Source: Maritimibacter alkaliphilus HTCC2654 (GTDB taxonomy: Bacteria > Pseudomonadota > Alphaproteobacteria > Rhodobacterales > Rhodobacteraceae). From it: a DNA stretch of 64,000 nucleotides. Below, piece after piece: positions 1 through 64,000 of this stretch. Location: contig NZ_CH902578.1 in NCBI RefSeq assembly GCF_000152805.1, forward strand, positions 62,001-126,000, given 5' to 3'. Under the pieces are notes generated by a model. That model saw only the letters and a list, made by a program, of their open reading frames with translations. It had not been told where the DNA came from and made no database searches. How positions within the stretch are numbered: the stretch's first letter is position 1; each line of letters opens with the position of its first letter. Made by a program: the position numbers and the translations under genes.

Positions 1-780
1 CCCCTTGTTCTCCATCGCGCCCATGTTGAAATCGCTGACGGCGACGATCTGGAAAATGTCGAGGTCGTATTCGCGGCCATAGACATCCTCGTCCCACTTC
101 ATCGACTTCTTGAGCGCCTCCATCCCGAAAGCCGTCTTGCCCTCATCCCCCGGACGAACCCAGAGCTTCAGGTCAACGTGCTTGCCCGACATGGTGGTGA
201 AGCTGTCCTCGCGCGCGACCAGATCGCCCGCGACCAGCGCGAAGAGATAGGCGGGCTTGGGCCACGGGTCGGTCCATTCCGTCCAGCCGTCGCCGGACCC
301 GGTGGGGTTGCCGTTCGACAGCATCACCGGCTCGTCGCCCTCGATGCGCACCTTGAACGGGGCCATGACGTCGGGACGGTCGGGATACCACGTGATCTTG
401 CGGAAGCCCTCGGCCTCGCACTGGGTGCAATACATGCCGTTGGACATATAAAGCCCTTCGAGCGCGGTGTTGGCGGCGGGGGCGATTTCGACCTCGGCCT
501 CCCACACGAAGGGCGCGTCCGGCACGTCGACCTCGATGCCGCCCTCGACCTCGCGCGGCGTCACCGGGGTTCCGTCGATGCTTGAACTAATGTGCGTAAG
601 CTCCTCGCCATGCAGGAAAAACCGCTTCGATACCGCGTCCGGGTTGGGGCGGAACGCGATGCGGGAGATCACGCGGGTGGCGTTCGGGGACAGCCGGAAC
701 GTCAGGTCGACCTGATCCACCAGATAGGTCGGCGGGGTGTAGTCGGTCAGGTAGATCGTCTGCGGGCTCGCGTCTTTCAT
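1..780 (-). CDS. pepN: Aminopeptidase N, 5' part (runs off the window)
   Basis: Zinc metallopeptidase of the M1 family that removes N-terminal residues from peptides in the cytoplasm. The 260 visible residues cover the beta-rich N-terminal domain and end in the exopeptidase signature GAMEN (residues 254-258) followed by KG; the zinc-binding HExxH lies beyond the window edge. An AGGTGA ribosome site sits just ahead of the ATG at 780. The gene is truncated only by the end of the window, and nothing suggests a defect in the visible part. Residue pattern and domain order match the E. coli-type PepN rather than the eukaryotic LTA4-hydrolase branch, although that distinction is family knowledge, not proven here. 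Confidence 0.93.
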   Translation of the reverse strand, partial: MKDASPQTIYLTDYTPPTYLVDQVDLTFRLSPNATRVISRIAFRPNPDAVSKRFFLHGEELTHISSSIDGTPVTPREVEGGIEVDVPDAPFVWEAEVEIAPAANTALEGLYMSNGMYCTQCEAEGFRKITWYPDRPDVMAPFKVRIEGDEPVMLSNGNPTGSGDGWTEWTDPWPKPAYLFALVAGDLVAREDSFTTMSGKHVDLKLWVRPGDEGKTAFGMEALKKSMKWDEDVYGREYDLDIFQIVAVSDFNMGAMENKG

Positions 781-893
781 GGCTCACCTTTTCGGGAGGA
801 TTTGAACAGTTTGCGTCGGGGCGACGTTAGTCCCCCAAGAGGCGGGTCACAACCACGTGCCGCCATGAGCCCATTGTCCCGGAGGACAAGACC

Positions 894-1091
894 ATGCCGA
901 TGCAAAGTGTCAGACCGGAAAGCGATGCACCGCATAGCCCGGCGGACCGCCTCAAACCCATGCTCTACGCAAGTGCGCTCGTGATCGGTGGAGCGGTCGC
1001 GACCTATGCCTGGCTCGAAGCCAGCGACACCGATCTGATCGTGTTGCCGGAGGAAAGCCTGAACGCCGGGACGCGATCCCTTACGCCCTAG
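894..1091 (+). CDS. Small single-pass membrane protein, unknown function
   Basis: A 65-residue protein with a polar proline-rich N-terminus, one hydrophobic segment at about residues 24-42 (from LYASALVIGG on) and a short acidic tail. GGAGG at 881-885 is well spaced from the ATG at 894. It is divergent from pepN, with 113 bp between the two starts. I do not recognise a family. It could be a membrane-anchored microprotein; being read from a clear ribosome site argues that it is a real gene. Confidence 0.55.
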   Translation: MPMQSVRPESDAPHSPADRLKPMLYASALVIGGAVATYAWLEASDTDLIVLPEESLNAGTRSLTP

Positions 1092-1194
1092 GCCGCTTGC
1101 ACGATCAGAGCGTTAACCAGTGCGCGGACAGGTCCGCCGGACAAGGGCCGTGACGGACGCTGGCCGCCTTACCAGAAATAATGGAGAACTTCAG

Positions 1195-1386
1195 ATGTCT
1201 GCACCCGATACCAGCCTCGAACGCGAAGAACGCCGCCACGCGCCGGCCCTTGTCGGCATCGCGCTGGCGGTTCTGATCGGTCTCATCATGGGGGCCGCGA
1301 TCACCTATGCGACCATCGACCGCGCCGATGCGCCCGCGGCGGCGAGCGAAGAGACGACCGACGCGACGGGCACGCCCGTGCAATAA
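1195..1386 (+). CDS. Small single-pass membrane protein, unknown function
   Basis: A 63-residue protein: charged N-terminus (LEREERRHAP), one strongly hydrophobic segment at about residues 19-40 and an Ala/Thr/Glu-rich tail presumably outside the membrane. I chose the ATG at 1195 because GGAG lies about 9 nt upstream; an upstream in-frame ATG at 1120 would add 25 basic residues without a ribosome site. It has the same architecture as the preceding 65-residue protein but no convincing sequence identity. A strong terminator follows directly, so the two may form a short transcription unit. Function unknown. Confidence 0.6.
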   Translation: MSAPDTSLEREERRHAPALVGIALAVLIGLIMGAAITYATIDRADAPAAASEETTDATGTPVQ

Positions 1387-1409
1387 CGGGCGCAGCACGC
1401 GAACGACCC

Positions 1410-1456
1410 GTCGCCCCGGCCCGAGGCTGCCCCCTCGGCCGGGGCGACGCCTTTTT
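1410..1456 (+). terminator. Rho-independent terminator
   Basis: GTCGCCCCGGCCCGAGG (1410-1426) pairs with CCTCGGCCGGGGCGAC (1433-1448), with a single bulged C, and is followed by GCCTTTTT. It ends the small membrane-protein unit and insulates glcB. Confidence 0.85.
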
Positions 1457-1482
1457 CTCAAGCCTTTTCCGACCGCTTGTTG

Positions 1483-1508
1483 CCTATAGGAAACTTTTTT
1501 CCTATTGG
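1483..1508. promoter_or_regulatory. Palindrome upstream of glcB, candidate operator
   Basis: ATAGGAAA (1486-1493) and TTTCCTAT (1498-1505) form a perfect 8-bp inverted repeat around CTTT; extending outward by three bases keeps 10 of 11 positions paired. It lies 50 bp before the glcB start and ahead of its AGGAGG. TATAGGAAA recurs 57-65 bp upstream of pntA. The likely role is binding of a dimeric carbon-metabolism regulator; the identity of that regulator is not visible. Confidence 0.5.
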
Positions 1509-1557
1509 TGGCAAAGGGCTATGGCCCAACCCCGAACTCAATTCGTCAGGAGGCGCC

Positions 1558-3711
1558 ATGGAACGGCGGGTGCAGCAATTCGGTCTGAAAATCGCACCGG
1601 AAATCGCGTTGTTCGTCGAGGCGCGGGCCTTGCCGGGCACCGGGGTCAAGGTCGACGACTTCTGGCGCGGATTCGCCAAGATCGTCGAGGATCTGACGCC
1701 GAAGAACCGGGCGCTTCTGGACAAGCGGGAACAGCTTCAGGGCAAGATCGACGCGTGGCATGTGGCCCACAGGGGTGAAGCCTTCGATGCGCAGGCCTAC
1801 CGCGCCTTTCTGGAAGAGATCGGCTATCTGCTGCCCGAAGGCGATGATTTCCGGATCGAAACCGCCAATGTGGACCCCGAGATCGCGACGATCGCCGGGC
1901 CGCAGCTCGTGGTGCCGATCACCAATGCGCGCTATGCCCTGAACGCGGCCAATGCCCGCTGGGGGTCGCTTTACGACGCGCTTTACGGCACCGACGCGCT
2001 GGGCGACGTGCCCATGGGCAAGGGGTATGACCCCGAACGCGGTGCACGGGTGATCGCATGGGTCAAGGCGCATCTCGACGATGTGGCGCCGCTCGCGGGC
2101 GGATCATGGGCCGATGTCACGTCGCTCGAAGTGAAGAACCGGATGCTTCTCGTGAACGGTGCCATGGGCGAGACCGGCTTGGCTGATCCGGCCCAGTTCG
2201 TCGGATATTCGAGCGAGCTGTGCGACCTTCAGGTGATCCTGCGCGTGAACGGGATGCATCTGGAAATCCTCGTCGATCCGACGTCGGACGTGGGCAAGCA
2301 GGACCCGGCGGGGATTTCCGACATCTGGCTGGAAAGCGCCATGTCCGCGATCATGGATTGCGAGGACTCGGTCGCCTGCGTCGATGCCGAGGACAAGGCG
2401 CTGGCCTATGACAACTGGCTGGGTCTGATGAAAGGCACGCTGAAGGAGGAGGTCACCAAGGGCGGCGAAACCTTCACCCGCGCGCTCAACCCCGACAGCA
2501 GCTACACCACGCCCGATGGGGGAACGCTGACGCTGAAGGGGCGGGCGCTGATGCTCGTGCGTAACGTCGGCCACCTGATGACGAACCCGGCCATTCTGGA
2601 CGCGAACGGGGACGAGATTTTCGAGGGCATCATGGACGCCATGATGACGACCCTCGCCTCGATGCACGATCTGGAGCGCAAGGCGAATTCGTCCCACGGA
2701 TCGTTCTACGTGGTGAAGCCCAAGATGCATGGGCCGGAAGAGGTGGCTTTCGCGGACGAACTGTTTACCCGCGTCGAAGAGGTGCTCGGCCTGCCGCGAT
2801 ACACCGTGAAGCTGGGCATCATGGACGAGGAACGGCGGACAAGCGTGAACCTCAAGGCCTGTATCCGCGCCGCGAAACATCGTGTGGCCTTCATCAACAC
2901 CGGCTTCCTCGACCGGACCGGGGACGAAATCCACACCGCGATGGAAGCGGGCCCGATGATCCGCAAGGGCGAGATGAAGAACACCGACTGGATCCGGGCC
3001 TATGAGGAACGCAACGTCGATATCGGGCTGGCCTGCGGGTTGAAGGGCAAGGCGCAGATCGGCAAGGGCATGTGGGCCATGCCGGACCGGATGGCGGACA
3101 TGCTGGAGGCCAAGATCGGCCATCCGAAAGCGGGCGCCAACTGCGCCTGGGTGCCGTCGCCTACCGCTGCGACCCTGCACGCCACGCATTACCACAAGGT
3201 GAACGTGGCCGCCGTGCAGGACGAGATCGCGGCGGGCGGCGCGCGCGGCACGCTGGACGAACTGCTGACCATTCCGGTGGCCGACGGCCAGAACTGGTCG
3301 GACGAGGACATTCGCGAAGAGATCGAGAACAACGCTCAGGGCATTCTGGGCTACGTGGTGCGCTGGATCGATCAGGGTGTCGGCTGCTCAAAAGTGCCCG
3401 ATATTCACGACGTCGGCCTGATGGAGGACCGTGCGACCTGCCGGATCTCGTCGCAGGCGTTGGCGAACTGGCTGCATCACGGTGTGGTCAGTCAGGGCGA
3501 AGTGATGGCGGCGATGCGCAAGATGGCCGGTGTCGTGGATCGTCAGAACGCGGGCGATCCGCTTTACCGCCCGATGGCGCCGGATTTCGACGGGATCGCG
3601 TTTCAGGCGGCCTGCGACCTCGTCTTCAAGGGGCGCATCCAGCCCTCCGGCTATACCGAGCCGGTGCTGCACCGCAGGCGGCAGGAGTTGAAAGCGTCGC
3701 TGACCGGCTGA
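1558..3711 (+). CDS. glcB: Malate synthase G
   Basis: Condenses glyoxylate with acetyl-CoA to give malate in the cytoplasm, serving the glyoxylate shunt or, in many Rhodobacterales, the ethylmalonyl-CoA pathway. The 717-residue length and features such as the [15 protein letters not shown] stretch and [12 protein letters not shown] segment identify the long monomeric G isoform. The start at 1558 has AGGAGG at 1548-1553; an in-frame ATG at 1477 would put the upstream palindrome inside the coding region and is unlikely. No other glyoxylate or ethylmalonyl-CoA gene is adjacent, so it appears to be a single-gene unit. Confidence 0.96.
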
Positions 3712-3725
3712 GGCGATCTGGCGGA

Positions 3726-3857
3726 GTGCGAGGCGCAGGCGCCTCGCACGCTTTGCAAGCCGCGCCTGAGGGCGCGGCGGTCGGGGGCGCTGCCCCCAAG
3801 GTCATGTTTGCCGGGCAAACATGACCACCCCCGAGGTATTTGGAGACCAGAGAAGGA
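3726..3857 (+). repeat. Hairpin-rich intergenic repeat, copy A
   Basis: Four hairpins in a row follow glcB: GTGCGAGGCGC/GCGCCTCGCAC (3726-3749), CCGCGCC/GGCGCGG (about 3760-3778), GGGGGC/GCCCCC (3783-3797) and GTCATGTTTGCC/GGCAAACATGAC (3801-3825). The block ends with CCCCCGAGGTATTTGGAGACC plus a purine-rich AGAGAAGG tail. The tail resembles copies B and C near 30.7 kb (CCCGGGATATTT, GGACCGGAAAG). It may end glcB transcription and the convergent cupin transcript, although no U-tract is present. Confidence 0.65.
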
Positions 3858-3862
3858 CCGGG

Positions 3863-4258
3863 TCAGCCCGCGTAGTCGGCGTCGCTGACATGTTCGAGCC
3901 AGGTCACGGCACTGCCGCCGACGGTTTCCTGAACCGCGATATGGCTCATCCCCGTGTCGGGTCCGGCGCCGTGCCAGTGCTTTTCCCCCGCCTCGAAGCG
4001 GACGACATCGCCGGGGCGGATGATTTCCACGGGACCGCCCGCGCGCTGGGCGCGCCCGACACCTTGCGTGACGACGATGGTCTGGCCCGCCGGGTGGGTG
4101 TGCCACGCGGTGCGCGCGCCCGGTTCGAAGGTGACCAGTGTGCCGCCGGCGCGGCCCGGGTCTTCGGCGGTGAAGAGCGGGTCCATGCGCACGCGGCCGG
4201 TAAACCAGTCGGCGGGACCGATGCGGGACGGGGTTTCGCCTGCGCGGGTGATTTTCAT
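3863..4258 (-). CDS. Single-domain cupin protein
   Basis: A 131-residue cupin. The first motif contributes H53, H55 and Q59 (AWHTHPAGQT) and the second provides H94 and H96 (GEKHWHGAG), the usual set of metal ligands. Small cupins of this type bind Fe, Mn or Zn and are often annotated as quercetin dioxygenase-like; the substrate cannot be read from the sequence. It is divergent from the alpha/beta hydrolase gene with 135 bp between, so the two could share a control region. The start at 4258 gives the canonical small-cupin length. Confidence 0.85.
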   Translation of the reverse strand: MKITRAGETPSRIGPADWFTGRVRMDPLFTAEDPGRAGGTLVTFEPGARTAWHTHPAGQTIVVTQGVGRAQRAGGPVEIIRPGDVVRFEAGEKHWHGAGPDTGMSHIAVQETVGGSAVTWLEHVSDADYAG

Positions 4259-4393
4259 GGGGGCCTCCGTTGCGTTCGCGAGGAGCGTGCCGCGCCGCGC
4301 GCCGGCAGGCAACCGCCGTCCTACGTGTTTTTGCGGAGTTGCGGTTCGCGCCGCCGCGCAGGACTGTGTCGCCACATCAGGAGGAGAGACGCC

Positions 4394-5449
4394 ATGACCC
4401 AGATCCCGACCATCACCGAGGCGCGCCGCGTGGCGAGCGACCGTTTGGAGACCCGCGTGCTCTTCGCCGGGCCCGAGGATGGCGTGCCGGTGATCTTCGT
4501 GCACGGGAACCTGTCGGCGGCGACGTGGTGGGAAGAGACCATGCTGCGTCTGCCCGAGGGATACCGCGCCATCGCCCCGGACCTGCGGGCCTATGGCGAG
4601 GCCGACCCGGCGGCCAAGGTGGATGCGACGCGGGGGATGCGCGATTTCTCGGACGATCTGGCGGCGCTGATGGATGCGCTCGGGGTGACGGCCGCGCATA
4701 TGGTGGGGCATAGCCTGGGCGGTGCGGTGCTCTGGCAGATGCTGGCCGATCATCCGGGGCGCGTGCTGTCGCTCACGCAGGTCTGCCCCGGCGCACCGCA
4801 GGGCTTCGGCGGCTGCAAGCTGGACGGCACACCCTGTTTCCCCGACAACGCAGGCTCGGGCGGCGGGGCGGTGAACCCGGACCTGATCGCGCTGATGAAG
4901 GCGCAGGACCGGGGCGACGAGACGCCGAACCACATGCGCAATGTGCTCAATGCCTTCGTGTGGAAGCCGCCTTTCGTGCCGGAGCGGATCGAGGATATCC
5001 TCACCTCGGCGCTGGCGCAGCATGTGGGCGAGGCCGACTATCCGGGCGACATGGTGACGTCGGACAACTGGCCGGGCGTCGCGCCGGGCAAGCTGGGGCC
5101 GATCAACGCGCTGGCCCCGATCCATCAGGCCGATCCGATGGGCTTCACCAAGTCGGGCGCGACGGTGCCGATCCTTTGGCTGAGGGGCGCGGACGATCAG
5201 GTGGTCGCGGACGGGTCGCTCTTCGATCTCGGCACGCTGGGCAGCGTCGGCGCGGTGCCGGGCTGGCCGGGGGCCGAAGTGTTCCCGCCGCAGCCGATGA
5301 TCGCGCAGACCGAGGCGGCGCTCGCGGCCTATGAGGCGGGCGGCGGTCGGGTGGAGCGTGTCGTGCTCGCGGATTGCGGGCATTCGCCCTATCTCGAACA
5401 GCCCGCGGCCTTCGATGCGGCGTTCCACGACTTCCTCGCCAGCATGTGA
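4394..5449 (+). CDS. Alpha/beta-fold hydrolase
   Basis: A 351-residue alpha/beta hydrolase. Visible elements are the oxyanion-hole HGN (residues 37-39), the nucleophile elbow GHSLGG with Ser107, an acid candidate at D267/D268 (RGADDQ) and the catalytic H330 (DCGHSPYLEQP). The start at 4394 has an AGGAGG-like site about 10 nt upstream. The lid region (about 130-255) is longer than in minimal hydrolases and contains a Cys-bearing segment, GGCKLDGTPCFPDN. Substrate unknown; an ester, lactone or epoxide is possible. Confidence 0.88.
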   Translation: MTQIPTITEARRVASDRLETRVLFAGPEDGVPVIFVHGNLSAATWWEETMLRLPEGYRAIAPDLRAYGEADPAAKVDATRGMRDFSDDLAALMDALGVTAAHMVGHSLGGAVLWQMLADHPGRVLSLTQVCPGAPQGFGGCKLDGTPCFPDNAGSGGGAVNPDLIALMKAQDRGDETPNHMRNVLNAFVWKPPFVPERIEDILTSALAQHVGEADYPGDMVTSDNWPGVAPGKLGPINALAPIHQADPMGFTKSGATVPILWLRGADDQVVADGSLFDLGTLGSVGAVPGWPGAEVFPPQPMIAQTEAALAAYEAGGGRVERVVLADCGHSPYLEQPAAFDAAFHDFLASM

Positions 5450-5551
5450 CGCAGGCGGCGTGCACAGCCGCTCTGCGGCGGCGCGGCGATCCGCCTCTTT
5501 TCCTGCTGGGTCCAAAAGGCTAGGTTTGAATCAAACGCGAACAGGACCAAC

Positions 5552-6331
5552 ATGACCCGGCCCAAGATCGGCATCATCGGCAACCAAGGCCTTTTGAACG
5601 AGAGCTTCCCCATTCACCTTGGGGGGATCATGAATTCGACGGCGGTGGCCGAGGTTTCGGGGGGCATACCGCTCCTCATTCCGGCCGATCCGGCGCTGGT
5701 CAGCGTCGAGGAATTGCTGGAGACCTTCGACGGCTTTCTGCTGACCGGCGGGCGTCCGAACGTGCACCCGGAGGAATACGGCGAGGAGGAGACCGCCGCG
5801 CATGGTGCGTTCGACCGCAACCGCGATGCGATCACCCTGCCGCTCGTGCGGGCCTGCGTGGAGGCGGGGCAGCCGTTTCTGGGTGTCTGTCGCGGGTTTC
5901 AGGAGGTCAACGTGGCCATGGGCGGCTCGCTCTACCCGGAGATCCGCGATCTTCCGGGCCGGATGAACCACCGGATGCCCCCGGACGGCACGCTGGAAGA
6001 GAAGTTCGCGATCCGCCATGCCGTCACCTTCACCGAGGGCGGTGTGTTTCATCAGCTGATGGGTGCGGCGAAGGTCATGACGAACACGCTGCACGGGCAG
6101 GGCATCAAGACGCCCGGCGCGCGTGTGGTGATCGACGGCCATGCCGACGACGGCACGCCGGAGGCGATCTACATCAAGGATGCGCCCGGCTTCACGCTCG
6201 CCGTGCAATGGCACCCGGAATACAACGCGGCCAACGATCCGGTCTCGCGCCCGCTGTTCGAAGCGTTCGGTGTGGCCGCGCGTGCATGGGCGGATGGCAA
6301 GCGGCCGCAGCCGGTGCTGAAAGCGGTCTGA
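5552..6331 (+). CDS. Class I glutamine amidotransferase-like hydrolase (peptidase C26, PuuD-like)
   Basis: A 259-residue protein with the C26 triad: nucleophile C113 in GVCRGFQE, and H221 and E223 in QWHPEYN. The family includes PuuD, which hydrolyses gamma-glutamyl-GABA in putrescine breakdown, and other gamma-glutamyl hydrolases. No other puu gene lies nearby, so the substrate is an inference. A 13-bp palindrome, GTTTGA-A-TCAAAC, lies at 5524-5536 just ahead of the start and might be an operator. Confidence 0.85.
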   Translation: MTRPKIGIIGNQGLLNESFPIHLGGIMNSTAVAEVSGGIPLLIPADPALVSVEELLETFDGFLLTGGRPNVHPEEYGEEETAAHGAFDRNRDAITLPLVRACVEAGQPFLGVCRGFQEVNVAMGGSLYPEIRDLPGRMNHRMPPDGTLEEKFAIRHAVTFTEGGVFHQLMGAAKVMTNTLHGQGIKTPGARVVIDGHADDGTPEAIYIKDAPGFTLAVQWHPEYNAANDPVSRPLFEAFGVAARAWADGKRPQPVLKAV

Positions 6332-6424
6332 CGCGGGACCGGGGCTTTTCGTTTCGTGATCTTGATCCGGCATACGCACGCGCTGCGGCGTGCTGGTTGC
6401 CGGTCCTGACGGCGGGCGGTTTGC

Positions 6425-8851
6425 CTAGGCCGCCAGAAGCCGCGCCTCGAAGCGTTTGAGCACGCGGCGCGCGGTCTTGCCGTAAACGCCCGGATCGGCG
6501 CGCAGGTCGGGGAAGAGGGTCAGAAGCTCCTCGCGCGCCTCGGCGGCGAGGGCGTCCAGACCCAGCGCGCCGGGGTGGAAGCTTTCGGACGGGGCGCCGT
6601 TGCCCCAGAGCACCTCGTGCCTGTCCAGCATGATGTGGAAATAGGTGACCGTGGGCACCTCGACCTGCCGGATCAGGCGCTGGTCGACAAGGTGTTTGGC
6701 GGGAACCATGACTTCCGGCGTGTCGAAATAGAGGTTCGCGCGGCTGCCGGAATACACCATGCGATGCTGGGGGGAGACCATCAGGGGCGCGACGTTGCCG
6801 AAGGCGCCGCGTTCGAAGCGGATCGGGGCGAAGGTGCCGGTGCCGGGCACCGTGCGGCGCCCGATCCAGCGGATCGGCTGCGGGCCGCGATCGCGGGTCA
6901 GGACCAGATCGCCGGGTCTGAGGTGTTCGACCGGGCAGGGGCCGGAGGGCGTGTCGATGGCGGTGCCGCCGGTGAAGCAGATGATGAGGTTCTCGATGTT
7001 CGAGAATGTCACCGTCGTGCCGTCGGACAGCGTGGCCGAGCCGCTTTCCGCATCGGTGTAGCTGATCGTGCCCCAGTCGATCAGCCCGGCGAAATTGAGC
7101 GTATCGCCGCCGGTTTCCCCGTCTTCGCTGCCGATGATGTCGATGACCGCGCCCGGTCCGCCCAACGCGTTGGCGGCGTCCAGCCAGATCATGTCGTCGC
7201 CCGCGCCGCCCGTGACCGTATCGCCCGCACCGGCCCAGATCGTGTCGTCGCCCGCGCCGCCGAAAAGGGTGTCCGACCCTTCGTCGCCCCAGATCACGTC
7301 GTCGCCCGCTTCGCCGTGGATCGTGTCGTCGCCGAGCCCCCCGAAGATGTTGTCGGCGGCGCCGGAGGCGGGGATCGTGTCGAAGCTCACGTCGGTGATG
7401 TTGATGCCGTGCGTGCCGGTCAGGGCGTTGACGTAGATGACCTCGAACCACGCCACCGGCCCGTCGATCTCGACCAGCACCGAGCCTTGGGCGTCCTGCG
7501 GATTGTCGAGCGTGCCGCCTGCGGTGACGGTGTTGCCGGAAACGCTGTCGTTGCCCGCCGCCGTCAGGGTCACGGCGACCGGATCGCCGTTTTCGTCATA
7601 GGCGTTCACGGTCAGCACGTCGATGTGGTTGCCCGCGTAGCTGTCGATGTCGTTCAGGCGGAAGGCGACGTTCTGCACCTCGTCCGACATGCCGGAGCCG
7701 GGGACGGCGGCGAAGTCGATGGTGACGGTTCCCGTGGGTCCGTCGCCATTGCCGTAGACATAGGCCGATGAATTGGGGGCGAAGGGTTCGCCCCCCGCCA
7801 CGTAGTTCGTTTCGGCGGTCGCGACTTCGAACACGGCGTTGTTGCCATCGGCCGAGAACGAGACGTTCACGTCCATGGTGCCGGTGGTCTGGGTGAAGCC
7901 GCCCGCGATGCTGGCGCCATCCGCGCCTTGTGCGGACCAGTTCAGGTCTTCCGTGACGCCGGTGGGGCCGTTGTCGCCATAGATCGTGTCGTCGCCATCT
8001 TCACCGAAGATGTTGTCGGTCCCGTCACCGCCGTAGATCGTGTCGTCGCCGTCGCCCGCGAAGATGTTGTCGTCGCCGTCGAAGCCGTAGATCAGGTCTT
8101 CGTTGCCCGCAGGCCCGGTGCCGTCGCCGTCGTCGATCAGGTCGCCGTCCGGGTCGCCGTAATAGGCGGCGTCGATCGTATCGGCACCCGACGTGCCCTC
8201 GACCACACCGTCGCCAAAGACGGGCTGGCCGTTCACGAAGAAAAAGTCGGTGGTGCCGTTCGGGTCGTTGGTGCCGAAGTCGTAGGTTTCATAGTTCGAC
8301 ATCGTGGTGGCATTGCCGGAGCCGGGGAGGATAAAGTCGTTCGCCCCCCCATCCGTGATGCCCGCCTGGGCGACCTGACTGTAGCCGGTCGTCCACTGGA
8401 TGTCTTCGTAGATGAATTCGACCGTGAAATCGCCGCCGCCGATGTCGGTCAGCACGATCTGGAACGAGTTCGCGCCGGACCCGTTGTAGGGCGCGACCCC
8501 GTCCCACGTGATCGTCACGGTGCCTGCGGCGGCGTCGAGATCCCAGTAAATCTCGCCGCCCGAGTTGATGTTCACGTCGCCCCAGAAGGGCGCTATCATG
8601 CGTGACGAGGTGCCCGCGAGGTTCGAGGTCTGATAGGCGGTGTTGGCGGCCCCGAAGGTGATGTTGCCGTTCGAGTTGACGTAAAGCCCGGAATAGGTGG
8701 TTCCGAAAAAGTCGATGCCGTCGCCGAAGACGGACGAGGTATCGACGTAGACCGACCCATCGTCGTTGTTGCCCGTGGTCTTGGAGGTGGAGGAAAAGAC
8801 GTTCTCGCCGTAGCCCGCTGGCCCGCCGAGGCCTGAATTCATCGTGGCCAT
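6425..8851 (-). CDS. Secreted NIDO-RTX-Hint domain protein
   Basis: An 808-residue protein with three recognisable parts: a nidogen-like beta domain (about 40-205, with YVNSNGNITFG and APFWGDVN), two blocks of glycine/aspartate RTX nonapeptide calcium-binding repeats (about 255-295 and 504-556), and a C-terminal Hint (hedgehog/intein-type) domain beginning at C625 in ICFTGGTAI. No N-terminal signal peptide is seen, consistent with type I secretion, but no ABC exporter is nearby. Between the RTX blocks lies a beta-rich segment (about 300-495). Hint domains of this kind are common at the end of large Roseobacter RTX proteins. Likely a cell-surface or extracellular adhesion/matrix protein. Confidence 0.88.
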   Translation of the reverse strand: MATMNSGLGGPAGYGENVFSSTSKTTGNNDDGSVYVDTSSVFGDGIDFFGTTYSGLYVNSNGNITFGAANTAYQTSNLAGTSSRMIAPFWGDVNINSGGEIYWDLDAAAGTVTITWDGVAPYNGSGANSFQIVLTDIGGGDFTVEFIYEDIQWTTGYSQVAQAGITDGGANDFILPGSGNATTMSNYETYDFGTNDPNGTTDFFFVNGQPVFGDGVVEGTSGADTIDAAYYGDPDGDLIDDGDGTGPAGNEDLIYGFDGDDNIFAGDGDDTIYGGDGTDNIFGEDGDDTIYGDNGPTGVTEDLNWSAQGADGASIAGGFTQTTGTMDVNVSFSADGNNAVFEVATAETNYVAGGEPFAPNSSAYVYGNGDGPTGTVTIDFAAVPGSGMSDEVQNVAFRLNDIDSYAGNHIDVLTVNAYDENGDPVAVTLTAAGNDSVSGNTVTAGGTLDNPQDAQGSVLVEIDGPVAWFEVIYVNALTGTHGINITDVSFDTIPASGAADNIFGGLGDDTIHGEAGDDVIWGDEGSDTLFGGAGDDTIWAGAGDTVTGGAGDDMIWLDAANALGGPGAVIDIIGSEDGETGGDTLNFAGLIDWGTISYTDAESGSATLSDGTTVTFSNIENLIICFTGGTAIDTPSGPCPVEHLRPGDLVLTRDRGPQPIRWIGRRTVPGTGTFAPIRFERGAFGNVAPLMVSPQHRMVYSGSRANLYFDTPEVMVPAKHLVDQRLIRQVEVPTVTYFHIMLDRHEVLWGNGAPSESFHPGALGLDALAAEAREELLTLFPDLRADPGVYGKTARRVLKRFEARLLAA

Positions 8852-9049
8852 GATCGCGCCTCACACCCGGGGCGGGGCGAGGCGAAGGGTCGGAAGTAGG
8901 GGAGGCCGGCAAAACCCGCCAGCGAATACCTGCAACGAACAATGGCTGACCAATACGCCATCACACCTGAACCACTCTGCCTCGATGCCGCCGGTTATGA
9001 TCCGGTCGTGCTGAAGTGATTTGTAACGAACTGGTTCATTCATTCCGAT

Positions 9050-9072
9050 GATTGACGTAGCGTCAATCTTTT
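9050..9072 (+). terminator. Hairpin GATTGACG-TAG-CGTCAATC with TTTT
   Basis: A perfect 8-bp inverted repeat (9050-9057 and 9061-9068) followed by TTTT on the plus strand. It lies between the 3' end of the molybdenum hydroxylase gene and the RTX gene start, both on the minus strand, so it could instead be an operator for the RTX gene. Confidence 0.4.
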
Positions 9073-9083
9073 CGGGCAGGTAA

Positions 9084-9109
9084 GGAATTCCGCCATGAGG
9101 CGGAATTCC
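9084..9109 (-). terminator. Strong hairpin after the molybdenum hydroxylase gene
   Basis: GGAATTCCGCC and GGCGGAATTCC form perfect 11-bp arms around ATGA, 40-65 bp past the stop codon of the minus-strand IorB-like gene. The U-tract is poor, so termination is plausible but not certain; 3'-end stabilisation is an alternative. Confidence 0.5.
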
Positions 9110-9148
9110 GTGCGTTTATGCAACAGGGCGCAGTCTCATTTGCGCGCC

Positions 9149-11368
9149 TTAGGCGTAGAAGTCGACCTCGTGCCGGAAGGGCATCTTGCGCAGGCGCGTG
9201 CCGTTCAGGTCGAAGATCGCATTCGCGAGGGCGGGGGCCGCCGGGGGCGTGCCGGGTTCGCCGACGCCACCGACCGCACCGCCCAAGGCAAGGGCCTTGA
9301 CCTCGAATTCCGGCGTCGCGTTCATGCGAAGCGCGTCGTGATCCCAGAAGTTGCCTTCGACGACCATGCCGTCTTCGAATGTGATCTCGTCATGGATCGC
9401 GGCGGACAGACCATAGATCGCGCCCGAGATAAGCTGCGCCTCGACGTTGCCGGGGTCGATGATCTTGCCCAGATCGGCGGCGATCCAGACCTTGTCGATC
9501 TTGACCGCGCCGTCCATGTCGGACACCTCGACGATCTCGGCCACGGGCGTCCCGAAGGAATAGGTGACGGCGATGCCGCGCCCTTTGCCCGTAGGTGTTT
9601 TGCCCGTCCAGTTCGCCATTTCGGCCACGGTCTTGACGACCTCGACCGTCTCGGCGTCCACGCCCTCCATATGCGCAAGGCGGAAAGCCACCGGATCGAC
9701 GCCCGCCTTGTGGGCCAGTTCGTCGATGAAGCTTTCCATGAAGAACGCGTTCTGCGAATTGCCGACCGAGCGCCAGAAGCCGACGCGCGGGGACCGCTCG
9801 GGCACGTAGCCCCGGATCAGCACGTTGTCGAAGCCATAGGGCTGTTCGGCCACGCCTTCGGTCACCATCGGGTCGGCCATCGGGCGGTCGATCCCCATGA
9901 ACGCCTTCATCGTCGCGCGCATGACGGACCCGGCGGCGAGGTCGGCCTTGAACATCTCGACCTTGTCGCCGTTCAGGCGTGCCCGCATCCGGCCGATCGC
10001 GCCGGGGCGGTAGAAGTCGTGCCGCATGTCCTCTTCGCGCGACCACGTGACGTTGACCGGGGTGCCGGGCATCTCTTTCGCGACCTTCGCGGCGTAGATG
10101 GCGAAGTCGTTGAAGCCGCGGCGGCCGAAGCTGCCGCCCATGATCGTGGTGTGGACCGTGACCTGATCCTGTTTCAGCCCCACGGCCTTGGCCGTCTGCT
10201 GCTGGGTGATGATCGGGCCCTGAATGCCCGCCCAGAGTTCCAGCGCGTCGCCGGTGAACAGCGCGGTGGCGTTCATCGGCTCCATCGGCGCGTGGGACAG
10301 GAAGGGCGCGCGATACTCGGCCACCACATCGTCGTCGGACTCGGTGATTTCGCCGTGATCGTGCGGGGTCGAGTTCACCTCGCCGTCGAAGGCGGCTTCG
10401 AGGTCTGCGAAAACCTCGTCCGTGGTCGCGCCATAGGGCGCTTCGCCCCATTCAAACGTGATCGCTTCGGCGGCCTGCATGGCGAGCCAAGTGTTGTTGG
10501 CAACCACCGCGACGCCGTCGCCAAGGTCGATGATCTTCTCGATCCCCGGCATCCCTTCGGCCACGCTCGCGTCGAACGAGATCATTTCGCCTTCGATCCG
10601 GGGCGTCATCTTGACGGTCGCGAACTTCATCCCTTCGGCCCGCGTGTCGATGGCGAAGGGCGCGGTGCCCGTCGCTTTGGCCGGCTGGTCCAGGCGTGGG
10701 AGCGCCTTGCCCACCAGCTTGAAATCCTTGGGGTCTTTCAGCGGCGGATTGTCCGGCGGCGTGATGGCGGCGGCGGCTTCGGCAAGCTCCGCGTAAGGAA
10801 GGGTGGTGCCGTCGGTCGCCACGATGGCCCCGTTTTCGGCGCGCAGCTGATCGCGGCCCACGCCCAGTTTCTCGGCGGCGGCGGAAATCAGCATCTCGCG
10901 CGCGGCGGCCCCTGCGATCCGGTTCTTTTCCCACGCGTCCACGGCACTCATCGAGCCGCCGGTGATCTGCATCCCCATCATGCGGGGCATCGCCTCCATC
11001 ACCGTGTTCACCAGCTTGCCCGGCGGTTCGCTGTCATAGCTGCGCGGCAGGATGAACTTGGAGTTGGCATAGGCCTTGGCGGGGGGCCCATGTTCGACGC
11101 GCACCATGCTCATCGGCACTTCCAGTTCCTCGGCCACCAGCGCGGCGAGCGAGGTCTGGACGCCTTGCCCCATCTCGGCACGCGGCACGATGACCGTCAC
11201 GCCGTCCTTGTCGATGATGACATAGGAGTTAAGCGACGCGCCCTCGGACGGGTCGAGCGGATTTTCGGGGTCGCGCGTGATCGCATAGGCGCCGACGGCC
11301 ACGCCGCCGGTCACGGCAACGGCGCCGACGAGGAAGACGCGGCGGGTGATTTTTCCGAGACGGGACAT
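9149..11368 (-). CDS. Molybdopterin-binding aldehyde dehydrogenase-type large subunit (IorB-like)
   Basis: A 739-residue molybdenum hydroxylase large subunit of the isoquinoline 1-oxidoreductase beta group, which oxidises N-heterocycles or aldehydes in the periplasm. The N-terminus carries a Tat-type signal (ITRRVFLVGAVAV), and cofactor motifs include EMGQGVQTSLA, GGSFGRRGFND and the C-terminal GVGEPGTPP with the conserved active-site Glu. The start at 11368 has GGAGG just upstream and lies one base past the stop of the iron-sulfur subunit, so the pair is translationally linked. No MCD chaperone or cytochrome c subunit is present in the window. Substrate unknown. Confidence 0.9.
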   Translation of the reverse strand: MSRLGKITRRVFLVGAVAVTGGVAVGAYAITRDPENPLDPSEGASLNSYVIIDKDGVTVIVPRAEMGQGVQTSLAALVAEELEVPMSMVRVEHGPPAKAYANSKFILPRSYDSEPPGKLVNTVMEAMPRMMGMQITGGSMSAVDAWEKNRIAGAAAREMLISAAAEKLGVGRDQLRAENGAIVATDGTTLPYAELAEAAAAITPPDNPPLKDPKDFKLVGKALPRLDQPAKATGTAPFAIDTRAEGMKFATVKMTPRIEGEMISFDASVAEGMPGIEKIIDLGDGVAVVANNTWLAMQAAEAITFEWGEAPYGATTDEVFADLEAAFDGEVNSTPHDHGEITESDDDVVAEYRAPFLSHAPMEPMNATALFTGDALELWAGIQGPIITQQQTAKAVGLKQDQVTVHTTIMGGSFGRRGFNDFAIYAAKVAKEMPGTPVNVTWSREEDMRHDFYRPGAIGRMRARLNGDKVEMFKADLAAGSVMRATMKAFMGIDRPMADPMVTEGVAEQPYGFDNVLIRGYVPERSPRVGFWRSVGNSQNAFFMESFIDELAHKAGVDPVAFRLAHMEGVDAETVEVVKTVAEMANWTGKTPTGKGRGIAVTYSFGTPVAEIVEVSDMDGAVKIDKVWIAADLGKIIDPGNVEAQLISGAIYGLSAAIHDEITFEDGMVVEGNFWDHDALRMNATPEFEVKALALGGAVGGVGEPGTPPAAPALANAIFDLNGTRLRKMPFRHEVDFYA

Positions 11369-11369
11369 A

Positions 11370-11834
11370 TCAGGCCTCCTGCATCGCTTTGGCCGCATCA
11401 TGGATCGCGGCGCGGATTTTCGGATAGGTGCCGCAGCGGCAGAGGTTGCCCTGCATGGCGTCGTCGATGTCCTGATCGGTCGGGTTCGGAATGTCGGCGA
11501 GCAGGGCGGCGGCCTGCATGATCTGTCCGGACTGGCAATAGCCGCATTGCGCGACGTTGTTGTCGACCCAGGCCTGCTGAATGGCGGCCAGATTATCCGG
11601 CGTGCCGACGCCCTCGATCGTGGTCACCTCGCCCTCGACCGCTTCGAGCGGCAGCTGGCAGGACCGCTGGGCGATGCCGTCGACCTGAACCGTGCAGGCC
11701 CCGCAGGCCGCGACACCGCAGCCGAACTTGGTGCCCGTCAGGCCCAGTTCGTCGCGCAAGACCCACAGAAGCGGCACCTCGCCCGGCAGGTCGACGTCGT
11801 GCGACGTTCCGTTGACGGTGATCTTGTAACTCAT
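11370..11834 (-). CDS. [2Fe-2S] small subunit of a molybdenum hydroxylase (IorA-like)
   Basis: A 154-residue protein carrying two [2Fe-2S] clusters: a plant-ferredoxin-type set C39, C44, C47 and C59, and a second set C97, C100, C132 and C134 (CGYCQSGQ and CRCG). It passes electrons from the molybdenum centre of the partner encoded immediately downstream. It has no signal peptide of its own; in this family it is co-exported with the Tat-targeted large subunit. The gene is divergent from a TetR regulator. Confidence 0.93.
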
Positions 11835-11877
11835 GGCTGGTCTCTCCCGTGACTGGCTGTTCGCGCGCCATTGCTTC

Positions 11878-11935
11878 TGACAAAATGCACGAAAAATGTC
11901 AGCGCGTCAATTGACAGATTTTGTCCAAAGTGTCA
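11878..11935. promoter_or_regulatory. Tandem TGACA-N14-TGTCA dyads, candidate TetR operators
   Basis: Two copies of TGACA-N14-TGTCA occur at 11878-11901 and 11912-11935, 34 bp apart centre to centre, within the 111 bp between the divergent starts of the molybdenum hydroxylase small subunit and the TetR gene. A 10-bp palindrome, GTCAATTGAC (11906-11915), lies between and overlaps them. The layout fits two regulator dimers on one face of the DNA controlling both directions. Confidence 0.65.
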
Positions 11936-11945
11936 GAAGGCTCTC

Positions 11946-12545
11946 ATGCAGGTTGATACGGGACGAATTGGGCAGTCGGATGACAAACAGCAGGTGATCC
12001 TCACCGCTGCGATGGCGGCGTTCGCCCAATACGGCTTTCGCCGGGTGTCGATGGACGAGATCGCCAAGCGGGCGGGCATGTCGCGCGCGGCGCTCTATCT
12101 GCATTTCCGCAACAAGGAAGACATCTTCGCCACGGGTGTCGAGCTTTACTTCGAACAGGTCGCGGGCGCGATGGCGGACGTTCTGCACGGCGCGGGCGAT
12201 CCGGTCGAAGCGCTTAGGGGCGCATTCGCGGCCAAGGTCGCGCCGCCTTACGACATGCTGATGGATTCACCGCATGGCGAGGAACTTATCGACCTCAAGA
12301 CCACCGCCGCCGCCGGCGTAGTGGCCGAGGGCGACGCAAAGCTGATCGCGGTGATTTCGGACTGGCTCGCACGGGCGCAGGCGGCGGGCAGGGTGACGCT
12401 CGAGGATTATGGAACGCCGGAGGATGCCGCCCGCACGATCCTGAACGCGCTTCACGGCGTCGTCATGGCCGCGCGCAGCTATGCCGTGCTGCGCGCCGAC
12501 CTCGACCGCCTCGCGCGGCTCATCGGACGGTCGCTGCGGTCCTGA
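11946..12545 (+). CDS. TetR/AcrR family transcriptional regulator
   Basis: A 199-residue regulator with an N-terminal TetR helix-turn-helix (about residues 18-61: ILTAAMAAFAQYGF, then MDEIAKRAGMSRAALYLHF) and a ligand-binding C-terminal domain. The start at 11946 follows AGAAGG with 5-nt spacing; an in-frame ATG at 11871 would place both dyad operators inside the coding sequence. Its position opposite the iron-sulfur/molybdenum hydroxylase genes suggests that it represses them and itself in response to their substrate. The stop is three bases from the convergent SDR gene. Confidence 0.9.
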   Translation: MQVDTGRIGQSDDKQQVILTAAMAAFAQYGFRRVSMDEIAKRAGMSRAALYLHFRNKEDIFATGVELYFEQVAGAMADVLHGAGDPVEALRGAFAAKVAPPYDMLMDSPHGEELIDLKTTAAAGVVAEGDAKLIAVISDWLARAQAAGRVTLEDYGTPEDAARTILNALHGVVMAARSYAVLRADLDRLARLIGRSLRS

Positions 12546-12548
12546 CCG

Positions 12549-13310
12549 CTACATCTGACCGCCGGCGATCTCGATGGTCTGGCCGTTCACGCTTTCCGAT
12601 CCCGCGCCGACCAGCCACATCGCGGCCGCCGCGACCTCTTCGGGCTGGATCAGGCGTTTGTGGCGGTTGAGATCGCGCATCATGGCCAGCGCCGCCTCGC
12701 GGTCGCCGCCGATCTTTTCCGAGATCGCATCCACGTTGCGGGTGACGATGGCGGTATCGACATAGGCCGGGCAAATCGCGTTGAACGTAAGCCCCGATCC
12801 CATGAAATCTTCCGAGAACGACCGGATCAGGCCAATGACCCCGTGTTTCGAGGCGGAATAGGCGCCCGCGCCCTTCAGCCCCTTGAGCCCCGCGATGGAC
12901 GAGATCGCGACGACACGGCCCCAATCCTCGCGCTCCATGTCTGGCACCACTTCGCGCAGCGTGTAGAACACCCCGTCGAGGTTCACCGACATCACCTTGC
13001 GCCACATCTCGGTCGAGGTCTTGGTAAGCTTGCGCCCCTCGGCGATCCCCGCGTTCGCGACGCAGATGGTGATCGGCCCACGCGCCTCGCGCGCCTTGGC
13101 GACCGCCGATTTGACGTCGGCCTCGTCCGACACGTCCATCACGCCCGGATGCAGGTTCGGATGCGCCTTGGCCGCGTCCTCCAGAACCTCGATCCGGCGT
13201 CCGGTGATGGTCACGTCGGCCCCGGCGCCCGCCAGCGATGTCGCGATGGCCAGACCGATGCCCGTGCCGCCGCCCGTCACAAGCGCATGTTTTCCCGTCA
13301 GTTCGTTCAT
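12549..13310 (-). CDS. Short-chain dehydrogenase/reductase
   Basis: A 253-residue classical SDR. The NAD(P)-binding TGGGTGIG lies at about 12-19, NAG at 86-88, and the catalytic S138, Y151 and K155 (YSASK) are intact. An arginine pair after the second strand (TGRR) suggests, but does not prove, NADP preference. Sequence flavour is near 3-hydroxybutyrate or 3-oxoacyl reductases, but I cannot assign a substrate. GGGAGGA precedes the ATG at 13310. It is tail-to-tail with the TetR gene. Confidence 0.9.
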   Translation of the reverse strand: MNELTGKHALVTGGGTGIGLAIATSLAGAGADVTITGRRIEVLEDAAKAHPNLHPGVMDVSDEADVKSAVAKAREARGPITICVANAGIAEGRKLTKTSTEMWRKVMSVNLDGVFYTLREVVPDMEREDWGRVVAISSIAGLKGLKGAGAYSASKHGVIGLIRSFSEDFMGSGLTFNAICPAYVDTAIVTRNVDAISEKIGGDREAALAMMRDLNRHKRLIQPEEVAAAAMWLVGAGSESVNGQTIEIAGGQM

Positions 13311-13500
13311 GGTTCCTCCCGCGTTTGTGGTTACGCTACGCCTGTGACGCTGCGGCGCAATCGCTACGTTACGGAAATGCTGCACCTGCGAGGGGTTGCG
13401 TCGGCAAGATTGTTCCTCAATAAACGGTGGCTGATGAAATTATGTTGCGCGAGAGATTCTGCTGCTCAAGTGGCTCGACATACCGCCCTTCTGGCTGATC

Positions 13501-13911
13501 GTGGCGATCGCCGCGTCGTTCGGGCTGGACCGGCTGGTTCCCGGCGGCACGTTCGGGCCGGGCTGGGTGCGCTATCTGGGCGATGCCCTTGTCGTGGTCG
13601 GCCTGGGGCTGATGGCCTTGGCGCTCGTGGAGTTTCTGCGCGGGCGAACGAGCTTCGTTCCGCGCCGCGTGCCCTCGGCCTTTCTGCGATCCGGCATCTA
13701 CCGCGTGACGCGCAACCCGATCTACCTCGGCGACGCGCTGGTGCTGGCAGGCGTGATCCTGCATCTCGACGTGCCGCTCGCGCTGATCCTCGTCCCGATC
13801 TTCGCCGCCTTCATCGCGCACAGGTTCATCCGGGGCGAGGAGCGGGGCCTGATCGAAGCCTTTGGCGACGAGGCGCGGGACTGGATGGACCGCGTGGGCC
13901 GATGGTTGTGA
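13501..13911 (+). CDS. Isoprenylcysteine methyltransferase (ICMT/PEMT)-like membrane protein, start uncertain
   Basis: A 136-residue integral membrane protein with the C-terminal methyltransferase signature of the ICMT/PEMT group: GIYRVTRNPIYLG, then an EERGLIEAFGDEARDW segment. Such proteins methylate small hydrophobic or lipid acceptors using SAM. The only standard start in frame is GTG at 13501, but the frame stays open back to 13438 and encodes a family-like continuation (KWLDIPPFWLIVAIAASF), so the true N-terminus is probably upstream, using a CTG start or after a small frameshift between an ATG at 13442 and this frame. Confidence 0.7.
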   Translation: MAIAASFGLDRLVPGGTFGPGWVRYLGDALVVVGLGLMALALVEFLRGRTSFVPRRVPSAFLRSGIYRVTRNPIYLGDALVLAGVILHLDVPLALILVPIFAAFIAHRFIRGEERGLIEAFGDEARDWMDRVGRWL

Positions 13912-13985
13912 CGCAGGGGCAAGCACGCTAGGAGAACATAAAGTCGCAAACCCTACGGTTTCGGTCGCAATCCGGAATCGTAGCG

Positions 13986-14001
13986 TATAGGAAATTTTCT
14001 T
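13986..14001. promoter_or_regulatory. TATAGGAAA motif upstream of pntA
   Basis: TATAGGAAATTTTCTT repeats the left arm and spacer of the glcB palindrome at a similar distance from the gene start (57-65 bp against 65-73 bp). The right arm is only partly conserved. Candidate shared operator for central-carbon and NADPH genes. Confidence 0.35.
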
Positions 14002-14050
14002 GAGACTGCGGGGGAAACACCCGCGGCGTGAGTGGGAGAAGGAAAGTACC

Positions 14051-15625
14051 GTGAAGATAGGGGTTCCAAAGGAAACCATCGCGGGGGAAAACCGCGTTGC
14101 CATGACGCCGGAATCGGCGGGCATGTTGCAGAAGCTGGGGTATGACTGCCTCATCGAAACCAAGGCCGGCGAAAAAGCCGGGTTCAACGATGCGGATTAC
14201 GAAGCCGCGGGCGTGAAGGTGGTCAAGACCGCCGCGAGCCTGTGGAAAGAGGCCGACATCATCGCCAAGGTGCGTATTCCGACCGATACGGAACTCAAGC
14301 GCCTGACCAAGGACAAGACGCTCATCACCTTCTTCAACCCCGGTGGGAACGAAGAGGGGCTGGAGCTGGCCAAGTCCAAGGGCGCGACCGTCATCGCGAT
14401 GGAAATGGTGCCGCGCATCAGCCGCGCGCAGAAGATGGACGCACTGTCGTCGATGGCCAACATCGCGGGCTACCGTGCCGTGATCGAAGCGGGCAACAAC
14501 TTCGGTCGGTTCTTCACCGGTCAGGTGACGGCGGCGGGCAAGGTGCCCCCGGCGAAAGTGCTCGTCATCGGTGCCGGCGTGGCCGGGCTTGCCGCGATCG
14601 GCACCTCGACCTCGCTGGGTGCGCAGACCTTCGCCTTCGACGTGCGGCCCGAAGTGGCCGAGCAGGTCGAGTCGATGGGTGCCGAGTTCGTTTATCTCGA
14701 CTTCGAGGAAGAGCAGGCCGACGGCGCCGCGACAGGTGGCTACGCCGCCGTATCGTCGCCGGAGTTCCGCGAGGCCCAGCTTGCCAAGTTCCGCGAACTG
14801 GCCCCCGACATGGATATCGTCATCACGACGGCGCTCATCCCGAACCGGGAAGCGCCGAAGCTGTGGCTGAAGGACATGATCGACTCGATGAAGCCGGGTT
14901 CGGTCATCGTCGACCTCGCCGCCGAAAAGGGCGGGAACGCCGAAGGCACGGTGATGGACGAGAAGGTGGTGACGCCCAACGGCGTGACGATCATCGGCTA
15001 CACCGATTTCCCGAGCCGCATGGCGACCCAGTCGTCCACGCTCTACGCCAACAACATCCGGCACATGATGACCGATCTGACGCCCGACAAGGACGGCAAG
15101 ATCAACGTCAACATGGAGGACGACGTCATCCGCGGGTCCACCGTGACCCATGCGGGCGAGATCACATTCCCGCCGCCGCCGCCGAAAGTGCAGGCCATCG
15201 CGGCCCAGAAAAAGGCGCCGCCGCCCAAGGAACTGACGGCGGAAGAGAAGCGGGCGCAGGAAATCGCGGCCTTCAAGCAGCAGACCAAGACGCAGGCGAC
15301 CCTTCTGGTCGTGGGCGGTGGCCTGATCCTGCTTGCCGGTCTCTTCGCGCCCGCCAGCTTCATGCAGCACTTCATCGTGTTCGTGCTGTCGGTCTTCGTC
15401 GGCTTCCAGGTCATCTGGAACGTGTCGCACTCGCTGCACACGCCGCTGATGGCCGTCACCAACGCCATTTCGTCGATCATCATCCTCGGTGCGCTCATGC
15501 AGATCGGATCGGGGAGCTTCCTCGTGATCCTGCTGGCGGCCGTGTCGGTCTTCATGGCCGGGATCAACATCTTCGGCGGCTTCCTCGTCACCCGGCGCAT
15601 GCTCGCCATGTTCCAGAAATCGTAA
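14051..15625 (+). CDS. pntA: NAD(P) transhydrogenase subunit alpha
   Basis: Membrane transhydrogenase subunit carrying the NAD(H)-binding domain I (residues about 1-380, alanine-dehydrogenase-like fold with [14 protein letters not shown]) and the first membrane helices of domain II after a Pro/Lys-rich linker (about 395-425). With PntB it uses the proton gradient to make NADPH from NADH. The start is GTG at 14051, giving [10 protein letters not shown], which is the normal N-terminus; 524 residues is the full E. coli-like alpha length, in contrast to species that split it into PntAA and PntAB. pntB follows after 15 bp. Confidence 0.97.
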
Positions 15626-15640
15626 GGGGGAGACGGACTT

Positions 15641-17116
15641 ATGGAATTCGGATTCACCACCGCGGCCTACGTGGTCGCAGCCGTCCTCTTCATCCTGTCG
15701 CTGGGCGGGCTTTCGGGCCAGGAAAGCGCCAAACGGGCTGTCTGGTACGGCATCGTCGGCATGGCGCTGGCGGTTTTCGCAACGCTGATCGGGCCGGGCA
15801 CCGGCCTGTGGCTTCTGTCGGTCGTGCTCGTCGCGGCGGGCGGGATCATCGGCTTCTACGTCGCCAAGCGCGTCCAGATGACCGAGATGCCGCAACTCGT
15901 GGCGGCCATGCACTCGCTCGTCGGTCTGGCAGCCGTGTTCGTGGGCTACAACGCGCATCTCGAAATGGGCCGCGTGGCCGAGATCATGGCGTCGGCCCCC
16001 ACCTCGCTCAACGCGCAAGGCATGTCCGTCTGGCTGCATGAGCAGGGGCTGGGCACGTTCGGGGAACTGATCGCCAAGAAAAGCCAGGCCGAGCTGAACA
16101 TCCTCAAGGTTGAGCTGTTCCTTGGGATCTTCATCGGGGCCGTGACCTTCACCGGCTCGGTGATCGCCTATGGCAAACTTGCGGGCAAAGTGACCTCGGC
16201 GGCCAAGAAGCTGCCCGGCGGCCACGTTCTGAACGCGGGCGCCGCGATCATCTCGCTCATCGCGCTGATCTGGTACGTGGGCTCGGGCGCATTCCTGCCG
16301 CTCGCGATCATGACCGTCATGGCGCTTTTCATCGGCTACCACCTCATCATGGGGATCGGCGGCGCGGACATGCCCGTCGTGGTCTCGATGCTCAACTCGT
16401 ATTCGGGCTGGGCGGCGGCGGCCATCGGCTTCTCGCTGGGCAACGACCTCCTGATCGTGGTCGGCGCACTCGTGGGCTCGTCCGGTGCGATCCTGTCCTA
16501 CATCATGTGTAAGGCGATGAACCGGTCCTTCGTCTCGGTCATTCTGGGCGGCTTCGGCGGCCCGGCGGGCGAGCAGATGGAGATCGAAGGCGAGCAGAAG
16601 CCGATCGATGCCGAAGGTGTCGCGCAGGCGCTCAAGGATGCCGACAGCATCGTGATCGTGCCGGGCTACGGCATGGCCGTGGCGCAGGCGCAGAACGCGG
16701 TCAGCGACCTGACCAAGAAGCTGCGCGGGCAGGGGAAAGAGGTGCGTTTCGCCATCCACCCGGTCGCCGGGCGTCTTCCGGGCCACATGAACGTGCTGCT
16801 GGCCGAGGCCAAGGTGCCTTACGACATCGTGCTCGAGATGGAAGAGATCAACGACGACTTCCCCTCGACCGACGTGGTCATCGTCATCGGCTCGAACGAC
16901 ATCGTGAACCCGGCGGCGCAGGAAGATCCGAACTCGCCCATCGCCGGGATGCCGGTGCTGGAGGTCTGGAAGGCCAAGGACGTGTTCGTGTCGAAGCGCG
17001 GGCAGGGCACCGGCTATTCGGGCATCGAGAACCCGCTGTTCTACAAGGACAACACGCGGATGTTCTACGGCGACGCCAAGGATTCGGTCACCAGCCTCTT
17101 GTCGCTGCTCGACTGA
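15641..17116 (+). CDS. pntB: NAD(P) transhydrogenase subunit beta
   Basis: A 491-residue partner of PntA. About nine hydrophobic segments (residues 1-280) form the proton channel of domain II, followed by the NADP(H)-binding domain III, with the family motif [11 protein letters not shown], then [19 protein letters not shown] and a C-terminal [17 protein letters not shown]. The active complex is (alpha-beta)2. A bidirectional terminator directly after the stop ends the two-gene operon. Confidence 0.97.
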
Positions 17117-17138
17117 TCCTTTCGCAAGACAAGGAAAA

Positions 17139-17164
17139 GGCCCCGCGATCTGCGGGGCCATTTT
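17139..17164. terminator. Bidirectional terminator between pntB and a pilin-like gene
   Basis: GGCCCCGC (17139-17146) and GCGGGGCC (17152-17159) around GATCT, with ATTTT on the plus strand and TTTTCC on the minus strand. It serves pntB and the convergent small gene ending at 17184. Confidence 0.9.
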
Positions 17165-17183
17165 CGTTTCGGGGCCGGGCGGT

Positions 17184-17417
17184 TCAGTCCAGTTCGCTGG
17201 CGCCGTCCGCCTCGTCCTCCTGCCCGAATGTTTCGAGTGAGAAATCGTTGTCGGCGATTTCGACCATCGTGTCGTCAACCGCGTCGGCGAGTCCGGTGAC
17301 GCTTTGGTCGAAGGCGAAGATCACCCCGGTCGCAAGGCCGAATACGGCGGCGGTGAGAACAAGCCAGTCAACGGTGACAGCACCTGCATCGCTGCCGAAA
17401 AAAGTTTTCAAACGCAT
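17184..17417 (-). CDS. Pilin-like small membrane protein (Flp/TadE-like N-terminus)
   Basis: A 77-residue protein with a short basic leader (MRLKTFFGSD), the segment AGAVTVDWLVLTAAVFGLA forming one hydrophobic helix, and a very acidic tail. This layout is typical of small Roseobacter proteins annotated as Flp/type IVb pilin-like; the usual pilin cleavage Glu at +5 is replaced by Asp in VTVD, so processing is uncertain. No tad genes are in the window. The next minus-strand gene upstream has a related N-terminus (GAITVDFVVFWGG), so the two form a paralogous pair. Confidence 0.75.
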   Translation of the reverse strand: MRLKTFFGSDAGAVTVDWLVLTAAVFGLATGVIFAFDQSVTGLADAVDDTMVEIADNDFSLETFGQEDEADGASELD

Positions 17418-17609
17418 CGGTTTTCAATCCAGTCATAATGTGTCGTCCGAAATAAAAGTTATGTGGTCAATGCGGTCGCGTCGTGGCCCGAACCGGCGCG
17501 ATGAAAGGTTCTTTTGGGACCGCCGCGTCACAGCTGTTACCAGATGATTGACGCGGGGGCCGGTCTGCGGCGCGGGCGGCCCGATCCGTCCGCCTGCGCC
17601 TGTCGGGCA

Positions 17610-18155
17610 TCAGTCGTTCCACCCGTTGTGGTTGCCGTTGTTCCCGTTGTTCCCGTTATTGCCGTTGTTTCCCGAATTCCCGTTGTTTCCGGAATTGCCG
17701 TTCGAACCGGAATCGCTCATCCCGTTGGACCCCGATCCCCAGTCGTCACGCCCGTTCGGGTTTTCGCCGGCATTCCCGACATCCTTGTCGTTGCCCGGGT
17801 TGCCCGTGCCACCGTCGTTGCCGCTGTCGCTTCCGCTGTCGGAGCCTCCGGTTTCGTTTGACGCCGTGTCCTCGGTCCCGGTCACGTCATCGTCGGACGG
17901 GTCGTCGTCGTTTCCGGTCTGGTCGGGTGCGGCGGTCGTGGCGATGCCGGTGATTTCTTCGAGCGACAGGTTGGTCGCCGCGATTTCCTCCAGCGCGCCC
18001 GAGATGCCGTCGGCGGCGCGGATCACGCCATGCGACACGTCGCCGACGACGGTATAGGCCATCAGCATGGAGCCCCCCCAGAACACCACGAAATCGACCG
18101 TGATGGCGCCGGTTTCGTCTTTGAGGAAGTTCGATATCGCGGATTTGAGCAGCAT
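17610..18155 (-). CDS. Pilin-like protein with acidic, Asn/Gly-repeat tail
   Basis: 181 residues. The N-terminus (KDETGAITVDFVVFWGG) matches the pilin-like neighbour ending at 17184, followed by one hydrophobic helix to about residue 38. After an amphipathic stretch comes an acidic Thr/Asp/Ser region (80-115) and then an almost pure Asn/Gly/Ser tail (about 140-178) made of short NNG and NSG repeats. The tail is probably extracellular and disordered. The tail's DNA (17622-17708) is a degenerate tandem repeat that could expand or contract. Function unknown; a surface filament or matrix component is possible. Confidence 0.75.
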   Translation of the reverse strand: MLLKSAISNFLKDETGAITVDFVVFWGGSMLMAYTVVGDVSHGVIRAADGISGALEEIAATNLSLEEITGIATTAAPDQTGNDDDPSDDDVTGTEDTASNETGGSDSGSDSGNDGGTGNPGNDKDVGNAGENPNGRDDWGSGSNGMSDSGSNGNSGNNGNSGNNGNNGNNGNNGNHNGWND

Positions 18156-18395
18156 TCTAAACGTCTCGATCTGATGAACTGGTATCGTCGGGCAGAAGAC
18201 GACTTGGGGTAGGGATTACCCCCGGTTTCGGGCCGGAATAGGGTGCGATCACGCTGGGATTGGGCCATTTCTCGGCGATTGGTGACGAAAAAAGGGCAGG
18301 ATAACCCGTCCATGGCATCCTTGGGATCGGACGGGTCGAACGCGGCACCAATGTGGCCGGCGACCTGTGCCAAAGGATAGGGTCGGCGTCCCGGC
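18156..18395. other. Intergenic region, no gene seen
   Basis: 240 bp between rluE and the pilin-like gene start. The only notable structure is GGGGTA-GGGAT-TACCCC (18206-18222), about 50 bp upstream of the pilin-like start, a possible operator or leader hairpin. Confidence 0.4.
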
Positions 18396-18941
18396 CTAGC
18401 GCGCGTCGCGCCACGTGCCGGGTGCGATTCCCTCTACCGACCAGTCGCCCACGCGCCAACGCACGAGCCTGAGGGTGGGAAAACCCACGGCGGCGGTCAT
18501 GCGCCGGACCTGCCGGTTGCGCCCCTCGGTGATGGTGAGCTCGATCCAGCGATCCGGCACGCTTTTTCGATAGCGGACGGGCGGATCGCGCTCCCACAGG
18601 TCCGGCGGGTCGATCAGATGCACCTCGGCGGGGCGGGTGAGACCGTCTTTCAACGTCACACCCTTGCGCAACGGGTCGAGGTCGGCGTCGGTCGGTGCCC
18701 CTTCGACCTGCGCGAGATAGGTTTTCGGGGTGCGCGACTTGGGCGACGAAATGCGCGCCTGCAACCGTCCGTCATCGGTCAGAAGCAAAAGCCCCTCGCT
18801 GTCGCGGTCAAGCCGTCCTGCCGGGTAAACCTTTGGCACATCAATGTAATCCGACAGCGTCGCGCGCGGAGAGGGGGACTTGGTGTCGGTGAATTGCGAC
18901 AGCACGTCGAAGGGTTTGTTGAACAGGATCAATCTCGCCAT
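18396..18941 (-). CDS. rluE: 23S rRNA pseudouridine(2457) synthase family
   Basis: 181-residue RsuA-family pseudouridine synthase without the N-terminal S4 domain. The catalytic aspartate is D45 in [15 protein letters not shown], and the C-terminal RNA-contact motif [21 protein letters not shown] is intact. The start ([16 protein letters not shown]), length and KSVPDRW segment closely resemble E. coli RluE, which modifies the peptidyl-transferase region of 23S rRNA. It is divergent from the ornithine decarboxylase leader. Confidence 0.9.
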
Positions 18942-18984
18942 GTGTTCCGCATAAGCGGGTTTTCAAAAAATTTCACCCACGGAT

Positions 18985-19192
18985 TCAAAAACTCTTGCAA
19001 CGACTCAACACATGCCCCAAATGCGCAATTCAAGACGCCAACGCACGCGCCTCTGGCCACGACCGGCAGACCATATGAGCGACCCCCCGCCAAAAGGGGC
19101 TGCGAGGATGGATCGGCACGCGTTTATGCAGCGACGGTAACGTCTCCACTTGGAACCTTGGGGTACTGCACCCCTGTCTACTGGAGATAGAC
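18985..19192 (+). promoter_or_regulatory. Structured leader of the ornithine decarboxylase gene (speF-type RNA candidate)
   Basis: A conserved RNA motif named speF has been reported upstream of alphaproteobacterial ornithine decarboxylase genes; this leader is a candidate, although I cannot run a covariance model. Seen directly: a 42-codon reading frame (19012-19140), an anti-Shine-Dalgarno TCTCCA (19143-19148), a hairpin GGGGT-ACTGC-ACCCC (19160-19174), and a hairpin GTCTA/TAGAC (19176-19192) whose loop holds the decarboxylase ribosome site TGGAGA (19182-19187). TCTCCA can pair fully with TGGAGA, so exposed and sequestered states are mutually exclusive. Confidence 0.65.
19012..19140 (+). CDS. 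Arginine-rich leader peptide (uORF) of the decarboxylase gene
   Basis: 42 codons from ATG at 19012 to TAA at 19138-19140, with 10 arginines (five of them between residues 5 and 13) and the C-terminus HAFMQRR. No strong Shine-Dalgarno is seen; a second in-frame ATG at 19021 is an alternative start. The stop lies two bases before an anti-Shine-Dalgarno that can pair with the ribosome site of the decarboxylase gene, so a ribosome halted at the end of the uORF would cover it and free the downstream gene. By analogy, the unrelated enterobacterial SpeFL peptide arrests on ornithine and also ends in Arg. Coding status is an inference. Confidence 0.5.
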   Translation: MPQMRNSRRQRTRLWPRPADHMSDPPPKGAARMDRHAFMQRR

Positions 19193-20350
19193 ATGACCTA
19201 CGTTGCACAGGGCGATTTCGCCCCGATCACCCGTCTCGAAACCGCTGTTCAGTCGATGTCCGTGGACCGTCCGACGCTCGTCCTCGACGTCGACCGCGTG
19301 GAGTACCAGTTCCACCAGCTCGCCCAGGGCCTCGGCCGCGCCAACATCCACTACGCGGTGAAGGCGAACCCGACCCGCGAGATCATCGAGCGCCTCGTGA
19401 ACATCGGCTCGCATTTCGACGCCGCCTCGCGCGCCGAGATCGAGCTGTGCCTGTCGCAGGGTGCGGACCCGGCGGATATCTCCTTCGGCAACACCGTCAA
19501 GAAGGTCGGCGACATCGCCTTCGCCTGGCACGCCGGTGTGACCCTCTTCGCCGCAGATGCGGAAGAAGAGCTCGAAAAGATCGCCGAGCACGCGCCGGGC
19601 GCCGAAGTCTACATCCGCATGATCGTCGAGAACTCCCAGGCCGACTGGCCGCTCTCGCGCAAATTCGGCTGCCGTGGCGAGAAGGCGATCGACCTCATGG
19701 CCTATGCGGTCGAACTGGGCCTCAAGCCCGTCGGTCTGTCGTTCCACGTCGGCTCGCAGACCAAACGCGCCGAGATGTGGACCGGCGTGCTCGACGCCGT
19801 GGCCGAGATCTGGCACCGCGCCGTGGCCGAGGGCTATGACCTCGACCTTCTCAACATCGGCGGCGGCTTCCCGGCCTTCTACGGCGAAGCGATCGATGCG
19901 CCCGCCGCTTACGCTGCCCGCGTGATGGACCTCGTCACCGCGCGTTTCGGCGACGTGCCGCGCGTCATGGCAGAGCCGGGCCGGGGCCTCGTCGCCGAAT
20001 GCGGCGCGATCATCGCGGAAGTGCTGCTCGTGTCCAAGAAGTCGGACGACGACATGCATCGCTGGGTCTACCTCGACATCGGTCGTTTCTCTGGCCTTGC
20101 CGAGACCGAGGGCGAAGCGATCCGCTACCAGATCGCGACGCCGCGTGACGGTGGCGAGATGGGTCCCTGCATCCTCGCCGGTCCGTCCTGCGACAGCGCC
20201 GACGTGCTCTACGAGAAGCGCCCGATCATGCTGCCGCTCGCGCTCAAGTCGGGCGACCGGGCGATCATCCGCAACGCGGGTGCCTATACCTCGTCCTACT
20301 CCTCGGTCGGGTTCAACGGCTTCCCGCCGCTGGACGTCGTCGTTCTCTGA
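19193..20350 (+). CDS. Ornithine/lysine decarboxylase, fold-type III PLP
   Basis: A 385-residue PLP enzyme of the eukaryotic-type ODC/alanine-racemase fold that makes putrescine (or cadaverine) from ornithine (or lysine) in the cytoplasm. The PLP-binding lysine is K57 (HYAVKANP), H185 lies in SFHVGSQ, the phosphate loop is GGGFP at 223-227, EPGR is at 261-264, and the active-site C333-D334 lies in GPSCDSAD. The ATG at 19193 follows TGGAGA, held in the loop of a leader hairpin. A GC-rich hairpin, GGGGGC-GCTTT-GCCCCC, follows at 20367-20383. The upstream leader suggests translational control by polyamine or amino-acid level. Confidence 0.93.
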   Translation: MTYVAQGDFAPITRLETAVQSMSVDRPTLVLDVDRVEYQFHQLAQGLGRANIHYAVKANPTREIIERLVNIGSHFDAASRAEIELCLSQGADPADISFGNTVKKVGDIAFAWHAGVTLFAADAEEELEKIAEHAPGAEVYIRMIVENSQADWPLSRKFGCRGEKAIDLMAYAVELGLKPVGLSFHVGSQTKRAEMWTGVLDAVAEIWHRAVAEGYDLDLLNIGGGFPAFYGEAIDAPAAYAARVMDLVTARFGDVPRVMAEPGRGLVAECGAIIAEVLLVSKKSDDDMHRWVYLDIGRFSGLAETEGEAIRYQIATPRDGGEMGPCILAGPSCDSADVLYEKRPIMLPLALKSGDRAIIRNAGAYTSSYSSVGFNGFPPLDVVVL

Positions 20351-20464
20351 ACCCTCGTGACGCGTAGGGGGCGCTTTGCCCCCCGCGCGACAATCGACCA
20401 CTGTTTCGGTGACCTGACTTCGCGTAACCTCGCCTGACGAAACGCGACGAACGGGACCGGAACC

Positions 20465-21751
20465 ATGGCCACCATCGAAGACCATCCGCTGCGCTACGCG
20501 CTGGCGAACGAGTTGCACGCGCGCCCGTTCCCGTCGCTGGAAGCGCCTTGCTTCGCCGTCTACCTCGCCATCAAGCGGTCCGAGAACGCGGCGGGGCGGG
20601 ACCGGGCGGCGGATGTGGCGCACCTGACCGACCTGCTCGACCGCTACGGCACGGCGCATCCCAAGCCGGGGGCCAACCATTTCTTCGGCGACCTCGGGAA
20701 ATACCGGCTGAAGTGGGAGAGCCATACGGAGTTCGTGACCTACACGATCTTCGGGGACGGCAATTCCGACACGCCCTTCGACGGCAAGAACTTCGGCGTC
20801 TTTCCCCCGGACTGGCTGGAAAACGCGCCGGGGGTGCGCATGACCTCGGCCCTGATCCGGGTGGAGCGGATGCCGACGGATGCGGATATCCGGGCGAAGA
20901 TCGACAAGTGGTTCGTGCCCGAGAGCATGGCGGCGACCCACGTGCTCGACCGCGCCGGGATCATGGCCGGGGATTTCCGGATCGACGAGGCGGGACACGC
21001 GCGGTTCGCGTTCTTCGCAGGCGAGTCCTGTTCCCCGCGCCGCATCGGGCGGGTGGTGCAGCGGATCTGCGAGATCGAGACATACAAGCAGATGTCGATG
21101 CTGGGACTGGCCCGGGCCCGCGCGATCCAGGGGCGGCTGGGCGAGATGGGCGACGAGCTGTCGGGCCTCGTGGCCGACATGGGGAGCGAGACGATGGCCT
21201 CGGAGACCCGGTTGCAGAAGCTTCTGGGCATCTCGGCCGATCTGGAACGTCTGAACGCCGAAACCTCGTTCCGGTTCGGGGCGACGGCGGCCTATGAGGC
21301 CATCGTGAACCAGCGGATCGAGGTCTTGCGCGAGGAACGCTGGGACGGGCGGCAGACCTTTCGCGAATTCATGACCCGCCGCTACGATCCGGCGATGCGC
21401 ACCGTGAAGGCGGTCGAGAGGCAGTTGCACGACATGGCCGAACGCGCGATCCGCGCCGGTGACCTGCTGCGCACCAAGGTCGATGTGGAACGCTCGGCCG
21501 AGAACAAGGCGCTGCTGGAATCGATGGATCGGCGGGCCGACTTGCAGCTACGGCTGCAAGAGACGGTCGAAGGGCTGTCGGTGGTGGCGATCAGCTATTA
21601 CGCGGTCAGCCTTTTGGGCTATCTGACCGCCCCCGTCGCCAGTGCGCTGCACGTGGACAAGGTGTGGTGGACCGCCGGGCTGGTCATCCCCGTCGTGCTG
21701 CTGGTCTGGCTTGCGGGCCGGACGGTGCGAAAACGGCTGATCCCGCACTAG
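20465..21751 (+). CDS. DUF3422 family membrane-anchored protein
   Basis: A 428-residue protein of the DUF3422 family: N-terminal ELHARPFP motif, a conserved middle (GKYRLKWESHTEFVTYT), a long helical region with coiled-coil character (about 200-365), and two C-terminal hydrophobic helices (about 375-420) that anchor it in the inner membrane. Function is unknown; members are widespread in proteobacteria, often as single genes. It follows the decarboxylase gene by 114 bp with a hairpin between, so co-transcription is uncertain. Confidence 0.88.
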   Translation: MATIEDHPLRYALANELHARPFPSLEAPCFAVYLAIKRSENAAGRDRAADVAHLTDLLDRYGTAHPKPGANHFFGDLGKYRLKWESHTEFVTYTIFGDGNSDTPFDGKNFGVFPPDWLENAPGVRMTSALIRVERMPTDADIRAKIDKWFVPESMAATHVLDRAGIMAGDFRIDEAGHARFAFFAGESCSPRRIGRVVQRICEIETYKQMSMLGLARARAIQGRLGEMGDELSGLVADMGSETMASETRLQKLLGISADLERLNAETSFRFGATAAYEAIVNQRIEVLREERWDGRQTFREFMTRRYDPAMRTVKAVERQLHDMAERAIRAGDLLRTKVDVERSAENKALLESMDRRADLQLRLQETVEGLSVVAISYYAVSLLGYLTAPVASALHVDKVWWTAGLVIPVVLLVWLAGRTVRKRLIPH

Positions 21752-21770
21752 GATCAGCCGCTCGGCAGCG

Positions 21771-22823
21771 TCATTCGGCGGGCACGGCCAGACCGCGCGG
21801 GGCGGCCTCTCCCAGCGCGCGGGAGGCGACGAGGGCGCCGCCCGCGATGGCCACGAGGGCGAGGATCGCGGCGAGCGACAGGGTCGGCACGCCCGACAGG
21901 CCCGCACCTACGGTGCAGCCGCCCGCCAGCACGCCCCCGATCCCCATCAGCGCCGCGCCGGACGCGTAACGCCCGGTTTCGCGGGGGGAGGTGAAGCTCT
22001 GCCATTTGAAGCTGCGGAACACGAGCGACGCGAGCAGGGCACCGCCAAGGACGCCACCGATCAGCGCCGTGCCGAAACCCGCCGGGATCGAGGTCGAGGC
22101 GATGGTGAAGAACAGCGCCTCGGTCGCGGGCGAGGTGAACGACAGGCTTTCCATCGCGATCGGGTCGAAATCGTCATAGAGCACGTATCCCGTGCCCACC
22201 CAGGCAAGCGGAACGAGCAGACCCAGAAGCGTGGCCAGTAAAAGGGTGCCGGGGCGGTTGCCGGACCGCAGGGCCCCGGCCAGCGCGGCCACGGCGATCA
22301 CGGCGGACCACAACAGCGCACCGCCGGGCAGGGCGGCAAGGCTGACCGCGTCGCCCAAGGGCAGGGTGACGGCACCCAGCGACGTGCGGATCGGGGCCAG
22401 AACGCCCTTCAGCGTGGCATGGGCCACGACCGCGAAGACGAGGATCACGAACAGCGCGCGCAGGTTGCCGGTGCCCCCCAGCACGGTCAGGCGCGATGCG
22501 CAGCCACGGGCCAGCACCATGCCCGCCCCGAACAGGGCACCCCCTATGAGGATGGCGAGGATCGGCAGATCGCCCGTCATGAAGCGGTGATCGTCGAACG
22601 CGATCAGCCCGGCGGCCACGGCGGCCTGCGTGCCGATCAGCGCACTCGCCAGCGCCATGAACCAGACACCGGCGGCGGCGCGGCGATCCTGCCCCACGAC
22701 GGCCCGTCGGAAGCAGAACTTCGTGCGCTCGGCCAGCACGCCGAACAAAACCCCGACAAGGGCACCGAACATAACGGCGACCTGCGGTGCGGTGAGCGTT
22801 TCAAACCCAAGGCTTTCGAACAT
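21771..22823 (-). CDS. YeeE/YedE (TsuA-like) sulfur-compound transporter
   Basis: A 350-residue polytopic inner-membrane protein with about nine or ten helices. The conserved cysteines of the family are present: C37 (ERTKFCFRR), C108 (ARGCASR) and C303 (AGGCTVGAGLSG). Characterised relatives import thiosulfate by relaying it between such cysteines. No TusA-like partner is adjacent, unlike many yeeE loci. It is convergent with the DUF3422 gene, and GGGGGAA precedes its ATG. Thiosulfate or a related sulfur species is the inferred substrate. Confidence 0.87.
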   Translation of the reverse strand: MFESLGFETLTAPQVAVMFGALVGVLFGVLAERTKFCFRRAVVGQDRRAAAGVWFMALASALIGTQAAVAAGLIAFDDHRFMTGDLPILAILIGGALFGAGMVLARGCASRLTVLGGTGNLRALFVILVFAVVAHATLKGVLAPIRTSLGAVTLPLGDAVSLAALPGGALLWSAVIAVAALAGALRSGNRPGTLLLATLLGLLVPLAWVGTGYVLYDDFDPIAMESLSFTSPATEALFFTIASTSIPAGFGTALIGGVLGGALLASLVFRSFKWQSFTSPRETGRYASGAALMGIGGVLAGGCTVGAGLSGVPTLSLAAILALVAIAGGALVASRALGEAAPRGLAVPAE

Positions 22824-22972
22824 CGCGCTTCCCCCGATCTGGAATGATTGTTCCCTTTGGCCGGAGAAAATGCGCCGATCAAGGAAAAAACCGGCCCGGA
22901 TCGTCGGTCTGAAAGAACGCTGTTCCGACCGGCGATTGCGGGGAAAACAGCTGCCCGCGCCGTTGCCGCCCC

Positions 22973-23009
22973 GTCAAAACAATGTCGCCGCACCCGGGGG
23001 CGCGGCGAC
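22973..23009 (-). terminator. Terminator of the MetE-like gene
   Basis: On the minus strand GTCGCCGC (23009-23002) pairs with GCGGCGAC (22991-22984), followed by ATTGTTTTG. It lies about 40 bp past the stop of the methionine-synthase-like gene. Confidence 0.8.
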
Positions 23010-23047
23010 ACGTTTGGTCTTATTTGAATATTTGGGTGCGTTCGGCC

Positions 23048-24160
23048 TCAGACGCCGCCCCAGATCTCTTCGGCGCAGCGCACGATCAGCTCCAGCTTGC
23101 GGCGCTGGTCGTCCTCGGTCACGGCATTGCCTTCTTCGGTCGAAGCGAAGCCGCACTGGGGCGCGATGCCGAGCTGGTCGATATCGACGTATTTCGACGC
23201 CTCGTCGAACTTGGACTTGAGCCAGTCCATCTCTTCCAGCTCGGGCGTCTTGGTGGTGACGAAGCCGGGCAGGATGCGCTGCTTGCCCTTGGGCAACAGG
23301 CCCAGAGGCTCCAGCCCGCCCGCGCGGTCGGTGTCGTATTCCATGAAGAAGATGTCGACGCCGGTGTCGAAGATCGCTTCGGCGGCGAGGTCATAGGCAC
23401 CTTCGGCCGCATGGGTCGAGCGGAAGTTGCCCCGGCACATATGCATCCCGATGGTCATGTCGGCGGGCCGGTCCTTGATCGCCTCGCGCATCATCCAACT
23501 GTATTTCTGGATCAGCCAGTCGGGGTCCTGCCCGTTGGCCTGCTTCTCGGCCCGGTGCTTGGGGTCGCAGAGATAGGCGAAGAAGATGTCGTCCATCTGA
23601 AGGTAACGGCACCCGGCCTCGTAGAACTTGGCCACCGCTTTCTTGTAGGTCGCGGCGATGTCCGCCATCAGCACTTCGGGGTCTTTGTATTCCTCGGGAT
23701 GGATGTCCTCGGGCGCGGTGCGGAAGTGACAGCAGGACGGGCCGGGGATCGAGATTTTCGGCACGACCTTGGTGTTTGCCGCCACGAATTTGAAGTGGTC
23801 CAGCATCGGGTGATCGTCGGGGAAGTCCAGCTTCTGCGTGATCGTCGGGAAGATCGGGCGCAGCTTGACGCCTGCGAACTGCACGCCCTCGTCACGTTCG
23901 TCGAGGTCGAGGCCCGTCAGCATCCCCATGAAGTCGTAGTGCCAGAACGACCGGCGCGCTTCGCCGTCGGTCACGGCCTTCAGCCCGACGTCTTCCTGCA
24001 TCTTGATGAGCGCGGGGATCTCGGCATCCTCGACCGCCTTCAGCTCGTCCGCCGACAGGCTGCCCTCTTCGAAATGCTTCTTGCGGGCGGCCTGAATGGC
24101 TTTGGGGCGCAGAAGCGATCCGACGTGATCGGCGCGGAACGGGGGTGTCAGGTCAGTCAT
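23048..24160 (-). CDS. Cobalamin-independent methionine synthase-like protein (MetE C-terminal domain only)
   Basis: A 370-residue protein consisting of the catalytic barrel of MetE without the N-terminal half. Zinc ligands of the family are recognisable: His and Cys in GMHMCRGNF, Glu in FFMEYD and Cys in APQCGF. Such short forms transfer a methyl group to homocysteine or related thiols; the donor may not be polyglutamyl methyltetrahydrofolate. I start at 24160 (MTDLTPPFRADH) with GGAGG upstream; the alternative Met at 24172 overlaps that ribosome site. It follows the AlkD gene by 59 bp in the same direction. Confidence 0.88.
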   Translation of the reverse strand: MTDLTPPFRADHVGSLLRPKAIQAARKKHFEEGSLSADELKAVEDAEIPALIKMQEDVGLKAVTDGEARRSFWHYDFMGMLTGLDLDERDEGVQFAGVKLRPIFPTITQKLDFPDDHPMLDHFKFVAANTKVVPKISIPGPSCCHFRTAPEDIHPEEYKDPEVLMADIAATYKKAVAKFYEAGCRYLQMDDIFFAYLCDPKHRAEKQANGQDPDWLIQKYSWMMREAIKDRPADMTIGMHMCRGNFRSTHAAEGAYDLAAEAIFDTGVDIFFMEYDTDRAGGLEPLGLLPKGKQRILPGFVTTKTPELEEMDWLKSKFDEASKYVDIDQLGIAPQCGFASTEEGNAVTEDDQRRKLELIVRCAEEIWGGV

Positions 24161-24219
24161 TCGATCCTCCAAATCTGATTTTCGCGGACGTTAGGCGGAG
24201 TTCGTTGCAACGACAACTG

Positions 24220-24897
24220 TCAAGCGAGGTATTTCCCGGCTTCCTTGCGCGCGAACGCCTTCATCCGGTCGCCATGAGCGGCGAGGAAGGCGCGGGTGCG
24301 GTCGGGGTCGTGCTTGGACAGGTCGCGCAGCCACCATGCGACGGCTTTCTGGATGAACCACTCGCGGTCGTCGACATAGGATGCAGCCCAGCCCAGAACC
24401 CGGTCGCGGATGGCGAGGTCTTCGGGCTTGGGGTGGTTCTGCTTGGTCCACGGCAGGGTGATGACGAGCGCCGCGCGGCGCGTCCACATATGGTCGGAGG
24501 TGGTCCAACCCTCGACCGTGTCCACCCGCGTCGGATCGGCCACCAGCCGTTTCTGCCCCGCCATGCACACATGGTCGGCAATGGCCCAGCTGTCGAAATC
24601 CGGCACCCAGGACACGATCAACGCCCACACCGGCGCGTCGCCCTTGATCCGGGCCTGCGTCAGCAGTTTGGCGGCGGCCAGTCGCGCCTCGTAGATGTCG
24701 GTCTGCCAGAGCGCATCGGCCAGCGTCACGCGTTCGTCGACGGTGAGGGTCCGGCGCCAGCCCGTCGTGATCTCGTTGATCGCCGGGTTGGTCACGCCAA
24801 GGTATTCACGCTCCACCTTATGATAGGCGGCGGCCCCTTCGGCGCGGCCCGGTTCGATCCGGGCGCGCAGGTCGGCAAGCGCCTCGTCCAGCGTCAT
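24220..24897 (-). CDS. DNA alkylation repair protein (AlkD family)
   Basis: 225 residues of alpha-helical, HEAT-like repeats as in AlkD glycosylases, which excise N3- and N7-alkylated purines without base flipping. Trp/Asp-rich segments (VPDFDSWAIADHVC and WTTSDHMWTRRAALV) and the C-terminal DREWFIQKAVAWWLRDL match the family. It starts at 24897, overlapping the stop of the upstream oxidase gene by ATGA, so the two are translationally coupled. Repair activity is inferred; some family members are non-catalytic. Confidence 0.85.
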   Translation of the reverse strand: MTLDEALADLRARIEPGRAEGAAAYHKVEREYLGVTNPAINEITTGWRRTLTVDERVTLADALWQTDIYEARLAAAKLLTQARIKGDAPVWALIVSWVPDFDSWAIADHVCMAGQKRLVADPTRVDTVEGWTTSDHMWTRRAALVITLPWTKQNHPKPEDLAIRDRVLGWAASYVDDREWFIQKAVAWWLRDLSKHDPDRTRAFLAAHGDRMKAFARKEAGKYLA

Positions 24898-25436
24898 TCG
24901 AACAGTCCCGTGTCCGCACCGTCGATGGTGGAGCGGTTCTTTTCCTCCCAATAGGCCGCGATCCCGTCCGCGCCCTTGTCGTCCGACCACTTGGTCAGCG
25001 TGTCGCGTTCACGCGGATTGTCGAAGAACGGCACCGCATAGCCGCAGGAGGTCTGCACCAGATCGACCGTCATGTCGTAGATCTGTCGCGCGCCCGCGTG
25101 GTCGTCGAACAGCGCATACAGGTCGTCCCATCCCGCGTCGCGCGGATGCACGGTTTCGGCCGTGCCGTAACAGCGAAGGATCAGGGGGCGGGTCGTGAAG
25201 CTGCACCACATGAGCGTCATGCGGTTCACGTCGCGCAGATGCCCGGCGGTCTCGTTCCCCGATCCGGTGAGGTTCAGCCAGACGATCCGGTTCGGCCCCA
25301 TGATGCGCAAGGAATCCATCCCCTTGGGCGAGACGTTGACGCGCCCTTCACGCGCCGCCGAACCCACGAAATAGATGTGCTGATCCTCGATGAACCGCTT
25401 GTGCGGCGCTTCGATGCTATCGAATTGCTTGGCCAT
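24894..25436 (-). CDS. Pyridoxamine 5'-phosphate oxidase-family flavoprotein
   Basis: A 180-residue split-barrel FMN-binding protein. The pattern FVGSAAREGRVNVSPKG, a central WLNLTGSGNETAGHL and the ILRCYGTAETV strand are typical of the PNPOx-like group. True PdxH activity is unlikely given the divergence; relatives include flavin-dependent reductases and heme-utilisation proteins. It lies 15 bp after glmS on the same strand and is coupled to the AlkD gene. Confidence 0.85.
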   Translation of the reverse strand: MAKQFDSIEAPHKRFIEDQHIYFVGSAAREGRVNVSPKGMDSLRIMGPNRIVWLNLTGSGNETAGHLRDVNRMTLMWCSFTTRPLILRCYGTAETVHPRDAGWDDLYALFDDHAGARQIYDMTVDLVQTSCGYAVPFFDNPRERDTLTKWSDDKGADGIAAYWEEKNRSTIDGADTGLFE

Positions 25437-25451
25437 GGGCCGCCCTCCGGG

Positions 25452-27278
25452 TCATTCCACCGTGACCGATTTCGCAAGGTTGCGCGGCTGGTCCACATCC
25501 GTCCCCTTCGCGATGGCGGCGTGGTAGGCAAGAAGCTGCGCCGGGATCGCATAAAGGATCGGCTGGATCAGCTCCGGCGCGTCCGGCATCGTGATCGTGC
25601 GCCACACGCCGCCGCCCGCCTGCGCAATCGCCCGCGCGTCCGAAATAAGCAGCACCCGCCCGCCGCGCGCCATCACCTCCTGCATGTTCGACACGGTCTT
25701 CTCGAACAGCCCGTCATGGGGGGCCAGAACCACGGTGGGCGTTTCCTTGTCGACCAGCGCGATGGGGCCGTGTTTGAGTTCACCCGACGCATAACCTTCG
25801 GCGTGCAGGTAGCTGATTTCCTTGAGTTTCAATGCGCCTTCAAGGGCCAGCGGGAACATCTGGCCGCGCCCGAGGAAGAGCACGTCATGGGCTTGCGCCA
25901 CCTTGCGCGCCGCCTTGCTCAACTCCCCGTCGATGGAGATCGCGTGGCTCATCAGTCCCGGCAGTTTGCGCAGGTCCGTCAACCGTTCGGCCAGCGTATC
26001 CGCGTCCATCTCGCCGCGCTCGACGGCGGCCTTCAGCACCATGACCACGAAGGTCGCGAGCATCGCGGTGAAGGCCTTGGTTGAGGCCACCGACACCTCG
26101 ACGCCCGCGTGGATCGCCACCGCCACATCGCTTTCGCGCGCGATCGAGCTTTCGGGGCTGTTCACGAGGCTGACGATCTTGGCGGCTTTCCCGTCGGAAT
26201 ATCTAAGCGCGGCCAGCGTATCGGCGGTTTCGCCCGACTGGCTGACGAAGACCGACAGGGTGCCATCGGGGAATGGCGGCTCGCGATACCGAAACTCGCT
26301 GGCCACGTCGAGGTCGACGGGCAGGCGGGCGTAACGTTCGAACCAGTATTTCGCGACGAGGCCCGCGTAATAGGCGGTGCCACAGGCGACGATCGAGACG
26401 CGGCTGACCTTGGTGAAGTCGACGCCGGGCAGGTCCATCGTGATCGCGTCGCCGTCGGGGGTGAGATAGGCGTCGAACACCGCGTCCACCACGGTCGGCT
26501 GCTCGGCGATCTCCTTCATCATGAAGTGTTTGTAGCCCGCCTTTTCGATCCGGGTGGCGCTGAGCGCGACCTTGCGAACCTCGCGGTTGGCCAGTTTCCC
26601 GGCCTCGTCATAGATCGTCGCGCCCGCGCGGGTGATGACGGCCCAGTCGCCTTCCTCCAGGTAGGTCACACGGTCGGTCATCGAGGCGAGCGCGATGGCG
26701 TCGGAGCCCACATACATCTCGCCGTCGCCATGCCCGATGGCCAGAGGCGAGTTCTTGCGGGCGGCGATCATCAGGTCGTCCTCGCCCTCGAACAGGAACA
26801 GGAGCGAATAGGCCCCTTCCAGTCGCGGCAGCACCGCGCGCACCGCTTCCACGGGCGTCATGCCCTGATCCATCAGGACGTTGACCAGCCCGGCCACGGT
26901 TTCGGTGTCGGTCTGGCTTTCGCAGGCATATCCGCCCGCCTCGAGCTCGGCACGGAAAGTGGCGAAGTTTTCGATGATCCCGTTGTGGACCAGCGCCACA
27001 CGGCCCGCCTTGTGCGGATGCGCGTTCGGCACGGTCACACCGCCGTGGGTCGCCCAGCGGGTGTGGCCGATGCCCGCTTTGCCGGGGAGGGGGTTGTGGA
27101 CGAGTTCATCCGACAGGTTCACGAGTTTGCCCACGGCGCGGCGACGGTCGAGCACGCCGCCCTCCTGAATGGTCGCGATCCCCGCGCTGTCGTAACCACG
27201 GTATTCGAGCCGCCGGAGCGCCTCGACGATGATGGGGGAAACCTCGTGCGTGCCAAGGACGCCGACAATACCACACAT
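25452..27278 (-). CDS. glmS: Glutamine-fructose-6-phosphate aminotransferase (isomerising)
   Basis: A 608-residue enzyme making glucosamine-6-phosphate, the first step of UDP-GlcNAc synthesis for peptidoglycan and LPS. The N-terminal glutaminase uses Cys2 (MCGIVGVLG), and two SIS sugar-isomerase domains follow (FVSQSGETADTL and the C-terminal HGPIALVDKETP region). The C-terminus is the canonical PRNLAKSVTVE. The gene lies 2 bp after glmU. No glmS ribozyme leader is possible in this arrangement. Confidence 0.98.
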   Translation of the reverse strand: MCGIVGVLGTHEVSPIIVEALRRLEYRGYDSAGIATIQEGGVLDRRRAVGKLVNLSDELVHNPLPGKAGIGHTRWATHGGVTVPNAHPHKAGRVALVHNGIIENFATFRAELEAGGYACESQTDTETVAGLVNVLMDQGMTPVEAVRAVLPRLEGAYSLLFLFEGEDDLMIAARKNSPLAIGHGDGEMYVGSDAIALASMTDRVTYLEEGDWAVITRAGATIYDEAGKLANREVRKVALSATRIEKAGYKHFMMKEIAEQPTVVDAVFDAYLTPDGDAITMDLPGVDFTKVSRVSIVACGTAYYAGLVAKYWFERYARLPVDLDVASEFRYREPPFPDGTLSVFVSQSGETADTLAALRYSDGKAAKIVSLVNSPESSIARESDVAVAIHAGVEVSVASTKAFTAMLATFVVMVLKAAVERGEMDADTLAERLTDLRKLPGLMSHAISIDGELSKAARKVAQAHDVLFLGRGQMFPLALEGALKLKEISYLHAEGYASGELKHGPIALVDKETPTVVLAPHDGLFEKTVSNMQEVMARGGRVLLISDARAIAQAGGGVWRTITMPDAPELIQPILYAIPAQLLAYHAAIAKGTDVDQPRNLAKSVTVE

Positions 27279-27280
27279 GC

Positions 27281-28633
27281 TTAATGACCTTTTTTTGCGG
27301 CCTTCCGGGCGCGAAGTTTTTCAAAGAGTTTCACGGCGAAGCCCGGCTTCACCTCCATCCGTGCACGCCCCACGCCCATCGCCCCGTCTTCGATGTCGCG
27401 GGTGACGACGGTGCCGGTGGCGGTCATGGCGTCCGCGCCCACACGCACCGGGGCCACGAGCATCGTGTCCGAGCCGATGAAGGCGCGCGGCCCGATTTCG
27501 GTCCGATGCTTGAACACGCCATCGTAGTTGCAGGTGATCGTGCCCGCGCCGATGTTCGCGGCTTCGCCGACGGTGGCGTCCCCGATATAGGACAGGTGGT
27601 TGACCTTGGCGCCCTCGGCGATCTGCGCGTTCTTGATCTCGACGAAATTGCCGACCTTGGCCTTTTCCGCCAGTTCAGCGCCGGGGCGCAGACGGGCGAA
27701 GGGGCCGACGACGGCCCCCGCGCTGACATGGCAGCCCTCGAGATGGCTGAACGCCTTGATGCGCGCCCCGGATTCGATGGTCACGTCGGGGCCGAACACC
27801 ACGTTGGGTTCGATCACGGCGTCGCGCCCGATGAAGGTGTCATGGGCGAAGAACACGGTGTCCGGGGCGACCAGCGTGACCCCGTTCTCGAAGGCTTCGG
27901 CCCGCTTGATCGCCTGAAGCTGGGCTTCGGCGGCCGCCAGTTCCTCGCGGCTGTTGATGCCCAGCGTCTCGGCCTCCGGGCAGGTCACGGCTTCGGCACG
28001 CAGGCCTTTTTCGCGCGCCACCTCGACAATGTCGGTGAGGTAGTATTCGCCCGCCGCATTCTCGTTCGACAGACCCGAGATCAAGTCGAAGAGTGTGCCG
28101 CAATCCGCCGCGACCACGCCGGAGTTGCACAGGGTGATCGCGCGTTCCTCGTCGCTTGCGTCGTTGTATTCCACGATCCGGCGCAATTCCTGACCGTCCA
28201 TGACGAGACGACCATATCGCTTGGGGTCTGCCGCCTCGAACCCGAGGATGACCACATCCGCGCCACCCCGCCGCGCGGCGATCATCGCTTCAAGGGTCTC
28301 GGGCGTGATGAAAGGCGTGTCGCCGTAAAGGACGATGGCGTCCCCGTCGAACCCGGCAAGTGCGGCGCGGGCCTGATCCACGGCGTGACCCGTGCCAAGC
28401 CGATCCTCCTGCAACACCACCTCGATTTCGTCGTCGAGCTTGGTGGCGGCGGCCGACACGGCCTCGGCCCCGTTGCCCGCGACCAGCACGATCCGATCCG
28501 GGGCGAGCGCCGATCCGGCGGACAGCGCATGGGCGAACAGCGGCGCGCCGCCCAGTTCGTGCAGCACCTTCGGCAGGTCGGAATTCATGCGCTTGCCCTG
28601 TCCGGCAGCGAGGATGATGAGGGCGGTGGCCAT
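27281..28633 (-). CDS. glmU: Bifunctional UDP-GlcNAc pyrophosphorylase / GlcN-1-P acetyltransferase
   Basis: A 450-residue enzyme: N-terminal uridyltransferase (LAAGQGKRMNSDLPKVLH) and a C-terminal left-handed beta-helix acetyltransferase with hexapeptide repeats, ending in the catalytic NYDGVFKHRTEIG region. It makes UDP-GlcNAc from glucosamine-1-phosphate. It is directly upstream of glmS, so the first and last steps of the pathway are co-transcribed; glmM is not in the window. The start at 28633 gives the standard N-terminus. Confidence 0.97.
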   Translation of the reverse strand: MATALIILAAGQGKRMNSDLPKVLHELGGAPLFAHALSAGSALAPDRIVLVAGNGAEAVSAAATKLDDEIEVVLQEDRLGTGHAVDQARAALAGFDGDAIVLYGDTPFITPETLEAMIAARRGGADVVILGFEAADPKRYGRLVMDGQELRRIVEYNDASDEERAITLCNSGVVAADCGTLFDLISGLSNENAAGEYYLTDIVEVAREKGLRAEAVTCPEAETLGINSREELAAAEAQLQAIKRAEAFENGVTLVAPDTVFFAHDTFIGRDAVIEPNVVFGPDVTIESGARIKAFSHLEGCHVSAGAVVGPFARLRPGAELAEKAKVGNFVEIKNAQIAEGAKVNHLSYIGDATVGEAANIGAGTITCNYDGVFKHRTEIGPRAFIGSDTMLVAPVRVGADAMTATGTVVTRDIEDGAMGVGRARMEVKPGFAVKLFEKLRARKAAKKGH

Positions 28634-28720
28634 GCGTCTGCTCTTTTCTTCTCTGTCACCTCGTTTTACCCCTCGGCGCGTATCACGCAATGGGTGCGTC
28701 TGAAAGAGCGGGGCTTTGGC

Positions 28721-29380
28721 ATGAAAACGGTGATTTTCGATCTGGACGGAACGCTTGCCGATACGTCGCGCGACCTGATCTGCGCCGCCAACGCCTGTTT
28801 TTCGCGCGCGGGCCATGGCGATCTGCTCGACCGCGTCGCGGATGCGGCCACGGCCTTTCGCGGCGGGCGCGCGATGCTGACGCTGGGCTATGACCGGCTT
28901 GGGCTGGGCGCGGCCGAGGTGGAGAGGGATTACCCCTATCTGCTCGAATGGTATGGCGAGAACATCGACACCCACACGGTGATGTATCCCGGCGCGGTGG
29001 CCGCCGTCGAACGGCTTCGGTCGGGCGGCTATGCGGTCGGCATCTGCACGAACAAGCCGGAGGGGCTCGCTGAAACGCTGCTCACCCGTCTCGGCGTGCG
29101 CAGCCTCTTCGCCTCGCTCATCGGCGCGGATACGCTGCCGGTCAAGAAACCGGACGCGGCCCCCTTCGTGGCAGCGGTCGAACAGGCCGGCGGCGAGGTG
29201 ACGCGATCGCTTCTTGTGGGCGACACCGTGACGGATCGCGAAACATCGCGCGCGGCGGGGGTGCCCTCGCTCCTCATCACCTTCGGGCCGTCGGGGCGGG
29301 GTGTCGCCGATCTCGCGCCAGAGGGGCTGCTCGATCACTATGACGATCTCGACCGCGAAGTCGCGCGCCTGATCGGCTGA
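28721..29380 (+). CDS. gph: HAD-family phosphatase, phosphoglycolate phosphatase-like
   Basis: A 219-residue HAD hydrolase with motif I VIFDLDGTLADT (nucleophile D7 and D9), motif II CTNKP, motif III lysine in PVKKPDAAPF, and motif IV LLVGDTVTDRE. The size and cap domain fit Gph, which clears 2-phosphoglycolate formed by DNA repair or oxygenase activity. It is divergent from glmU with 87 bp between. The ribosome site before ATG 28721 is weak. A different HAD substrate cannot be excluded. Confidence 0.88.
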   Translation: MKTVIFDLDGTLADTSRDLICAANACFSRAGHGDLLDRVADAATAFRGGRAMLTLGYDRLGLGAAEVERDYPYLLEWYGENIDTHTVMYPGAVAAVERLRSGGYAVGICTNKPEGLAETLLTRLGVRSLFASLIGADTLPVKKPDAAPFVAAVEQAGGEVTRSLLVGDTVTDRETSRAAGVPSLLITFGPSGRGVADLAPEGLLDHYDDLDREVARLIG

Positions 29381-29422
29381 GGGCAGTTGACCCCAACGCG
29401 GACCCCGCGCAATGTCCGGGCC

Positions 29423-30616
29423 ATGAGCGAGACCTTCAAAGGCAATTTCACCCAGCAAGAGCCGATCCCGGAAACGGCGATCGAAGCGGCGGTCGCCGTC
29501 ATGCGGTCGGGCCGCCTGCACCGCTACAACACGGCACCGGGGGAAGAGAGCCAGGTCGCGCTGCTCGAACGCGAATTCGCGGACTGGTCGGGGGCGAAAT
29601 ACTGCCTCGCCGTCGCGTCGGGCGGCTACGCGCTGGCCACCGCGCTGCGGGCCGTGGGGGTGAAGCCCGGCGACCGGGTTCTGACAAACGCCTTCACGCT
29701 GGCCCCGGTGCCCGGCGCCATCGCATCGGTCGGCGCGGTCCCGATCTTCGTCGGCGTGACCGAAAGCCTCGTCATCGACCTCGAGGATCTTGCGGCGAAA
29801 GCGGGCCAGTCCGACGTGCTCATGCTTTCCCACATGCGCGGGCATCTCGCCGACATGGACGCGCTCATGGCGCTGGCCGAGGCGCATGGCCTGACCGTGA
29901 TCGAGGACTGCGCGCACACCATGGGCGCGCGTTGGAACGGCGTGCTGTCCGGTCGTTCGGGTCATATCGGCTGCTATTCGACACAGACCTACAAGCACAT
30001 GAACTCCGGCGAGGGCGGGTTGCTCATCACCGATGACGAAGACATCGCGGCCCGCGCGGTCATGCTGTCGGGCAGCTACATGCTCTACGGACGCCACCTC
30101 GCCGCGCCGGGGCCCGAGGTCTTCGAGCGGGTGAAATACGACACGCCCAACGTGTCGGGCCGGATGGACAACCTGCGCGCCGCGATCCTGCGCCCGCAAC
30201 TCGCCGATCTGGACGCTCGATGCGCCCGCTGGAACGAACGGTATCGCGTGGTCGAGGACGGGCTTCGCGACACCCCCGGTCTGACCATCGTGGAGCGGCC
30301 GGAGGCTGAGGACTACGTCATGTCCTCGTTCCAGTTCCTGTTGCTCGATTGGGACGGGGCGAAAATCACCGAGGTCGTATCGCGCTGCGCGGGGAAAGGT
30401 GTCGAGCTCAAATGGTTCGGGGCGGCCGAGCCGGTCGGCTTCACCTCGCGCTACGACAGCTGGCGCTATGCGCCGTCCGCACCGATGCCGGCCTCCGACC
30501 GCGTGTTGCGTGGGATTCTCGACCTGAGGCTTCCGCTCACCTTCTCACTCGACGACTGCGCCCAGATCGCGCGGATCATCCGGGCCGAGGTCTCGGCGGT
30601 CCATCAATCCGGCTGA
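29423..30616 (+). CDS. DegT/DnrJ/EryC1/StrS-family aminotransferase
   Basis: A 397-residue fold-type I PLP enzyme of the sugar aminotransferase family. The PLP lysine is in STQTYKHMNSGEGGLL and the phosphate contact in VASGGYALATALRA. Family members add an amino group to keto-sugars for polysaccharide or antibiotic synthesis, although some act on other keto compounds. No nucleotide-sugar dehydratase or glycosyltransferase is adjacent, so the substrate is unknown. I prefer the ATG at 29423 (MSETFKGNF); an upstream in-frame start at 29387 would add 12 residues. Confidence 0.88.
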   Translation: MSETFKGNFTQQEPIPETAIEAAVAVMRSGRLHRYNTAPGEESQVALLEREFADWSGAKYCLAVASGGYALATALRAVGVKPGDRVLTNAFTLAPVPGAIASVGAVPIFVGVTESLVIDLEDLAAKAGQSDVLMLSHMRGHLADMDALMALAEAHGLTVIEDCAHTMGARWNGVLSGRSGHIGCYSTQTYKHMNSGEGGLLITDDEDIAARAVMLSGSYMLYGRHLAAPGPEVFERVKYDTPNVSGRMDNLRAAILRPQLADLDARCARWNERYRVVEDGLRDTPGLTIVERPEAEDYVMSSFQFLLLDWDGAKITEVVSRCAGKGVELKWFGAAEPVGFTSRYDSWRYAPSAPMPASDRVLRGILDLRLPLTFSLDDCAQIARIIRAEVSAVHQSG

Positions 30617-30623
30617 CGCCGGA

Positions 30624-30678
30624 TCCGGAGGGCCAGCCCTCCGGACCTCCCGGGATATTTCGGACCGGAAAGAGGACG
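30624..30678 (+). repeat. Intergenic repeat, copy B
   Basis: Hairpin CCGGAGGGC-CA-GCCCTCCGG (30625-30644), then ACCTCCCGGGATATTT, then CGGACCGGAAAGAGGA. The same order (GC hairpin, CCCGGGATATTT, GGACCGGAAAG) is found inverted in copy C and in degenerate form in copy A after glcB. Confidence 0.8.
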
Positions 30679-30775
30679 GGTCCACCCCCGGGGGATGCCC
30701 GGGGGCTTTCCGGTCACGGCCATCGGCTTCCCAGCCTGTACCGTGAATCAACCGTAGGCCATTAACCTTAACAAT

Positions 30776-30831
30776 TCCTTTCCGGTCCAAAATATCCCGG
30801 GAGAGCGCGAGAGGGCTGGCCCTCTCGCATG
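30776..30831 (-). repeat. Intergenic repeat, copy C (inverted relative to B)
   Basis: Read on the minus strand: hairpin GCGAGAGGGC-CA-GCCCTCTCGC (30828-30807), then GCTCTCCCGGGATATTTT, then GGACCGGAAAGGAA. It faces copy B across about 100 bp, so the conserved CCCGGGATATTT-N-GGACCGGAAAG blocks could pair into one long stem in RNA. Confidence 0.8.
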
Positions 30832-30910
30832 GGTCGGCGTCCGGCGGAGCCGGGCGGCGAAACATCGGATGCGTCACCGCTTGACCCGACTCGCCACTCG
30901 TGACTAGAAA

Positions 30911-30924
30911 TGAACAAGCGTTCA
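30911..30924. promoter_or_regulatory. Palindrome TGAAC-AAGC-GTTCA upstream of ivd
   Basis: A 14-bp inverted repeat 19 bp before the ivd start. TGAAC/GTTCA arms are typical of TetR-family operators, which often control acyl-CoA catabolism, but no regulator gene is next to it. Confidence 0.4.
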
Positions 30925-30942
30925 ATAAACGGGAGGGCGGCC

Positions 30943-32106
30943 ATGTTCATGGCGTCGATGAATTTCGATCTGGGCGAGGATATCGCGCAGCTTCGCGACA
31001 TGGTGCATCGGTTCGCGCAGGACCGGATCAAGCCGCTGGCGGCCGACATCGACCAGACGAACGACTTCCCTGCGCACCTTTGGAAAGAGATGGGCGACCT
31101 GGGTCTGCTCGGGATCACCGTTTCCGAGGAATACGGGGGGGCCGGCATGGGCTACCTCGCCCATACCGTCGCGGTCGAAGAGATCGCGCGGGCCTCGGCC
31201 AGTGTGTCCCTGTCCTACGGCGCGCATTCCAACCTGTGCGTGAACCAGATCAAGCTGAACGGGACCGAAGAGCAGAAGCGCCGGTATCTGCCGGGGCTCA
31301 TTTCCGGGGACCAAGTCGGCGCGCTCGCCATGTCGGAGCCGGGGGCGGGGTCCGACGTGGTGTCGATGCAGCTTCGGGCCGAGAAGAAGAACGGATATTT
31401 CACGCTGAACGGCTCGAAATTCTGGATCACCAACGGGCCGGATGCCGACACGCTGGTCGTCTATGCCAAGACCGATCCCGACGCAGGCTCGAAAGGGATC
31501 ACCGCCTTCATCGTCGAGAAGGACATGAAGGGGTTTTCGACCAGCCCGCATTTCGACAAGCTCGGGATGCGCGGGTCGAACACGGCGCAACTGTTCTTCG
31601 AGGATGTCGACGTGCCGTTCGAGAACATCTTGGGCGAAGAGGGCAAGGGGGCGAAGGTTCTCATGTCCGGGCTCGACTATGAGCGTGTCGTGCTGTCGGG
31701 TATCGGCACGGGCATCATGGCGGCCTGTCTGGACGAGGTCATGCCCTACATGGTCGAGCGCAAGCAATTCGGCCAGGCCATCGGGGATTTTCAGCTCATG
31801 CAGGGCAAGATCGCCGATATGTACACCAAGATGAACTCGGCCCGCGCTTACGTCTACGAGGTCGCCAAGGCCTGCGACCGGGGCGAGGTCACGCGGCAGG
31901 ACGCGGCGGCCTGCGTGCTCTATGCCAGCGAAGAGGCCATGACGGTCGCGCATCAGGCGGTGCAGGCGATGGGCGGCATGGGGTTCATGAACGAAACGCC
32001 GGTGAGCCGTATTTTCCGTGATGCCAAGCTCATGGAGATCGGGGCGGGCACGTCCGAGATCCGGCGGATGCTCGTGGGCCGCGAACTGATGGCGAAGATG
32101 CGCTAA
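30943..32106 (+). CDS. ivd: Isovaleryl-CoA dehydrogenase
   Basis: A 387-residue FAD acyl-CoA dehydrogenase that oxidises isovaleryl-CoA to 3-methylcrotonyl-CoA in leucine breakdown. FAD-binding segments ([13 protein letters not shown] and [10 protein letters not shown]) are intact. The catalytic base is E247 in [11 protein letters not shown], the helix-G position characteristic of isovaleryl-CoA dehydrogenases rather than the C-terminal Glu of most ACADs. GGGAGG precedes the ATG at 30943; a second ATG at 30949 is possible. It heads a cluster with mccB, mccA, HMG-CoA lyase and a methylglutaconyl-CoA hydratase. Also known as liuA. Confidence 0.95.
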
Positions 32107-32116
32107 CCTCGGGATA

Positions 32117-32138
32117 CGGGGTCGAATCCCCGGTTTTT
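32117..32138 (+). terminator. Hairpin with U-tract after ivd
   Basis: CGGGG-TCGAAT-CCCCG followed by GTTTTT, 11 bp past the ivd stop. It is probably an attenuating terminator that lowers expression of the following genes relative to ivd. Confidence 0.6.
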
Positions 32139-32151
32139 CAAGGAGTTCATG

Positions 32152-32637
32152 ATGCGTTTCCTCATTGCCTCGTTTTGCCTTCTGGCCACACCTGCGGTCG
32201 CGCAGGACCTGACCTATGACTTCGCCCATTCGCGGGACTGCATCGCGGCGACCGACGACTGGTTCGAGAAACTGCAATGCATCGGCACATCGGCCAACCG
32301 CTGCATGGAAGACACCGAAGGCGGCTATTCGACGGTGGGCACGGGGGCCTGCATCTGGGCGGAATACGAGGATTGGGACGCCGAATTGAATGCACTCTAC
32401 GGGCCGCTGCGCGAACGTCTGGCCAATGACGACAAGGTCAACGAGATGCCCGTGAGCACGTCCGACGCCCTGCGCGACGCGCAGCGGGCGTGGATTCCCT
32501 GGCGCGACGCGGCCTGCGCTTTCGAACGGTCGAAATGGGGCGGCGGCACGGGGGGCGGTCCAGCCGAAGCGGGCTGCCTGATGCAGATGACCGCCGAGCG
32601 CGCGCTTTCGCTGCGCAACGAGTTGGAGTTCCATTGA
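32152..32637 (+). CDS. Secreted LprI-like protein (DUF1311)
   Basis: A 161-residue exported protein with a signal peptide (MRFLIASFCLLATPAVAQ) followed by a Cys-containing DUF1311/LprI-type domain with the typical LRDAQRAWIPWRDAACAFE motif. LprI-like proteins inhibit lysozyme in mycobacteria; in proteobacteria their role is uncertain. I prefer the second of two adjacent ATGs because AAGGAG (32140-32145) is then better spaced. It starts a run of small secreted proteins inserted between ivd and mccB. Confidence 0.85.
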   Translation: MRFLIASFCLLATPAVAQDLTYDFAHSRDCIAATDDWFEKLQCIGTSANRCMEDTEGGYSTVGTGACIWAEYEDWDAELNALYGPLRERLANDDKVNEMPVSTSDALRDAQRAWIPWRDAACAFERSKWGGGTGGGPAEAGCLMQMTAERALSLRNELEFH

Positions 32638-32918
32638 TCCGCAAGGCTCACATCGTCACGCTCGTCGCCCTATGTGGCCTGTCGGCTGTGCTGGGATACC
32701 GGGTGGCCGGAATGGGGCCGCCCGACCCGTCGTCGATCGTGGCGGACTGGGCGTCGGTCTATGCCCGCGAAACCGGGCGCGACGATCTGCATTGCGCAGG
32801 CTGGCCCGAGGGGCAGGGATACGTGGTCGAATGTGGTCAGGGGGACGACAAGGTCGCCTATGTCACCGATATGTACGGCGCTCTGGTGGGCCGCCGGGCA
32901 GGGGGGATCGGCGGATGA
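32634..32918 (+). CDS. Small membrane-anchored or secreted protein, unknown
   Basis: A 94-residue protein from a TTG start that overlaps the preceding stop (TTGA), with GGAG 5 nt upstream. An N-terminal hydrophobic segment (IVTLVALCGLSAVLGYRV) is a signal anchor; the rest contains two cysteines (DDLHCAGWPE, VVECGQGDD) that may form a disulfide. I do not recognise a family. Its coupling to both neighbours supports translation. Confidence 0.65.
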   Translation: MIRKAHIVTLVALCGLSAVLGYRVAGMGPPDPSSIVADWASVYARETGRDDLHCAGWPEGQGYVVECGQGDDKVAYVTDMYGALVGRRAGGIGG

Positions 32919-33499
32919 AAGGTGCCCTCCTGTTCCTAGCCTTGTTCACGGCGAATGCGGCGCCTGCTCAGGATCAGCCGCCGATCCCGGACTTCCAGAC
33001 CTGCATGGACGTCTACATGGATCGCTACGAACAGAAGCTTATCGTGAACCGCTCCATCGACATCGACGCGGTCGAAGGCGGGCTTTGGGACGTGGGGCAG
33101 GTCTATACCTGCGGCGGGGGCGGAATCGTCCTGTGCGACCGGTCCGACGCGCCGCTGCCGTGCCAGCGCGATCTGGCGGACGAGCAGGACGCGATGACGG
33201 GTGCCGTGCTGGCCGACCTGCCTCCGGCCGGCGCGGTCGATGGGAAGGCGTGGGTCGAGGCGCTCTACGACAAGACCTATCTGCTGGCCAACGGCACCTC
33301 GGCCGGGCCGGATTGCGACGGGATGCCGGAGATCATGGAGGTCTGGTGCGGTGCGAACGAAGCGAACAACCGGTTGAGGATCGCCGTGCTCGCCTGGCAG
33401 ATCGCGCGCTGGGCGGGGGAGGTTCCGTCGGCGGTCGAAAGCGGCTGGGCGCGCCGCCCGCCCGCGATCCGACCCCGGCCCCGGCCCGAGGGGCGATGA
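32915..33499 (+). CDS. Secreted cysteine-containing protein, unknown
   Basis: A 194-residue protein with a signal peptide (MKGALLFLALFTANAAPAQ), six cysteines in the mature part and a Pro/Arg-rich C-terminus. ATG 32915 overlaps the stop of the preceding gene. No family recognised. With its two upstream neighbours it forms a trio of exported proteins inside the leucine-degradation cluster. Confidence 0.65.
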   Translation: MKGALLFLALFTANAAPAQDQPPIPDFQTCMDVYMDRYEQKLIVNRSIDIDAVEGGLWDVGQVYTCGGGGIVLCDRSDAPLPCQRDLADEQDAMTGAVLADLPPAGAVDGKAWVEALYDKTYLLANGTSAGPDCDGMPEIMEVWCGANEANNRLRIAVLAWQIARWAGEVPSAVESGWARRPPAIRPRPRPEGR

Positions 33500-33500
33500 C

Positions 33501-33623
33501 ATGCGCAATCTGACACCCAACGACCGGGCCAAGGGGTTCGGCACACACGGCGTGGCGGCCGAGACGATGAACGAGATGCACGGGCGCGGTGCGCCGCACC
33601 CGTCGCAGGAGGAGACGACATGA
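33501..33623 (+). CDS. 40-residue ORF coupled to mccB, unknown
   Basis: The frame begins one base after the preceding stop and ends with an ATGA overlap onto mccB; its last codons (CAGGAGGAG) contain the ribosome site for mccB. The product is polar ([14 protein letters not shown] start) without a signal peptide or transmembrane segment. It may be a real microprotein or simply a translation-coupling element. Confidence 0.45.
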
Positions 33624-35224
33624 AACTGCAATCCCAAGCCATGACGGGGTCCGAGAGCTTTCAGGCCAATCGCGCCGCGCATCTGGAGATGCTGGGCACG
33701 GTGGCCGACGCGGCGGCGCTGGCAGCTGCCGGAGGCGGCGACAAGTCCCGCGAGCGCCACCTTTCCCGCGGCAAGATGTTGCCGCGCGACCGAGTGGCCA
33801 ATCTGCTCGACGCCGGGTCGCCCTTCCTCGAAGTGGGCGCAACGGCGGCGCATGGCATGTATGACGACGCGGCCCCGGCGGCGGGCGTGATCGCGGGCAT
33901 CGGTCGGGTCCACGGGCAGGAGGTGATGGTGATCGCCAACGATGCCACCGTGAAGGGCGGCACGTATTATCCGATGACGGTCAAGAAACATCTGCGCGCG
34001 CAGGAGATCGCGCAGGAATGCAATCTGCCGTGCCTCTACCTTGTCGACAGCGGGGGCGCGAACCTGCCCAACCAGGACGAGGTCTTCCCGGATCGCGACC
34101 ATTTCGGGCGGATTTTCTACAATCAGGCGCAGATGAGCGCGAAGGGCATTCCCCAGATCGCGGTCGTCATGGGCTCCTGCACCGCAGGCGGGGCCTATGT
34201 GCCCGCGATGAGCGACGTGACGATCATCGTGAAGGATCAGGGGACCATTTTCCTCGCCGGGCCGCCGCTGGTGAAGGCCGCGACCGGCGAAGTCGTGACG
34301 GCCGAGGATCTTGGCGGCGGCGACGTTCACACGCGGCTCTCCGGCGTGGCGGACTATCTGGCCGAGGATGACGCCCATGCGCTCGCGCTGGCCCGCCGGG
34401 CGGTCGAGAGCCTGAACCGGACGCGGCCCGACACCGTGCGCTGGCAGGCGGCGGAAGACCCGGCCTATGACCCGGACGAAATCCTCGGTGTCGTGCCGGG
34501 CGATCTGCGCACGCCCTACGACATCCGCGAGGTGATCGCGCGGGTCGTGGACGGCTCGCGCTTCGACGAGTTCAAGCCGCGCTTCGGCGAAACGCTGGTG
34601 ACCGGCTTTGCGCATCTCATGGGCTGCCCGGTGGGGATCATCGCGAACAACGGCGTGCTGTTTTCCGAGGCCGCGCAGAAGGGCGCGCATTTCGTCGAAC
34701 TCTGCTCGCAACGCCGCATCCCACTGATTTTCCTGCAAAACATCACGGGCTTCATGGTGGGTCGGAAGTATGAGAACGAAGGGATCGCGCGCCACGGGGC
34801 CAAGATGGTCACGGCGGTCGCAACGACGAACGTGCCCAAGGTCACCATGCTCGTCGGCGGGTCTTTCGGGGCGGGCAACTACGGCATGGCGGGCCGGGCT
34901 TATCAGCCGCGCTTCCTGTGGACATGGCCCAATAGCCGGATTTCCGTCATGGGCGGCGAGCAGGCGGCGGGCGTGCTGGCCACGGTCAAACGCGACGCCA
35001 TCGAACGCGGCGGCGGCGACTGGTCCGCCGAGGAGGAAGCCGAGTTCAAACGCCCCACCATCGAGATGTTCGAGCGTCAGTCGCACCCGCTCTATGCCTC
35101 GGCCCGGCTGTGGGACGACGGCATCGTGGACCCGCGCAAGACCCGCGAGGTTCTGTATCTGTCGCTTCTCGCCGCGCTGAACGCACCCATCGAGGAAACG
35201 CGCTTCGGCGTGTTCAGGATGTGA
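33620..35224 (+). CDS. mccB: Methylcrotonoyl-CoA carboxylase, carboxyltransferase (beta) subunit
   Basis: 534 residues with two crotonase-like carboxyltransferase domains ([35 protein letters not shown], then [13 protein letters not shown] and [16 protein letters not shown]). With MccA it carboxylates 3-methylcrotonyl-CoA to 3-methylglutaconyl-CoA. [20 protein letters not shown] is typical of MccB and not of propionyl-CoA carboxylase beta. The alpha subunit is 1 kb downstream beyond two inserted genes. Also called liuB. Confidence 0.96.
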
Positions 35225-35228
35225 CGCC

Positions 35229-35729
35229 GTGCCGGTCGAGATCATCACCGCCGACATCACCACGCTGGAGGTGGACGCCATCGTGAACGCCGCGAACGAA
35301 ACGCTTCTGGGCGGGGGCGGTGTGGACGGGGCCATTCACCGGGCGGCGGGGCCGGGGCTGCTGGACGAATGCCGCAAGATCGGCGGCTGCCCGACAGGCG
35401 AGGCGCGGATCACCGGGGGCTATGACCTGCCCGCCCGTCACGTGATCCATACGGTCGGCCCGGTCTGGCATGGCGGGGACCGGGGCGAGCCGGACCTGCT
35501 GGCCGCGTGCTACCGCGAAAGCCTTCGTCTGGCGCGCGAAAGCGGCTGTGGCAGCATCGCCTTTCCGGCCATCTCGACCGGCGTCTATGGCTACCCGGCG
35601 GATCAGGCGGCCCGGATCGCCGTGCGGGAGGTGTCGGCTTGGACCGGCGCGCCGGAGCGGATCGTGCTGTGCTGCTTTTCCGACGACAGCGCGGCGGCGC
35701 ATCGTCGGGCGATGGAGGACCGGACATGA
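35229..35729 (+). CDS. Macrodomain protein (O-acetyl-ADP-ribose deacetylase type)
   Basis: 166 residues, a single YmdB-like macrodomain: [22 protein letters not shown] holds the ADP-ribose-binding loop and [14 protein letters not shown] the second loop. Such proteins remove ADP-ribose from proteins or hydrolyse O-acetyl-ADP-ribose. The GTG start at 35229 lies 4 bp after mccB with no clear ribosome site, implying coupling. Its presence in a CoA-catabolic operon is odd and may reflect NAD/ADP-ribose or acyl-group housekeeping. Confidence 0.9.
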
Positions 35730-36250
35730 GCGCTTGGGACGATGAAAAGGCGCAAAGCTACGTCGACGCCTATGGCGACGATCCGAGCATCTTCGCCGTT
35801 GTCGACGCCGCCGGGATCGCGAAGGGGTCGGACGTGATCGACATCGGATGCGGCGGCGGCGCGGCCTTGGCGGCCATCGCGCCCCTCGCCGGACGGCTCG
35901 CCGGGGTGGACCCCACGCCGCGCATGGTCGAAATCGCGCGCGGTCGCTGCCCCACGGCGGACCTGCGCGTGGCGCCGGGCGAGGCGACCGGGTTCGAGGA
36001 CGGGGCCTTTGACGTGGTGACGATGATAAACGTGATCGACCATTTCGAAGACCGCGACGCGGGGCTGGTGGAAGCGTTCCGCCTGCTCAGGCCCGGCGGG
36101 CGCATCGTCATCGGCGGCGAGGTTTTCGATACCGAATGGGTGCCCGAGGGGCAGAACTATGCGCAGCCCTTGCAGGCGGCGGGATTTGTCGACCATGCGC
36201 GTCGGGATCTCGCCGGCGCTTTCATCACGACGGCCCGGAAGGAGGGGTGA
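35726..36250 (+). CDS. Class I SAM-dependent methyltransferase
   Basis: A 174-residue methyltransferase with motif [13 protein letters not shown] and acidic motif [14 protein letters not shown]; motif post-[14 protein letters not shown] and [13 protein letters not shown] follow. Substrate unknown. ATGA overlap with the macrodomain gene and TGATG overlap with mccA place it firmly in the operon. Confidence 0.87.
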
Positions 36251-38199
36251 TGTTCAAGAAAATCCTGATCGCGAACCGGGGTGAGATCGCCTGTCGGGTG
36301 ATCGACACGGCCCGCAAACTGGGCGTGGCCACGGTGGCGGTCTATTCGGACGCCGACCGATCCGCGCGCCACGTGGCGATGGCGGACGAGGCGGTGCACA
36401 TCGGCGGCCCGCAACCCGCCGAGAGTTACCTGCGCGGCGAGGCGATCATCGCGGCGGCCAAGGCGACGGGGGCCACGGGCATTCACCCCGGATACGGGTT
36501 CCTGTCGGAGAACCCCGATTTCGTCGAGGCGGTCGAAGCGGCGGGCCTGACCTTCATCGGCCCCTCCGCCAAGGCGATCCGGGCGATGGGGCTGAAGGAT
36601 GCCGCGAAGAAGCTGATGGAAGAGGCCGGTGTGCCCGTGGTGCCGGGGTATCACGGCGCGGACCAGTCCGACGACCTGCTGGCGAACGAGGCCGACAAGA
36701 TCGGCTACCCGGTGCTCATCAAGGCCGTGGCGGGCGGCGGCGGCAAGGGGATGCGGCTGGTCGAACGTGCGGGCGACTTCGCCGATGCGCTCGCCTCGGC
36801 CCGGTCCGAGGCCAAGACCGCCTTCGGCAACCCGGATGTGCTGATCGAGAAGTTCGTGACCAGCCCGCGCCATATCGAGGTGCAGGTCTTCGGAGACGGG
36901 ACCGAGGCGGTGCATCTTTACGAGCGCGACTGTTCGCTCCAGCGCCGCCACCAGAAGGTGATCGAAGAAGCGCCCGCGCCGGGCATGACGCAGGAGATGC
37001 GCGCGGCGATGGGCGAGGCGGCGGTGCGCGCCGCCGAGGCGATCGGATATGCCGGGGCGGGAACGGTCGAGTTCATCGTCGACGGCTCGGACGGGCTCAG
37101 GCCCGACGGGTTCTGGTTCATGGAGATGAACACGCGGCTTCAGGTCGAGCACCCGGTGACCGAAGAGGTCACGGGCATAGACCTTGTCGAATGGCAGTTG
37201 CGGGTCGCTTCGGGCGAGCCTCTGCCGCTTGGGCAATCCGAAATTCCGCTTCGCGGCCATGCCTTCGAGGCGCGGCTATATGCCGAGGATGTGCCTGCGG
37301 GCTTTCTGCCGGCCACCGGGCGGCTGGCGCATCTTGCCTTTGCCGATGGATGCCGGGCCGAGACCGGGGTGCGGACGGGGGACGAGATCAGCCCGTTCTA
37401 CGATCCGATGATCGCCAAGATCGTCACCCATGGCCCGACCCGCGATATCGCGCTGGGCAAGATGCGGCGGGCGCTGGCCGAAACGCAGGTGGCGGGCACG
37501 GTCACGAACCTCGGGTTCCTTTCGGCGCTCTGCGCGCATGACGGGTTCGCGGCGGGCAAGGTCGACACCGGCCTGATCGACCGCGATCTGGCCATGCTGA
37601 CCAAGACCCCGGCGGCCACTGCCGAGGACATCGCGCTTGCCACCCTCGCGGGGGCGGGTCTGATGGACGCCGCCGAACCTGTCAGCGGCTTCACGCTCTG
37701 GGCGCCCATTCGGCGGACCATCCTGCTCGACCATGACGGCGACGTGCTGTCGCCCGCGATCGAATTGTCCGGTCCGGATACGGCGCGGGTGACCGTGGGC
37801 GACACCGTGGTCGAGGCGGTGCGAGGCCCGTCCGGCTGGCGGATCGGCGGCGCGCTTGCGCCCGAGGTGGCGATCACCGGAGATCTCGTCACGGTGTTCT
37901 CGGGCGCCGGGCTGGGCTTCCGCGTGCCGGACCCGTTGGCCATTCTGTCGGCGGACGCGGCGGGCGGCGATGTGGTCGAAGCGCCGATGCCGGGGCTGGT
38001 GAAGGCGGTCTTCGTCAAGCCCGGCGACCGGGTCGAGGCCGGGCAGAAGATGGCGATCATGGAAGCGATGAAGATGGAGCACACGCTGACCGCGCCGCGC
38101 GACGGTGTGGTGGGCGAGGTGCTGGCCGCCGAAGGCGCGCAGGTGGAGGCCCATGCCGCCCTCATCGCGCTGGAACCGGAAGAGGAGGCCGCCGCATGA
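36250..38199 (+). CDS. mccA: Methylcrotonoyl-CoA carboxylase, biotin-containing alpha subunit
   Basis: 649 residues: biotin carboxylase domain (1-450, [27 protein letters not shown] loop, EMNTRLQVEHPVTEE), a BT linker, and a C-terminal biotinyl domain with lysine K608 in EAMKMEHTL. It carboxylates its biotin and hands the carboxyl group to MccB. GGAGG precedes the ATG at 36250. It could in principle be a propionyl-CoA carboxylase alpha subunit, but the neighbours argue for methylcrotonyl-CoA. Also called liuD. Confidence 0.95.
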   Translation: MFKKILIANRGEIACRVIDTARKLGVATVAVYSDADRSARHVAMADEAVHIGGPQPAESYLRGEAIIAAAKATGATGIHPGYGFLSENPDFVEAVEAAGLTFIGPSAKAIRAMGLKDAAKKLMEEAGVPVVPGYHGADQSDDLLANEADKIGYPVLIKAVAGGGGKGMRLVERAGDFADALASARSEAKTAFGNPDVLIEKFVTSPRHIEVQVFGDGTEAVHLYERDCSLQRRHQKVIEEAPAPGMTQEMRAAMGEAAVRAAEAIGYAGAGTVEFIVDGSDGLRPDGFWFMEMNTRLQVEHPVTEEVTGIDLVEWQLRVASGEPLPLGQSEIPLRGHAFEARLYAEDVPAGFLPATGRLAHLAFADGCRAETGVRTGDEISPFYDPMIAKIVTHGPTRDIALGKMRRALAETQVAGTVTNLGFLSALCAHDGFAAGKVDTGLIDRDLAMLTKTPAATAEDIALATLAGAGLMDAAEPVSGFTLWAPIRRTILLDHDGDVLSPAIELSGPDTARVTVGDTVVEAVRGPSGWRIGGALAPEVAITGDLVTVFSGAGLGFRVPDPLAILSADAAGGDVVEAPMPGLVKAVFVKPGDRVEAGQKMAIMEAMKMEHTLTAPRDGVVGEVLAAEGAQVEAHAALIALEPEEEAAA

Positions 38200-38855
38200 T
38201 CCGTCTGCACGCCGTGCCCGGCAGCCGGTCGTTCCGGGTGCATTGGCTGCTTGCCGAGATGGGGCTGGAGCCGGAGGTGGAGAACTACCGTATCGGCGAC
38301 GGCAGCCTCGGCACCGACGACTTTCACCTCGTGAACCCGGCGGGGCGCGTTCCGGCGCTCGAGATCGACGGGATGACGCTGATCGAATCCGGCGCGATCG
38401 TGGAATACCTGTGCGAGACGCGGTCCGAGCACGGGCTGGGCCGTCTGCCGGGCGATGCGGAACGTGCCGAATTCCTCGTTTGGCTGCACTATGCCGAAAC
38501 CGTCGCGACCTGCATCCAGAACCTCAATCTTCAGCAGGTGTTCCTGCCTGATCCGGCGATGCGGTCGCCCACAGTGATCGGGCTGGAAACCCGGCGGTTG
38601 GCGAAGGCGCTGAAGCCCGTGGCGAAACGGGTCGAGGCGCAGGATTACCTGCTCGCCTCCGGTTTTTCGGCGGTCGATGTGATGTTCGGGTTCGGGATCG
38701 AAGCCGCGTTTCACTATGTCCATGCCGAGAAATTCCCGACGCTCGCCGCCTATCAGAAACGGCTCGCCGCCCGTCCGGCCTATCAGACGGCGTTCGCGGC
38801 GCAGGGGCCGGACACGATCTACAAGCAGGATTTCTACGAGGTGCCCGTTGGATAG
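38196..38855 (+). CDS. Glutathione S-transferase family protein
   Basis: A 219-residue GST: N-terminal thioredoxin-like domain (LHAVPGSRSFRVHWLLAEMG, NPAGRVPALEIDG, LIESGAIVEYL) and a helical C-terminal domain (SAVDVMFGF). The catalytic Ser/Tyr is probably S11 or S13 near the N-terminus. The role in the leucine operon is unknown; it might protect against reactive enoyl-CoA or aldehyde by-products. It overlaps mccA by ATGA and the next gene by 8 bp. Confidence 0.9.
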   Translation: MIRLHAVPGSRSFRVHWLLAEMGLEPEVENYRIGDGSLGTDDFHLVNPAGRVPALEIDGMTLIESGAIVEYLCETRSEHGLGRLPGDAERAEFLVWLHYAETVATCIQNLNLQQVFLPDPAMRSPTVIGLETRRLAKALKPVAKRVEAQDYLLASGFSAVDVMFGFGIEAAFHYVHAEKFPTLAAYQKRLAARPAYQTAFAAQGPDTIYKQDFYEVPVG

Positions 38856-39696
38856 CGTCGAACTGGTCGAAATGGGCCCGCGCGACGGGCTTCAGAACGA
38901 AAAGACCCTGATCCCCACGGATCGCAAGGTGGCGCTTGTCGATACCTTGTCCGGCGCAGGCTTCAGCCGGATCGAGGTGGCGAGTTTCGTCAGCCCCAAA
39001 TGGGTGCCGCAGATGGCCGACAGCGCCGAGGTGCTGGCCGGGATCACCCGCGCCGAAGGCGTGTCCTACATGGCGTTGACGCCGAATCTGAAGGGTTTCG
39101 AACGGGCGATGGAGGCCGGGGCGGACGAGATCGCGATTTTCGGCTCCGCCAGCGAGGGTTTCAGTCAGGCCAATATCAATTGTTCGATTGCTGAAAGTCT
39201 TGAGCGGTTTTTGCCGGTCGTTGAGGCAGCTTTGGTTCGAAAAGTGAAAGTCCGCGGATACGTCTCCTGCGTGACGGACTGCCCTTATGATGGCCGGGTC
39301 GCGCCGGATGCGGTCGCCGCTGTCGCGGGGGAGCTTATGGCGATGGGCTGCTACGAAGTATCGCTCGGCGACACCATCGGGCAGGGCACGCCCGAGACCA
39401 TCCGCGATATGCTGATCGCGGTGCTGGACCGCGTTCCGGCCGGGCGCCTTGCCGGGCATTACCACGATACGGGTGGCCGGGCGCTCGACAATATCGAGAT
39501 GTCGCTGGAACTGGGCCTGCGCGTGTTCGACGCGGCGGTCGGCGGGCTGGGCGGCTGCCCCTATGCGCCCGGTGCCAAGGGCAACGTGGCGACGGAGAAA
39601 GTGCACGACCGGCTGACGGCGCTGGGCCTGTCCACAGGGCTGGACCAGGAGGTTCTGGGACGTGCGGGCGACATGGCCAAGGCGATGCGGGGGTAG
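38848..39696 (+). CDS. Hydroxymethylglutaryl-CoA lyase
   Basis: A 282-residue TIM-barrel lyase that splits HMG-CoA into acetyl-CoA and acetoacetate, the last step of leucine breakdown. N-terminal VEMGPRDGLQNE, metal ligands in HYHDTGGRALDN, and the signature GLGGCPYAPGAKGNVATE with the catalytic Cys. I take a TTG start at 38848 with GAGG 6 nt upstream, inside the end of the GST gene. Codons at about 39161-39252 are unusually A/T-rich compared with the rest of the gene. Known as mvaB, hmgL or liuE. Confidence 0.94.
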   Translation: MDSVELVEMGPRDGLQNEKTLIPTDRKVALVDTLSGAGFSRIEVASFVSPKWVPQMADSAEVLAGITRAEGVSYMALTPNLKGFERAMEAGADEIAIFGSASEGFSQANINCSIAESLERFLPVVEAALVRKVKVRGYVSCVTDCPYDGRVAPDAVAAVAGELMAMGCYEVSLGDTIGQGTPETIRDMLIAVLDRVPAGRLAGHYHDTGGRALDNIEMSLELGLRVFDAAVGGLGGCPYAPGAKGNVATEKVHDRLTALGLSTGLDQEVLGRAGDMAKAMRG

Positions 39697-39698
39697 AC

Positions 39699-40484
39699 AT
39701 GTACGAAACGATTTCGATCACGACCGACGGGCGGGGTGTGGCGACACTGACGCTGGATCGGGCCGACAAGCACAATGCGCTGTCCGCCACGATGATCCGC
39801 GAACTGACGGAAGCGGCGCAGGCGCTTGGCGCGGATGACGGCGTGCGGGTGGTGGTGCTGACCGGCGCAGGGAAAAGCTTCTGTGCCGGTGGCGATCTGG
39901 GATGGATGCGCGATCAGTTCGCCGCCGATCCCGAGACTCGGTTCTTCGAGGCGCGCAAGCTGGCGCTCATGCTCAAAGCATTGAACGAAATGCCGAAACC
40001 GCTGATCGGCCGGGTGCAGGGGCAAGCGTTCGGCGGCGGGATCGGCATGTGCAGCGTCTGCGACGTGGCGATCGCGGCGGATCATGCCAAGTTCGGTTTG
40101 ACCGAAACGCGGCTGGGTCTGATCCCGGCCACCATCGGCCCCTATGTGCTGGCCCGGATCGGCGAAGCGATGGCGCGGCGCGTGTTCATGAACGGGCGCG
40201 TGTTCGGCGCGGCCGAGGCGCAGCGATTGGGCATTATCGCCCATGCGGTGCCCGAAGGTGCGCTGGATGCGGCGGTCGAAGAAGAGGTCGTGCCCTATCT
40301 CACCTGTGCACCGGGCGCCGTCGCGGCGGCCAAGCGACTGGCGCGCCGACTGGGTCCGCCGATCACCGACGACATCATCGACGACACGATCCGCGCGCTG
40401 GTCGACTGCTGGGAAGGGGCCGAGGCGCAGGAAGGGATCGGTGCCTTCTTCGAGAAACGCAAAGCGGGATGGATGACGCAATGA
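39699..40484 (+). CDS. liuC: Enoyl-CoA hydratase family, probable methylglutaconyl-CoA hydratase
   Basis: A 261-residue crotonase. The oxyanion-hole motif is FCAGGDLGWM and the active-site region GQAFGGGIGMCSVCD. By context it hydrates 3-methylglutaconyl-CoA to HMG-CoA, bridging MccAB and the lyase encoded just upstream. The start at 39699 lies 2 bp after the lyase stop. Confidence 0.92.
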   Translation: MYETISITTDGRGVATLTLDRADKHNALSATMIRELTEAAQALGADDGVRVVVLTGAGKSFCAGGDLGWMRDQFAADPETRFFEARKLALMLKALNEMPKPLIGRVQGQAFGGGIGMCSVCDVAIAADHAKFGLTETRLGLIPATIGPYVLARIGEAMARRVFMNGRVFGAAEAQRLGIIAHAVPEGALDAAVEEEVVPYLTCAPGAVAAAKRLARRLGPPITDDIIDDTIRALVDCWEGAEAQEGIGAFFEKRKAGWMTQ

Positions 40485-40861
40485 CGCTGGTTGAAATCGC
40501 CGCGCTGGTCTTCAGCGTCCTCGCCCTGATCGTCTGCCTGTTCCAGTTCGCGCTGGCGCTGGGCGCGCCGTGGGGGCATCTCGCGATGGGGGGCCGGTGG
40601 CCCGGCAGGATGCCCGTGGCGCTGCGGGTCGGGGCCGTGGTTCAGGGCGGTCTCATGGTTCTGTTCGCGCGGCTCGTGGCAGGCGCCGGGGGGCTGCTTG
40701 CCCCTGTCGGTCCTGGCTGGCTGATCTGGGCCGTCGTGGCGATCACGGGACTGTCGACGCTGATGAACAACGTGACCCCGTCACGCCCGGAGCGCCTGCT
40801 CTGGGGGCCGGTCACCGTGGTCATGTTTCTTTGCGCGGTCTACGTCGCGGTTTCGGCCTGA
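40481..40861 (+). CDS. Four-helix membrane protein, unknown
   Basis: 126 residues with four predicted hydrophobic helices (about 5-30, 47-68, 75-92, 103-125). ATGA overlap with the crotonase gene makes it the last gene of the leucine cluster. I do not recognise a characterised family. It could be a small transporter accessory or an uncharacterised DUF. Confidence 0.75.
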   Translation: MTLVEIAALVFSVLALIVCLFQFALALGAPWGHLAMGGRWPGRMPVALRVGAVVQGGLMVLFARLVAGAGGLLAPVGPGWLIWAVVAITGLSTLMNNVTPSRPERLLWGPVTVVMFLCAVYVAVSA

Positions 40862-41135
40862 GTCGGCATCGGGCCGGGCCGGTTCCTGAACTTCGTTCAA
40901 AGATGATTGAATAGCACACCTTTTGTGCGGCGCGGAAAACCGCGTTCCATCCTTGTAAACAACGGTATACAATGCGCTTTGCCGCGTCGCAGAAGCGCGT
41001 GGAACCCCTTGTTCAAATTGCCCGAAACAGGGGGTGGCTCGGTTGACCCTCTCCGGTGTTGAGAGTAGACCCCGAATTGAGCCAAACTGTCGCGGGTTCC
41101 CGTTCATATGAAACGGCCCGAACAAAGGAGCCAAC
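40862..41135. promoter_or_regulatory. nuo operon control region
   Basis: 274 bp without a supported gene. A possible sigma-70 promoter is TTGACC (41043-41048), a 17-bp spacer and TAGACC (41066-41071), about 65 bp before the nuoA start. An imperfect hairpin, CCCCTTGTT...AAACAGGGG (about 41007-41034), precedes it, and AAGGAG at 41125-41130 serves the nuoA GTG. An AT-richer stretch (40895-40980) may bind regulators. Confidence 0.45.
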
Positions 41136-41501
41136 GTGGAAGACCTTCTTCGTGAATACCTCCCCATCGTGATTTTCCTCGCCGTTGCCGTCGGCCTTGG
41201 CCTCGTCCTCGTGCTTGCGGCTGCCGTGCTCGCGGTCCGTCACCCGGACCCGGAAAAAGTGTCGGCCTACGAATGCGGGTTCAACGCCTTCGACGACGCG
41301 CGAATGAAATTCGATGTGCGGTTTTACCTCGTCTCGATCCTGTTCATCATTTTCGACCTCGAGATCGCATTCCTGTTTCCCTGGGCGGTGGCCTTCAAGG
41401 ATGTTGGGATGATCGGGTTCTGGTCGATGATGGTGTTCCTTGCGGTCCTGACCATCGGCTTTGCCTATGAATGGAAGAAGGGAGCACTCGAATGGGAGTG
41501 A
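41136..41501 (+). CDS. nuoA: NADH-quinone oxidoreductase subunit A
   Basis: A 121-residue membrane subunit with three helices. The conserved loop [25 protein letters not shown] links helix 1 and helix 2 at the quinone entry. GTG start at 41136 with AAGGAG. It is the first gene of a complete 14-subunit nuo cluster. Confidence 0.97.
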
Positions 41502-42025
41502 TGACCGGCGCCAACACCGCGGGCGGGGATCGCGAAGTCGCGACTCGCCAGCTTTCGGACGAGCTTCAGGACAAGGGTTTCCTGCTGACCACGACCGACG
41601 ACATCATCAACTGGGCGCGCACCGGCTCGCTCCACTGGATGACCTTCGGTCTGGCCTGCTGCGCGGTCGAGATGATGCAGTCGTCCATGCCGCGTTACGA
41701 TCTCGAGCGTTACGGGACCGCGCCGCGCGCTTCTCCGCGCCAGTCGGACCTGATGATCGTCGCGGGCACGCTGACCAACAAGATGGCCCCGGCGCTGCGC
41801 AAGGTCTACGACCAGATGCCCGAGCCGCGTTATGTGATCTCGATGGGGTCCTGCGCGAACGGCGGCGGGTATTATCACTACTCCTATTCGGTGGTGCGGG
41901 GCTGTGACCGCGTGGTGCCCGTGGACGTCTACGTTCCCGGCTGTCCGCCCTCTGCCGAGGCGCTGGTCTACGGCATCCTTCAGCTTCAACGCAAAATCCG
42001 CCGCACCGGCACGATCGTGAGGTAA
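41492..42025 (+). CDS. nuoB: NADH-quinone oxidoreductase subunit B
   Basis: A 177-residue peripheral-arm subunit that binds the terminal [4Fe-4S] cluster N2 through C56, C57, C121 and C151 ([29 protein letters not shown]). The start at 41492 overlaps nuoA by 10 bp and has GGAG upstream; ATG 41501 would remove three residues. Confidence 0.97.
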
Positions 42026-42027
42026 CG

Positions 42028-42642
42028 ATGGTAGACGACGCACTGAACGAGTTGGGCGCGCTGATCGAAGTCAAGCAGATGGACGTGGTCGTGGGGTGGG
42101 AGGTCGCCTTTGGCGAACTGACCGTCACCGTGCGGCCCGAGGCGCTGATCGGCTTTGTCGAATTCCTCAAGACCGACCGGGGTTGCCGGCTCTCGACGCT
42201 GGTGGACATCACGGCGGTCGACTACCCGGAGCGCGAGGCGCGGTTCGACGTGGTCTATCACTTCCTGTCGATGTACCAGAACCACCGCATCCGCGTGAAA
42301 GCGGCGGTCGAGGAGCGCGAGATGGTGCCGTCCATCGTGACCGTCTATCCGGCCGCCAACTGGTTCGAGCGCGAGATCTTCGATATGTTCGGGATCATCT
42401 TCAAGGGTCACCCCGACCTGCGCCGCATCCTGACCGACTACGGTTTTCGCGGCCACCCGCTGCGCAAGGATTTCCCGACGACCGGCTTCACCGAAGTCCG
42501 CTACGACGAGGTCGAGAAGCGCGTGGTCTACGAGCCGGTGTCGCTGGTTCAGGAATACCGCCAGTTCGACTTCATGTCGCCGTGGGAAGGCGCGGAATAC
42601 GTGCTGCCGGGCGACGAGAAGGCGGACGGGGCCAAAGGCTGA
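42028..42642 (+). CDS. nuoC: NADH-quinone oxidoreductase subunit C
   Basis: A 204-residue 30-kDa subunit of the peripheral arm. The signature ERE(I/V)FDMFGI is seen as [22 protein letters not shown]. It is separate from NuoD, unlike the fused NuoCD of E. coli. It starts 2 bp after nuoB. Confidence 0.97.
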
Positions 42643-42643
42643 C

Positions 42644-43504
42644 GTGAGCACCCAGACCCTCATATACTGCGTCGGCGCGGCCAAGGCCGGGACCAGTTGG
42701 TTGTTCGATTACCTCTACAACCACCCGGAGACCTATTTCCCGACCGTGAAAGAGCTGAACTACTGGAATTCGGTCGCGATGGGCGCGGGCGAATTCTATC
42801 GTGGCGAGCTTGCGCGGCGGAAGGGCGAGATCGCCGCGCGCCATGCGGTGACGCGGGATGAGGATATCCACGCCTATCAGCTGCAAAGCATGGCGGATAT
42901 CGAGGAATGGCTCGTCACCTTCGACGGCAAGACCCGCGACGACAAAGCCTATCTCGGCTTCATCGGGGCCGGGCTGCGCGACGCCAAGCTGGTGGGGGAT
43001 TTCTCGCCCGGCTACGCGCTGCTTGGGCCCGAGTGGTTCGCCGAGATGGCCAAGAGCCATGAGAACGTGAAATTCCTCTACCTGCTGCGCGAGCCCGTGG
43101 ATCGGCTCTGGTCGCATTTCCGCATGAACGCGGGCGGGGACGAAGCCGCGGCGACCTCGATGGTCGACGGTTACCTCTCCGGTGGGGAAGAGAACGTCGC
43201 GCGCCGGTCGAATTACCGCCGCACGGTCAAGCGGCTGATGCAGGCGGTGCCCCGGGACCGGCTTCACGTCGAACTTTACGAACGTCTCTTCACCGAAGAG
43301 GCGCTTGAGAAAATGTGCGATTTCCTCGGGATCGAGATGATCCCGGCCGATTTTGGCAAGCGGGTGCATGGCTCACCCGAAGCGGGGCTCGACCCCGCGC
43401 GGCGGGCGCGGCTGCAATCCGCGCTGAAACCGCAATACAACTTCATCGAACGCTACATGGGCGCGGTGCCCGTGGAGTGGCAGGAAAGAATGGTGGCGGC
43501 ATGA
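42644..43504 (+). CDS. Sulfotransferase-family protein inside nuo
   Basis: A 286-residue protein with the two PAPS-binding elements of sulfotransferases: the 5'-phosphosulfate loop [13 protein letters not shown] near the N-terminus and the 3'-phosphate segment [18 protein letters not shown] in the middle. It would transfer sulfate from PAPS to an unknown acceptor (carbohydrate, lipid or small molecule). The GTG start lies 1 bp after nuoC and the stop overlaps nuoD by ATGA, so it is co-translated with complex I genes although it has no known role there. Confidence 0.87.
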
Positions 43505-44724
43505 TGGACGGCTCCAAGGGATTTCAGGACGCCGAGACCGGCGAACAGCAGATCCGCAACTTCAACATCAACTTCGGGCCTCAGCACCCGGCGGCGCACG
43601 GCGTGCTGCGTCTGGTTCTGGAACTGGACGGCGAGATCGTGGAACGCTGCGACCCGCATATCGGGCTGCTTCACCGCGGCACCGAAAAGCTGATGGAAAG
43701 CCGGACCTACCTTCAGAACCTGCCGTATTTCGACCGGCTCGACTATGTCGGCACGATGAACCAGGAACATGCCTGGTGCCTCGTGATCGAAAAGCTCTGC
43801 GGTGTCGAAGTGCCGCGCCGCGCCTCGCTCATCCGGGTGCTGTATTCCGAGATCGGTCGCATCCTGAACCACCTGCTGAACGTCACGACGCAGGCGATGG
43901 ACGTGGGCGCGCTGACCCCGCCGCTGTGGGGTTTCGAAGAGCGTGAAAAGCTCATGATCTTCTACGAGCGTGCCTCGGGCGCGCGCCTGCACGCGGCCTA
44001 TTTCCGCCCCGGCGGCGTGCATCAGGATCTGCCGCCGAAGCTGATCGACGATATCGAAGCCTGGTGCCACGAATTCCCGGCCGTGCTCGACGACATCGAC
44101 GGGCTGCTGACCGAGAACCGGGTGTTCAAGCAGCGCAACGTCGACATCGGCGTCATCACCGAGGAAGAGATCCTCGACTGGGGCTATTCCGGCGTCATGG
44201 TGCGCGGGTCCGGCTTTGCATGGGATCTGCGCCGCTCGCAGCCTTACGAGTGCTATGACGAGTTCGACTTCAAGGTCTGCATCGGCAAGAACGGCGACTG
44301 CTACGACCGTTACCTCGTCCGTATGGCCGAGATGCGCGAGAGCGTGAAGATCATGCTTCAAGCCATCGAAAAGCTGCGGGCACCCGAAGGGCAGGGCGAC
44401 GTGCTGGCCCGTGGCAAGCTGACGCCGCCCAAGCGCGCCGACATGAAGACGTCGATGGAGGCGCTCATCCATCACTTCAAGCTCTACACCGAGGGCTTCC
44501 ACGTCCCGGCGGGCGAGGTCTATTGCGCCGTCGAAGCGCCCAAGGGCGAATTCGGCGTCTACCTCGTGTCCGACGGGACGAACAAACCCTACCGCGCCAA
44601 GCTGCGCGCCCCCGGCTATCTGCACCTGCAATCGATGGATCACGTCGCGAGCGGGCACCAACTGGCCGACGTGGCCGCCATCATCGGCACCATGGATATC
44701 GTTTTCGGAGAGGTCGACCGCTGA
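43501..44724 (+). CDS. nuoD: NADH-quinone oxidoreductase subunit D
   Basis: A 407-residue 49-kDa subunit, related to the hydrogenase large subunit, forming the quinone site next to NuoB. Conserved [40 protein letters not shown] and the C-terminal [12 protein letters not shown] are present. It starts within the sulfotransferase stop. Confidence 0.97.
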
Positions 44725-44990
44725 TGCGTTTCGCCCTGGCCATACTCGTCTGGACCGTGCCAGCCATCGGGGTCGCTGATGCGTCGAACCCGTGGCCGGC
44801 CGTTTTCGAGATGATGGAAGCCAAGGATTGCATGGCGAGCGAAGAGGAAATCATAGCGGTCCTGACGGACGAAGGCGTCGATAGCTGGACGCGGAACATC
44901 ATGATCGCGAACGCAGGCGAGTCCGGAACCTTCTCGCATGACCGGGAGAGCGGAACCTACACCCTGCATAAAACGGAGAAGTGCACCTAA
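44724..44990 (+). CDS. Small secreted protein between nuoD and nuoE, unknown
   Basis: An 88-residue protein with a signal peptide ([20 protein letters not shown]) and two cysteines in the mature chain (KDCMASEEE and the terminal KCT). TGATG overlap with nuoD and TAATG overlap with nuoE couple it on both sides. No family recognised; presumably periplasmic with one disulfide. Confidence 0.7.
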
Positions 44991-46261
44991 TGCTGCGCCG
45001 TCTGCACCACGAACAGCCCGCGTCTTTCGCCTTCACGCCTGACAACCAGGCCTGGGCGGAAGCGCAGATGACCAAATACCCGGAAGGGCGGCAGGCGTCC
45101 GCCATCATCCCGCTTCTGTGGCGCGCGCAGGAGCAGGAAGGCTGGCTGACCAAGCCCGCGATCGAGGGTGTGGCCGATATGCTCGGCATGGAATACATCC
45201 GCGCGCTGGAAGTCGCGACCTTCTACTTCATGTTCCAACTGCAACCGGTTGGGTCCGTTGCGCATTTCCAGATCTGCGGGACGACCTCCTGCATGATTAT
45301 GGGCGCTGAAGACCTGATCGCGGTCTGCAAGGAAAAGATCGCGCCGAACCCGCACGAGTTGTCGGCGGACGGCAAGTTTTCGTGGGAAGAGGTCGAATGC
45401 CTCGGCTCCTGCGCGAATGCGCCCATGGCCCAGATCGGCAAGGATTATTACGAGGATCTGACGACCGAGAGCTTCGGTGACCTGATCGACCGCATGGGTG
45501 CGGGCGAGGTGCCGCTGCCGGGTCCGCAGAACGGACGTTACGCCTCCGAACCTGCGGGTGGGCTGACGAGCCTCAAGGACCATGAGGCGAACAAGAACCC
45601 GGCGAACGCGTCGGTCGCGCTGGCGACGGACATCGGCGACACGCTCAAGCGCATCGACGGGACCGAGGTGCCGCTCACCGCGCCGTGGCAGGGCGAAGGC
45701 CGCAAGGTCGCCGTCAAGGCGCGCAAGACGGTCAAGTCGCCGGGGGATGCCCAGGCGGCCATGTCCGACGCGAACGAGACCGCCAAGCCCAAGGCCAAGG
45801 CCACCGGCAAGCCCGCCGAGACGACCGACGCGGGTGCGGCCAAGACGACGACCGGCAAGGCGGACGACGCGAAAGCGGCCAAGGGGGGCGACGCGCCGTC
45901 GAAGACGGATGCTCCGGCCATGACCGCCGGATCGGACGCGCCGGGCGCGACCGGAACGCCCGCATCCGGTCCGGGCACGAAGCCCCGCGCGATGAAAGCG
46001 CCGCGCAAGTCGGGCGCCGACGATCTGAAGGCGATCAAGGGCGTCGGTCCCAAGCTCGAAACCATGCTGAACGGCATGGGATTCTATCACTACGACCAGA
46101 TCGCCAAGTGGTCGGGCGAGGAAATCGCCTGGGTCGACCAGAACCTCGAAGGGTTCAAGGGCCGCGTCAGCCGCGACAACTGGGTCGATCAGGCCAAGAC
46201 ACTCGCCGAAGGTGGCGAAACCGAATTCTCGAAGAAAGTGAAGAAAGGCGACGTCTACTGA
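44990..46261 (+). CDS. nuoE: NADH-quinone oxidoreductase subunit E with a C-terminal HhH extension
   Basis: A 423-residue protein. Residues 1-190 are the 24-kDa thioredoxin-like subunit binding [2Fe-2S] N1a through C96, C101, C137 and C141. They are followed by a Lys/Ala/Thr-rich, probably disordered linker (about 195-340) and a compact helix-hairpin-helix-type domain (344-423, [17 protein letters not shown]). Typical NuoE proteins have about 160-240 residues. The extension is shared with the following gene. Extended NuoE proteins are known in Rhodobacter-type bacteria; what the HhH part does in complex I is unknown. Confidence 0.95.
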
Positions 46262-46373
46262 GGCGTCGGTTCAAGCATGAGGTTGGCAGGGGACATAAGA
46301 CGAAAGTCTGCGGCACAAGACCGCAGGTCCGTTGCTATGGGTGAAACCCTCAACTGCAACAGGGAATTGGGAA

Positions 46374-47270
46374 ATGGCAAATAACGACGGCGGCCTGTTT
46401 TCGTGCCGCAATACCTGCTGGATCGTCGGGGGGCTGCTTGGCCTCGTGGTGCTTCTGCTCATCAACAGCCCGTGGATCGTGGCGATCATCGTGGGCCTCG
46501 TGGTCGCGGTGGCCGTGGCGCTGATCCTGCAACGGCTGTTCTGTTCGGACGTTCCGGCGTCCTCCGGCATGGGGACCAGTGCGCCTGCCAGTGCGGCGGC
46601 GACATCGACCACCGAACCGGCGGCGGCAGCGGCGAGTTCCGCAGGCACCGGCGACATGGACGCGGCGGCGGCCAAGCCCGCGCCTGCCGAAGAGGCTTCG
46701 GCCAAAGCGCAAGCCGCCGAGGATGCACCGGGGACCGAGACGGTGGCGGACGAAACCGCCGCCCCCGCAGCCGCGCAGGAGGCCGAGCCTTCGCCGGACC
46801 CGATCATCAAGCCGTCCACCGCGCTTCCGGGTCAGCGTGAGCTGGAAGCCAAGAAGGGCGACTGGAAATACGAGAAAGAGCCTTCGGCGAAACCGGCGGC
46901 CAAGACCAAGACCGCCAAGACCTCCAAGGCCGAAACCGCGAAACCGGCGGCAGCCCCCGTTGCGGCGGGCGAAGGCCCGGAATTGCTCGACGGACCCAAG
47001 GGCGGCGTGGCCGACGACCTCAAGCTCATCAAGGGCGTGGGGCCGGGGATCGAGAAAAAGCTGCATGATGCGGGCGTCTTCCACTACGACCAGATCGCCC
47101 AGTGGACCGATGCCGACATCGCGGTGATGGACGACAAGCTGTCGTTCCGGGGCCGCATCAAGCGCGACGACTGGATCACGCAGGCCAGACAACTCGCCTC
47201 GGGCGAACAAACTGAATTCTCGAAACGGGCGTCCTCATCGGGGCTCTACGACGAGAACAAGAAGAAGTAA
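46374..47270 (+). CDS. Membrane protein with the NuoE-type HhH domain
   Basis: 298 residues: short cytoplasmic start with two cysteines, two hydrophobic helices (about 16-53), a long Ala/Pro/Glu/Lys-rich linker (about 60-205), and a C-terminal HhH domain (214-298, LKLIKGVGPGIEKKLHDAG) clearly homologous to the NuoE extension, including the TEFSK ending. A DNA-nuclease-like label (H3TH) is often given to this domain, but no catalytic residues are evident. It lies between nuoE and nuoF and probably associates with the complex I arm at the membrane. Confidence 0.85.
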   Translation: MANNDGGLFSCRNTCWIVGGLLGLVVLLLINSPWIVAIIVGLVVAVAVALILQRLFCSDVPASSGMGTSAPASAAATSTTEPAAAAASSAGTGDMDAAAAKPAPAEEASAKAQAAEDAPGTETVADETAAPAAAQEAEPSPDPIIKPSTALPGQRELEAKKGDWKYEKEPSAKPAAKTKTAKTSKAETAKPAAAPVAAGEGPELLDGPKGGVADDLKLIKGVGPGIEKKLHDAGVFHYDQIAQWTDADIAVMDDKLSFRGRIKRDDWITQARQLASGEQTEFSKRASSSGLYDENKKK

Positions 47271-47285
47271 GGCCAGGTGCACGCG

Positions 47286-47513
47286 ATGAGCACGGGTGAG
47301 GACGGACTGGAACGCAAACGGCAGGGGCGGCTGGCCACTGTCGCGATCCTCGCGTCCGCCCTCGGCTTCATGGGGCTGACATGGCTTGGGGAAACCCTCG
47401 GCTGGTCGAACCGTGTGCTCGGCCTCATCGGGCTTGCCGCCATGGCGGGCTTCGCATTCGGACTGATCGTGGCCATCCGGCTTTTGCTGGATGGTCGCAA
47501 CACCAAAGGATAG
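47286..47513 (+). CDS. Small two-helix membrane protein (DUF5337-like)
   Basis: 75 residues with two hydrophobic helices (about 15-37 and 42-66) after a charged N-terminus. It matches in size and place the small DUF5337 protein found in rhodobacterial nuo clusters. The preferred start is ATG 47286; GTG 47277 would add three residues. It may be an accessory subunit or assembly factor; function unproven. Confidence 0.7.
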   Translation: MSTGEDGLERKRQGRLATVAILASALGFMGLTWLGETLGWSNRVLGLIGLAAMAGFAFGLIVAIRLLLDGRNTKG

Positions 47514-47519
47514 ACAGGC

Positions 47520-48821
47520 ATGCTGAAAGATCAGGATCGGATCTTCACCAACCTCTACGGGATGCACGACCGGACCTTGAAAGGTGCGCAGATGCGCGGC
47601 CATTGGGACGGGACCGCCGGCATCATCCAAAAGGGGCGTGACTGGATCGTCGACCAGATGAAAGCCTCGGGTCTTCGGGGCCGGGGCGGCGCGGGCTTCC
47701 CCACGGGACTCAAATGGTCGTTCATGCCGAAGGAATCCGATGGGCGCCCCGCCTATCTCGTCGTCAACGCGGACGAATCCGAGCCGGGCACCTGCAAGGA
47801 CCGCGAGATCATGCGCCACGATCCGCACACGCTGATCGAGGGGTGCCTGATCGCGTCTTTCGCGATGAACGCGCATGCCTGCTACATCTACATTCGCGGC
47901 GAATACATCCGCGAGCGCGAGGCGCTTCAAGCCGCCATCGACGAGGCTTACGACGCGGGCCTTCTGGGCAAGAACGCGGCTGGCTCCGGCTGGGACTTCG
48001 ACCTTTACCTGCACCACGGGGCAGGCGCCTATATCTGCGGCGAGGAAACCGCGCTGCTCGAGTCGCTGGAGGGCAAGAAGGGGATGCCGCGCATGAAGCC
48101 GCCGTTCCCGGCAGGCGCGGGTCTTTACGGCTGCCCGACCACGGTGAACAACGTCGAAAGCATCGCGGTGGTCCCGACCATCCTGCGGCGCGGGCCGGAA
48201 TGGTTCGCGAGCTTCGGCCGCAAGAACAACGAAGGCACCAAGCTTTTCGCCGTGTCCGGTCACGTGAACAACCCCTGCGTCGTCGAAGAGGCGATGTCGA
48301 TCTCGTTCGAGGAACTGATCGAAACGCATTGCGGCGGCATTCGCGGCGGCTGGGACAACCTGCTCGCGGTCATCCCCGGCGGGTCGTCCGTGCCCTGCGT
48401 GCGCGGCGAGAAGATGAAGGACGCCGTGATGGACTTCGACTACCTGCGCGGCGAGCTCGGCTCGGGTCTCGGCACCGCGGCGGTGATCGTGATGGACAAG
48501 TCGACCGACATCGTGAAAGCGATCTGGCGGCTGTCGAAATTCTACAAGCACGAAAGCTGCGGCCAGTGCACGCCCTGCCGCGAAGGCACCGGCTGGATGA
48601 TGCGTGTCATGGACCGTCTGGTGCGCGGCGAGGCCGAGCTGGAAGAGATCGACATGTTGTTCGACGTGACCAAGCAGGTCGAAGGTCACACCATCTGCGC
48701 GCTCGGCGATGCGGCGGCATGGCCCATTCAGGGTCTGATCCGCAACTTCCGCGAAGAGATTGAGGACCGCATCAAGGCGCAGAAGTCGGGCCGTATCTCG
48801 GCAGCGGTGGCGGCGGAGTAA
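47520..48821 (+). CDS. nuoF: NADH-quinone oxidoreductase subunit F
   Basis: A 433-residue 51-kDa subunit that binds NADH, FMN and [4Fe-4S] N3. Nucleotide loops [16 protein letters not shown] and [15 protein letters not shown], and cluster ligands C347, C350, C353 and C393 ([15 protein letters not shown]). It is the entry point for electrons from NADH. It starts 6 bp after the DUF5337-like gene. Confidence 0.98.
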
Positions 48822-48902
48822 CGGCGTGATGCGGGTGGCGCATAACGGGCCGATGCGGCGAGGGACCGGGCGGGAAAACCGCGCGGCCCATCGTCCTGCG
48901 CG

Positions 48903-49088
48903 TCAGTCGGTATTCGTCACCTTGTCGATGTTCTCGCGGTCCGTCTTCGGCATACCTTCGGAGATGTCGTCCGAGGTCTCTTCGGTCTTCTCGCGGCCCG
49001 CGTCGCCGGTTTCGATGAATTTCTCGGTCTGGTCCTCGGCGATTTCCGCGCCTTTCTCAAGATCGGTCGGTTTGACTTTGTCGGACAT
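48903..49088 (-). CDS. Small acidic protein, antisense within the nuo cluster
   Basis: A 61-residue, very hydrophilic protein rich in Glu, Asp, Lys and Thr (MSDKVKPTDLEKGAE start), predicted disordered. It is encoded against the nuo direction in the nuoF-nuoG interval and has a strong AAAGGAGG ribosome site 8 nt before its ATG. Its own promoter would have to lie in the 49090-49166 interval before the DUF3291 gene. Function unknown; stress-type intrinsically disordered proteins look similar. Confidence 0.65.
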   Translation of the reverse strand: MSDKVKPTDLEKGAEIAEDQTEKFIETGDAGREKTEETSDDISEGMPKTDRENIDKVTNTD

Positions 49089-49166
49089 GGGATGGTCCTC
49101 CTTTCCGCTCAAACGCGGCACCGGGGGTCTCGGTTCCGCGCCCGCAACAATGGTGGGAGATGCGGC

Positions 49167-49667
49167 ATGACGCGTGAAGGTCTGCATCTGGCCGAGTTGA
49201 ACGTGGGGCGTCTCGTCGCCGACACCGAAGATCCGCGTGTGGCCGAATTCATGGGCGCGCTCGACCGTGTGAACGCCATGGGCAAGCGGATGCCGGGGTT
49301 CGTCTGGATGATGGAAGGCTCGGGCGAGCCGGGGACCGGCAACACCGAGGCCAAGATCGGCGACGACCCGCGCTTCGTGTCGAACCTGACGGTGTGGGAG
49401 AACGTCGAAAGCCTTGAGCATTTCGTGTTCAACACGGTGCACAAGCAATTCTATGACCGCCGCGCCGAGTGGTTCGAACTGATGACCGACCAGCACTTCG
49501 TGATGTGGTGGGTGCCGATTGGTCACCAGCCCACGCTCGACGAGGCGCTGGACCGGCTCGAGGCCAGAAAACGCGATGGCGACAGCGACGCGGCCTTTGG
49601 CTGGGCGTGGTTGAAAGAGGCGACGCTTCACGAAACCAAATCCTGCGCGGGGGTGGCGGCGGAATGA
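49167..49667 (+). CDS. DUF3291 family protein
   Basis: 166 residues, dimeric alpha-beta barrel type of the DUF3291 group related to antibiotic-biosynthesis monooxygenases: LAELNVGRL, SNLTVWENVESLEHFVF and WWVPIGHQPTLDEALDRLE are characteristic. Possible small oxygenase or stress protein. Start at 49167 with GGGAG upstream. Inserted between nuoF and nuoG and coupled by ATGA to the next gene. Confidence 0.85.
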   Translation: MTREGLHLAELNVGRLVADTEDPRVAEFMGALDRVNAMGKRMPGFVWMMEGSGEPGTGNTEAKIGDDPRFVSNLTVWENVESLEHFVFNTVHKQFYDRRAEWFELMTDQHFVMWWVPIGHQPTLDEALDRLEARKRDGDSDAAFGWAWLKEATLHETKSCAGVAAE

Positions 49668-50077
49668 TCCGGGTATCGCATATCGCAATGCTGGCCGCCG
49701 CCATCGCGTTGTCGGGCTGCGGGATGCTGAACCGTGTGTCGGCGCGGACAGCGCCGGAGCGCCCGGCGGAGGCCATCGGCTCAGCGGCGCAGGACGTGGA
49801 CCGCTTCACCTCGGGCGGGGCGGATTACACGGTCGAATATCGCAGCCACGGGTTGTGGCGCGATGCCATGGGCAATGCGGGGGCCGATGCCGGTGCGCCG
49901 CAGATCACGGTCGGGCGGGCCGACGGCACGCCGCTGACCGAAGACGACATTCTGGCGGCGCGGGGCGTCGCCAAGGCCTATTGCGCCGAGAACCCGCAGT
50001 TCCGGCGTGACACGATCTTCGGCGACGGGGTCGTGGTGGAGGACGGGAAGGTGATCTTCTCGGAAATCTGCGACTAG
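49664..50077 (+). CDS. Putative lipoprotein, unknown
   Basis: A 137-residue protein with a lipoprotein signal (MIRVSHIAMLAAAIALSGC, lipobox LSGC). The mature part contains FTSGGADYTVEYRS and DDILAARGVAKAYCAENP, with a final Cys pair candidate (AYC and EICD). No family recognised. ATGA overlap with the DUF3291 gene; nuoG follows after 56 bp. Confidence 0.75.
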   Translation: MIRVSHIAMLAAAIALSGCGMLNRVSARTAPERPAEAIGSAAQDVDRFTSGGADYTVEYRSHGLWRDAMGNAGADAGAPQITVGRADGTPLTEDDILAARGVAKAYCAENPQFRRDTIFGDGVVVEDGKVIFSEICD

Positions 50078-50133
50078 GGCCGAACGGGAAATGACAAGCG
50101 CCGGGGCAGCCCGGCAGGATGAGTGAGAGACGC

Positions 50134-52158
50134 ATGAGCGATCTGAAGAAAATCGTCATCGACGGGAACGAGGTCGAGGTGGACGGGGCGATGACCCTGA
50201 TTCAGGCCTGCGAGGAAGCCGGGATCGAAATTCCCCGGTTCTGCTATCACGAGCGCCTGTCGATCGCGGGCAACTGCCGCATGTGTCTGGTCGAGGTCGT
50301 CGGCGGCCCGCCCAAACCCGCCGCCTCCTGCGCGATGCAGGTGAAAGACCTGCGCCCCGGTCCGGAAGGTCAGCCGCCGGTCGTCAAGACCAACAGCCCG
50401 ATGGTCAAGAAGGCCCGCGAAGGGGTGATGGAGTTCCTGCTCATCAACCACCCGCTCGACTGCCCGATCTGCGATCAGGGTGGCGAATGCGACCTTCAGG
50501 ATCAGGCGATGGCCTACGGCGTCGACTTCTCGCGCTACCGCGAACCCAAGCGCGCGACCGAGGATCTGGACCTCGGCCCGCTGGTGTCGACCCAGATGAC
50601 GCGCTGCATTTCCTGCACCCGCTGCGTGCGCTTCACGACCGAGGTCGCGGGCATTCACCAGATGGGTCAGACGGGGCGCGGCGAGGATGCCGAGATCACC
50701 AGTTATCTGAACGAGACGCTGGATTCGAACCTTCAGGGCAACATCATCGACCTGTGCCCGGTGGGCGCGCTGACGTCGAAACCCTATGCCTATCAGGCCC
50801 GTCCGTGGGAGCTGACCAAGACCGAAACCATCGACGTGATGGATGCGCTCGGGTCGAACATCCGGGTCGACACCAAGGGGCGCGAAGTCATGCGCATCCT
50901 GCCGCGCAACCATGACGGCGTGAACGAAGAGTGGATTTCCGACAAGACCCGCTTTGTCTGGGACGGTCTGCGCCGCCAGCGGCTCGACAAGCCCTATGTG
51001 CGCAAGAACGGCAAGCTGACCCCGGTCGAATGGCCCGAGGCGCTGTCGGCGGCGGCCGAGGCGATGAAGGGCAAGAAGGTCGCAGGTCTCATCGGCGATC
51101 TTGCGTCGACCGAGGCGGCCTTCAGCCTCAAGCAACTCATCGAGGGGCAGGGCGGCACGGTCGAATGCCGCGTGGACGGGGCGAAGCTGCCCGCCGGCAA
51201 CCGCTCGGCCTATGTCGGCACCGCGACCATCGAAGACATCGACAGTGCCGAGATGATCCAACTGATCGGCACCAACCCGCGTGACGAGGCGCCGGTTCTG
51301 AACGCGCGTATCCGCAAGGCGTGGCTGCGCGGCGCGACGGTCGGCTATGTCGGCGTGCCGGGTGTGGACCTGACCTATGACTACGTGCAGGTCGGCGACG
51401 ACCGCGTGGCGGTCGAGGAACTGTCGTCCAAAACCATTTCGGACGCGACCAAGGCCAAGAACACGCTTGTGATCGTGGGCATGGGCGCGCTGAACGAGGC
51501 GGACGGCGAGGCGGTTCTGTCGCACGCCATGAAGCTCGCTGAGAACACCAACGGCAAACTGCTGGTCCTGCACACCGCTGCGGCTCGGGTCGGCGCGATG
51601 GACGTGGGCGCGACCACCGAGGGTGGCATCAAGGCCGCGACCGAGGGGGCCGAGGTCATCTTCAACATGGGCGCGGACGAGGTCGAAATCGACGCGGGCG
51701 CGACCGTGATCTACATGGGCAGCCACGGAGACCGTGGGGCGCACCGTGCCGACATCATCCTGCCCTCGGCTGCCTACACCGAAGAGTCGGGCCTGTTCGT
51801 GAACACCGAAGGCCGCCCGCAACTGGCGCTGCGCGCCGCCTTCCCGCCGGGGCAGGCCAAAGAAAACTGGGCCGTCCTGCGTGCGTTGTCCGCCGAACTG
51901 GGCGCGACCCAGCCGTGGGACACCCAAGCGGGCCTGCGCCGCGCCATGGTGGAAGCGGTGCCGCATCTGGGCGCGGTCGACGTTGTGGCCGAGAACGACT
52001 GGCAACCGCTGGCGCTTGGGAAACTCGGCAAGGCGTCGTTCCGTCCGATCGTCGCGGATCACTACCTGACGAACCCCATCGCGCGGGCGTCGGCGGTGAT
52101 GGCCGAACTGTCCGCGAACGCCAAGGCACGCGGATCGCAGAAGGTGGCCGCCGAGTGA
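50134..52158 (+). CDS. nuoG: NADH-quinone oxidoreductase subunit G
   Basis: A 674-residue 75-kDa subunit. It carries [2Fe-2S] N1b (C37, C48, C51, C66), the His-ligated cluster N5 (H106, C110, C113, C119), cluster N4 (CISCTRC region), then the molybdopterin-oxidoreductase-like domain that no longer holds molybdenum. I choose ATG 50134 because [21 protein letters not shown] aligns with the usual start; ATG 50119 adds five residues. Confidence 0.97.
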
Positions 52159-52577
52159 TCCGCACCGTCGCATATGGCACGCTGGCTCTGGCCGCGCTGA
52201 CCGCCTGTTCCGAACAGGTGGAGGTCAGCCGTGCCGTGGCGAGCGCGCAGGCGGCGACAACGCCGTATCAGCCGGAATACCTCGATATCGGGACCCGGCT
52301 GCTCGACGGCGACCTCGTTGCCTTCGACGTCAAGATGAAGGGGGCCCGCAACAATCAGGACGTTGCGGACTATGCCCAATGCGCCGCCTCGCAATATGCG
52401 TTGATCCGGGGATACGGATTTGCGCGTCACGTGCGAACTGCGGTGGATAAACGCGGCGAAGTGTGGGAAGGGGACGCGACTTACGTGATCTCCGATGCGC
52501 TTCCCGATGGGTTGGCCAAGATCGACGCCGAAGTGGCGGTCGCGGCTTGCAAGGAAAACGGAATACCGACGATCTGA
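52155..52577 (+). CDS. Putative lipoprotein between nuoG and nuoH, unknown
   Basis: A 140-residue protein with signal and lipobox ([10 protein letters not shown]), GTG start overlapping the nuoG stop (GTGA). The mature part has a conserved-looking core ([39 protein letters not shown]) and a late Cys. Unrelated in sequence to the lipoprotein upstream of nuoG. Role in complex I not known. Confidence 0.75.
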
Positions 52578-52585
52578 GGCGACAG

Positions 52586-53623
52586 ATGTACGAATTTTTC
52601 ACGACGACCAATCTGGGGATTGCGCTGACGATCGTGGGGCAGGTGCTCCTGATCGTGGTGCCGCTTCTGGTCGCGCTGGCCTTCCTGCTCTACTACGACC
52701 GCAAGGTCTGGGCGGCGGTTCAGATGCGCCGCGGCCCGAACGTGGTGGGCGCTTTCGGCCTGCTGCAAAGCTTCGCGGACTTCCTGAAGTATGTGCTCAA
52801 GGAAATCGTGGTGCCGGCGGGGGCGGACAAGTTCGTCTTTTTCCTCGCCCCGATGCTGTCCTTCGTGCTCGCCATGGTCGCCTGGGCGGTGATCCCGTTC
52901 AACGACCGCTGGGTTCTGGCGGATGTGAACGTCGCGATCCTGTTCGTCTTCGCCGTCTCCTCGCTCGAGGTGTACGGCGTGATCATGGGCGGCTGGGCGT
53001 CGAACTCCAAATACCCGTTCCTTGGCTCGCTCCGGTCCGCCGCGCAGATGATTTCCTACGAGGTCTCCATCGGCCTCATCATCATCGGCGTCATCATCTC
53101 GACCGGGTCGATGAACTTCGGCGACATCGTGCGCGCGCAGGACGGGGCGGGGCTGTTCAGCTGGTATTGGCTGCCGCACTTCCCGATGGTCTTTTTGTTC
53201 CTGATCTCGGCCATGGCCGAAACCAACCGCCCGCCGTTCGATCTGCCGGAAGCGGAATCGGAACTGGTCGCGGGCTATCAGGTGGAATACTCCTCCACCC
53301 CGTTCCTTCTGTTCATGATCGGGGAATACGTGGCCATCGTGCTGATGTGCACGCTCGTCTCGATCCTGTTCTTCGGGGGCTGGCTGTCGCCCATTGAGGC
53401 GATCCCGGACGGGGCGCTCTGGCTCATCCTCAAGATCTTCTTCTTCTTCACGATCTTCGCGATGGTGAAGGCGATCACCCCGCGCTACCGCTACGACCAG
53501 CTTATGCGGATCGGCTGGAAAGTGTTCCTGCCCCTGTCGCTGATCTGGGTCGTGCTGGTGGCCTTCTTTGCTCAATACGGCGCGTTCTGGGGCACCTACG
53601 CGCGCTGGACCGTGGGAGGCTGA
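52586..53623 (+). CDS. nuoH: NADH-quinone oxidoreductase subunit H
   Basis: A 345-residue membrane subunit with eight helices at the junction with the peripheral arm, lining the quinone channel. Conserved [22 protein letters not shown], the [14 protein letters not shown] loop and [21 protein letters not shown] are all present. Confidence 0.98.
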
Positions 53624-53626
53624 CGC

Positions 53627-54121
53627 ATGGCTAACATCGACTACACCCGCGCCGCCAAATACTTTCTGCTGACCGACTGGATCAAAGGGTTCCAGCTGGG
53701 CATCAAGTATTTCTTCAAGCCGAAGGCGACGCTGAACTACCCGCATGAAAAGGGCCCGCTTTCGCCCCGGTTCCGTGGCGAACACGCGCTGCGCCGCTAT
53801 CCGAATGGCGAAGAGCGCTGCATCGCCTGCAAGCTGTGCGAGGCGATCTGTCCGGCGCAGGCCATCACCATCGACGCGGAACCGCGCGAAGACGGCAGCC
53901 GCCGCACCACGCGCTACGACATCGACATGACGAAATGCATCTACTGCGGCTTCTGTCAGGAAGCCTGCCCGGTGGATGCCATCGTCGAGGGTCCGAACTT
54001 CGAATTCGCGACCGAAACCCGCGAGGAGCTCTTCTACGACAAGGACAAGCTTCTGGACAACGGCGAGCGTTGGGAAGCCGAGATTGCGCGCAATCTCGAA
54101 CTCGACGCGCCTTATCGGTAA
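53627..54121 (+). CDS. nuoI: NADH-quinone oxidoreductase subunit I
   Basis: A 164-residue ferredoxin-like subunit with two [4Fe-4S] clusters (N6a and N6b): C65, C68, C71 with C114, and C104, C107, C110 with C75 ([24 protein letters not shown]). It relays electrons to NuoB. It starts 3 bp after nuoH. Confidence 0.98.
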
Positions 54122-54135
54122 GGGGGCGGCGGCGC

Positions 54136-54543
54136 ATGGGCGCGAGCGGTGCAAACCTGTTCGAGGATGACGCCTCGATGGACTGGCTGGAGGGCTATCG
54201 CGCCTCCGGGGCCGGTGCCGTCGCGTCCGCGCTCGACACCGCCGCCGGGACGCCCGTGACCGACTACCTCGACATGGATCAGGGCGCGGCGGCGCGGGCG
54301 GCGGCGGAAGTCGTGGCCGTGGCGCATGGCGCGTTTCCGTCGGGGATGTCGCAGGACCGTCTGGACCTGCTCAACGCCCACGGGTCCGACGTCCGGGCCA
54401 TGGACAGCATAAAGTCCCGCGCCACGTCGGCGCTGGATCGGTTGATTTCGGAGAACTCCGAGCTTCACGAGGTGTGGATGGACAGCGACGCCCAGTCCGA
54501 CTGGGTCGCGGCCATGAACGATTTGCGGCGGAGGCTGGGATGA
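54136..54543 (+). CDS. DUF4259 family protein
   Basis: 135 residues with the family start MGASGANLFEDDASMDWLEGY and a C-terminal LISENSELHEVWMD motif. DUF4259 proteins are small cytosolic proteins of unknown function found across bacteria. It follows nuoI by 14 bp and is coupled by ATGA to the next gene. Confidence 0.82.
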   Translation: MGASGANLFEDDASMDWLEGYRASGAGAVASALDTAAGTPVTDYLDMDQGAAARAAAEVVAVAHGAFPSGMSQDRLDLLNAHGSDVRAMDSIKSRATSALDRLISENSELHEVWMDSDAQSDWVAAMNDLRRRLG

Positions 54544-54956
54544 GCGATTTCACCAAGACATACGCGCGGATGATGGAGCAGGGCACGGCGATGCTCAAAG
54601 CCTTCAACCCGATGCTCGAGGATTTCACGCCCGAAGGGTTCGACAAGCTCTGGCCGACCATGCCCCGCGACTGGATGGAGGCCATGTTCGGCAATTCGTT
54701 CAACCCCGACGGGCTGGACGCAAAGACCCGGCTGATGGTCCTTCTGGGCGGTCTGGTCGCCACGGGGGCGACGCAGGACAGCCAGATCAAATACACGGTG
54801 CGTCACCTGATGGAGGCGGGCGCCACGCAGAAAGAGATTGGGGAAGTCATCTACCAGATGTCGATGCTGGGCGGACTTCCGGCGATGAACCACGCGCTCG
54901 AACTGGCCCAGGAGGTCTATGACGCGCAGAAAGACGACGAGGAGGGGGACGCATGA
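54540..54956 (+). CDS. Carboxymuconolactone decarboxylase-family protein lacking the CxxC
   Basis: 138 residues with the all-helical CMD/AhpD fold: [17 protein letters not shown], then [24 protein letters not shown]. The AhpD-type CxxC and any Cys are absent, so peroxiredoxin-reductase activity is unlikely; a decarboxylase or binding role remains possible. Coupled to the DUF4259 gene and to nuoJ by ATGA overlaps. Confidence 0.85.
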
Positions 54957-55567
54957 CCGTCGCCGATTTCGCATTCTACGCCTTCGCGGTGACGACGCTT
55001 GTGGGCGGGCTGTTCACCGTTCTGGCCCGCAACCCGGTCCATTCCGTGCTGTGGCTCATCATGGCCTTCATCGGGTCGGCGGGGCTGTTCGTGGTGCTGG
55101 GGGCCGAATTCCTCGCCATGCTGCTGATGATCGTCTACGTCGGCGCGGTCGCCGTGCTGTTCCTGTTCGTCGTGATGATGCTGGACGTGGATTTCGCCGA
55201 GTTGAAGGCGGGCATGGCGAAATACATGCCGCTCGCGCTTCTGATCGCGGTCGTGCTGCTGATGCAGATGGGTATGATCTACGGCACGTGGCAGTTCGCG
55301 GACGGGGCCGAAGCCGCCCGCCGCGCGGTCACGCCGGACATGACCGAGGTCGAGAATACCGCCGCTCTGGGTCAGCTGATATACGACGACTATTTCCTTC
55401 TGTTCCAACTGTCCGGGCTGGTGCTGCTGGTCGCCATGATCGGCGCCATCGTCCTGACCCTCCGCCACCGCAAGGACATCAAGCGGCAGGATGTGCTCGC
55501 CCAGATGTACCGCGATCCGGCCAAGGCGCTGGAGCTTGTCGACGTGAAGCCGGGGCAGGGGCTTTGA
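54953..55567 (+). CDS. nuoJ: NADH-quinone oxidoreductase subunit J
   Basis: A 204-residue membrane subunit with five helices. The third helix carries the conserved bulge region ([25 protein letters not shown]) involved in coupling quinone reduction to proton movement. Overlaps the CMD-family gene by ATGA. Confidence 0.97.
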
Positions 55568-55950
55568 TCCGCGCCGCGCTCATATCCTTTGCGCTGGCCG
55601 GGGTGCCCGTCGCCGTCGTGGCCGAAGCGCCGCCGATGCCGTCCTGTTCGGCAGGCGGATACGAATGGCATCTGAGCAGCATTTTCGGTGGCGGCCTGAT
55701 CCATGCCCTGCGCGTGGCCGGGTCGGGGGCCGAAACGGAATACGTCATCGCCTGCACGGCGGGGCGCGCGGTCGAGGCGACCCGTGTCGGCACCGAATAC
55801 GGCGTGCTCTACGATCTTGCCCAGGGCATGTCGGCATCGGCCGAACGCTACACGCTGGACGACCTTGCCAAGTTCACGCGGGAATCCGGGTGGCATGCCA
55901 AGGTGGTCAACTTCGACAAGGGGGCTTGCGTGTGCACGCTGGGGTTCTGA
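55564..55950 (+). CDS. Secreted CVC-tailed protein 1 (tandem paralogue)
   Basis: A 128-residue exported protein; TTG start overlapping the nuoJ stop (TTGA), signal peptide to about residue 20. The mature chain has SC, AC and a terminal CVC motif with AVEAT and a YTLDDLAKF segment in between. The following gene repeats the same order of motifs, so the pair arose by tandem duplication. Probably periplasmic and disulfide-bonded or metal-binding; function unknown. Confidence 0.7.
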
Positions 55951-55952
55951 GC

Positions 55953-56309
55953 ATGGCGCGGCTGACCCATATCGCGGCGTTGATGCTGACGCTGGCGGCC
56001 ACCGGCGCGCAAGCGGCGTCCTGCACGGACGGGGGCAGCACTTATACCTCCGTCGAACGGATCAGCGCGAACGTCGTTTACGCCGAAGACGGCGCGCGGG
56101 CGATCATCGCCGTGTGCAGCATGAACATGGCGGTCGAGGCCACGGACACCGGCGGCGCGGAATACCCGGCACGCGACTTTGCGGTGGGGCTGAACCCGAA
56201 CAACGCGGATTACGACCTGACGGAACTGGCAAGCCTCATGCGCTCCATGGGGCTCGAGGCACAGACGACGCCGTTCAGCAGCAAGGGCTGCGTCTGCGCG
56301 GCACAATAG
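55953..56309 (+). CDS. Secreted CVC-tailed protein 2 (tandem paralogue)
   Basis: A 118-residue protein with signal peptide ([21 protein letters not shown]). The mature part contains SCTDGG, an inner [18 protein letters not shown] and the C-terminal KGCVCAAQ, aligning along its length with the preceding gene. Located between nuoJ and nuoK, 2 bp after paralogue 1. Confidence 0.75.
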
Positions 56310-56397
56310 GGCGGCGCCCCGGCGGCGCGGCAAGAGAATGGACCCCGCAGGGGGCCCGAACGAAGACAAACCAAGGGCAAAGGCCCAGAGGGACAAG

Positions 56398-56703
56398 ATG
56401 GTTGGACTTGAACATTACCTTGGACTGGCGGGGGCACTCTTCGTCATCGGCATCTTCGGTCTTTTCCTGAACCGTAAGAACGTCATCATCCTGCTCATGT
56501 CGATCGAGCTGATGCTGCTCTCGGTCAACATCAACCTCGTCGCCTTTTCCTCTTACCTCGGGGACATGGTCGGGCAGGTCTTCACGCTGTTCGTCCTGAC
56601 GGTCGCCGCGGCTGAGGCCGCCATCGGCCTTGCCATTCTGGTCTCGTTCTTCCGTAACCGCGGCACCATCGCGGTCGAAGACGTCAACGTGATGAAAGGC
56701 TGA
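56398..56703 (+). CDS. nuoK: NADH-quinone oxidoreductase subunit K
   Basis: A 101-residue, three-helix membrane subunit. Two conserved membrane glutamates occur in [16 protein letters not shown] and [12 protein letters not shown], part of the central proton path. ATG 56398 ([12 protein letters not shown]) is the normal start; an upstream in-frame ATG at 56338 adds a hydrophilic stretch without support. Confidence 0.97.
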
Positions 56704-56708
56704 CGCTC

Positions 56709-58820
56709 ATGGTCACGATCATCCTCTTCGCGCCGCTGATCGGCGCCATCATCGCGGGCTTCGGCCACCGGATCATCGGGGACAAGGGCGCGCAGGTCCT
56801 GACGACCGGGCTTCTGTTCCTCGCGGCCCTTCTGTCGTGGATCGTGTTCCTGACCCATGACCCGGCGAACACCGAGCATGTGCAGATCCTGCGCTGGGTC
56901 GAAAGCGGGACGCTTAGCACCGACTGGTCGATCCGGCTCGACCGCCTGACGTCGATCATGCTGATCGTCGTCACCACGGTCTCGTCGCTCGTCCACCTCT
57001 ATTCCATGGGTTACATGGCGCATGATCCGCAATTCGAGGGCGAAAGCTATCGCCCCCGGTTCTTCGCCTATCTCAGCTTCTTCACCTTCGCGATGCTGAT
57101 GCTGGTGACCTCGGACAACCTGCTCCAGATGTTCTTCGGGTGGGAGGGCGTCGGCGTCGCCTCGTACCTGCTGATCGGGTTCTACTACCGCAAGCCCTCG
57201 GCCAATGCCGCGGCGATCAAGGCCTTCGTCGTGAACCGCGTGGGCGACTTCGGCTTCGCGCTCGGCATCTTCGGGCTGTTCTTCCTGACCGACAGCATCC
57301 GTTTCGACGAGGTGTTCGCCGCCGCGCCGGGCCTTGCCGAAACCTCGATCACCTTCCTTTGGCGCGAATGGAACGCGGCCAACCTGATCGCCTTCCTGCT
57401 CTTCGTCGGCGCGATGGGGAAATCGGCACAGCTGTTCCTGCACACATGGCTGCCGGACGCGATGGAAGGTCCGACCCCGGTGTCGGCGCTGATCCACGCC
57501 GCGACCATGGTGACCGCAGGCGTGTTCCTTGTCTGCCGCATGTCGCCGGTGATGGAATACGCGCCCGCTGCGACCAACTTCATCGTCTACATCGGCGCCT
57601 TCACCGCCTTCTTCGCGGCGACCGTGGGTTTGGTGCAGAACGACATCAAACGGGTGATCGCCTATTCGACCTGTTCGCAGCTCGGCTACATGTTCGTGGC
57701 CGCGGGCGTCGGGGCCTATCCGGTCGCCATGTTCCACCTGCTGACCCACGCCTTCTTCAAGGCGATGCTGTTCCTTGGCGCAGGCTCGGTCATCCACGGG
57801 ATGCACCATGAGCAGGACATGCGGAACTACGGCGGGCTGCGCACCAAGCTGCCGCTCACCTTCTGGGCAATGCTGATCGGCACGCTCGCCATCACCGGCG
57901 TCGGCATCCCGCTGACCGCCATCGGCTTCGCGGGCTTCCTGTCGAAAGACGCGATCATCGAAGTCGCGTTCGCGGGCACCAACGGTGGCGTCGCCTTCTG
58001 GCTGCTCGTCATCGCCGCGCTCTTCACCAGCTTCTACTCGTGGCGGCTCATGTTCCTGACCTTCTGGGGCAAGCCGCGCGGCGACAAGCACACCCACGAC
58101 CACGCGCATGAAAGCCCGGCGGTGATGACGATCCCGCTCGGCGTGCTCGCCATCGGCGCGGTGTTCTCGGGCATGGTGTTCTACAACTCGTTCTTCTACG
58201 ACCACGACCGGATGAACGCCTTCTTCGGTCTGCCGGAGCATCATGCGGAAGCCACCGAGCACGGCGAAGAGGCCGCAGCCGGCGACCACGGCGAAGAGGC
58301 CGCGACGGATGACGCCGCGCATGGCGACGAGGCCACCGATCACGCCATGGCCGACAGCCACGCCGCGCCGCAGGGGGCCGTCTACTTCGGTCTCGACAAC
58401 ACGGTGATCGACGACGCGCACCATGTGCCGACTTGGGTCAAAATCTCGCCCTTCATCGCGATGCTGCTCGGTCTGGCCACGGCATACTGGTTCTACATCG
58501 TGAACCCGTCGCTGCCGAAACGGCTCGCCGCGACGCAGCCGCATCTCTACCAGTTCCTGCTGAACAAGTGGTATTTCGACGAGATCTACGACTTTCTCTT
58601 CGTGCGGCCCGCCAAGGCCATCGGCCGCTTCCTGTGGAAGCGTGGGGACGGGGCGACCATCGACGGGGCGATCAACGGCGTGTCGATGGGGATCATTCCC
58701 TTCTTCACCCGGCTCGCGGGCCGGTGGCAGTCGGGCTACCTCTTCACCTACGCCTTCGCGATGGTGCTCGGCATCGTCGCCTTCGTGACACTCATGACGC
58801 TGACCGGCGGTGCGAACTGA
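56709..58820 (+). CDS. nuoL: NADH-quinone oxidoreductase subunit L
   Basis: A 703-residue antiporter-like distal subunit with about 16 helices and the lateral amphipathic helix at the C-terminus. The proton-channel signature [35 protein letters not shown] is complete. Between about residues 452 and 557 it carries a long His/Glu/Asp-rich hydrophilic loop ([20 protein letters not shown] and similar), which interrupts the end of the membrane region and might bind metal ions. Confidence 0.98.
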
Positions 58821-60373
58821 TGAACAACCTGCTTTCGATCATTACCTTCCTGCCGCTGGTGGCAGCCCTCATCCTCGCGCTGTTCCTGCGCGGTGACGAT
58901 CCGGCGGCGCAGCGCAATGCGAAATGGCTGGCGCTTGCTGCGACCACGGCGACCTTCCTGATCTCGCTCGGCGTGCTTTTCGGGTTCGACCCCTCGGACA
59001 CGGGCTTTCAGTTCGTGGAGGAAGCCGATTGGCTCATGGGGCTTCAGTACAAGATGGGCGTTGACGGGATCAGCGTGCTCTTCGTCATGCTGACCACCTT
59101 CCTCATGCCGATCACGATCGCGGCCTGCTGGAACGTCACGACGCGGGTGAAGGAATACATGATCGCCTTCCTCGTCCTTGAAACGCTCATGCTGGGCGTG
59201 TTCATGGCGCTGGACCTCGTGCTCTTTTACCTCTTCTTCGAGGCGGGCCTCATTCCGATGTTCCTCATCATCGGCATCTGGGGCGGCAAGAACCGGATCT
59301 ACGCCGCGTTCAAGTTCTTCCTCTACACCTTCCTCGGTTCCGTCCTGATGCTGGTCGCGATGGTCTATATGTTCATGGAGGCCGGGACGACCGACATCCC
59401 GACCTTGCTGAACCACGCCTTCGATTCCACCACAATGCGGGTGCTCGGCATCACCGTGACGGGCGGGGCGCAGACGCTGCTGTTCGTCGCCTTCTTCGCG
59501 AGCTTCGCGGTGAAGATGCCGATGTGGCCGGTGCACACATGGCTGCCCGACGCGCACGTTCAGGCGCCGACCGCAGGCTCGGTCGTGCTGGCGGCGATCC
59601 TGCTCAAGATGGGCGGCTATGGCTTCCTCCGGTTCAGCCTGCCGATGTTCCCGGTCGGGTCCGACGTGATGGCGACCTTCGTACTTTGGCTGTCGGCCAT
59701 CGCGATCGTCTACACCTCGCTCGTCGCGCTGGTGCAGGAGGATATGAAGAAGCTGATCGCCTATTCCTCCGTCGCGCATATGGGCTATGTCACCGCGGGT
59801 ATCTTCGCGGCCAACCAGCAGGGGATCGACGGCGCGATTTTCCAGATGATCTCGCACGGCTTCATCTCGGGCGCGCTCTTCCTGTGCGTCGGCGTGATCT
59901 ACGACCGGATGCACACGCGTGAGATCGACGCTTACGGCGGCCTCGTGAACCGGATGCCGGCCTATGCGCTGGTGTTCATGTTCTTCACTATGGCGAACGT
60001 GGGCCTTCCGGGCACCTCGGGCTTCGTCGGTGAATTCCTGACGCTTGTCGGCATGTTCCAGGCTAACACCTGGGTCGCCGCCGTTGCGACCTCCGGCGTG
60101 ATCCTGTCGGCGGCCTATGCGCTTTGGCTCTACCGCCGCGTGGTCATGGGCGATCTCATCAAGGAAAGCCTCAAGGCGATCACCGACATGAGCCGCCGCG
60201 AGAAGTGGATCTTCGCGCCGCTCGCCGCGATGACCCTTCTGCTCGGCGTCTACCCGAGCCTCGTCACCGACATCATCGGCCCCTCGGTCGAAAACCTTCT
60301 GAACCACTACGAAGCCGCGCTTCCCGCGGTGGACGACGCCGCCACGGAAGTGGCTCAGGCAGCAGCGCATTGA
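58820..60373 (+). CDS. nuoM: NADH-quinone oxidoreductase subunit M
   Basis: A 517-residue antiporter-like subunit with about 14 helices. Helix-5 Glu ([13 protein letters not shown]), the [20 protein letters not shown] stretch and the helix-12 region are present. TGATG overlap with nuoL. Confidence 0.98.
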
Positions 60374-60385
60374 GGACGTGAGAGT

Positions 60386-61822
60386 ATGGCAACCGATCTT
60401 CAAACCATCCTGCCGGAACTGATCCTCGCGGTTTACGCGATGCTGGCGCTCGTCGGCGCGGTCTATACCGGCAAGGACAACCTCACCGGCCCGATCACAT
60501 GGCTGACCGCCGGTCTCATGGCGGTTCTGGCGCTCTGGATCGGGACCGGCAGCGCCGGGTCGACGCAGGCCTTCGGCGGCATGTTCCTGTCCGATGCCTA
60601 TGCCCGCTTCGCCAAGGTCGCGATCCTGATCGCGGGGGCGGCGGTGCTCCTGTCGGGGCAGGAAGCCGTGGCGCGGCGCGGGCTGGGCCGCTTCGAATAT
60701 CCGCTTCTCATCGCGCTGGCCACGGTCGGCATGATGATGATGGTCTCGGCGGGCGACCTCATGTCGCTTTACCTCGGCCTCGAACTGCAATCGCTCGCGC
60801 TCTACGTGGTCGCGGCGATGAACCGCGACAGCGTGAAGTCGACGGAAGCGGGCATGAAATACTTCGTGCTGGGCGCGCTGTCCTCGGGCCTTTTGCTCTA
60901 TGGCGCGTCGCTCACCTATGGCTATGCCGGCACCACACTGTTCTCCGGCATCATCGGCGCGGCGACGGGCGGCGAGATCAGCCTCGGCCTTCTCATCGGT
61001 CTGGTGTTCGTCTCGGCCGGTCTTGCATTCAAGATCTCGGCGGTGCCGTTCCATATGTGGACGCCGGACGTCTACGAAGGCGCGCCGACACCCGTCACCG
61101 CCTTCTTCGCCACAGCGCCGAAACTGGCGGCGATGGGCCTCTTCGCCCGTGTGCTGTTCGACGCCTTCGGCGGCGCGGTCGGCGACTGGCAGCAGATCAT
61201 CTCGCTCATGGCGATCCTGTCGATGGCGCTGGGGGCGGTGGCCGCCATCGGCCAGACCAACATCAAACGCCTGATGGCCTATTCGTCGATCTCCCACATG
61301 GGCTTCGCGCTCATGGGCCTATCGGCGGGCACCGCGCTTGGCGTGCAGGCGATGCTGGTCTACATGGCGATCTACCTGACCATGAACGTCGGCACCTTCG
61401 CCTTCATCATGTCGATGGAGCGGGACGGAAAGCCGGTCACGGAAATCGCATCGCTGAACCAGTTTGCCAAGGGCGAGCCGCTCAAGGCTCTGGCGATGCT
61501 GGTTCTGCTGTTCTCGCTCGCGGGCGTGCCGCCCATGGTCGGGTTCTTCGGCAAGCTCTACGTGCTTCAGGCCGCCGTGGACGCGGGCCTGACATGGCTG
61601 GCCATCGGGGGCGTCATCGCCTCGGTCATCTCGGCGTTCTACTATCTGCGCATCGTCTATTTCATGTATTTCGGCCAGACCGAGGGGCAGGCGCAGGCGC
61701 CGATGTCGCCCGCGGCCTGGGTCGCGCTCATGGGGTCGGCGGCGATCATGGTGCTGGGGGTCGTGAACCTCTTCGGTATCGAAACCGCCGCCGCGCAGGC
61801 CGCGCAGGCGCTGGTCAACTGA
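60386..61822 (+). CDS. nuoN: NADH-quinone oxidoreductase subunit N
   Basis: A 478-residue antiporter-like subunit, with [31 protein letters not shown] and [23 protein letters not shown] as hallmarks. Last gene of the cluster; a strong terminator follows within 30 bp. Confidence 0.98.
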
Positions 61823-61847
61823 GCCGGCATTGCCTGATCGCAATATC

Positions 61848-61884
61848 CGGGGCCTGTGGGAAATGACCCACGGGCCCCGTCTTT
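61848..61884 (+). terminator. Terminator of the nuo cluster
   Basis: CGGGGCCTGTGGG (61848-61860) pairs with CCCACGGGCCCCG (61867-61879) with one wobble, loop AAATGA, followed by TCTTTAT. It separates nuo from birA. Confidence 0.9.
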
Positions 61885-61900
61885 ATCCGGAGACCTGAGT

Positions 61901-62653
61901 GTGAGCGGAGACTGGCCCCACGGCTACGGCTACCTGCCCTTGGGCGAGGTGACCTCGACATTGGACGAGGCGCGGGCGCGTGTGGGCGAAATGTCGGGGC
62001 CGACATGGATCACCGCGACGCACCAGACCGCGGCGCGTGGGCGGCGCGGTCGGCCATGGTCGAACCCCGCCGGCAATTTCGCGGGCACTCTGGTCCTGCC
62101 GAATCTGACCGACCCCGCATCCGCCGCGCTGCGCTCGTTCACCACCGCGCTCGCGCTGGACGAGGCGCTGACGACGCTCACCGGACGGCCCGAAGCCTTC
62201 GCGCTCAAATGGCCGAACGACGTGCTTCTGAACGGCAGCAAGCTTGCCGGGATATTGCTCGAAAGCCTGACCGAGCGGGGGCACCTGACCGGACTCGTCA
62301 TCGGGATCGGCGTGAACCTCGCCTCGGCCCCGGACCCCGGTGCGCTCGAGCCCGGTGCGCTGGCGCCGGTGTCGCTCATGGGGGAGACCGGGTTGTCGGT
62401 GACCCCCGACGATTTTCTCGAGGCTCTGGCACCGGCTTTCGCCCGGTGGGAGGCGCAGTTGCGCCAATACGGCTTCGCGCCGATCCGCACCGCATGGCTC
62501 GCCCGTGCCGCCCGCATCGGAGAGACCGTGACCGCGCGCTTGCCGGGCGACGAGATCACCGGCACATTCCGCACGGTAGACGAAGCGGGCCATCTTGTCC
62601 TATCCACGCCCAAAGGCGAACGCGCCATCGCGGCGGGGGATGTTTTTTTCTGA
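61901..62653 (+). CDS. birA: Biotin-[acetyl-CoA-carboxylase] ligase, monofunctional
   Basis: A 250-residue biotin protein ligase that activates biotin as biotinyl-AMP and attaches it to carrier lysines such as that of MccA in this window. The biotin-binding loop GRRGRPWSNPAGNFAGTLVL and LKWPNDVLLNGSKLAGILLE are intact. It lacks the N-terminal DNA-binding domain, so it is not a biotin repressor. GTG start at 61901 with GGAG upstream. Confidence 0.95.
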   Translation: MSGDWPHGYGYLPLGEVTSTLDEARARVGEMSGPTWITATHQTAARGRRGRPWSNPAGNFAGTLVLPNLTDPASAALRSFTTALALDEALTTLTGRPEAFALKWPNDVLLNGSKLAGILLESLTERGHLTGLVIGIGVNLASAPDPGALEPGALAPVSLMGETGLSVTPDDFLEALAPAFARWEAQLRQYGFAPIRTAWLARAARIGETVTARLPGDEITGTFRTVDEAGHLVLSTPKGERAIAAGDVFF

Positions 62654-62669
62654 CGGCCGGGAGGCGCCG

Positions 62670-63449
62670 ATGCTGCTTACCATCGACTGTGGCAACACCA
62701 ACACCGTGTTCACCCTGTGGGACGGGGAAGAGGTGCTGTGCACCCTGCGCACCTCGACCGCGCACCAGCGCACGGCGGATGCTTACTGGGTCTGGTTCTC
62801 GACCCTCGTGAAGCACCACGGGATCGACCCCAAGGTCGAGGGCGTCATCATCTCGTCCACGGTGCCGCGCGTCGTGTTCAACCTGCGCGTCTTCACCGAC
62901 CGCTTCTTCAACCTGCGCCCGCTTGTGGTCGGGCGGCCCGACTGCCTGCTGCCCATCGACGTGCGGGTCGATGCGGGCACGCAGGTCGGCCCCGACCGTC
63001 TGGTCAACACCGTCGCGGGATATACCCAGTATGGCGGCGACCTCATCATCGTGGATTTCGGCACCGCGACGACCTTCGACGTGGCCGACAGCGACGGGGC
63101 CTATATCGGCGGTGTCATCGCGCCGGGCGTGAACCTGTCGCTCGAGGCGCTGCACATGGCCGCCGCCGCGTTACCGCATGTGGATATCACGCACCCCGAC
63201 AAGGTCATCGGCACCAATACGGTGGCCTGTATGCAATCGGGGATCTTCTGGGGCTATGTCGGCCTCATCAAGGAAATCTCCAGCAGGATCATGGAAGAAC
63301 GCGACCGCGAGATGAAGGTGATCGGGACCGGGGGCCTCGCCCCTCTGTTCCAGTCCCACGCGCCCGTGTTCGACCGGTTCGAGGACAACCTGACCATGCA
63401 TGGTCTCAAGGTGATCTACGAACACAACAGAGAGCAGGGTACCCTATGA
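62670..63449 (+). CDS. coaX: Type III pantothenate kinase
   Basis: A 259-residue ASKHA-fold kinase catalysing the first step of CoA synthesis. ATP-binding DCGNTNTVFTLWDG, GPDRLVNTVAG and VDFGTATTFDV mark the family. It lies 16 bp after birA and overlaps the ribonuclease J gene by ATGA; birA-coaX-rnj is a frequent order. Confidence 0.96.
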   Translation: MLLTIDCGNTNTVFTLWDGEEVLCTLRTSTAHQRTADAYWVWFSTLVKHHGIDPKVEGVIISSTVPRVVFNLRVFTDRFFNLRPLVVGRPDCLLPIDVRVDAGTQVGPDRLVNTVAGYTQYGGDLIIVDFGTATTFDVADSDGAYIGGVIAPGVNLSLEALHMAAAALPHVDITHPDKVIGTNTVACMQSGIFWGYVGLIKEISSRIMEERDREMKVIGTGGLAPLFQSHAPVFDRFEDNLTMHGLKVIYEHNREQGTL

Positions 63450-64000
63450 GCAAGAACCGTTTGATCTACCTGCCCCTCGGCGGGGCGGGCGAGATCGGGA
63501 TGAACGCCTATGTCTACGGCTACGGCGCGCCGGGCAAGGAACGCCTGATCCTCGTGGACCTCGGCGTCACCTTTCCGGATATGGAGACGACGCCGGGCGT
63601 CGACCTCATCATGGCGGACGTGTCTTGGCTGGTCGAAAACCGCGACCGGCTGGAGGCGATCTTCATCACCCATGCGCATGAGGATCACGTGGGCGCCATC
63701 GGGCGGCTGTGGTCGGAACTGCGCGTGCCGGTATATGCCCGCGCCTTCACCGCGCATCACGCACGGCGCAAGATGGAAGAGGCGGGGCAGGACCCGGACG
63801 AGGTCATCACCGCCGGGGCCTATCCCGAAAAGATCGAGGTCGGCCCGTTCAAGGTGGCCTTCGTGCCGATCAGCCATTCGATCCCCGAAAGTGCGGGGCT
63901 GGTCATCGACACGCCCGCGGGACGGATCGCGCATTCCGGCGACTTCAAGATCGACCTCGACCCGGGCGTCGGCGAAGCCTTCGACGAGGCGATCTGGCGC
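63446..64000 (+). CDS. rnj: Ribonuclease J, 5' part (runs off the window)
   Basis: The visible 185 residues are the start of the metallo-beta-lactamase/beta-CASP exo- and endoribonuclease that processes mRNA and rRNA. The zinc-binding motif HAHEDHVGAIG (H76, H78, D80, H81) and PLGGAGEIGMN near the N-terminus identify it; the beta-CASP and C-terminal domains lie outside. ATGA overlap with coaX. Confidence 0.95.
   Translation, partial: MSKNRLIYLPLGGAGEIGMNAYVYGYGAPGKERLILVDLGVTFPDMETTPGVDLIMADVSWLVENRDRLEAIFITHAHEDHVGAIGRLWSELRVPVYARAFTAHHARRKMEEAGQDPDEVITAGAYPEKIEVGPFKVAFVPISHSIPESAGLVIDTPAGRIAHSGDFKIDLDPGVGEAFDEAIWR

Follow-up and report, generated by a model that had tools for sequence, protein, structure and literature searches.

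In enterobacteria, the gene of an ornithine decarboxylase (ODC) of another fold family than the one considered here is controlled through SpeFL, a leader peptide that senses ornithine and arrests the ribosome. In Alphaproteobacteria, the speF leader (RF00518) lies upstream of ODC. According to the available text of the original report, its conservation begins near the putative transcription start and a large insertion tops its stem; in-line probing of the Agrobacterium tumefaciens speF leader, as far as this text goes, revealed no binding of ornithine, lysine, diaminopimelate, putrescine, cadaverine or spermidine (PMC1273637). The accessible part of a 2013 survey gives speF a count of 12 and places it with the motifs confined to three groups or fewer (PMC3766115). 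SmrC45 of Sinorhizobium meliloti is described, in the excerpt at hand, as a discrete 181-nt transcript with a mapped 5′ end and an assigned Rho-independent terminator (PMC2780559). The corresponding family, alpha-r45 (RF02347), is termed functionally uncharacterised in the accessible sections of a later article, which report that its expression in Bartonella is independent of the speF leader, hypothesise a trans role with Hfq and cite its co-immunoprecipitation with Hfq (PMC7717549). The odc1 motif (uORF-25-1) is another alphaproteobacterial RNA before ODC; its description, in the portion consulted, comprises one hairpin plus a pseudoknot, a ribosome site placed in a stem, and twin UUG starts, the first of which serves an 11-aa uORF (PMC8632094). 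No function is assigned to the speF leader (2005) or to alpha-r45/SmrC45 (2007) in the literature examined. In the open-access articles searched, neither element is placed in Rhodobacteraceae or before a homospermidine synthase gene.

The window analysed here is a stretch of 64,000 nucleotides from Maritimibacter alkaliphilus HTCC2654 (Rhodobacteraceae), and all coordinates refer to it. It carries a gene whose product has as its best solved relative the lysine/ornithine decarboxylase 2plj (E 2.9e-55); every one of its NCBIfam matches falls below the curated cut-off. We consider it likely that this ODC mRNA begins with a structured RNA switch acting in cis and that this leader represents the Rhodobacteraceae branch of the alphaproteobacterial alpha-r45 (RF02347) element. 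The features discussed below are the following.

18995..19000, plus strand: predicted −35 box TTGCAA, from the column profile of leaders, with a 17-nt spacer to the −10 box
19012..19140, plus strand: rejected Arg-rich uORF, read as an accidental open frame from phase, stop and start counts in relatives
19018..19023, plus strand: predicted −10 box CAAATG, from the column profile of leaders and the sequence
19034..19056, plus strand: conserved block 1, GACGCCAACGCACGCGCCTCTGG, 23 nt, predicted RNA 5′ end, near-invariant among the leaders listed (98 collected)
19034..19037, plus strand: P1 5′ strand GACG, able to pair with 19141-19144 and matching GACGC:GCGUC in other orders
19042..19043, plus strand: P2 5′ strand, pairing with 19135-19136
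19046..19050, plus strand: P3 5′ strand, pairing with 19128-19133, A19130 bulged
19057..19121, plus strand: variable insert between the two blocks
19122..19147, plus strand: conserved block 2, GTTTATGCAGCGACGGTAACGTCTCC, holding the 3′ strands of P3, P2 and P1, from an alignment of 14 leaders and pair counts
19143..19147, plus strand: anti-Shine-Dalgarno (anti-SD) UCUCC, overlapping the P1 3′ strand, from duplex, permutation and folding tests
19160..19174, plus strand: small hairpin GGGGT/ACCCC between anti-SD and SD, from the sequence alone
19176..19192, plus strand: alternative hairpin GTCTA/TAGAC with the SD in its loop; GUC..GGAGA..GAC in 69 of 96 leaders
19183..19187, plus strand: ODC Shine-Dalgarno (SD) GGAGA, from the sequence
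19193..20350, plus strand: ODC gene, an alanine-racemase-fold PLP decarboxylase, from structure-relative and NCBIfam searches

The window element resembles alpha-r45 in its position before ODC, in two conserved blocks that in alpha-r45 read CGCACGuGCC and GCAACGaCGG and follow in the same order, and in a helix closing the structure. In alpha-r45 this helix is GCCC:GGGC and runs into a U tract, which suggests a terminator and an opposite polarity, whereas P1 of the window, GACG:CGUC, is not followed by a run of four U. A run of at least four U within 12 nt after P1, absent from the window, occurs in 10 of 96 Rhodobacteraceae leaders. Moreover, the 3′ edge of the window element is the anti-SD for ODC, whereas alpha-r45 is catalogued as an sRNA and not as a leader. 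With the speF leader the element shares the position upstream of an alphaproteobacterial ODC gene; the Rfam speF model, however, covers the stretch just 3′ of the alpha-r45 part, and nothing similar is present in the window. The odc1 motif, compared by description only, differs by its twin UUG starts from the window, where a single ATG (19193) follows GGAGA. As with SpeFL, the ODC gene would be controlled through its leader, but the window leader holds no conserved peptide.

Membership in the Rfam families by score is ruled out. RF02347 did not match the window at gathering (40 bits) or up to E 10. The same is true for RF00518, so that the speF scan suggested by the first-pass annotation returned no match in the window leader. 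Such a match was also not obtained with the Rfam models in 20 leaders from the class and the family, and among 39 relatives RF02347 had no match above cut-off, the weak ones listed falling elsewhere. The same annotation had linked the leader to the alphaproteobacterial speF region, and this relation is supported by way of alpha-r45: all four loci retrieved with RF00518, three of them above cut-off, have RF02347 just upstream, and a model of leaders from other families (R2, see below) matches the RF02347 position in two of the four (L023 and L024). Since R2 finds the window as well as these two loci and the Rfam models miss the window, we assign the element of the window to alpha-r45 as a compact branch that has diverged. 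The Rhizobiales-type branch would be the one catalogued as the sRNA alpha-r45, adjoining the speF leader (RF00518).

Within the family, the element is closely tied to ODC. A DNA search of 61 genomes gave matches in 16, and on reading these, two near-invariant blocks before ODC became apparent. The alignment of 14 Rhodobacteraceae leaders contains 39 invariant columns, and the sequence-only model R1 derived from the 14 leaders matched 100 of 295 genomes of the family. ODC was found at E 1e-100 or better in 34 of 100 family genomes sampled; the same 34 are the sample genomes listed with an R1 match, as counted among the matches listed, where non-matching genomes are not all included. The exact block 1 22-mer occurs in at least 117 stretches of the GTDB collection. 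Among those listed, 109 continue with block 2 and ODC, seven end at the limit of the stored sequence and one (L242) shows ODC with no recognised block 2. An exact Rhodobacteraceae block 1 together with block 2 and ODC was also seen in records labelled as Pseudovibrio exalbescens (L246) and as a Nitratireductor MAG (L350), with ODCs 59% and 68% identical, respectively. Either the leader and its gene were transferred horizontally as a unit, or the bins carry the wrong label.

We collected 98 distinct leaders (cores) in the family, with L013 and L114 missed; 60 of 65 sequences were taken in at R1 sites outside a locus. Counts of P1 and anti-SD/SD pairing, folding and U runs refer to 96 leaders, L014 and L115 being excluded, and the codon count omits L115. 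The blocks and the insert together span 63-120 nt, and block 2 ends in the anti-SD. In the window, 74 nt separate the end of block 1 from GCGACGG; across the 98 leaders this distance varies from 17 to 74 nt. The idea that the inserts as a class are strongly structured was rejected (mean z −0.33 over 92 leaders), and the folding energy of the whole window leader is ordinary in comparison with shuffles (z −0.24). Upstream of block 1, TTG occurs at −39/−38 relative to the block 80 times over the 98 leaders, and their column profile shows an AT-rich hexamer near −15 to −10. Given these putative promoter boxes, transcription would start at about 19031-19034, i.e. at block 1.

Among the helices, P3 appears to be the best supported one, a compensatory exchange at one of its pairs being fixed between lineages. 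All 97 Rhodobacteraceae leaders have C-G at 19048:19131, and 46 of the 48 leaders from elsewhere have U-A there, the two remaining rows (L131 and L135) being mis-anchored; most slid registers of P3 do not pair. The exchange could go back to one event that became fixed when a lineage arose. At 19049:19129, the 5′ base is A in seven of 145 leaders and the partner is U in six of these, an association that is not significant in this set (Fisher p 0.13). P2 consists of two C-G pairs that are constant except in one row. P1 is almost invariant in Rhodobacteraceae and reads GACGC:GCGUC in most leaders of other orders. It is re-paired in single cases (L132, L166, L172 and L232) and pairs poorly in L122 and L156, where it does worse than most foreign partners. 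In permutation tests, from which L141, L146, L148 and L233 were excluded, the value observed for P1 was reached by 445 of 500 permutations in Rhodobacteraceae, 22 of 500 in the others and 397 of 500 when pooled; for the 13 deviant leaders the figure was 160 of 2000. Judged from these tests, covariation of P1 outside Rhodobacteraceae is only suggestive. In neither of two alignments did RNAalifold report a pair that had changed on both sides.

The 3′ edge of the element is where regulation of translation would take place. The first-pass annotation had noted that TCTCCA (19143-19148) is complementary to TGGAGA (19182-19187) and that a second hairpin, GTCTA/TAGAC (19176-19180/19188-19192), surrounds the SD. 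The letters are correct in both cases, and the hairpin recurs as GUC..GGAGA..GAC in the majority of leaders, as listed above. Its view that the anti-SD is able to hide the ODC ribosome site is upheld by a conserved pair and by the predicted folds of 96 leaders. In all 96 Rhodobacteraceae leaders measured, the anti-SD/SD duplex amounts to −7.7 kcal/mol or better. The median unpaired fraction of the SD is 0.005 in native leaders versus 0.343 after dinucleotide shuffling of the upstream part, and 4% of the shuffles (five per leader, 96 leaders) are as low as the native median. Ranked as partners of the SD, the anti-SD segments come strictly first in 50 of 96 leaders and lie within rank 2 in 88. 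The expectation that the pair is conserved and covaries was borne out in part: the duplex is kept in 96 of 96 leaders, and own partners beat permuted ones across lineages but not within Rhodobacteraceae or the other orders. The observed value was reached by 199 of 500 permutations in Rhodobacteraceae, 82 of 500 in other orders and 0 of 500 when pooled across lineages; the anti-SD/SD permutation test is significant across lineages only.

Folding predictions outline how the switch might operate. By default, the anti-SD (19143-19147) would hide the SD (19183-19187): in the free ensemble of the 96 leaders the SD is unpaired at 0.03, the anti-SD:SD helix has a value of 0.92 and P1 is at about 0. 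If P1 forms (19034-19037 with 19141-19144), the anti-SD would be captured, the SD set free and ODC translated. Forcing P1 in the folding calculation raises SD openness to 0.54, makes the SD more open in 94 of 96 leaders and has a median cost of 7.0 kcal/mol. Because of this cost and the near-zero probability in the free ensemble, P1 would need tertiary contacts or a ligand to pay for it. The conserved core would sense a signal from polyamine metabolism, either a metabolite or a protein, which would tip the equilibrium towards P1 or towards the anti-SD helix. Among 28 leaders of other orders, namely those with GACG, CGTC and a clear SD, the SD is hidden as well (0.05) and forcing P1 opens it in 10 of 28 only; ON polarity is therefore a prediction for Rhodobacteraceae. 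It conflicts with the terminator-like P1 of alpha-r45. The candidate riboswitch core thus far comprises P3, which is changed on both sides between lineages, and the anti-SD platform, together with a suggestive P1 and RNAalifold results devoid of a both-sided change, and ligand binding is putative.

The same switch might respond to a protein recognising the core in place of a metabolite, be it a polyamine-linked RNA-binding protein or Hfq, which we hold to be rather unlikely. Large sets of invariant columns are typical of aptamers, and the 39 found in 14 leaders would speak against a protein. In its favor, the available text on in-line probing has none of six metabolites bound (PMC1273637), and co-immunoprecipitation of alpha-r45 with Hfq is cited in the part of PMC7717549 considered here.

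A switch sensing the polyamine pathway is consistent with the genes that follow the element elsewhere. An ODC search in 190 genomes of the class gave a match in 66. Other families contributed 67 ODC loci (L118-L184), and 27 of these have both blocks in the general form CGCACGUGCC ... GGUUAUGCAACGACG, with 2 and 4 mismatches tolerated, at 173-459 nt before the point where the ODC alignment starts; in the remaining 40 loci they were not found within 650 nt upstream (less at contig ends). Alignment A2 and model R2 were built from 21 of the 27 leaders, leaving out L120, L122, L141, L146, L148 and L156. R2 finds the window element at 19032-19147 as the best match of its genome (E 2.5e-5) and, at E<0.001, matches 12 of 24 family genomes, all of which, and no others, were positive in the DNA search. 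In the reverse direction, R1 recovers 17 of the 21 other-family leaders at E 0.0014 or better. R2 matches 35 of 190 genomes in the class and 6 of 200 in a sample of the phylum, all six labelled as own, same family or same class. Upstream of ODC in L143 and L162 we noticed a variant core, CCCACGU[GA]CC ... GGYAACGAGG, which may be closed by another helix, GCAC:GUGC; both loci stand outside the counts.

Twenty further R2 sites were taken in and ten downstream ORFs scanned against NCBIfam. Five of the ten are lysA/ODC-like decarboxylases, below the cut-offs, and one is a 1,9-bis(guanidino)-5-aza-nonane synthase of the deoxyhypusine-synthase family, above cut-off. One agmatinase-like fragment and one glutamine amidotransferase-like ORF stayed below the cut-offs, and two had no NCBIfam match. 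Relatives of solved structure identify homospermidine synthases in L221 and L236, the decarboxylase of L221 being ODC-like, and the second ORFs of L219, L220, L232 and L238 have a homospermidine synthase N-terminus in common, as seen by eye. Copies of the element thus appear to precede ODC-like, homospermidine synthase, deoxyhypusine-synthase-family and agmatinase-like genes, which together resemble a polyamine regulon. Copies before polyamine genes were noted in L219-L221, L226, L232, L236 and L237, in part tested, and by eye in L224, L225, L228 and L238. In L234, a copy lies directly 5′ of the glutamine amidotransferase-like gene.

These genomic contexts also bear on the proposal that alpha-r45 acts in trans, as a short 5′ transcript with other mRNAs as its targets, and that its location ahead of ODC is of secondary importance. 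We consider this improbable. It draws on the discrete 181-nt SmrC45 transcript with its assigned Rho-independent terminator, as given in the available part of PMC2780559, and on the Bartonella expression independent of the speF leader and the Hfq-linked trans hypothesis in the accessible text of PMC7717549. On the other hand, the element is tied to ODC in Rhodobacteraceae and carries an anti-SD for the very same mRNA, second copies likewise precede polyamine genes, and only the 10 leaders mentioned above have a U run after P1. A third proposal, in which a transcription factor binds block 1 as a DNA operator at the start site while block 2 independently forms a hairpin controlling the ribosome site, is very unlikely: block 1 does sit at the predicted start site, but the pair 19048:19131, with one base in each block, changed together between lineages despite 17-74 nt between the blocks.

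The least credible explanation is that of the first-pass annotation, in which a ribosome translating an Arg-rich leader peptide stalls at the stop, covers the anti-SD and turns ODC on, since the uORF is not conserved and its ATG would precede the transcript, given the start predicted here. Its description of the frame, 42 codons with 10 Arg and the C-terminus HAFMQRR, is accurate, the anti-SD is adjacent, and SpeFL of enterobacteria works through arrest. However, 61 ORFs of at least 30 aa overlap 16500-22500, so that such a frame is unremarkable by chance. Its ATG at 19012 falls inside the predicted promoter, between the −35 box and the −10 box; block 1 begins 22 nt further downstream, and the presumed transcript start about 20 nt. 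The check on close relatives proposed at the outset revealed both stops and phase changes. Codon CAG 19129-19131, inside the HAFMQRR stretch, is TAG in 68 of 97 relatives in the leader alignment; the spacing from block 1 to GCGACGG falls into three phases (33, 38 and 27 of 98 leaders); the reading frame of the window is open through to the same TAA in 8 of 98 leaders, and an ATG within 60 nt plus the same stop is found in 4 of 98. There are ATGs within the predicted transcript in the frame of the window, one of them behind an SD-like stretch. A uORF starting there in the same frame was considered and discarded: of 97 leaders, 68 have the TAG, 23 a start and an open frame, and 6 an open frame with no start.

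The suspicion that part of the RNA conservation is peptide conservation in disguise had it the wrong way round. The C-to-T change at the CAG codon turns the P3 pair 19049:19129 from G-C into G-U, which keeps the pairing and ends the peptide. As this change is present in 68 of 97 relatives, the substitutions follow the base pairing and not the codons, which makes the locus a clean case of an apparent uORF excluded through substitutions that keep pairs and break codons. The ODC leader is thus probably not a small regulatory peptide, and the alignments argue that a conserved peptide is not involved in the Rhodobacteraceae branch.

In other orders, the leader ORF idea may apply to a different ORF, since in 20 of the 27 other-family leaders the element is followed by a separate ORF of 21-59 codons that starts with ATG and has its own SD. 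Of the other seven, L120, L128, L138 and L144 run in frame into ODC and three are devoid of a clear start. Short leader ORFs 55-65 nt past the element were seen in L119, L121 and L134, also in L123, L125, L133, L139 and L147. Several leader ORFs end in a motif like NPLSS or PSS[MIL] (..GRKNPLSSMCSRQ, ..GRENPLSSQR). Unlike the window frame, they possibly encode a conserved leader peptide.

The Rhodobacteraceae element may be one branch of an old and widespread bacterial RNA that hides or exposes a ribosome site and controls polyamine production. Going further, we tentatively suggest, at slightly less than even chances, that alpha-r45, rather than acting in trans as an sRNA, is a 5′ fragment released from a single ancient riboswitch that occurs across the class, responds to a polyamine-pathway signal and also governs homospermidine synthase operons. 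If true, it would have three outputs: in Rhizobiales it would terminate transcription, in several other orders it would control translation of a short leader ORF, and in Rhodobacteraceae it would act directly on ODC translation. Joining alpha-r45/speF to the compact Rhodobacteraceae form, to ODC-like and homospermidine synthase operons and to the anti-SD platform turns an orphan sRNA into a testable switch of the polyamine pathway. The short constructs of 63-120 nt are suited for ligand screens, and the gene set narrows the candidate signals.

The divergent neighbor of ODC in the window (18396-18941, minus strand) encodes an rRNA pseudouridine synthase, with TIGR00093 above cut-off and RluE-like matches below. 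Two small ORFs further on (17610-18155 and 17184-17417, both minus strand) resemble Flp-type small membrane or pilin-like proteins by eye, the former with a long Asn/Gly/Asp-rich tail.
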